Assembly (NCBI GenBank): GCA_021159235.1
Contig: JAGGSF010000093.1
Span: 1-28,971 of the forward strand
Origin: Deltaproteobacteria bacterium
GTDB taxonomy: Bacteria; Campylobacterota_A; Desulfurellia; JAGGSF01
Direction of reading: 5' to 3'
Length of the DNA stretch: 28,971 bases
A program made the translations under genes and the position numbers. A model generated the notes under the pieces. The model did not search any database. It worked only from the letters and a program-made list of their open reading frames with translations, and was not told the origin of the DNA. This document shows, in pieces, positions 1-28,971 of this stretch. Each line of letters begins with the position of its first letter. The first letter of the stretch is position 1.

Positions 1-40
1 GCTAGAATTCGGGGATTTTGTCCAGTAGGGAAGTTCCAGG

Positions 41-61
41 AAAAAGTGCACAGTTAGGCAC
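41..61 (-). terminator. weak possible terminator after tRNA-Asn
   Basis: Reading the minus strand past the tRNA 3' end, GTGC (61-58) can pair with GCAC (49-46) across an 8-base loop. A run of five T follows (45-41). A four-base-pair stem is weak, so this is only a candidate. Nothing else is recognisable in positions 1-65. Confidence 0.25.
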
Positions 62-65
62 GGTA

Positions 66-141
66 TGGCTCCCCGGGCAGGACTCGAACCTGCAACCTAG
101 TGGTTAACAGCCACCCGCTCTGCCAGTTGAGCTACCGAGGA
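66..141 (-). tRNA. tRNA-Asn (GUU)
   Basis: The minus strand folds as a complete 76-base tRNA. The acceptor arm TCCTCGG pairs with CCGGGGA with one U-G pair. The D arm contains AGCTCAACTGG. The anticodon loop CTGTTAA carries GTT, which reads asparagine codons. The T arm is GCAGG-TTCGAGT-CCTGC. The discriminator base is G and the 3' CCA is encoded (complement of 66-68). It lies downstream of the aconitase gene on the same strand but has its own promoter candidate. Confidence 0.97.
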
Positions 142-155
142 ACAAAATCATAAAG

Positions 156-184
156 TTTATATAGCGTAGGAGGGTGAAAGTCAA
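156..184 (-). promoter_or_regulatory. promoter for tRNA-Asn
   Basis: On the minus strand, TTGACT (184-179) is followed after 17 bases by TATAAA (161-156), a good sigma-70-type match. The predicted start is about 148-150, a few bases before the tRNA 5' end at 141. The -35 box overlaps the foot of the hairpin at 183-211. Confidence 0.6.
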
Positions 185-211
185 GTCCGCAGGACTGAGT
201 CCTGCGGACTT
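183..211. terminator. strong hairpin between aconitase gene and tRNA-Asn
   Basis: There is a perfect 13-base-pair stem (183-195 with 199-211) with a three-base TGA loop. On the plus strand the stem runs straight into a T tract (210-215), the classic intrinsic terminator form. On the minus strand, the direction of the aconitase gene that ends at 217, it is preceded by the A tract and followed only by GACTTTC. It probably ends the aconitase transcript, but its textbook orientation is for plus-strand transcription. Confidence 0.75.
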
Positions 212-216
212 TTTTA

Positions 217-2202
217 TTACTCTGTAATTTCTACTTCTTTAAAGCCTTTTCCTGGATATAGTTTTGCAAATCCCATAACGCCGCCTGCAAGCAGGAGTTT
301 TCTATCCCTATCAGACAACTCATATACGAGAGGAATGTCGATGTTCTTTGTTTCATCTCTCATTGTTATTTCGCCCCTATCTTCAATTAATGCTTTTCTC
401 GCGTCTTTGAGTGTTAGCTTGTCTCCCTGATCAATCTTGTCATAATCATCAGGATTTTTGTATAAAAGGGGCAAAATGCCGAAGTTTATGAGATTTGCCT
501 TATGAATCCTTTCAATAGTCTTGGCTACCACAGCTTTTACTCCTAAGTACATTGGACACAGAGCAGCATGCTCACGGGATGAACCCTGACCGTAGGAATC
601 TCCTGCCACGATGACATTGTATTCACCCCTTTCTTTGACCTCTAATGCTCTTTGAGAGAAGGTTGGATCTAAGGATTCAAATACATACTTAGCATATTCA
701 GGCACGTTTGATCTATATTTTAATCTGGTGCCAGCAGGTGAAATATGGTCGGTGGTAATCTTGTCTCCCACCTTAATTATTGCTTCTCCTTTAACTTCAT
801 CTGGCAGTGGTGATGGTATGGGTGCTTCTTTAATATTTGGACCTCTGTACAGTTCTACTTCACTTCCATCTAATGGTGGTGTGATTACAGAGCTGTCATC
901 AACATGGAAGTATTCTGGCAATTCAAACTGAGGGCATTCAATACCGAATTTTTCTTTCAGGTCTCTGGGGTCTGTTAATACTCCGGTTATAGCTGTAGCG
1001 GCGGCTGTCTCCGGGCTTACCAGATAGATTTTTGCGCTCAGTGTTCCTGACCTGCCATAGAAGTTTCTATTGTTTGTTCTTACACTTATACCATCACTCC
1101 TCGGTGCATAACCTATGCCGATACAAAAACTGCAGGAGGGTTGAACTAATACTGCACCAGCAGCAATGATCTTGGAAAGCCAGCCTTCATCTGCCAGCAT
1201 TCTGAAGACCTGTTTTGAACCTGGAACATATACAAGTTGTACGTTGGGATGGGCATGTCTTCCATCCAGAATCTCTGCTACAGTTCTACCGTCTTTATAA
1301 GAGGAATTTGTGCAGCTTCCTATACAGACTTGATCAACAGCCATGCCTTCAATTTCTCTTACCTTTACTACATTTCCCGGTGAATGAGGTTGAGCGACCA
1401 TGGGTTCCAGTTCATCCAGGTCTATTTCTATTACTTTATCATAGGTTGCATCAGGATCGGGCAAAATTTCCTTCCAATCTACTTCTCTGTGCTGTGCTCT
1501 CAGCCATTTTCTTGTAATATGATCAGAGGGGAATATAGATGTGGTTACACCTAATTCTGCGCCCATGTTGGTAACTGTTGCTCTTTCTGGCACACTTAGC
1601 GTTTCTACGCCGGGGCCGAAGTATTCAGCTGCCCATCCTACATTGCCACGTGTAGTGAGGATTTGTAACACTCTAAGGATTATATCTTTTGCTGAAACAA
1701 ATGGACGAAGTTTACCTACCAGTTTTATGCCTACCACCTTTGGACAGGTAAGGTAAAAAGGCATACCGGCCATAGCTGCAGCTACATCCATTCCTCCTAC
1801 TCCGATAGCTATCTGTCCTATCCCACCACCAGTTGGGGTATGAGAATCTGAACCTATAAGCACTGTTCCTGGTTTTCCGAATCTTTCTATGTGTACCTGA
1901 TGACAGATACCATTTCCAGATCGGGATAAAAGCTCGCCATATTTGGCGGCGAATGTCTGCAGATATTTGTGGTCATCCGGGTCTTCAAAGCCCATCTGGA
2001 CAGTTTTGTGGTCTACATAGCTGATGGCAAGGTCTACTTTTGCTCTATCTGCTCCCATCTGTTCGAATTCCAGGTCTGCCATTGTTCCTGTGGCATCCTG
2101 AGTGAGAGTTTGGTCAACTTTAATGGCTATCGGCTTTCCAGGAGCAAGCTCACCTTCTACAAGGTGCTGCTTTAAAATCTTCTGCACTACATTAAGTCCC
2201 AT
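217..2202 (-). CDS. aconitate hydratase, single-chain
   Basis: Aconitase interconverts citrate and isocitrate through cis-aconitate, using a [4Fe-4S] cluster. The 661-residue protein has the expected cluster ligands: C297 in IGSCTNSSYKDG, and C357 and C360 in SCSFCIGIG. The substrate-binding motif DSHTPTGGGIGQ is near 119-130. The C-terminal swivel domain starts near 477 and contains GDSYGQGSSREHAAL at about 534-548. The domain order is the usual one-chain order, but the length is well below the roughly 890 residues of AcnA. It fits the shorter family (about 640-660) common in anaerobes and reductive-TCA organisms. The start is supported by AAGGAGG a few bases upstream. It stands alone as a minus-strand unit, divergent from pilM. 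Isopropylmalate isomerase is less likely because the large and small domains are fused. Confidence 0.95.
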   Translation of the reverse strand: MGLNVVQKILKQHLVEGELAPGKPIAIKVDQTLTQDATGTMADLEFEQMGADRAKVDLAISYVDHKTVQMGFEDPDDHKYLQTFAAKYGELLSRSGNGICHQVHIERFGKPGTVLIGSDSHTPTGGGIGQIAIGVGGMDVAAAMAGMPFYLTCPKVVGIKLVGKLRPFVSAKDIILRVLQILTTRGNVGWAAEYFGPGVETLSVPERATVTNMGAELGVTTSIFPSDHITRKWLRAQHREVDWKEILPDPDATYDKVIEIDLDELEPMVAQPHSPGNVVKVREIEGMAVDQVCIGSCTNSSYKDGRTVAEILDGRHAHPNVQLVYVPGSKQVFRMLADEGWLSKIIAAGAVLVQPSCSFCIGIGYAPRSDGISVRTNNRNFYGRSGTLSAKIYLVSPETAAATAITGVLTDPRDLKEKFGIECPQFELPEYFHVDDSSVITPPLDGSEVELYRGPNIKEAPIPSPLPDEVKGEAIIKVGDKITTDHISPAGTRLKYRSNVPEYAKYVFESLDPTFSQRALEVKERGEYNVIVAGDSYGQGSSREHAALCPMYLGVKAVVAKTIERIHKANLINFGILPLLYKNPDDYDKIDQGDKLTLKDARKALIEDRGEITMRDETKNIDIPLVYELSDRDRKLLLAGGVMGFAKLYPGKGFKEVEITE

Positions 2203-2231
2203 TTCTCCCTCCTTAGCATATTTTTTCTACT

Positions 2232-2261
2232 TTTATACCACAGTTTTCGCTTAAATGTCAA
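2232..2261 (-). promoter_or_regulatory. promoter for aconitase gene
   Basis: On the minus strand, a perfect TTGACA (2261-2256) is followed after 18 bases by TATAAA (2237-2232). The 5' leader would be about 23-25 bases and contains AAGGAGG before the start codon at 2202. Confidence 0.65.
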
Positions 2262-2275
2262 ATAGCCATGCTTAC

Positions 2276-2303
2276 TTGACAAACCGTATTATTTAGGTTA
2301 AAT
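2276..2303 (+). promoter_or_regulatory. promoter candidate for the pilM operon
   Basis: A perfect TTGACA (2276-2281) is followed after 16 bases by TTAAAT (2298-2303), a moderate -10 match. The predicted start falls at about 2310-2312, which is the pilM ATG itself, so the transcript would have almost no leader. It sits back to back with the aconitase promoter: the two -35 boxes are 14 bases apart. Confidence 0.45.
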
Positions 2304-2311
2304 GAGGTAGT

Positions 2312-3343
2312 ATGGTAGGTGTAGATATTGGCATATGGTCAACAAAAATAGTTGAGTTACGGCGAAAGGGTGGAGTTTATGAGCTGAAGAAGGTTTATAT
2401 GTTTCCTACAGATCGTTCTATTTTCGCGGAAAAAGAAAGGAAAATACAAAAAGAGAGGTGTGTGCATTTCTTAAAATACACTGTGCGTCATTGCAGGTTG
2501 CGCTCTAAGAAGATAACAGCTTCTCTTAACAATGAAAACTGTATTGTCAAATATATCCGGATGCCTCAAGCCCCTGAGGATCAGATGGAAAATCTTTGCT
2601 GGGAAGCAGTAAAAAGTGATGTTCCTTTTAACAGACAGGAGGTAAACATAGATTGCAAGATAGTGGATATAGATGAAGAAAGAAAGGATATGGGTGTTGT
2701 CATTGCAGTAGCGAAGAGAGATCTGATTGAAAATCTTATGGATGCATTCAAGAAAGCGGGGGCAAGATTGGCTATTGTGGATGCGGATGAGCTGGCTTTG
2801 TACAATATATGGGAGGTAAACTACGGTTTGGAAAATGAGAAGAATGTGTTGATCGTAGATATAGGGGCAGAACTTACCAAGATGTTAATTATCATAGATG
2901 CAAGACCGTGTTTTGGTAAGATGTTTTATGGTGGTGGATGTGATGTAACGGATGCAATTCAAAAAGGAATTGGGGTGGAGGAAGCTGAGGCAGAGCGGAT
3001 GAAGATAAAATTGGCAGAGGATGAGCCTGTGGAGAGAAAAGAGGAAGTTTCCAGTGTTTCTCGCGAAAAAGTGGAGGGTTTATTTAGAGAGATGAAGAGT
3101 TCGGTAGATTCCTTCTATCGGGAAAAGGGCGGAAAATTTCCATGGATAGAGAAGGTTTTTTTATGCGGAGGAAGCAGCAGGTTGCCTTTTTTGAAGGATG
3201 TAGTTAGACAGCATTTTGATGTTCCTTCTGTTGAGGAATTTAATCCGTTTGGTATGTTTGTTATAAAGAAAGGTTTTTCGGAGTATATAGAAAAGAGGGT
3301 GACAAGTTTTGCTATTGCTGCCGGGCTGGCTCTAAGACAATGA
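2312..3343 (+). CDS. pilM: PilM, actin-like ATPase of the type IV pilus
   Basis: PilM is a cytoplasmic actin-fold protein that binds the N-terminal tail of PilN and links the inner-membrane PilN-PilO platform to the pilus motor. The 343-residue protein shows the nucleotide-binding loops in order: VDIGIWSTKIVEL at 4-16, VDIGAELTK at 182-190 and CGGSS at 285-289. Length is normal for the family. No membrane segment is seen. It is the first gene of a five-gene run ordered M-N-O-P-Q, which confirms the identity. Only GAGGT, three bases from the ATG, resembles a ribosome site. It overlaps pilN by ATGA. Confidence 0.95.
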   Translation: MVGVDIGIWSTKIVELRRKGGVYELKKVYMFPTDRSIFAEKERKIQKERCVHFLKYTVRHCRLRSKKITASLNNENCIVKYIRMPQAPEDQMENLCWEAVKSDVPFNRQEVNIDCKIVDIDEERKDMGVVIAVAKRDLIENLMDAFKKAGARLAIVDADELALYNIWEVNYGLENEKNVLIVDIGAELTKMLIIIDARPCFGKMFYGGGCDVTDAIQKGIGVEEAEAERMKIKLAEDEPVERKEEVSSVSREKVEGLFREMKSSVDSFYREKGGKFPWIEKVFLCGGSSRLPFLKDVVRQHFDVPSVEEFNPFGMFVIKKGFSEYIEKRVTSFAIAAGLALRQ

Positions 3344-3846
3344 TTGAGATTAACTTAATAAAGAAAAGAAAAGTAAAAAGAAAGGTGGAGTGGCCTTTAA
3401 TTATCATTATTTGTGAAATTGTTTTCATTGCTGCAGTTGGTGGATGGCAGTATTCCAGGATTGTGAGTTTAACAAAAGAGAAGAAGAGTTTAAGTTATGT
3501 AGAGGCTAAACTGACGGATTTGAGGAAGGATTTATCAACACTTAAAAAAAAGATAGATGTAGTAAAGAATTTGAGCAGGAATAGGGGCAGAATGATTTAT
3601 GTGCTCAGGTCTGCTGTAGATGATCTGCCTTATGGTGCGTGGTTAACAAATTTTTGCCTGAAGGGAAACAATGTTTCTATTAACGGAAGGGCTAAGGGAG
3701 CGGAAACTGTAGCTCGTTATGTGAGGAACCTGTCCGTAGATGGAAAGTTTTCCAATGTTTCTTTTAAGGATTATGGTATCAGAAGAAACGATAGCTACGA
3801 GTTAGAGGCGGTATATGATTTTTCTGTAGGTTGCAATGTTAGATAA
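3340..3846 (+). CDS. pilN: PilN, type IV pilus inner-membrane assembly protein
   Basis: PilN is a bitopic inner-membrane protein that pairs with PilO in the periplasm and binds PilM through its short cytoplasmic tail. Of 168 residues, the first few, MIEINLIKKRK, match the conserved PilM-binding INLL-type tail. A basic stretch follows, then one membrane segment at about 20-38 (WPLIIIICEIVFIAAVGG). After that come a coiled coil (about 45-75) and a small folded domain. Sequence identity is low, as usual for PilN, so the call rests on tail, topology and gene order. The start overlaps the pilM stop (ATGA) and the end overlaps the pilO start by 11 bases. Confidence 0.9.
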   Translation: MIEINLIKKRKVKRKVEWPLIIIICEIVFIAAVGGWQYSRIVSLTKEKKSLSYVEAKLTDLRKDLSTLKKKIDVVKNLSRNRGRMIYVLRSAVDDLPYGAWLTNFCLKGNNVSINGRAKGAETVARYVRNLSVDGKFSNVSFKDYGIRRNDSYELEAVYDFSVGCNVR

Positions 3847-4357
3847 AAAGATTGTTGGAATTATAGTGATTGTTGTGGTTTTTGTTTTGTGGTATTTTCT
3901 GCTTTTTACACATTTTAACGGACGGATACATAAACTGTCTCAGGATGTGGAGAGATTAAAGAGAATAAAGAACAGCGATATTCCGCAGTTGCAGAGTAAG
4001 ATCAGGCGTGAGAAACGACTGCTAAACAGTTATGCCTCTATTTTACCCCTAAAGAATGAGGTACCTGCTCTTCTTACCAATATCTGCCTGGTGGTAAAAA
4101 ATTGTGATGTTAATCTTTTTTCTTTCAATCCGCAAAAAGAGGAAGATAAAGACATGTATGTGAGTGTGCCGGTAAGACTGAGAACAAGGTCTACTTTTGA
4201 TAATCTATCCTGTGTATTTTCTAATTTTCTGAATATGAGAAAGATAGTGGATGTAAAAGATTTTTCTCTAACCAATCCAGAATTGCAGGAAGATGGGACT
4301 GTCCTTATTGATGGGGATTTTATATTGATGACCTATTATCTTAAAGAAGGGAGATGA
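3836..4357 (+). CDS. pilO: PilO, type IV pilus inner-membrane assembly protein
   Basis: PilO forms heterodimers with PilN in the periplasm and contacts PilP. The 173-residue protein has a short cytoplasmic start, one membrane segment (about 5-25, IVGIIVIVVVFVLWYFLLF), a coiled coil (about 30-65) and a C-terminal ferredoxin-like domain. Little primary-sequence identity is expected in this family. The assignment comes from topology and from its place between PilN and PilP. The gene starts inside the end of pilN and ends with an ATGA overlap with pilP, so translation is probably coupled. Confidence 0.88.
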   Translation: MLDKKIVGIIVIVVVFVLWYFLLFTHFNGRIHKLSQDVERLKRIKNSDIPQLQSKIRREKRLLNSYASILPLKNEVPALLTNICLVVKNCDVNLFSFNPQKEEDKDMYVSVPVRLRTRSTFDNLSCVFSNFLNMRKIVDVKDFSLTNPELQEDGTVLIDGDFILMTYYLKEGR

Positions 4358-4704
4358 AGAGGTTATTTTTGCTGTTATGTATCCTGTGTTTTTTGGGAAT
4401 GTTTTCGTCTGAGGCGGTGGGTATTCGTGATCCCTTTCTTGATCCCATAAAATACAGGGAATTGATGGAAAAAAGAGGAAAGGTAAAAGAGGGAGTAGTG
4501 ATTTCTCCTTCAAAATTATCTGTAAAGATGATTGTGTGGGGTAGGCTGGGAAGATATGCTTTGCTTTTGAGGTCTGATGGTACAGCACGAACGGTTAAGG
4601 AAGGCAGTAGAATATGGGGTTTTAAGGTAAAGAAGATTGAAAGGGATCAGGTGCAGCTTATAAAGGAAAATAAATTGTATATTTTGCCACTGTTTGAGAA
4701 ATAG
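4354..4704 (+). CDS. pilP: PilP-like type IV pilus periplasmic protein
   Basis: PilP bridges the PilN-PilO platform to the secretin PilQ. This 116-residue protein has an N-terminal signal sequence (about 1-22), then RDPF at 25-28, a hallmark of PilP just after the leader. A compact beta domain follows (about 55-114, from SVKMIVWGRLG to the end). It is short compared with the roughly 170-180 residues of well-studied PilP, with almost no linker between RDPF and the beta domain. A lipoprotein cysteine is not clear: C9 and C12 lie inside the hydrophobic core. Position between pilO and pilQ supports the call. Confidence 0.82.
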   Translation: MKRLFLLLCILCFLGMFSSEAVGIRDPFLDPIKYRELMEKRGKVKEGVVISPSKLSVKMIVWGRLGRYALLLRSDGTARTVKEGSRIWGFKVKKIERDQVQLIKENKLYILPLFEK

Positions 4705-4713
4705 AGGTGTGTA

Positions 4714-6093
4714 ATGCGTAATTTTTTAATAATTCTGTTGTGTTTTGTAAGTTTGACGGTTTATACAGAAGGTGTGAAGGCTGCAGGCAGGTTTCCTGAA
4801 AAGGCTCGCATCTCATTTGATGTGAGAAATGCAGATATTAAAGATGTTTTATCGGTGCTCGCTCGTGTAAGCGGATTAAATATTATCACCAGTGATGAGG
4901 TTAAAGGAACATTGACCATGCATCTGGAAGATGTTCCGTGGAATCGGGCACTGGAACTTATATTGATGCAGAAAGGATTAACCTGTGAGAGGATAGGTAA
5001 TGTGCTGAGAATAACCACCTCCCAGAGATACATTTCTGAGAAAAGGGCAAAACGCAAGGCAGTGGAAGAGGAGAAAGAAACAGAGAGGCAGAAGAGGTCA
5101 GTTACTGCTGTTATAAAGCTAAATTATGTAAAGGCAGATTATGCACGGAAGATTGCAACCAGGCTGGCTTATGGCAAAGGGGTAAAACCGGGCTTGATTG
5201 TAGCGGATAAAATGAACAACAGTATCATTATTCATGATATAAGAGAGAATATTATCAAAATTAAGAGGATAGTGAAGGATATCGATGTGCAGAGAAAACA
5301 GGTAGAGATAAACGCTCGCGTAGTGCAGGTGTCAAAGCCATTTGAGAGACAACTGGGTATAAGCTGGGGAGGAAATTACCTTTCACCCTCTGGCAAGCAT
5401 ACCTATATAGGCATAGGGGGTTCAACTTCACTGATAGGTTATGTAAATCCAGGTTCAGGGGGACTTGCACAGATATCTGATACTCCCGCCCTTCAAACAT
5501 CAAATTACATTGTAAATCTACCCAGCAGTGCTGCCACAGGGGGCACACTCGGTTTGGCTTTGGGTAATGTAAGGGCAAATTACAATCTTGATTTGAAATT
5601 AGAAGCAGCACAAACGCAAGGTTACTCGAAGATTATCTCTGCTCCCCGGGTGATTACATTGGACAATGAAAAGGCAAATATAGAAAGTGGTCTGGAAATT
5701 CCGTATCAGGAAAAAACAGGTGAAGGGAACACCTCTGTGACATTCAAAAAGGCAACATTGAGATTGGAGGTTACTCCTCATATTACCCACAACAACAAGA
5801 TTGTGATGGAAATAAAGGTGAGTAAGGACTCTCCAGATTGGGCTAATGTAATTGCTGGAACGGGAGAACCCCCCATAAAGAAAAATGAGGTAACCTCCAA
5901 GGTGATAGTGGATAATGGTCAAACTGTTGTTATCGGTGGCTTAATAGAGGAGACAAGGTCAAAAACTACCACCGGCGTTCCAGGACTTATGACTATTCCT
6001 CTTCTTGGATGGTTATTCAAATCAGAGCACCTGCAAAATCCACATGATGAACTCCTGGTATTTGTAACGCCAAAGATAATTCCTGTTCGTTAA
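4714..6093 (+). CDS. pilQ: PilQ, type IV pilus outer-membrane secretin
   Basis: Secretins form the ring through which the pilus crosses the outer membrane. The 459-residue protein has a signal peptide (1-25), a secretin/TonB short N-terminal domain (about 33-100), a charged linker (105-128), an N1 domain (about 130-192) and the secretin core (about 193-459). The core includes the C-terminal signature GVPGLMTIPLLGWLF and ends in VFVTPKIIPVR. Many PilQ proteins are 600-750 residues with AMIN domains that bind peptidoglycan. None are seen here, so this is a minimal secretin. It is separated from pilP by nine bases. Its presence implies an outer membrane. Confidence 0.94.
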   Translation: MRNFLIILLCFVSLTVYTEGVKAAGRFPEKARISFDVRNADIKDVLSVLARVSGLNIITSDEVKGTLTMHLEDVPWNRALELILMQKGLTCERIGNVLRITTSQRYISEKRAKRKAVEEEKETERQKRSVTAVIKLNYVKADYARKIATRLAYGKGVKPGLIVADKMNNSIIIHDIRENIIKIKRIVKDIDVQRKQVEINARVVQVSKPFERQLGISWGGNYLSPSGKHTYIGIGGSTSLIGYVNPGSGGLAQISDTPALQTSNYIVNLPSSAATGGTLGLALGNVRANYNLDLKLEAAQTQGYSKIISAPRVITLDNEKANIESGLEIPYQEKTGEGNTSVTFKKATLRLEVTPHITHNNKIVMEIKVSKDSPDWANVIAGTGEPPIKKNEVTSKVIVDNGQTVVIGGLIEETRSKTTTGVPGLMTIPLLGWLFKSEHLQNPHDELLVFVTPKIIPVR

Positions 6094-6095
6094 AG

Positions 6096-6530
6096 TTGAT
6101 TGTAAATAGAAGAGCATACCACGATTATGAGATACTGGAGACCTTTGAGGCGGGTATTGTGCTTAGAGGGGCAGAGGTGAAATCGCTGAGGGAGGGAATG
6201 GCAAATCTAAAGGGCAGTTATGCTGAGATTAGAGAGGAAGAGGTATGGCTTCTGAATTTTCACATAAGTCCTTATCCTCAAGCAGGAGTATTTAATCCGG
6301 ATCCGGATAGAGATAAGAAGCTGCTTCTTCATAAACAGCAGATAAGAAAACTTACAGGCAAAGTAAAGGAAAGGGGTTTGACCTTAATTCCTCTTAAGGT
6401 GTATTTTAAAAATGGCAAGGCAAAGGTTGAAATTGCTTTAGCTAAGGGAAGAAAATTGTATGATAAGAGAAGGGTTTTAAAGGAAAAAGAGTTAAGGAGG
6501 GAAAAGGAAAGAGCTCTTAAGGAATATTAG
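6096..6530 (+). CDS. smpB: SmpB, tmRNA-binding protein
   Basis: SmpB binds the tRNA-like part of tmRNA and places it in the A site of stalled ribosomes. The 144-residue protein starts with NRRAYHDYEILETFEAGIVL, then GAEVKSLREG, which are family hallmarks. It has the central OB-fold with LLNFHISPY and a basic C-terminal tail (KELRREKERALKEY). The start is TTG at 6096, two bases after the pilQ stop. No good ribosome site precedes it, and no ATG or GTG fits upstream in frame, so translation probably depends on coupling to pilQ. The ssrA gene follows 67 bases later. Confidence 0.95.
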   Translation: MIVNRRAYHDYEILETFEAGIVLRGAEVKSLREGMANLKGSYAEIREEEVWLLNFHISPYPQAGVFNPDPDRDKKLLLHKQQIRKLTGKVKERGLTLIPLKVYFKNGKAKVEIALAKGRKLYDKRRVLKEKELRREKERALKEY

Positions 6531-6562
6531 GGATCTGTCTTTGGTGGTTGCCTTGATTTTTC

Positions 6563-6591
6563 TGTAAAGTTATTTATCTTTATTTTACAAT
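6563..6591 (+). promoter_or_regulatory. promoter for ssrA
   Basis: TACAAT at 6586-6591 ends six bases before the mature tmRNA 5' end at 6598, the right distance for a -10 box. The matching -35 position, TGTAAA (6563-6568) with a 17-base spacer, is weak. Transcription may also come from upstream, with 5' processing. Confidence 0.5.
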
Positions 6592-6597
6592 TTTTGA

Positions 6598-6954
6598 GGG
6601 GGCGATTTGGGTTCGACAGGGATGAGAGTAGTGCTTAAAGTGCATGCCGAGTTTCTGCTAGCTCGTAAAAATAGCAGAGAAAAAGTAAACGCAGACAATA
6701 GTTACGCATTGGCTGCTTAGATAAGCAGCGATCCTTCTACGGCTCTTCTTACCCGGAGCTGCAGAAGGATTAAACCCGAGGGTAAGAGGGTGTAGTTTTC
6801 CTCGGAACTACACCTTAAACTAAGAGGAAGAGGGCTTAGTCGCTTGCTATCTTCAGAGATTAAGTCCTCTTAAAATTGAAGAAGATAGCTAAGCATGTAG
6901 AACTTTGGCACGAAACATCTCTGGACGCGGGTTCGATTCCCGCCGCCTCCACCA
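6598..6954 (+). ncRNA. ssrA: tmRNA
   Basis: This 357-base RNA has the classic tmRNA ends. The 5' end GGGGGCG pairs with CGCCTCC at 6944-6950, followed by encoded ACCA. The start reads GATTTGGGTTCGACAGGG and the end contains the T arm GCGGGTTCGATTCCCGC. The tag frame runs 6691-6720 and encodes A-D-N-S-Y-A-L-A-A then TAG. With the alanine carried by tmRNA itself, the added tag would be AADNSYALAA. The ALAA end is the standard degradation signal. The region after the tag holds several G/C-rich inverted repeats consistent with the pseudoknots. Confidence 0.98.
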
Positions 6955-6971
6955 TTTATGCGTACTTCTAT

Positions 6972-7018
6972 CCTGTCATTACTGTGGTATTTTTAAATAG
7001 TAATCACACAGAAACAGG
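6972..7018 (+). repeat. nested inverted repeat between ssrA and the POR operon
   Basis: ATTACT (6978-6983) pairs with AGTAAT (6999-7004), and outside it CCTGT (6972-6976) pairs with ACAGG (7014-7018), with an unequal spacer on the right arm. It could be an operator, an RNA hairpin after tmRNA, or chance. No T-rich tail follows, so it does not look like an intrinsic terminator. The rest of 6955-7056 shows only the -10 candidate. Confidence 0.3.
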
Positions 7019-7043
7019 TTAAGGATTGATTTTTTGATATTTT

Positions 7044-7049
7044 TATAGT
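7044..7049 (+). promoter_or_regulatory. -10 box candidate for the POR operon
   Basis: TATAGT ends seven bases before the first possible ATG (7057), so transcription would begin at about 7056-7057. No convincing -35 box lies 16-18 bases upstream. TTGATT at 7026-7031 is too close, at 12 bases. Confidence 0.35.
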
Positions 7050-7056
7050 AAACATA

Positions 7057-7605
7057 ATGCACATGACGGAGGTCAGGATTCACGGAAGGGGGGGACAGGG
7101 AGCGGTTGTCGCATCTCAAATTCTTGCCTTAGCAGCAATGAAGGAAGGTAAATATGTGCAATCCTTCCCGGAGTTTGGTGTAGAGAGAAGGGGTGCCACG
7201 GTAGAGGCGTTTGTAAGGATAGCAGATAAGAAGATAAATGAAAGATGCAAGATATATCATCCCCACTATGTAGTTGTCATGGATCCTGCACTTGTAAACA
7301 TAGTGGATGTGACGGATGGTATGAGAGAGAATGGATGGATACTCATAAATACAAGTAAAATGCCTGAGGATTTCTCCTTTCATGCCAGTGTGGCTACAAT
7401 AGATGCTTTTTCCATTGCCACTGAAAAAGGATTGGGCTCACATGGGCATCCTATTGTGAATACCACTATTTTAGGAGCATTTGTAAAGATAGCCCCTGTT
7501 GTTAGTGTTGAAGCCCTGTTAAAAGCAATAAGAGAAAGTGTTTCTTCAAATACAGAAAAAAATGTAGAAGCTGCATTGTCCGCCTATGATAAGGTGAAAA
7601 TATGA
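7057..7605 (+). CDS. porG: pyruvate:ferredoxin oxidoreductase, gamma subunit
   Basis: The gamma subunit belongs to the four-part archaeal-type POR, which converts pyruvate and CoA to acetyl-CoA, CO2 and reduced ferredoxin, reversibly. The protein has the glycine-rich HGRGGQGAVV near the start, then FPEFGVERRGA, which is typical of POR/VOR gamma chains, and NTTILGAF near residue 145. Two start codons are possible: 7057 (182 residues) or 7063 (180 residues, starting MTEVRIHGRGG as in relatives). Neither has a ribosome site upstream. The only GGAGG lies inside the gene at 7068-7072. The gene overlaps the next by ATGA and heads a six-gene operon. Confidence 0.92.
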   Translation: MHMTEVRIHGRGGQGAVVASQILALAAMKEGKYVQSFPEFGVERRGATVEAFVRIADKKINERCKIYHPHYVVVMDPALVNIVDVTDGMRENGWILINTSKMPEDFSFHASVATIDAFSIATEKGLGSHGHPIVNTTILGAFVKIAPVVSVEALLKAIRESVSSNTEKNVEAALSAYDKVKI

Positions 7606-9122
7606 AATTTCGTGCCTCGGAATTGCCACTTACTCCAGTTTCTCTAAGAAATACAATTCCTATAAGAACGGGGGACTGGAGATATGTGGAGCCGTTCTAT
7701 GAAGAGAAACTGTCCCCCTGTGCTTTTGCCTGCCCGGTGAAAACAGATATCACCAGTTGCATTGCCCTTTTAGCTGAAGAGAGGTTTGGGGAGGCAGCTG
7801 AACTATGGAAAGAGAGCAATCCCTTTCCTGGTGTGTGCGGCAGGGTATGCCCCAGGTTTTGTGAGAGGGAATGTCTTCGTAAACACTTGGGTGGAAGTAT
7901 AAAAATTCACCTTTTAGAGAGATTCATTGGAGATTTAAATATTTATGTTCAAAATAAAATTCAGAGAAACGGTAAGAAAATAGCTATCGTAGGCTCTGGT
8001 CCGGCGGGACTTGCCTGCGCTTATCATCTATCAAGGAAGGGGTATGAGGTAACCGTTTTTGAAAAGGAAAATCTTTTAGGTGGACTTTTGCGCACCATTC
8101 CCTCTTACCGCTTGTCTCAGGAAATTGTAGATAAAGAGATTGAAGGAATTCTGAAACAGGGAATGGATATAGAAATAAACAAAGAATTGGGGAAGGACTT
8201 TTCCTTACAGGAGTTAAAACAACAGTTTGATGCAATCTGTGTAGCCACAGGACTGAAGGAAAGAAAGTTGAACATAGAGGGAGTAAAACTTTCTAATGTA
8301 TGGAGTGGCAGAGAATTCCTAAAACTGAATAAGGATATACAAAATAAAAAGGTTGCTGTAATCGGCGGTGGAGATACAGCTGTGGATGTAGCGAGGGTAG
8401 CTTTAAGAAGGGGTTCAAAGGTTGATGTCTTTTACAGAAGAAGAAGAGAGGATATGCCTGCTAATCCTTATGAAGTAGAAGAAGGTATGGAAGAAGGTGT
8501 GAATATAGAATATCTGTCTGAACCTTTAAAAATAGAGAAATATGGTTCTTTTCTCAGACTTTTTTTAAAAAAGAAGGCAGATGGGAATGGTGAATTCTTT
8601 ATTGATGTAGATGGAGTGGTAATAGCGGTCGGTGAAGAGGGGAAAACTGTTGACGGTGAAATGGAGGATACTTTTCTCTGTGGTGATATACTGACACAGA
8701 AGGGAACAGTGTCTCATGCCATTGGTTCTGGTAAAGAAACAGCTTCTTTGATCCATGAATACTTTTTCGGAGAAAGTACCTTAGCTGTTCTGCCCGTTGT
8801 AAAGCCTGAAGATATAAATTTAGATTATTTCAAGGTAGACTATCCACCAGAGGAGAAGAAAAGAGATGTATCTCAAAGAATAAAGGATTTTGATGAAGTA
8901 TGTCAGGGATTGACAAAAGAAGAGGTAATAAAAGAAGCAAAGAGATGTTTTAGTTGTGGGAAGTGCAATGGATGTGATAACTGTTATGTATTTTGTCCTG
9001 ATGCGGCTATCTCTAAACAAGACGGGAAATACATCATAGACTATGACCATTGTAAGGGCTGTGGTATATGTGTGGAAGAATGTCCCAGAGGTGTAGTTTC
9101 TATGAGGAGAACAGAAAAATGA
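7602..9122 (+). CDS. GltD-like NAD(P)H/FAD oxidoreductase fused to a 2x[4Fe-4S] POR delta domain
   Basis: This 506-residue protein joins three parts. Residues 30-110 form the N-terminal cluster domain of GltD/dihydropyrimidine dehydrogenase, with C40, C44, C53, C79, C83, C87 and C91. Residues 125-385 are the flavoprotein core, with an FAD loop GSGPAG at 131-136, an NAD(P) loop GGGDTA at 255-260 and CGDI at 360-363. Residues 445-505 are a two-cluster ferredoxin like PorD, with C449, C452, C455, C458, C461 and C465, then C484, C487, C490 and C494. No separate delta subunit is present, so it probably fills that place. By inference it passes electrons between ferredoxin and NAD(P)H. It is not a true glutamate synthase small subunit because no gltB is near. 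It overlaps both neighbours by four bases. Confidence 0.85.
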   Translation: MKFRASELPLTPVSLRNTIPIRTGDWRYVEPFYEEKLSPCAFACPVKTDITSCIALLAEERFGEAAELWKESNPFPGVCGRVCPRFCERECLRKHLGGSIKIHLLERFIGDLNIYVQNKIQRNGKKIAIVGSGPAGLACAYHLSRKGYEVTVFEKENLLGGLLRTIPSYRLSQEIVDKEIEGILKQGMDIEINKELGKDFSLQELKQQFDAICVATGLKERKLNIEGVKLSNVWSGREFLKLNKDIQNKKVAVIGGGDTAVDVARVALRRGSKVDVFYRRRREDMPANPYEVEEGMEEGVNIEYLSEPLKIEKYGSFLRLFLKKKADGNGEFFIDVDGVVIAVGEEGKTVDGEMEDTFLCGDILTQKGTVSHAIGSGKETASLIHEYFFGESTLAVLPVVKPEDINLDYFKVDYPPEEKKRDVSQRIKDFDEVCQGLTKEEVIKEAKRCFSCGKCNGCDNCYVFCPDAAISKQDGKYIIDYDHCKGCGICVEECPRGVVSMRRTEK

Positions 9123-10270
9123 AAAAACTTCTTACCGGAAATTATGCCGCATCTTACGGTGCCATACTATCCCGGGCGGAGGTCATCTCCGCTTACCCCA
9201 TTACACCCCAGACCCAAATAGTAGAAAAACTATCTACCATGGTGGCGGAAGGGAAGCTGAGTGCTGAATTTATCAATGTAGAATCGGAACGCTCGGCCCT
9301 GGCGGTATGTATGGGTGCATCTGCAACGGGTGTCCGTGCATTTACGGCAACTTCAGCTCAGGGATTAGCTCTTATGCATGAACTTTTGCACTGGACGGCG
9401 GGTGCACGTCTGCCTCTGGTTTTAGTTAATGTCAACCGGGCAATGGCACCTGGCTGGACAGTGTGGTGTGATGAAAACGACAGTCTGTCGCAGAGGGACA
9501 CGGGCTGGATACAAATTTATTGTGAGAGTAATCAGGAAGTATTAGATTCAGTTATTCAAGCCTACAGGATTGCGGAGAGGATTATGTTACCGGTGATGAT
9601 CTGTATGGATGGTATATTTCTGTCTCACACCCAGGAGATAGTGGATGTTCCAGAGCAAGAAAAGGTAGACAGATTTCTTCCTCCTTATAAGCCACCGGTT
9701 TTTTTGGATACATCTTCTCCTCATGCCTTTGGCAGTCTTACTCCCCCTCCTGTTTATTTTGAATTTCGTTACAAACTGCAACAGGCGATGGATGAAGCCC
9801 AAGCAGAAATTGAGGAAACGGGTAAAGAATTTGGAAATATATTTGGAAGGAATTATGGACTTCTGGATGAGTATCTCCTGAATGGTGCAGAAATAGCTGT
9901 TGTTGCTTTGGGAACAGTGTGCGGAACATGCAGAGTGGCAATAGATAGATTAAATAAGAAGGGAAACAAGATAGGAATGCTCAGAATAAGAACATTTAGA
10001 CCCTTGCCTAAGAAGAAGGTATTAGAGGATTTAAGAGGTGTGAAAAAGATTATGGTGATAGACAGGAACATCTCCTATGGTCATCATGGCATTTTACACC
10101 AGGAGATAAAATCTGCGTTGTATCGGGAATTGAATATACCTGTATTTGGTTTTATTGCCGGCTTGGGGGGTAGAGATATTACGCCCGAAGATATCGAACA
10201 GATGGTAAACTATACATTGAAACATGAAGAGCCAGATACAGACATTCTGTGGTGGGGAGTAAATAGGTGA
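9119..10270 (+). CDS. porA: pyruvate:ferredoxin oxidoreductase, alpha subunit
   Basis: The alpha subunit binds thiamine diphosphate together with beta. The 383-residue protein begins MKKLLTGNYAASYGA and contains SAYPITPQTQIVEKL, FINVESERSA, FTATSAQGLALMHE, DSLSQRDTGWIQ and FIAGLGGRDIT. These are hallmarks of PorA rather than KorA (2-oxoglutarate) or VorA. The frame stays open to 9068, but the start at 9119 has GAGGAGA eight bases upstream, overlaps the previous stop as ATGA and matches the family N terminus. The extra 17 residues would lie inside the previous gene. The end overlaps porB as GTGA. Confidence 0.94.
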   Translation: MKKLLTGNYAASYGAILSRAEVISAYPITPQTQIVEKLSTMVAEGKLSAEFINVESERSALAVCMGASATGVRAFTATSAQGLALMHELLHWTAGARLPLVLVNVNRAMAPGWTVWCDENDSLSQRDTGWIQIYCESNQEVLDSVIQAYRIAERIMLPVMICMDGIFLSHTQEIVDVPEQEKVDRFLPPYKPPVFLDTSSPHAFGSLTPPPVYFEFRYKLQQAMDEAQAEIEETGKEFGNIFGRNYGLLDEYLLNGAEIAVVALGTVCGTCRVAIDRLNKKGNKIGMLRIRTFRPLPKKKVLEDLRGVKKIMVIDRNISYGHHGILHQEIKSALYRELNIPVFGFIAGLGGRDITPEDIEQMVNYTLKHEEPDTDILWWGVNR

Positions 10271-11172
10271 AGATATTTAATATACCTGAAGAAGAGAACA
10301 TGAACCCCGGGCATGTTGCCTGTCCAGGATGTGCCTCTGCACTGTCAATGAGATTTGCTTTAAAAGCATTGGGAAGAGAAACTATTCTTGTTGTTCCTGC
10401 CTGTTGCTGGTCTGTTATAGATGGTCCTTTTCCTTATTCTTCAGTAAAGGTGCCTTTATTTCATATTGCTTTTGGCACAACTGCAGCCTTTGCCTCCGGT
10501 ATCAGAGCCGCTTTAAAAATGAAGAATAAGAAGGCCAATGTTGTGGTATGGTGTGGAGATGGAGAGGCATTTGATATAGGTTTCCAGACTCTTTCTGGAG
10601 CTGCAGAGAGAAAGGAGGATATTATCTTTGTATGTTATGATAATGAAGGCTATATGAATACGGGAATACAACGCTCTTCTGCTACACCGATAAGGGCCTG
10701 GACAACAACCACTCCCAAAAAATATCCCAAGCAGGAATTAAAAAAGGATTTGGTGGAGATATTTGCTGCCCATAAGATTCCATATGCCGCAACAGCGACG
10801 GTAGCTTTTCCTGAGGATATGATAAGAAAATTCTCCAGAGCCAAAGAAATAAGGGGGTTAAAACTCATTCATATACTGTCTCCCTGTCCTTCAGGGTGGA
10901 AGTTTCCAGAAAACCTCACGGTAAAGATTTCTCGCTTGGCCGTAGAGACGGGAATTTTCCCACTTTACGAGGTGGAATATGGTGAGAAGTATACGGTAAA
11001 CCACATACCAAAGTGGTTACCGGTGGAAGAATATCTTAAAAAGCAGGGCAGATTTTCCCATTTAACGGAAAAGGATTGCCAGGAGAAGAGAGCATATATA
11101 GAAAAAAAGTGGCTTGAGCTTAGAGAAAAATCTAAGTCTCTTGAAAAAATCCCAATATTAGTTAATAATTAA
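10267..11172 (+). CDS. porB: pyruvate:ferredoxin oxidoreductase, beta subunit
   Basis: The beta subunit carries thiamine diphosphate and a [4Fe-4S] cluster. Of 301 residues, the cluster ligands are visible: C19 and C22 (ACPGC), C46/C47 (PACCW) and C207 (SPCPSGW). The cofactor site has GDG at 97-99 and YDNEGYMNTGIQRSSATP from 124, a strong match to pyruvate-specific PorB. The start is GTG at 10267, overlapping the porA stop (GTGA), so translation is likely coupled. A 33-base gap separates it from sucC. Confidence 0.94.
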   Translation: MKIFNIPEEENMNPGHVACPGCASALSMRFALKALGRETILVVPACCWSVIDGPFPYSSVKVPLFHIAFGTTAAFASGIRAALKMKNKKANVVVWCGDGEAFDIGFQTLSGAAERKEDIIFVCYDNEGYMNTGIQRSSATPIRAWTTTTPKKYPKQELKKDLVEIFAAHKIPYAATATVAFPEDMIRKFSRAKEIRGLKLIHILSPCPSGWKFPENLTVKISRLAVETGIFPLYEVEYGEKYTVNHIPKWLPVEEYLKKQGRFSHLTEKDCQEKRAYIEKKWLELREKSKSLEKIPILVNN

Positions 11173-11205
11173 TTTATATCTATAAATTTTAAAAAGGAGG
11201 TAAAG

Positions 11206-12369
11206 ATGATAAGGCTACATGAATACCAGGCGAAGAGGGTATTTTTATCCTACGGCATTTCCGTTCCTACAGGATATGTTGCCTTTTCACCGGATGATGC
11301 CTGGAAGATAGCGCTGGAGATCGGCCCGCCTGTGGTTTTGAAGGCGCAGATTCACGCTGGAGGGAGAGGATTGGCCGGTGGTGTAAAGATTGCCAGAACA
11401 GCAGATGAAGCAAAAGAAATTGCCTCTCAAATATTGGGGAAAAGAATGGTTACCGCACAGACAGGTCCTGAGGGGATAGTGGTAAAGAGACTGCTGGTGG
11501 AGGAAGCAGTAAACATAGATAAAGAGATATACTTCAGTATTGTCGTTGATAGAAGAAGGTGTAAGCCGGCAATTGTTGCTTCACCTGCCGGTGGAATGGA
11601 AATTGAGGAGATCGCAAAACTCCATCCAGAACAGATTATTACCGAACCCATTGAACCGATAGCAGGCATTATGCCCTATCAGATAAGAAGATTGTGTGAT
11701 TTTTTGGGGTTTAATAACAATAGAGAAGAAGCGACACATATCTTCACCACACTGTACAGAATATTTGTGGAAAAGGATTGTAGATTGGTAGAGACCAATC
11801 CTTTAGTTCTGTGTAAGGATGGCAGTTTAATAGCCATAGATGCAAAGATGAGCATTGATGAAGATGCATTGTTCAGGCAGAAGGATATGGCAAGATTGTG
11901 GGATATTACACAATCAGATCCGTCTGAACTGGAAGCACAAAAACACAAACTGAGTTTTGTAAGACTAAATGGTAATATTGGTTGCATGGTGAATGGAGCA
12001 GGCCTGTCTATGGCTACGATGGACCTTATAAAGTTACATGGGGGAGAGCCGGCAAACTTCCTTGATGTTGGCGGCAGGGCAACACCAGAGACAATTGCTA
12101 AGGGTTTTGAAATAATATTAAACGATCCCTCGGTGCGAGCAATATTGATAAATATATTCGGTGGTATTGTTAGATGCGATAGGGTAGCAGAGGGAATCAT
12201 AAAAGCCGTAAGGCAGGTTAAGGTGAATGTGCCGGTTGTAATACGGCTTGCAGGCACAAACAGAGAAGAAGCCATGGATATATTAAAAAAAGCACCATTT
12301 AAATTTTCAGTCATGGATGATTTGAATGAAGCAGCAAAAGAAGTAGTAAAATTGGCAAAGGGTGTTTAA
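11206..12369 (+). CDS. sucC: succinyl-CoA synthetase, beta subunit
   Basis: SucC forms the ATP-grasp half of succinyl-CoA synthetase, which links succinyl-CoA cleavage to ATP or GTP formation and works in both directions. The 387-residue length is standard. MIRLHEYQAKRVF opens the protein. The ATP-grasp part includes VLKAQIHAGGRG and ETNPLV. The ligase part from about 250 has NGAGLSMATMDLI, ANFLDVGG and NIFGGIVRCD. A strong site, AAGGAGG, lies five bases before the ATG, the best in the operon. This suggests high independent initiation after porB. Nucleotide specificity cannot be read from sequence alone. Confidence 0.96.
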   Translation: MIRLHEYQAKRVFLSYGISVPTGYVAFSPDDAWKIALEIGPPVVLKAQIHAGGRGLAGGVKIARTADEAKEIASQILGKRMVTAQTGPEGIVVKRLLVEEAVNIDKEIYFSIVVDRRRCKPAIVASPAGGMEIEEIAKLHPEQIITEPIEPIAGIMPYQIRRLCDFLGFNNNREEATHIFTTLYRIFVEKDCRLVETNPLVLCKDGSLIAIDAKMSIDEDALFRQKDMARLWDITQSDPSELEAQKHKLSFVRLNGNIGCMVNGAGLSMATMDLIKLHGGEPANFLDVGGRATPETIAKGFEIILNDPSVRAILINIFGGIVRCDRVAEGIIKAVRQVKVNVPVVIRLAGTNREEAMDILKKAPFKFSVMDDLNEAAKEVVKLAKGV

Positions 12370-12379
12370 GGGGGAAGAA

Positions 12380-13255
12380 ATGTCTGTATGTGTTGACAAA
12401 TCAACGAAAGTAGTAGTGCAGGGTATAACGGGAAGAGAAGGGAATTTTCATGCTTTTCACTGTAAAGAATACGGGACTCAGATTGTGGCAGGTGTTACCC
12501 CGGGGAAGGAGGGAGAAGAGGTGGCTGGCATTCCTGTATTCAACACGGTGAAAAAGGCGGTTGAAGAAACGGGAGCAGATGCTTCACTCATCTTTGTTCC
12601 ACCACCATTTGCGATGGACGCAGTGCTGGAGGCAATAGATGCAGGGATAAGAACCATTGTGTGTATTACAGAAGGAATACCTATAATGGATATGGTAAAG
12701 ATAAGAATGGTAGTGAAGGCAGAGGGAGTTACATTTATCGGTCCCAATACACCGGGCATCATTACTGCGGATGAGGCAAAACTGGGTATTATGCCAGGAT
12801 TTATATTTAAAAAAGGCTCCGTGGGTATAATGTCAAGAAGTGGAACACTGCTTTATGAGGTTGTAGATCAGATAACGAAATCAGGATTAGGGGAATCCAC
12901 CGCTTTAGGAATAGGGGGGGATCCTGTTACAGGTACAGATTTTATACACTGGCTGAAATTGTTTGAAGAAGACCCTCAGACCAAAGCCATCTTTATTATT
13001 GGAGAGATAGGTGGAATGATGGAAGAAGATGCAGCAGAGTTTATAAAGTCTAATGTTAAAAAACCTGTTTTTGCGTTTATTTCTGGAAGGACCGCTCCAC
13101 CCGGGAAAAGGATGGGTCATGCAGGAGCAATTATTATGGGTGGCAGGGGCAGTGCAGAGACAAAGATTAAAGCTTTGAGAGAAGCTGGCGTAACAGTTGT
13201 AGAGAACATTACAGAGGTGGGTAAAACGGTGAAGGAGAAGGTGGGTAAGGGTTAA
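12380..13255 (+). CDS. sucD: succinyl-CoA synthetase, alpha subunit
   Basis: SucD binds CoA and carries the histidine that is phosphorylated during catalysis. The 291-residue protein starts MSVCVDKSTKVVVQGITGREG, as relatives do. It has GPNTPGIIT at 121-129, GIGGDPVTG at 177-185 and the catalytic H247 in GHAGAII. A GTG at 12362 is in frame, but the ATG at 12380 has AAGGGGG upstream and gives the family N terminus. The gap to sucC is ten bases. The stop overlaps the stop of the convergent addA-like gene. Confidence 0.96.
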   Translation: MSVCVDKSTKVVVQGITGREGNFHAFHCKEYGTQIVAGVTPGKEGEEVAGIPVFNTVKKAVEETGADASLIFVPPPFAMDAVLEAIDAGIRTIVCITEGIPIMDMVKIRMVVKAEGVTFIGPNTPGIITADEAKLGIMPGFIFKKGSVGIMSRSGTLLYEVVDQITKSGLGESTALGIGGDPVTGTDFIHWLKLFEEDPQTKAIFIIGEIGGMMEEDAAEFIKSNVKKPVFAFISGRTAPPGKRMGHAGAIIMGGRGSAETKIKALREAGVTVVENITEVGKTVKEKVGKG

Positions 13256-15783
13256 ACTTTTACCATCCTTTTCTCTCTTATAAATACGAGAAAGGCTTCT
13301 ACTGGTGAGGAAGGATATAGAGTGCAGAAGAGTTTTTTGTAGCTGTGCATCTTTGCTCTGTGCTTGTCTATGTTTTCTTTGCTTAGGCTTTCTGTTTTGT
13401 AGTCAAAGATGAGAATCTTTTTTCCTTCTATTACGCGATCAACAATGTATGTTTTATCTTCTGTGCAGACGGGCAGTTCGTTTCTTCCGGGGCAAGAGAA
13501 GATAAAGTGCGCTATTTTGCTGTTTAAAAAATCCTCTATTGTTTTTCTTGCTTGTTTCCACAACTTATCCGGGACAAATAGAAAGTGTTTCTTTATTTTC
13601 TTTTCTATTTCATCCAATTTTCCAAAATCATCTTCTTTATTTATCATCTCTAAAAAGGCATGGGTTATTTTTCCGAATAGACGAGCTTCTCTTTCGTCAA
13701 TTGTTTCTTCTACCTTTTCCATACCGCCCCACCATGTCTTTTTTACTGGCTCACGGCAAATTTTCTCCTCTATTTTTTCACCCTTAGACCATTCTTTTTT
13801 CCCCTCTTTAAAGGGTATGCTTGTGTGTTTTTTGATTTCGTTGAACCAGGTTATTCCTTTCTTACCGTAACCGAAGATATACAATTCATATTTGGCTCTG
13901 GTTAAAGCAACATACAGAATGTTTAGTTCCTCCTGAATGCATCTTTTATTTTCTTCCTCGAATATTTCCCTTAGGTGTGGTGATTTTTCTCTATCTTTCC
14001 TGGTGTGTATCCTGTATATACCCCGAAATGTAAAGCTGTCATCGTAGGAAAAGATAAATTTGTTCTTTCGTGGGTTCAAACCCAAACTGAAGTCTGTCTC
14101 CGGTAGAATTACGGTATCGAATTCCAACCCCTTTGCCCTGTGTATCGTTAAAAGTTTGATTGTCTTTTTTTGTTCTGGATGCTGAATGTGGAACCTTTCC
14201 CTGTTTTCCTCTAAGTATTGCAGGAATGAGAAAAGAAGCGGTGGGTTTTCCCTTTCATAATCCGCTGCTATGTCTAAAAGCATGGCGATATTATCGGTAA
14301 CAGGCTTTTTTGCTTTTTCTAAGATTTTTAAAATCAATGCACTTAGAGGAATGCGGTTGACCTTGGGCGCAAGGAATTCAATTTTTTCTGTGCAGAGTCC
14401 CTGTTTGTAATATTCATCCGGTTGAGATAAAAAGTATAAGGCATTTATTATATTTCTTATCTCCGGTGCATCCAGTAAAAACAGTTTTCCCTCTGCAACA
14501 TAGGGTATGTTTTGTTCATCGAATACCTTGCATATCTCATTTATCATCTTCGTTGTTCTGGTCAATATTGCCACTTCTTTTCCGCTTTTTATAAGCTCTT
14601 CTGCTTTTTTCACGGTTTGATTTATAACCTCTTCCTTTGTTTCGTGTTTTTCTACTTCTACATATCCTTCTTCATCTATCACCGCTTCCTGTGGGGTATA
14701 ATCATCAAACAGATGGATGAACAGGTTATTTACAAAGTTTACTATCTTTTTTGAGCTTCTGTAATTCTTATCCAGAGAAATGGTTTTAATCTTTCCCTTA
14801 AATCTTTTTTCTACATGGTGAAATAGTTCTGGTTCTCCACCTCTGAACCTGTATATAGACTGCTTTGTATCCCCTACGTAAAACAGGCTTCCTTTTTCTT
14901 CCTTAGTGCCTATGCCTGATGTAATCTCTTCTACCAGTGGTTCTAATATTTTCCATTGAATAACACTGATATCCTGAAATTCATCGATCAAAAGATGCTT
15001 TACTCTCCCATCTAAGCGAAAGTAAAAGTAATCTCTGTCTATTCTCTTTTGAAAAAGGTTGTGAACCAGAATTTCCATATCGTGGAAAGTAACAATATTC
15101 CTCTTCTGTTTTAATTCCTCCCACAGGCGCAGAAAAGAGGAGAATGAGAAGCACAGGGCATGGAGGTAAGGATCGGAAGGGAGTTTGCTGTATCGCTCTT
15201 TCATATCTATTTCCCTTGTGTAGAGTTCCTCCATCAAATTGAGCAGGAATTTCTTGATATTCAAGCTAACAGAGTGATGAAAGTCATACAGTTTTTCTAT
15301 GGATTTCTGTAATGTTTCATCCTTTTCCGCATTTTCAAACATTGTATTTATTGTTTCTATCAAGTATCTCTTTTCTTCACTCTCCTCAACAATTCTGTAT
15401 CCGGGTAATCTTCCCGCCTCAAAGGGAAACAAACCTATGATGGAAGAAAAGAAGCTGTGCACGGTGGATATATTTAAGGAAAATCCACATTTGTATAAAT
15501 CGTTTAATATGAGTTTTATTTTATCTCTCGCCTCTTTCTCGTTGTTATCCAGAACACTCAATAGCTCATCATCCTTTCCTCTTGCAATACTTTCCATCCT
15601 CTCTCTGAGTTTCCTGCGGATATCGCAGATGGCACTGTTGGAAAATGTGATTACCAGGATTTCGTTGTATTTTACGCCTTTATAAAGCAGAGCGATGAGG
15701 CGGGAGATGAGGGAATATGTCTTTCCTGTTCCGGCAGAAGCTAAAACCGCAATATTTTCTTCAGGATTGCACAGATCTACCAT
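13252..15783 (-). CDS. addA: AddA-like UvrD/RecB-type helicase-nuclease
   Basis: AddA and AddB together process double-strand DNA ends for recombination repair. The 843-residue protein has all helicase motifs: Walker A ASAGTGKT at 15-22, DEFQD at 267-271, GDTKQSIYRFRGG from 304, NYRSS at 340-344, TIHRAKGLEFD from 546 and YVALTRA at 624-630. The C-terminal RecB-type nuclease keeps H708, D782, D794 and K796 (LIFDYKT), so it looks active. It is shorter than Bacillus AddA (about 1,230) and close to the compact forms seen in some other bacteria. It starts seven bases inside the end of the addB-like gene. A plain UvrD is excluded by the nuclease domain. Confidence 0.88.
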   Translation of the reverse strand: MVDLCNPEENIAVLASAGTGKTYSLISRLIALLYKGVKYNEILVITFSNSAICDIRRKLRERMESIARGKDDELLSVLDNNEKEARDKIKLILNDLYKCGFSLNISTVHSFFSSIIGLFPFEAGRLPGYRIVEESEEKRYLIETINTMFENAEKDETLQKSIEKLYDFHHSVSLNIKKFLLNLMEELYTREIDMKERYSKLPSDPYLHALCFSFSSFLRLWEELKQKRNIVTFHDMEILVHNLFQKRIDRDYFYFRLDGRVKHLLIDEFQDISVIQWKILEPLVEEITSGIGTKEEKGSLFYVGDTKQSIYRFRGGEPELFHHVEKRFKGKIKTISLDKNYRSSKKIVNFVNNLFIHLFDDYTPQEAVIDEEGYVEVEKHETKEEVINQTVKKAEELIKSGKEVAILTRTTKMINEICKVFDEQNIPYVAEGKLFLLDAPEIRNIINALYFLSQPDEYYKQGLCTEKIEFLAPKVNRIPLSALILKILEKAKKPVTDNIAMLLDIAADYERENPPLLFSFLQYLEENRERFHIQHPEQKKTIKLLTIHRAKGLEFDTVILPETDFSLGLNPRKNKFIFSYDDSFTFRGIYRIHTRKDREKSPHLREIFEEENKRCIQEELNILYVALTRAKYELYIFGYGKKGITWFNEIKKHTSIPFKEGKKEWSKGEKIEEKICREPVKKTWWGGMEKVEETIDEREARLFGKITHAFLEMINKEDDFGKLDEIEKKIKKHFLFVPDKLWKQARKTIEDFLNSKIAHFIFSCPGRNELPVCTEDKTYIVDRVIEGKKILIFDYKTESLSKENIDKHRAKMHSYKKLFCTLYPSSPVEAFLVFIREKRMVKV

Positions 15784-18371
15784 TTAAGCCATCTCCTGCA
15801 GACTGGTTTATAGAGGCACATGTCGCATTTTTCCTCTTGCTCTGTAAAACAAAAGGGGCAGTCTTCGTTCAGGATAAGGGTGAAGATCTCTTCCAGTTCC
15901 TCCTGAAATCTTTTCATATCTATCTTTTCTGTCTTTAGACAAAAATCCTTCTTCAGGTCGTAGAATCCCAGTTCCACAATGTGTTCCAGCTTTGTGTATC
16001 CCGTTTTGTCCAGGAGCAATGCGTAGAATGGTAGCTGAACATTCACCAGTTCATTTTTCTTTTTCATATAGGTCTTTTTTATATACCCTGTCTTGTAATC
16101 CAGAATAGCATATTTTCCATCCCTTTCATCTATGCGGTCTATTATTCCCTCTATCTTTATCACCGTATTGTTTTTTAGCCTGTATTTAGCTTCTTTTTTC
16201 ATTTCCAGTTCTTTTATCTTCCATCCTTCATCGAATCTTTTTTCTTCTTCATTAAAGAAGGTTTCAAACCTCTTCATATATATTTTTATCCGCCATCCAT
16301 CATAGAATGTTCTAACTTTTGAGAAGAGTTCTCTTTCGAACAGCTGTTTTATCTCAGGCCCAGGCTTTCCTTTTTGATAGATCTTCTTCAGAGCATCATG
16401 TACAACAATCCCATAATCTACCGCTTCCATCTCTCCCTTCCATTTTCTTGGTTCGGGAATGTTTAGTATATTTTTCAGGTAGAATTTATAGGGGCAGAAG
16501 AGAAAATCGTTTATAGAAGTAGGGGAATAATTGATATTTAACAATTTTTTATAAAGATCTCTTTTTTCTGGCAGTCCTCTTTTTATATTGATACTTTTTT
16601 GAACTGTTTGAGGAAAAAGAATTTTGGCACCTATCCTTTTAGATTGAAATGGGTACAGGAAGCGGCTTTCTTCTTCCCCCTTTTTTTCATTCACCCGAGA
16701 GGCAAGATAGACATAAGGATGTTTTGAAAGTTCATCAAAATAACACGCAAACAAAGCTTCCCTATCTTCTCTTGTGGGAAGGTTAACCCTTTTTCTAATA
16801 TAGGTGTTGAGAAAATATTCCTTTTCACTTTCTTTTGGGAATACCCCTTCCATCAATGAAGGGACGACTACCGCTTTAAAATCTATACCTCTTGCTTCCA
16901 GTACGCCGAGAATTTGTACGCCGTTTTCCCTTTCTCCATAAATGGGAATGCGCTTTTCATTGCCCAGACTCAAAAATAGATGAACAGTAGAATGAAAGTC
17001 AAACCTGTTATAGATTTTGCTGAGAAACTCCATTTCATCCAGGATCTCATGATAAGCATCTCTTTCATGAATACTGATAAACTCTCTGCTATATTTATCC
17101 AGAACATGTCTCAATTTCTGGCAGAATGTCTCTATTTTATCTGCATTACATAGAGAAAATATGTCCCTTAGAATTTCTTCTTCTTTGCTATATCCTTCTA
17201 TATGCTCTGTGAATATATTGAATCTTACCTTTTTTTCATTTTCTATATTTTCCTCCACCTTTCTGGCGTAGTCATTCATCATTTTTAAAAAGGGATGCTT
17301 CAAAAAGGACAAAAAATCAGACCAGTAAAAATCGGCTTCTCTAACCTCGCATATACTTTTTACGAATGCATAACTCAATGAGGTCTTAAAGGGCAAACCA
17401 GCGGAATAATTGTAGGGAATACCCATCTTCTCTAAGAATGAGATGAGGGGCACAGCCAGGGATTCATCGGGCAAAACGACGGCAATCTCATCCCAAGGAA
17501 TGTTCTTCTGGTTTGCATTTTCTATTGCCTTTATGACAAACGCTATTTCTTCCATTGTGTTCTGACACTGAAAAACCTCTATTTCAGGTAAGATTTGTGG
17601 ATAACAGGATATTTTCAAAGTTTCATCAAACTCCAGTCCCTCAATATTCTTGCGCATAAAATCGTTTTCTTCCCACCAGGTTATCCATTCCACGGGAAAT
17701 AATCTGGAAAGGGTATTTACTATCTTTTTTTCCTTTTTTGTTATTGCCAGAAAACCAAAAAAATATAGCTTTTTCAAAGGTAAGGCAGGTGATGTAGATA
17801 AAAATTCCTCTACCTTCTTTAATCTTTCTGCATCATCCAGAAAACCATTTGCCTTTAGCATCTCTTTGTAAGAGACAAATATATCTTCCAGAAGCTCTAT
17901 GTGTTTTTCATAATCGCTGTACAGGGCTTCTTTCTTAAGGTCGTTAAAGTATACTTCTTCTTTTTCCAGCTCTTGAAAAAAAGTCCCCAATTTTTCACCG
18001 ATAGCTGCGAACTTTAAAAAATCTTCCAAAAGCTCTCTGCTTGCATTTAGGTTTTCTAATTCTTTTCCATAGTTTTTCAGTGTGTTCCATAAAAGGAGAT
18101 TTAAGATAGGCTTTCCAGGGAATACCCTTTCTTCGCCGCTGTTTGATATCAACCAGTTGCAGAACTCTACGATGGAAAATAACCTGGGAGGGATAAATAT
18201 TCCATCTATTTCTTCTGACAGCCTCTTCTTAAAGTAGTAAGCGGCTCTTTTTGATGGAAAAACACACCCTAAGGAAGAAAAATCGGGGAAAAGGCTTTTA
18301 TTTTCTGAAAGAAAATAGCTCACCGCTGTTTTCAAGAAGGGTTGTTGAATGGGAATTTTTATCAATTTCAT
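15777..18371 (-). CDS. addB: AddB-like iron-sulfur nuclease subunit
   Basis: This 864-residue protein is the likely partner of the adjacent AddA. The N-terminal part has a degenerate helicase fold: LGCVFPSKRAA at 34-44 stands where a Walker A would be, with no GKT/GKS, so ATP binding is probably lost. GVLEARGIDFKAVVVPSLMEGVFP (in two halves, 489-500 and 501-512) is typical of AddB/RecC. The C-terminal nuclease has H658, D745, D758 and K760 (ILDYKTG). The four iron-sulfur cysteines are C626, C849, C852 and C858, the AddB pattern that staples the nuclease domain. Length is below Bacillus AddB (about 1,160). The gene begins three bases after the helical-repeat gene. Confidence 0.85.
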   Translation of the reverse strand: MKLIKIPIQQPFLKTAVSYFLSENKSLFPDFSSLGCVFPSKRAAYYFKKRLSEEIDGIFIPPRLFSIVEFCNWLISNSGEERVFPGKPILNLLLWNTLKNYGKELENLNASRELLEDFLKFAAIGEKLGTFFQELEKEEVYFNDLKKEALYSDYEKHIELLEDIFVSYKEMLKANGFLDDAERLKKVEEFLSTSPALPLKKLYFFGFLAITKKEKKIVNTLSRLFPVEWITWWEENDFMRKNIEGLEFDETLKISCYPQILPEIEVFQCQNTMEEIAFVIKAIENANQKNIPWDEIAVVLPDESLAVPLISFLEKMGIPYNYSAGLPFKTSLSYAFVKSICEVREADFYWSDFLSFLKHPFLKMMNDYARKVEENIENEKKVRFNIFTEHIEGYSKEEEILRDIFSLCNADKIETFCQKLRHVLDKYSREFISIHERDAYHEILDEMEFLSKIYNRFDFHSTVHLFLSLGNEKRIPIYGERENGVQILGVLEARGIDFKAVVVPSLMEGVFPKESEKEYFLNTYIRKRVNLPTREDREALFACYFDELSKHPYVYLASRVNEKKGEEESRFLYPFQSKRIGAKILFPQTVQKSINIKRGLPEKRDLYKKLLNINYSPTSINDFLFCPYKFYLKNILNIPEPRKWKGEMEAVDYGIVVHDALKKIYQKGKPGPEIKQLFERELFSKVRTFYDGWRIKIYMKRFETFFNEEEKRFDEGWKIKELEMKKEAKYRLKNNTVIKIEGIIDRIDERDGKYAILDYKTGYIKKTYMKKKNELVNVQLPFYALLLDKTGYTKLEHIVELGFYDLKKDFCLKTEKIDMKRFQEELEEIFTLILNEDCPFCFTEQEEKCDMCLYKPVCRRWLKW

Positions 18372-18374
18372 ATT

Positions 18375-18899
18375 TTAAAAACACAGAATAGATTCATATC
18401 CTGCCTCAATATAAGCCTTTCTTAAGCTGTCTATTACTTCTTTAGAGGCTCCTAAATAAACCAATTTTTGCGCATCCAGAAGAAATCCCTTATTTATGCA
18501 GGCCTTTATTAGAGCGTCTACTTCTTGAGTTGAAAGCTTTCTTTTTCTCATTTTAAGCACTTCTAATACCTCCGGAACCCACCCGTTTCTAATACAATCT
18601 TTTATTAACAGTTCATATCTGTCCTCTGATGTTCCCAGCTTAGCTGCATCTATAGCTGCTCCAATCCATCCCTTGCTTCTATAGAAATCCACCATGGAGT
18701 CAATTTCCTTTAATGGAATATTTAAGATTTTCATTACACTTTTTACTTCTTCAACCTGTCCAGCGTTGATATAAGCCATTGTTAAGAAGATCTTCATCTC
18801 TTTTGAAGCCCCCAGCTTGGCTTTCCTTAAAGCCTGATCGAGATTATTTCTTTCTATATAGGCTTTTACCAGTGAATCAATCTCTTCTGTTTTACTCAT
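18375..18899 (-). CDS. unrecognised alpha-helical repeat protein
   Basis: I do not recognise the family. The 174 residues are almost entirely repeats of 28-32 residues: about 6-34, 35-65, 66-94, 95-126, 127-154 and a shorter last one at 155-174. Odd units share the pattern D-S/A-L/M-h-K-A-x-I ... A-x-K-h-x-x-LG-A/T-S (KLGASKE, KLGTSED, YLGASKE). Even units lack that ending. This looks like helix-turn-helix solenoid repeats related in style to PPR or TPR units. There is no signal peptide or membrane segment. It leads the addBA operon with three bases to addB, and AGGAGAT precedes its ATG. A role with AddAB, such as binding protein or nucleic acid, is only an inference from position. Confidence 0.75.
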   Translation of the reverse strand: MSKTEEIDSLVKAYIERNNLDQALRKAKLGASKEMKIFLTMAYINAGQVEEVKSVMKILNIPLKEIDSMVDFYRSKGWIGAAIDAAKLGTSEDRYELLIKDCIRNGWVPEVLEVLKMRKRKLSTQEVDALIKACINKGFLLDAQKLVYLGASKEVIDSLRKAYIEAGYESILCF

Positions 18900-18928
18900 T
18901 TTAACTATCTCCTTATATTTTTTTGTTT

Positions 18929-18956
18929 ATCATAGTTCTTTCGTTATATTATTCAA
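18929..18956 (-). promoter_or_regulatory. promoter for the helical-repeat/addBA operon
   Basis: On the minus strand, TTGAAT (18956-18951) is followed after 16 bases by TATGAT (18934-18929). This would give a leader of about 20-25 bases containing AGGAGAT before the ATG at 18899. Confidence 0.5.
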
Positions 18957-18967
18957 TATTTTTTTAT

Positions 18968-18995
18968 TTGACTTTGGTCATAATCTAAATATAAT
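18968..18995 (+). promoter_or_regulatory. promoter for the XRE-cupin regulator
   Basis: TTGACT (18968-18973) is followed after 16 bases by a perfect TATAAT (18990-18995). The leader would be about 44 bases and holds AAGGAG at 19031-19036, nine bases before the ATG. It is back to back with the promoter of the addBA operon, with 11 bases between the -35 boxes. Confidence 0.65.
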
Positions 18996-19045
18996 TTAAG
19001 GAGTTAGTTTACTTTATGGACACATAGTTAAAGGAGATAAAGATT

Positions 19046-19588
19046 ATGGAGATGTGTGAAAGGATTAAATCCTTAAGAAAGAAGAAGGGTTATACTTTAA
19101 AGGCTTTAGCAGAAAGAGTGGGGTGTACGGATGCTTATATCTCCCAGATAGAAACAGGTAAAGCTGTTCCCTCTATCTCTATATTAAAAAAGCTGGCTGA
19201 GGCTTTAGATGAGGATATGAGGAATCTGATATGTGAGGAAAAAAGGGTAGATAAGATATCCCTCACTCCGGAAGAAAGAGCAAAGATCCTTTATCCAGGA
19301 AGCAGGATAAGGGCAGAACTGCTGGTTAATAAGATTTCAAACAAAGCCATGGAGCCCCTGTATAAGGTGGTACCTGTTGGCGAGGGCAGTAAGGGAGTAC
19401 ATCAACATGAAGGAGAGGAATTCGGTTATATACTGAAGGGTAGTCTGGAACTATGTGTAGGGGATCAGAAGGTGATACTTCATGAAGGGGATAGTTTTTA
19501 CTTCAATGCACAAAGACCACATTCCTACAGAAATGTGGGAGATAAAGATGTAGAAACAATCTGGGTTGTTTCACCGCCTGTATTATAA
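19046..19588 (+). CDS. XRE-family regulator with C-terminal cupin domain
   Basis: The 180-residue protein joins an N-terminal Cro/CI-type helix-turn-helix (about 6-61, with LAERVGCTDAYISQIETGKA) to a cupin_2 domain (about 105-177). The cupin keeps metal-type histidines and glutamates: HQHEGEEFGYILKGSLEL, GDSFYFNAQRPHSY. This architecture is known from regulators that sense small molecules such as amino acids, polyamines or sulfur compounds. The ligand and targets here are unknown. It is a single-gene unit, divergent from the addBA operon, so autoregulation or control of that operon is possible. Its stop TAA abuts the stop of rsmG on the other strand. Confidence 0.9.
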   Translation: MEMCERIKSLRKKKGYTLKALAERVGCTDAYISQIETGKAVPSISILKKLAEALDEDMRNLICEEKRVDKISLTPEERAKILYPGSRIRAELLVNKISNKAMEPLYKVVPVGEGSKGVHQHEGEEFGYILKGSLELCVGDQKVILHEGDSFYFNAQRPHSYRNVGDKDVETIWVVSPPVL

Positions 19589-20176
19589 CTTGTAGGCGTT
19601 TAATACATGATGATGAAATGGCACTCTGCATGCAAGATTTAGTTCGTCTAAGGGTGGAGAGGAAAGGGTTGTAAAATGAAAGAAATAGCCGTTACAAATT
19701 TCTTTTATCTTTTTCAGGATAAAAGAATCAATGGATACCGCCCTTAAACTCACATAGTTATAAAGAGAGTCAAATTTCATCTTTTCAAATCTTTCATTCT
19801 TTATATCACAGGAAAGTTTAAGTGTTGCGCATACAGACCGAAGGAAGACAGCCTTTTTCCCATTTGATTCTACAAGTGTAACATGCATATCAGGTTCATA
19901 TATCTTGGCAGCTAAACCCGGAAAACCTGCGCCAGAACCTACATCTAACAATTTTCCTTTGTCTTTTATTACCTTAAACAACAGGAGTGATTCACACAGC
20001 TGATATTTGATTAAGTCTTCAAAGGAGGCAGAAAAGAGATTTATCTTTCTATTCCATTTTAAAAGCAGTTTTATATACAACCAGAAGTTATCTGTGTTTT
20101 TTTCTTCTATCTCAATTTCGCTGAGGCAATTTCTAAACAGCTGTGTAAACTTTTCTTTACCTAAGGTTTCCGACAT
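19583..20176 (-). CDS. rsmG: RsmG, 16S rRNA m7G527 methyltransferase
   Basis: RsmG (GidB) methylates N7 of G527 in 16S rRNA, with S-adenosylmethionine as donor. The 197-residue protein, slightly short for the family (about 205-240), has the conserved lead WNRKINLFSA at 41-50 and the SAM-binding LLDVGSGAGFPGL at 76-88, followed by LVESNGKKAVFLR. It is the last gene of the rpmH-rnpA-yidD-yidC-mnmE cluster, separated from mnmE by purU. The 43-base gap upstream holds a hairpin over its ribosome site. Confidence 0.93.
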   Translation of the reverse strand: MSETLGKEKFTQLFRNCLSEIEIEEKNTDNFWLYIKLLLKWNRKINLFSASFEDLIKYQLCESLLLFKVIKDKGKLLDVGSGAGFPGLAAKIYEPDMHVTLVESNGKKAVFLRSVCATLKLSCDIKNERFEKMKFDSLYNYVSLRAVSIDSFILKKIKEICNGYFFHFTTLSSPPLDELNLACRVPFHHHVLNAYKL

Positions 20177-20179
20177 AAG

Positions 20180-20194
20180 ACCTCCTCTGGAGGT
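20180..20194 (-). promoter_or_regulatory. hairpin masking the rsmG ribosome site
   Basis: On the minus strand the sequence reads ACCTCC-AGA-GGAGGT, a perfect six-base-pair stem with a three-base loop. The right arm is the GGAGG that would serve rsmG, four bases before the ATG at 20176. If formed, the stem would hide the site. A possible promoter, TTGATT-18-TATAAA, just upstream would start transcription inside the stem and so avoid it. Confidence 0.45.
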
Positions 20195-20219
20195 TTATAC
20201 TATAAAATGATTCCCTTAA

Positions 20220-21086
20220 TCAACTGCTGAAAATAATGGTCTTGTTTCCATATACCAGGATTCTATTTTCCAGATGTAGTTTTATTGCTCTGGAGAGCAC
20301 TATCTTTTCTATATCTCTGCCTTTGGAAATTAAATCCTCCACAGAATCTCTATGTGTAACCCGAATTACATCCTGTTCAATGATCGGCCCTGCGTCAAGT
20401 TTGTCAGTTACATAGTGGCTGGTGGCCCCGATGATTTTCACTCCTCTTTCTCTGGCCTGCCGATAGGGATGAGAACCTGCAAAGGCAGGCAAAAATGAGT
20501 GATGAATGTTAATAATACGGTTTGGATAGTGGGAAATGAATTGTGGTGTTAGGATTTGCATATATCGTGCGAGTATAATTAAATCTGTATTGTATTCTTT
20601 GAGAAGGGCCAACTCCTTTTTTTCCACTGTCATCTTTGTTTGTGGATTGATTGGAAATACATAAAAAGGAATTCCAAAGGTTTTTGCTACTGGACTTAAG
20701 TCTGGATGATTACTGATGATTAGCTTAATATTGGCTGCAAACTCACCTGCACTGTGTCGCAGAAGAATTTCATATAGACAATGAGGTGCTTTTGAAACAA
20801 AGATAGCCATGTTGGGGATATCATCTGTAAAATGCAGGCGCCAATCTATCTGAAAGTGTTGGGCTAAAGGACTGAATGCCTTTGGTATCTCCTGTCTTTC
20901 TAAATCAAAACCATTCATTTCCCATTCTATCCGCATAAAAAATTGCCCTTTTTCTGTGTCCGTGTACTGGTCAGCGTGAACAATATTTCCATTGTGTTCA
21001 TAGATAAATTGAGAAACTGATGCTACAATACCCTTTCTATCAGGACAGGAAAGCAACAAAACAGCATGATTTCGTAATGAATCCAT
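20220..21086 (-). CDS. purU: formyltetrahydrofolate deformylase
   Basis: PurU hydrolyses 10-formyltetrahydrofolate to formate and tetrahydrofolate, which balances one-carbon pools and can supply formate for purine synthesis. The 288-residue protein has an N-terminal ACT domain (about 6-85, LLLSCPDRKGIVASVSQFIY) and a formyltransferase-like domain (about 90-280). The catalytic set is visible: N193 and H195 (INIHHSFLPAFAGSHPY) and D231 (KLDAGPIIEQDV). Length is normal. It lies nine bases after mnmE and 43 bases before rsmG, an unusual insertion in that cluster. PurN is unlikely because PurN lacks the ACT domain. Confidence 0.94.
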   Translation of the reverse strand: MDSLRNHAVLLLSCPDRKGIVASVSQFIYEHNGNIVHADQYTDTEKGQFFMRIEWEMNGFDLERQEIPKAFSPLAQHFQIDWRLHFTDDIPNMAIFVSKAPHCLYEILLRHSAGEFAANIKLIISNHPDLSPVAKTFGIPFYVFPINPQTKMTVEKKELALLKEYNTDLIILARYMQILTPQFISHYPNRIINIHHSFLPAFAGSHPYRQARERGVKIIGATSHYVTDKLDAGPIIEQDVIRVTHRDSVEDLISKGRDIEKIVLSRAIKLHLENRILVYGNKTIIFSS

Positions 21087-21095
21087 TTTTTTAAA

Positions 21096-22463
21096 CTATT
21101 TCCCTATGCAAAATGTAGAAAACATTTTATCTAACATATCTTCTGTGGTTACATTCCCTATTAACTCGTCTAAAGCGCTTATCATGGACTGTATTTCTAT
21201 AGAGATTAGAGCAGGGTCTATGTTATCCTTAATATGCTGTCTTAAAGCCGGAATTTTCCCCATGGCCTTCTCCAGTGTTTTCTTTTGTCTCTCGTTTGTG
21301 ACGGCAATCTCGCTGTCGTTTACATCATAATACACAACCTGCTTGTATATTTCCTCTTTCAGTTTATCTAAACCTCTTTTGTTCAAGAGACAGCCTTCTA
21401 CTATGGGATATTGAGGGAAAAGGTTTTCTAATTCCTCTCTATCTATTTTTTTGCCTAAATCTATTTTGTTCATAAATATAACCTTTCTGCAGGGAGCATT
21501 CTTCAGCAAATCTATAATGGCTTTATCTTCTTCACTCAATCTTTTTGATACATCCAGAACGAGAACCGCTATATCTGCTTTTTTTATGGAATTTTTACTA
21601 CGCTCTACTCCCAGACTCTCTATTAACCCTTCTGTTTTTCTTATACCTGCTGTATCCAGGATCTTAAACGGCACACCGTTTAAGGTGATGTATTCGGATA
21701 TCACATCTGTTGTTGTGCCGGGAATATCTGTTACAATCGCCCGTTCATCACTCAGTAAAGCGTTAAGGAGAGAAGATTTACCTACATTTGGTTTTCCTAC
21801 TATACACAGGGTAACGCCATTTACAATATTTATACCTGTAGAGGCAGACCGCAAGAGCTTATCCAGTATATCATGGATATCATCCACTATCTTTAATTTA
21901 CTCTCTACTGAAATGTTGGAGTAGTCTTCTTCTGGATAATCTATCATTACTTCATTGTAGGAAAGAAGCAGCAGTAGCTTTTCCCTCAATTCTTTTACAA
22001 TTCTGGAGAGCTTTCCTGAAAGCTGGTTTTGACAGATCATTAGAGCCCTCTCAGTTTTAGCTGAAATTACCTCTGCTACTGCCTCTGCTTGCAAGAGATC
22101 AATTCTACCATTTAGAAAGGCCAGCTTTGTAAACTCACCGGGCTGAGCCATACGAGCACCATTTTCAAGCAGTATGCTTAAGACCTTTTTTAAAACTATT
22201 ATTCCCCCGTGACAGTTTATCTCCACCATATCCTGTGTGGTATAGGAATGTGGTGCTTTCATGGTTGAAAGCAAGACCTCATCTACAATCCTTTCTCTTT
22301 TATCTACAATATGTCCGTAATATATATGGTGGGATAAGAAGTGCTCTTTATAAGGACGAAATATTTTCTGAGCGATGGGGAAGGATTGGGGACCACTCAT
22401 TCTCACTATACCTATCGCACCATTTCCCAGTGGTGTAGCTATGGCAGCTATTGTATCTTCCAT
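21096..22463 (-). CDS. mnmE: MnmE (TrmE), tRNA wobble-uridine modification GTPase
   Basis: MnmE with MnmG modifies uridine 34 of certain tRNAs. The 455-residue protein has the N-terminal tetrahydrofolate-binding domain (IAAIATPLGNGAIGIVRMSG), helical segments, and an inserted G domain with GKPNVGKSS at 223-231, DIPGTTTD at 246-253, DTAG at 270-273 and NKID at 332-335. It ends with the catalytic C452 in the FCIGK tail. All functional motifs are intact. It overlaps yidC by 16 bases and continues to purU after nine. mnmG is not in the window. Confidence 0.96.
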   Translation of the reverse strand: MEDTIAAIATPLGNGAIGIVRMSGPQSFPIAQKIFRPYKEHFLSHHIYYGHIVDKRERIVDEVLLSTMKAPHSYTTQDMVEINCHGGIIVLKKVLSILLENGARMAQPGEFTKLAFLNGRIDLLQAEAVAEVISAKTERALMICQNQLSGKLSRIVKELREKLLLLLSYNEVMIDYPEEDYSNISVESKLKIVDDIHDILDKLLRSASTGINIVNGVTLCIVGKPNVGKSSLLNALLSDERAIVTDIPGTTTDVISEYITLNGVPFKILDTAGIRKTEGLIESLGVERSKNSIKKADIAVLVLDVSKRLSEEDKAIIDLLKNAPCRKVIFMNKIDLGKKIDREELENLFPQYPIVEGCLLNKRGLDKLKEEIYKQVVYYDVNDSEIAVTNERQKKTLEKAMGKIPALRQHIKDNIDPALISIEIQSMISALDELIGNVTTEDMLDKMFSTFCIGK

Positions 22464-23980
22464 CCTTTTTTCTTCTGTTCAATAGTTTTAATCCTTTTTG
22501 TATCTATGAGAATTTGCTGGGCTATTGTCAAGATATTGTTGAAAAACCAGTAGATGACAAGACCGGATGGAAAATTCAAAAATAGCACCGTAAATATGAG
22601 GGGCAAGAAAGCCATTAACTTCGCCTGTTTGGGGTCCACGGAGGCAGGGGTTATCTTTTGCTGAATATACATACTTGCACCCATAAGGATGGGCGTAATG
22701 AAATAAGGATCACGGGCAGAGAGGTCATGAATCCAGAGTATAAATGGTGCTTGTCTCAACTCTATAGCGTTCAACAAAACATTGTACAGGGCGATAAATA
22801 TAGGAATCTGAATAAGTATGGGCAGGCATCCACCAAATGGATTCACTTTATTTTTCTTATACAGTTCCATCGTTGCCTTGCTTATTTGTTCTGGTTTGCC
22901 TTTGTATCTTGTTTGGATTTCTTTTAACTGGGGTTGCAGGTCCTGCATGCGTTTCATAGAGTAAAAGGACATGAAACCTAAAGGGTAAAAAATAACTCTG
23001 ATCAAGAAGGTGAGGATGAGTATTGCAACACCATAGTTCCCTGCTATGTTATAGAAAAACTTGAGCACATAGAGCAGGGGTTTCCCGATGAAACCGAACA
23101 TGCCAAAGGTTACAATACGCGAAAGCTCATGATCGTAGGATTTCAATATATCAATTTCTTTTGGCCCAGCATAAATGGAGAGGTTTATAGAGGAAAGTTT
23201 GTTGTATTTTATAAATGAGTTTTTTCCTTTATTTTCTTCAAATCCACAACTGGAAGGGGTGTTCTCGGGAATGGCAAGAAAACAGAAATATTTATCTTCC
23301 TGCCCTATCCACTGAATGCTGCCTTTTGCATGGTTAATCTTTTTGTCCTTGCACAGCTTACCTCCAATCAGAGCTACACTGCCCAGGTGAGAATACTTTT
23401 TTTTCTTTTGAGAACCCAGATCTGGACCCAGATAAATGAAAAAGGGAGAATCAAAAGAAAAGATTTTGCCATCTTTCAGGAATTGAAGCTGGTATGAAAA
23501 CAGATAAGAATCATAAAAAAAGGTATATGTTTTCACAATCTTATACCCTTCTCCTAAATCCTTTTCAAAGACAACTGTTTTTTCAGTTTTCTGAGGAGAA
23601 AGAGTAACTTTGTCTATGCTGCAGCTGTATGGAACCTGTTCCCATTTTTCCAGGGGTTCATAGGAAAAGATTGTTCTTAAAGGATAGAGAGTTCCCTTTT
23701 TTATCAATTTTACACCTTTATAGGATTTCATATCAAAGCTTGTGAGCACTGCTCCCCGGGATGAAAGTGTTGCTGTATATAGGTTGTTGGAAACAGTTAC
23801 TGTTTTTACAGGTTGTTTTTCAAAATAGGTTTTTCTTTCAATCAACCTTTTCTTTTCTACCTTCTCGCTTGTAACTGATTTTTTCTGCACTTCCTTTTCG
23901 GGAGGAGGCATAAAGAAATAACCGTAAAGTATGAGAACAAAAAAGGATAAAACGAAGGCAATAATTACATTCTTTTCCAT
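22448..23980 (-). CDS. yidC: YidC membrane protein insertase
   Basis: YidC inserts proteins into the inner membrane, alone or with SecYEG. The 510-residue protein is the Gram-negative type: first membrane segment about 5-23, a large periplasmic beta domain (about 55-285), then the conserved five-helix core. The core has R328 in LIRVIFYPL, the charged residue of the hydrophilic groove, and the cytoplasmic coiled region (MKRMQDLQPQLKEIQTRYKG). The C-terminal tail is short and basic. It overlaps yidD and mnmE by 16 bases each. No jag gene follows, although jag is common at this place. Confidence 0.96.
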   Translation of the reverse strand: MEKNVIIAFVLSFFVLILYGYFFMPPPEKEVQKKSVTSEKVEKKRLIERKTYFEKQPVKTVTVSNNLYTATLSSRGAVLTSFDMKSYKGVKLIKKGTLYPLRTIFSYEPLEKWEQVPYSCSIDKVTLSPQKTEKTVVFEKDLGEGYKIVKTYTFFYDSYLFSYQLQFLKDGKIFSFDSPFFIYLGPDLGSQKKKKYSHLGSVALIGGKLCKDKKINHAKGSIQWIGQEDKYFCFLAIPENTPSSCGFEENKGKNSFIKYNKLSSINLSIYAGPKEIDILKSYDHELSRIVTFGMFGFIGKPLLYVLKFFYNIAGNYGVAILILTFLIRVIFYPLGFMSFYSMKRMQDLQPQLKEIQTRYKGKPEQISKATMELYKKNKVNPFGGCLPILIQIPIFIALYNVLLNAIELRQAPFILWIHDLSARDPYFITPILMGASMYIQQKITPASVDPKQAKLMAFLPLIFTVLFLNFPSGLVIYWFFNNILTIAQQILIDTKRIKTIEQKKKGWKIQ

Positions 23981-24243
23981 ATTTTTTTCCTCAATGGCGA
24001 TTTTACGGGGGGGTCATAGCCTCCTTGAGACCAGGGTGCGCATCTTAATATTCTCCACATAGCCATCAGAAGTCCTTCTAAAGGGCCAAATCTTTGTATT
24101 GCCTGTATTGCATAAACTGAACAGGAAGGATAGAACCTGCATTGCCTGGGAAAAAGAGGAGAAATAAAATGCCGGTAAAATCTGATAAAATATATTATAG
24201 TGTTTCCAAGCAACTTTGAAATTGTTCGTTTATCTCTTTCCAC
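23965..24243 (-). CDS. yidD: YidD, membrane protein insertion efficiency factor
   Basis: YidD is a small protein that aids YidC-dependent insertion. The 92-residue protein has the family core FYRHFISPLFPRQCRFYPSCSVYAIQAI, in overlapping pieces from about 22 to 50, and CAPWSQGGYDPP near 68-79. The start is GTG at 24243, chosen because GGAGG lies seven bases upstream. This puts the first 49 bases inside rnpA. A TTG at 24213 would give the more usual N-terminal length but has no ribosome site. YidC begins inside its last codons. Confidence 0.93.
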   Translation of the reverse strand: MERDKRTISKLLGNTIIYFIRFYRHFISPLFPRQCRFYPSCSVYAIQAIQRFGPLEGLLMAMWRILRCAPWSQGGYDPPVKSPLRKKIWKRM

Positions 24244-24530
24244 GATGCATCCTCCAAGCCTCTGTGAGCAATCAGTATTATATCGTATCCACCTTTTATT
24301 TTGGCATAATTCAGTCTGAAAAGCTCTCTCAATCTTCTCTTACATCTATTTCTTACGCAGGCCTTTCCTACCTTTCTGCTGGCTATTACTCCCAACCGCG
24401 AGTGATTCTTCTCATTTTTCTTCACCACCATGGTAAAATAGGGTGTATTGTATCTTTTTCCCGTTCCCAGTATTTCTCTATATAAACTGCTGGATTTTAC
24501 TCTTTTTTCCTTTCCAAAAGCATTGCGCAT
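24195..24530 (-). CDS. rnpA: ribonuclease P protein component
   Basis: RnpA assists the catalytic RNA of RNase P in 5' trimming of tRNA precursors. The 111-residue protein has the RNR signature (RKVGKACVRNRCKRRLRELFR, split as 52-62 and 63-72), a basic N terminus and the central beta strands (YFTMVVKKNE). Length is typical. It starts three bases after rpmH, the usual partner, and its 3' end overlaps yidD by 49 bases. Confidence 0.95.
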   Translation of the reverse strand: MRNAFGKEKRVKSSSLYREILGTGKRYNTPYFTMVVKKNEKNHSRLGVIASRKVGKACVRNRCKRRLRELFRLNYAKIKGGYDIILIAHRGLEDASWKEINEQFQSCLETL

Positions 24531-24533
24531 TAT

Positions 24534-24668
24534 TTATACAGAAATTCTCTTTCTTCCCTTTGCCCTTCTTCTGTTTAAAACTGTTCTGCCGCTTCTGGTT
24601 TTCATGCGTGCTCTGAAACCGTGCGTTTTTTTGCGCGGTATATTATGCGGCTGATAGGTTCTTTTCAT
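24534..24668 (-). CDS. rpmH: ribosomal protein L34
   Basis: The 44-residue protein starts [18 protein letters not shown] and continues with [17 protein letters not shown], then AKGRKRISV. This is the full L34 sequence pattern. It is easy to miss because of its size. GGAGG lies seven bases before the ATG. It leads the rpmH-rnpA-yidD-yidC-mnmE operon with three bases to rnpA. dnaA, often found upstream of rpmH, is absent; a divergent thi4 takes its place. Confidence 0.98.
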
Positions 24669-24691
24669 CTTAAACCTCCAAATATCTGTAA

Positions 24692-24720
24692 AGTATACAT
24701 AACACACAATTAAAAGGCAA
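24692..24720 (-). promoter_or_regulatory. promoter for the rpmH operon
   Basis: On the minus strand, TTGCCT (24720-24715) is followed after 17 bases by TATACT (24697-24692). The leader would be about 18 bases, containing GGAGG. Confidence 0.6.
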
Positions 24721-24731
24721 ACATTTTAAAA

Positions 24732-24759
24732 TTGAAAAGCAGGCAAAAAATAGTATTAT
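24732..24759 (+). promoter_or_regulatory. promoter for the thi4 operon
   Basis: TTGAAA (24732-24737) is followed after 16 bases by TATTAT (24754-24759). The leader of about 22 bases holds AAGGGGG before the ATG at 24789. It is back to back with the rpmH promoter, with 11 bases between the -35 boxes. The leader is far too short for a TPP riboswitch. Confidence 0.55.
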
Positions 24760-24788
24760 GAAATAAGAATAAAAGCAAGGGGGAAAAT

Positions 24789-25583
24789 ATGCTGGACGAG
24801 AAGATTATTTCACGGGCTATCATTGAAGAATACTCTAAGAAACTCCTTTCCTGCCTGAAAAATGATGTTTCTATTGTAGGTGGAGGGCCGGCAGGACTTA
24901 TATGTGCATATTTTTTAAGTAAGGAGGGGTACAAAACATGCTTATTTGAGAAGAGGCTGTCCATCGGTGGAGGAATGTGGGGCGGAGGAATGCTGTTTAA
25001 CAAGATTGTAGTTCAAGAAGAAGGAAAGACAATTCTGGATGAACTTGACATAAATTATGAAAAATATGCAGAAGGATATTATGTGTCAGACGCCATAGAG
25101 GCAATATCTACCATTGCTTCCAAAGCAGTGAAAAGTGGAACACAGATATTCAATTGTATGGAAACTGAAGATGTGGTTTTGAAAAAGACAGGTTCTGATT
25201 ACCGGGTATGCGGGCTGGTGGTCAGCTGGTCTCCGGTAAACATGGCTCATCTGCCTGTTGATCCTTTGGTGGTAGAATCAAAATATGTAGTGGATGCTAC
25301 AGGGCATGAAGCGGTGGTGGCTTCCACACTGGAGAAAAAGGCAGGCGTAAAACTCGTCTCCCCTACCGGCGGTGTCGTCGGGGAAAAACCGCTGTGGGCA
25401 GAGATGGGAGAAAGGGATGTAGTTTTACATGCAAAGGAGGTTTTCCCGGGATTATTTGTGGCTGGAATGGCTGCGGTTAATGTCTGCGGTGCACACAGGA
25501 TGGGACCGATATTCGGCGGAATGATGCTCTCCGGTAAAAGGGCCGCACAACTGATCATAGAAAAATTAAGAAAAGAAGTGTAG
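24789..25583 (+). CDS. thi4: Thi4-family thiazole synthase, prokaryotic type
   Basis: Thi4 makes the thiazole half of thiamin from NAD, glycine and a sulfur source. Yeast Thi4 donates sulfur from its own cysteine (C205). Archaeal forms have histidine there and use sulfide with Fe(II). The 264-residue protein has the NAD-binding VGGGPAGLICAYFL near 30, GGGMWGGGMLF near 67-77, VVDATGHEA and GMAANVCGAHRMGP-like C-terminal sequence (GMAAVNVCGAHRMGPIFGGM). At the position of the catalytic Cys/His, relatives read LHVDPL, while here L155-P156-V157-D158-P159 is seen; a histidine lies two residues earlier (H154). An older family name is ribose 1,5-bisphosphate isomerase. It is the first of three tightly packed genes. 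Confidence 0.88.
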   Translation: MLDEKIISRAIIEEYSKKLLSCLKNDVSIVGGGPAGLICAYFLSKEGYKTCLFEKRLSIGGGMWGGGMLFNKIVVQEEGKTILDELDINYEKYAEGYYVSDAIEAISTIASKAVKSGTQIFNCMETEDVVLKKTGSDYRVCGLVVSWSPVNMAHLPVDPLVVESKYVVDATGHEAVVASTLEKKAGVKLVSPTGGVVGEKPLWAEMGERDVVLHAKEVFPGLFVAGMAAVNVCGAHRMGPIFGGMMLSGKRAAQLIIEKLRKEV

Positions 25584-25585
25584 AT

Positions 25586-26992
25586 ATGCATGTTGTAGAT
25601 AAAGCCTTTAGAGAATATGACATAAGGGGTACTGTAGATAAAGAAATAAATGAACATTTTGCCTTTGTGCTGGGTAAGATTTTCTCCGCATATATAAGAA
25701 AAAAAACAGATAAGCGGGAGATTACAGTAAGCGTGGGGTATGATGCACGCTTGAGTTCAAGGTCTCTTACCCAGTCTCTTATAAAAGGCTTTAATACTCA
25801 GGGCGTGAAGGTAATCAATGTAGGGCTTGTTCCAACACCCCTTCTGTATTTTTCTCTATTTAAATTACCGGTAGATGGGGGAATAATGGTTACTGCTTCC
25901 CACAATCCTCCTCGGTACAATGGATTTAAACTGTGTTTAAATAAAACCACGCTGTATGGTCAGGAAATTCAAGAAATAAAAGAATTGATGAAAAGAGATA
26001 AAAACAGATATTTAAAACAGATAACTCCTGTTTACAAAGAATACGATATAATAAAGGATTACAAAGCGTATATCTTGAATCAGTTTGGTTACTTAAGAGA
26101 ATATCACGATAAACCAAAATTGGTTTTAGATGCAGGAAATGGATGCGGAGGACTTGTTGCCTATCCATTGATAAAGGATCTGGGATTTGAAATAGAGGGG
26201 TTGTATATCGAGCCGGACGGAAACTTTCCAAATCATCATCCAGACCCTACAAAGGAAGAAAATCTAAGAGATATGAAAAAGGTAGTAAAAGAAAAAAACT
26301 ATGATCTGGGAATAGGGTTTGATGGAGATGCGGATAGGGTAGGTGTGGTTTTAAAAGATGGAAGAACAATGCTGGGGGACAGGTTGATGCTCCTTTTCTC
26401 TGAATATATCTTGAAAGAGAAAGTAAAAAATCCCATCATCATTGCAGATGTAAAATGTTCAGATATACTGTTTGAAAGAGTGAGAGAGCTTGGTGGAAAA
26501 CCCATAATGTGGAAAACAGGACATTCTCTGATAAAAGAAAAACTGTATGAAGAAGATGCCGTATTCGCGGGTGAGATGAGCGGACATTATTTTTTCAATG
26601 ATCGCTATTTTGGTTATGATGATGCAATATACGGAGCATTGAGACTGCTGGAGATTATAACAAAAAACAATCTAAATTTATCAGAGTGGATGGATTCTCT
26701 TCCACGGGTTTCTTCTACACCAGAGATAAGGATGGAATGCCCGGAAGAAAGAAAGAAAGAAATTGTATTTAAGATCTGCGATTATTTTAAACAAAAAGGG
26801 GAAGAATACAAGATAAAGGAAATTGTAACTATAGATGGAATAAGGTTTAAGACGGAAGATGGATGGGTGCTGGTAAGGGCAAGCAATACACAGCCGGAAC
26901 TGGTGTTGAGGTTTGAAGCGAAAGATGAGGGTTATTTAAAAAAGATGCTTAGCATTGTTCAAAACAAAATTGGAGAGTTCTTAAAGGAATGA
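25586..26992 (+). CDS. phosphomannomutase/phosphoglucomutase
   Basis: This alpha-D-phosphohexomutase moves phosphate between C1 and C6 of hexoses, supplying sugar nucleotides for envelope polysaccharides. The 468-residue protein has all four functional loops: the phosphoserine S105 in TASHNPP, the metal loop DGDADR at 246-251, the sugar-binding GEMSGH at 329-334 and the phosphate-binding RASNTQPEL at 431-439. Length matches ManB/AlgC-type enzymes with dual mannose/glucose use; sugar preference is not certain. It starts two bases after thi4 and overlaps the next gene by ATGA. Confidence 0.93.
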   Translation: MHVVDKAFREYDIRGTVDKEINEHFAFVLGKIFSAYIRKKTDKREITVSVGYDARLSSRSLTQSLIKGFNTQGVKVINVGLVPTPLLYFSLFKLPVDGGIMVTASHNPPRYNGFKLCLNKTTLYGQEIQEIKELMKRDKNRYLKQITPVYKEYDIIKDYKAYILNQFGYLREYHDKPKLVLDAGNGCGGLVAYPLIKDLGFEIEGLYIEPDGNFPNHHPDPTKEENLRDMKKVVKEKNYDLGIGFDGDADRVGVVLKDGRTMLGDRLMLLFSEYILKEKVKNPIIIADVKCSDILFERVRELGGKPIMWKTGHSLIKEKLYEEDAVFAGEMSGHYFFNDRYFGYDDAIYGALRLLEIITKNNLNLSEWMDSLPRVSSTPEIRMECPEERKKEIVFKICDYFKQKGEEYKIKEIVTIDGIRFKTEDGWVLVRASNTQPELVLRFEAKDEGYLKKMLSIVQNKIGEFLKE

Positions 26993-27561
26993 AAAAAGAA
27001 TTACCACTTAAAAGCGGGCTGGTAGAAAATGTGCGATTTTTTATGGGCAATGGGCAGACTGTGCTTGTATCGTGTTCAAATAAAAAAGGAACAACTAAAA
27101 ATGTTCTCACTGTAACCTGGGTTACACCCACATCATTTCAACCTCTCCTGTTTTTGATCTCCATCGGTAAAGGAGAAAAAGGGGAAGGCACATACAGATT
27201 TTCTTATAGGCTCATTGAAGAATCAAGGGAATTTGTAATCAATGTGCCCACCATAGATTTAAAAGAAAAGGTTCTGCAGGCAGGTTGTATACATGGTGAA
27301 AGTATGGATAAATTTAAAGAGATAAAGCTTACCCCTATAAAGGCTAAAATAACAGCAGCACCTCTCATAGAGGAATGCATCTTAAATATTGAATGCAGAG
27401 TAGTAAAAGAATTTGAAACGGGGGATCATGTGGTGTTTGTGGGTGAGGCTGTTGCTATACACTACAATGAAGATGTAATGACAGAAGACGGATTTTCTAA
27501 TAAATACAAACAAAAATCTAATATGGTGCATATCGTGGATCTGTTGGAGGAAAAGATTTAG
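26989..27561 (+). CDS. flavin reductase-like (flavoredoxin-type) protein
   Basis: The 190-residue protein fits the flavin reductase-like FMN-binding split barrel. It has the early strand PLKSGLVENVRFFMGNGQTVLVSC, in overlapping pieces near 5-30, then TVTWVTPTSFQPLLFLISI, REFVINVPT near 80-90 and CIHGESMDKF near 97-106. In anaerobes such proteins bind FMN and act as flavoredoxins or flavin reductases; the donor and acceptor here are unknown. It is the third gene of the thi4 operon, with an ATGA overlap to the phosphohexomutase. Its stop overlaps the stop of the convergent slipin gene by four bases. Confidence 0.85.
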   Translation: MKKELPLKSGLVENVRFFMGNGQTVLVSCSNKKGTTKNVLTVTWVTPTSFQPLLFLISIGKGEKGEGTYRFSYRLIEESREFVINVPTIDLKEKVLQAGCIHGESMDKFKEIKLTPIKAKITAAPLIEECILNIECRVVKEFETGDHVVFVGEAVAIHYNEDVMTEDGFSNKYKQKSNMVHIVDLLEEKI

Positions 27562-28322
27562 GAACCTTCGTTTTTGTCCTTATTCAAAAAAGAGGTAAGC
27601 ATATCAATGGGTATGGGAAACAGTACAAAACTTGTCTTCTCCGTAGCCACAGTGGCAAGAGTTTGAAGATACCGGAGCTGCAGAGCAGAGGGTTGATGAG
27701 AGATAATTTCTGCAGCTTCAGTTAATTTTTCTGCGGCCTGATACTCGCCCTCTGCATGAACAATCTTGGCTCTTTTTTCTCTTTCCGCTTCAGCTTGAGC
27801 AGCCATAGCTCTTTTCATTGTATCCGGCAATTCTACATCTTTAACCTCTACCATGCTTACCTTTATTCCCCATGGATTTGTGCCCTCATCCACAATCTCC
27901 TGTATCTTTTTATTGAGCCTATCCCTGTGGGCTAACAACTCATCCAGTTCACTCTGTCCAACCACATTCCTTAGGGTGGTCTGACCGAGCAGATAGGTGG
28001 CCTTTGTAAAATCGGCTACTTTGAGTATAGCCTGTGAGGCATCCACCACCCGAAAGTAGATCACTGCATCAACCTTAATGGTAACATTGTCCACTGTGAT
28101 GCATTCTTGAGATGGAACATCCATTGTAACCACACGCAGGTCAACCTTCCACATCCGCTCAATAAATGGTATTAAAAGAACAAGACCCGGACCTCTCAAT
28201 CCCACAAATCTACCCAGACGAAAGACAGCTCCTCTCTCATATTCCTGAACAACTTTAATAGCTGCTGGCAAGATTATTACTACTATCACTAAAATAACAA
28301 TGAAATAAATCAACCAGTTCAT
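27558..28322 (-). CDS. slipin (SPFH/band 7 membrane protein)
   Basis: Slipins are stomatin-like scaffold proteins that form membrane-bound oligomers. The 254-residue protein has one N-terminal membrane segment (about 4-24), then the SPFH domain (VVQEYERGAVFRLGRFVGLRGPG, in overlapping pieces from about 25 to 47). A heptad-rich region follows (AMAAQAEAEREKRAKIVHAEG and onward, about 188-225), and the C-terminal oligomerisation segment is LFPIPIDML. An AAGGAGG site lies before the ATG. The gene follows nfeD by 12 bases. NfeD-slipin pairs are a known conserved unit in which the protease part of NfeD can act on the slipin. Confidence 0.93.
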   Translation of the reverse strand: MNWLIYFIVILVIVVIILPAAIKVVQEYERGAVFRLGRFVGLRGPGLVLLIPFIERMWKVDLRVVTMDVPSQECITVDNVTIKVDAVIYFRVVDASQAILKVADFTKATYLLGQTTLRNVVGQSELDELLAHRDRLNKKIQEIVDEGTNPWGIKVSMVEVKDVELPDTMKRAMAAQAEAEREKRAKIVHAEGEYQAAEKLTEAAEIISHQPSALQLRYLQTLATVATEKTSFVLFPIPIDMLTSFLNKDKNEGS

Positions 28323-28334
28323 TTTTCCTCCTTA

Positions 28335-28971
28335 TTATTTTTTTGTTACCCATAAATTCAAGTCTTTTACTTTTTTCACCACAACCTCTTCCCCTGCCTT
28401 TATCTCGCCATTCATAGATATGGCATACCACAATTCTCCTTCAATTAAAACTGTTCCCTTAGGATTGAGCGATGTTTTTGTTGTTGCAGTTTTTCCTATC
28501 ATACTTTCTGCACCTGCCGTCTTTTCCCTCTTTCTATCTTTTATAACAATACCAATGAGAAGTATGAAGAATGCAGCAATGACAATTAAAATCCCTATAA
28601 CGAGAGCCAAACTTATTTTAATTTCCGGAGTATGGTGGAACAGAACCAGTGAACCCATAATTAGAGAGATTATCCCTCCTGTAGTAAGTAGTCCGAAACT
28701 AACAGTGAAGATCTCTGCTATAAAGAAGAGGATAGCAAGTAGAATAAGAGCTATACCTCCCCAGTAAGCGTTCAACACTCCCAGCGAGTAGAACGCCAAA
28801 AGCAGGCTTATACCCCCAACGACTCCAGGAAAAATCATCCCTGGATGGGAAACTTCTGTGATCAGCCCTATTATGGCTAAGGTGAGTAGAACATAGGCAA
28901 TATTAGGATTACTTATAGTCTGTAAAAAGTGTTCAATGCCATTCATATCATTTTTAATTATTCTGTATTTC
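28335..28971 (-). CDS. nfeD: NfeD, C-terminal part, cut by the window edge
   Basis: The visible part has four or five membrane segments (IAYVLLTLAIIGLITEV, then about 40-130 from the ATG) and a C-terminal OB-fold domain (MIGKTATTKTSL to the end), the NfeD family layout. An ATG at 28946 gives 203 residues but has no ribosome site, and the frame stays open to the edge (K-Y-R-I-I-K-N-D before it). EHFLQTISNPNIAY matches the stretch that follows the ClpP-like serine protease domain in long NfeD proteins. I therefore read this as the C-terminal half of a long NfeD with its protease domain beyond position 28971. It precedes the slipin gene. Confidence 0.82.
   Translation of the reverse strand, partial: KYRIIKNDMNGIEHFLQTISNPNIAYVLLTLAIIGLITEVSHPGMIFPGVVGGISLLLAFYSLGVLNAYWGGIALILLAILFFIAEIFTVSFGLLTTGGIISLIMGSLVLFHHTPEIKISLALVIGILIVIAAFFILLIGIVIKDRKREKTAGAESMIGKTATTKTSLNPKGTVLIEGELWYAISMNGEIKAGEEVVVKKVKDLNLWVTKK

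Follow-up and report, generated by a model that had tools for sequence, protein, structure and literature searches.

The AddAB helicase-nuclease is elsewhere a complete two-subunit enzyme that does without the protein described here, and the literature that we searched reports no AddAB subunit of the solenoid kind. The closest described solenoids belong to the TPR class, built from units of 34 residues, and the PPR class, whose 35-residue helix-turn-helix units stack in the same way. Most TPR-type solenoids are protein-binding adaptors. PPR proteins read bases through positions 5 (N/T/S) and 35 (D/N/S), with a hydrophobic sandwich residue normally at position 2. Ankyrin repeats have units of 33 residues with the ankyrin consensus. 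Orphan solenoids are not uncommon in operons. Here we describe a helical-repeat protein whose gene shares an operon with addB and addA in a Deltaproteobacteria bacterium; the window, i.e. the whole stretch of DNA analysed, comprises 28,971 nucleotides of contig JAGGSF010000093.1. The gene order is repeat gene, addB, addA, all on the (-) strand, with addA overlapping addB by 7 bases (Table 1).

Table 1. Features of the repeat gene and the adjoining addBA genes, in window coordinates.
Feature	Position	Strand	Evidence
Helical-repeat gene, 174 aa	18375..18899	(-)	ORF; orthologs 83-87% identical; dN/dS 0.13-0.18
Unit A1, residues 4-32, ends LGAS	18804..18890	(-)	anchored repeats; helices 3-16, 20-27
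Unit B1, residues 33-62	18714..18803	(-)	anchored repeats; helices 33-45, 49-58
Unit A2, residues 63-91, ends LGTS	18627..18713	(-)	anchored repeats; helices 65-76, 79-86
Unit B2, residues 92-123	18531..18626	(-)	anchored repeats; helices 92-105, 108-118
Unit A3, residues 124-152, ends LGAS	18444..18530	(-)	anchored repeats; helices 124-137, 140-149
Unit B3, residues 153-174, truncated, one full helix	18378..18443	(-)	anchored repeats; helix 153-166
Shine-Dalgarno AAGGAG for the helical-repeat gene	18909..18914	(-)	-8.2 kcal/mol to anti-SD
Promoter-like TTGAAT-16-TATGAT	18929..18956	(-)	not above chance
addB, 864 aa	15777..18371	(-)	PDDEXK_1 4.2e-33; AddB-type HMMs; no Shine-Dalgarno (SD energy +0.9)
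addA, 843 aa	13252..15783	(-)	UvrD-helicase 5.1e-42; Walker A, DEFQD, GDTKQSIY, FDYKT nuclease motif

The first-pass annotation had placed the repeat gene at the head of the addBA operon, three bases from addB and under a shared promoter. Its stop codon does lie 3 bases before the addB ATG, and the leading position is found in all three genomes that carry the gene. The shared promoter found no support: the sole upstream candidate on the right strand (TTGAAT-16-TATGAT) is not above chance (3 sites found in the region, 3.3 expected). The ortholog ORFs have a longer N-terminus, which contains the AAGGAG ribosome-binding site of an internal start; the conserved start is therefore near the window's own.

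The repeat ORF is a real gene under purifying selection, like its neighbours. Across the three species, dN/dS (NG86) for the repeat gene compares with 0.15-0.29 for addB, 0.11-0.12 for the neighbouring HTH-cupin gene and 0.14 for rsmG, and the repeat protein of the window is slightly closer to its orthologs in the other two species than AddB is to its own (80-81% identity). The gene is single-copy in its own genome. A search of 386 genomes (320 genera) with a profile of the three orthologous sequences found the gene in three genomes, all of the window's own genus. The class set held 25 genomes (a phylum search gave the same 25), and the other 22 yielded no ortholog. A protein search in 41 relatives likewise gave no homolog beyond the genus. 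Weak matches in G026, G024 and G011 were dismissed as chance, the ORFs reading as an M3-type peptidase, an ABC-transporter ATPase and a hydantoinase-like protein. Collections of phage, plasmid and viral contigs contained no homolog, and a GTDB contig scan returned as its sole match the known congener, Desulfurellaceae bacterium. As judged from these searches, the gene is confined to one small genus and is thus lineage-specific.

The protein is a three-fold superrepeat of A+B pairs, each of about 60 residues, with the last B unit shortened. Ungapped self-alignment scored 87 at offset 120, 74 at offset 59 and 46 at offset 61, against a mean maximum of 25.6 (sd 4.1) in 1000 shuffles, none of which reached 87. 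Offsets of 29 and 32 gave only 35-36. Strong signals near 60 and 120 and weak ones at the single-unit offsets identify the A+B pair as the duplicated unit. With the conserved Gly/Asn between the helices as anchor (residues 18, 47, 77, 106, 138 and 167), the units are spaced by 29, 30, 29, 32 and 29 residues. LGAS, LGTS and LGAS close units 1, 3 and 5 (residues 29-32, 88-91 and 149-152) and the motif is absent at the ends of units 2 and 4, in keeping with the earlier proposal that LG(A/T)S ends A units but not B units. The A units resemble one another (B62 scores of 47, 44 and 29 over 26 positions), B1 and B2 are weakly alike (B62 score 20), and over 21 positions the A/B labelling ranks third among the ten possible 3+3 splits. 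The six units in A-B-A-B-A-B order originally described are thus borne out as to order and, by the shuffles, as to repetition, but the sixth is cut short at 22 residues, and the alternation shows most strongly in the A+B superunit of about 60 residues, of which there are three copies.

Structure prediction bears out the alternating helical-repeat architecture. AlphaFold2, run on the three-sequence alignment, returned an all-helical model without strands in which eleven helices follow one another in solenoid order (pLDDT 92.0, pTM 0.79); with an ortholog as the query the same helices were obtained plus a short C-terminal one (pLDDT 89.4, pTM 0.77). In each run two of the five models were high and the others lower (72-80 and 55-72), a spread expected from the shallow alignment. 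Designed PPR and consensus TPR proteins led the Foldseek comparison with the PDB (E near 1e-3). VIA-align was led by plastid and maize PPR proteins, matched over the whole protein with Z 10.4-10.7 and rmsd near 7; for helical repeats, scores lower than about Z 13 can reflect no more than a common arrangement, and the assignment therefore extends to the TPR/PPR-like alpha-solenoid class and not to PPR membership. There was no Pfam ankyrin match, and viral ankyrin proteins aligned with TM 0.5-0.6 but at E of only 0.02-0.15. Within the limit set by the Z scores, the protein is confidently predicted to be a small, rod-like alpha-solenoid of paired helices, of TPR/PPR type, whose repeats are unusually short.

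The protein had been called unrecognised, and no family library names it: NCBIfam gave no match, PHROGs nothing better than E 0.046, and Pfam PPR (PF01535) scored 24.1 bits on the window protein, just below the cut-off of 25, with PPR matches in all three orthologs. No TPR model in Pfam fell below E 0.1 (TPR_19, E 0.12), and sequence searches of the PDB gave nothing significant. Nor did any known family of unrelated role match it with confidence, an outcome that would have spoken against a link to AddAB.

One Pfam model did exceed its curated cut-off. PF24409 (wHTH-PRTase associated domain) scored 30.6 bits against a cut-off of 27. We reject this identity, as the score sums three weak partial stretches, the best of which covers half of the model, and is driven by the repeats. 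The strongest family member examined (L034) is of phosphoribosyltransferase type, has an HTH-like segment at its C-terminus and gives no match with the repeat-protein profile; a winged helix is also at odds with a predicted solenoid that has no strands. PF24409 is a likely source of wrong annotation for this solenoid. Matches to PADLOC PRTase_III-A and PglZ were rejected as weak and partial.

Comparison with the two repeat classes bears on what the solenoid might bind. It has the stacked helix-turn-helix architecture of PPR proteins according to AlphaFold2, Foldseek and VIA-align, its A units have a PPR-like Gly at position 15 and Ala at position 20, and position 8 is hydrophobic. Unlike PPR units, however, its units are 29-32 residues long and remain under the Pfam cut-off. 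Consensus TPR chains, of the same solenoid class, are among its top Foldseek matches, and protein binding is the probable mode of action in common with them. The small residue of TPRs at position 8 is missing (V, T, V, I, I, R), position 20 has Ala in A units only and the units are shorter than 34 residues.

The residues by which a PPR protein would read bases do not fit the code. Position 5 is D, I, D (N in one ortholog), E, D, D; position 35 is S, P, S, S, S; and position 2, where a hydrophobic residue is expected, is polar throughout (E, E, K, D, Q, E). By unit type, A units have D at position 5 and S at position 35, whereas I, E or D occurs in B units. There are 14 K/R and 17 D/E on the first helices, and charges are mixed on both helix sets, so that no sign of a nucleic-acid face is seen. 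An RNA-binding PPR-type protein whose helices read bases would account for the near-threshold Pfam score, its recurrence in all orthologs and the PPR chains heading the structure lists, but the mismatches at positions 5, 35 and 2, the short units and the acidic excess on the first helices make it improbable. The first-pass annotation had also suggested that the protein might bind DNA ends or nucleic acid; the mostly acidic residues at the base-reading positions lend this no support. As for a DNA-end or nucleic-acid binding module within the AddAB complex, the operon position and the slightly basic character of the protein (pI 8.6-9.1) would suit it, yet with mixed charges on both helix sets and no match to a DNA-binding repeat family we give it the smallest probability of all. 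The polar position 2, the code mismatch and the 17 acidic against 14 basic residues together make a protein or peptide adaptor likelier than a nucleic-acid binder.

AddA and AddB themselves look complete from their sequences, with no missing part replaced. AddA is recognized by UvrD-type helicase and AddA/RecB-type models and carries the motifs listed in Table 1; AddB has LDYKT and the C-terminal cysteines. Replacement of a missing AddAB domain by the repeat protein was rejected, since the motifs of both subunits are present.

A further possibility is that the repeat gene serves mainly as a translational leader that loads ribosomes on addB. A strong Shine-Dalgarno sequence precedes the repeat gene, none precedes addB in any of the three genomes (+0.9 to +2.3 kcal/mol), and the spacing is short enough for termination-reinitiation (PMC10666635, PMC12548453). 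Against this, selection acts on the protein sequence itself, and one of the gaps is 19 bases; coupling is almost abolished at about 20 bases in one study (PMC10666635), while another puts the distance limit nearer 30 bases (PMC12548453). The addB of the class family f2 (L017, L018) likewise lacks a Shine-Dalgarno sequence, and no same-strand gene precedes it; the feature does not, therefore, tie addB to the repeat gene. We regard a mainly leader role as having little probability.

The link to AddAB lies in the position of the gene. All three orthologs lie directly upstream of addB in the same direction, with gaps of 3, 12 and 19 bases. At 40 addB loci outside the class, by contrast, a profile search of every upstream ORF gave no repeat-gene match better than E 0.24; the gene before addB was mostly addA and otherwise various. 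In the class relatives with upstream DNA examined, addB occurs without the repeat gene and is preceded by addA (family f3) or by a divergent PAP2-like gene (f2); the upstream DNA of f4 is too short to judge. With the gene absent at the 40 outside loci, at the class loci examined and in all genomes searched beyond the genus, a general AddAB accessory protein is not supported. Homologs that never sit near addAB had been named as grounds for abandoning the link; all of them adjoin addB, but with three syntenic close relatives this is a weak test.

The history of the neighbourhood qualifies the adjacency further. The window and L005 have in common the order yidC, mnmE, purU, rsmG, HTH-cupin, repeat gene, addB, addA, sucD, and because gene order is conserved around three close relatives, adjacency to addB is weak evidence of shared function. 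The HTH-cupin regulator (19046-19588, (+); cf. L042-L050) is found beside rsmG in 24 of the 25 class genomes, with 57-82% identity to the best copy. For most class members its place is between rsmG and a gene for a SatP-like (acetate/succinate) permease, usually just downstream of the permease gene, which the window locus lacks. We infer from this class-wide arrangement that addBA and the repeat gene came beside the HTH-cupin gene in this genus. Dedicated control of the operon by the divergent HTH-cupin gene was rejected, as that gene is class-wide and its normal neighbours are rsmG and the SatP-like permease gene. AddB of the window is 32% identical to proteins of G274 and G137 outside the class and 24-30% identical to those of f3 and f4 within it, a pattern that hints at transfer or replacement of addBA. 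Outside the class, the two addB genes closest to that of the window (L076, L078) follow a same-strand endonuclease III-like (nth) gene.

This setting gives weight to the view that the repeat protein is a passenger: a lineage-specific solenoid with an unrelated partner that came to lie before addBA after a rearrangement and has only the transcript in common with it. The neighbourhood is derived, the HTH-cupin gene in most of the class not being beside addBA; the repeat gene is absent at all the other addB loci considered; AddA and AddB carry their motifs; and in a small, syntenic genus the place of the gene need not be selected. Two points speak against it: all three species retain a tight spacing of 3-19 bases between the co-directional genes, and the genome has no second copy. 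We consider it a serious contender.

Our preferred reading, held tentatively, is that the repeat protein is a lineage-specific protein-binding adaptor of the TPR/PPR class that is co-transcribed with addBA. We place an AddAB adaptor only slightly above the passenger, and action on AddAB is possible; support for a role with AddAB is position alone. The protein would be made from the addBA operon and, in the manner of most TPR-type solenoids, may use one of its faces to hold a protein or peptide partner. Since it would be expressed with AddAB, the likeliest partner is an AddAB subunit or something acting with AddAB, and its role may be a lineage-specific tuning of assembly, stability or recruitment. 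The stronger proposal, that it is an undescribed third component of AddAB, a lineage-specific short-repeat solenoid which would bind to AddB or AddA and adjust break processing within the genus, we consider unlikely.

The fold class is thus known and the gene is real and lineage-restricted, while its role in repair is putative. If the protein does bind AddAB, this would show that an adaptor specific to one lineage can be added to a core repair nuclease. If it does not, it is a compact, self-contained solenoid of the TPR/PPR class, with a two-unit repeat of 60 residues, that current family models overlook, and such a two-unit solenoid would be useful for testing how repeats of this kind arise.
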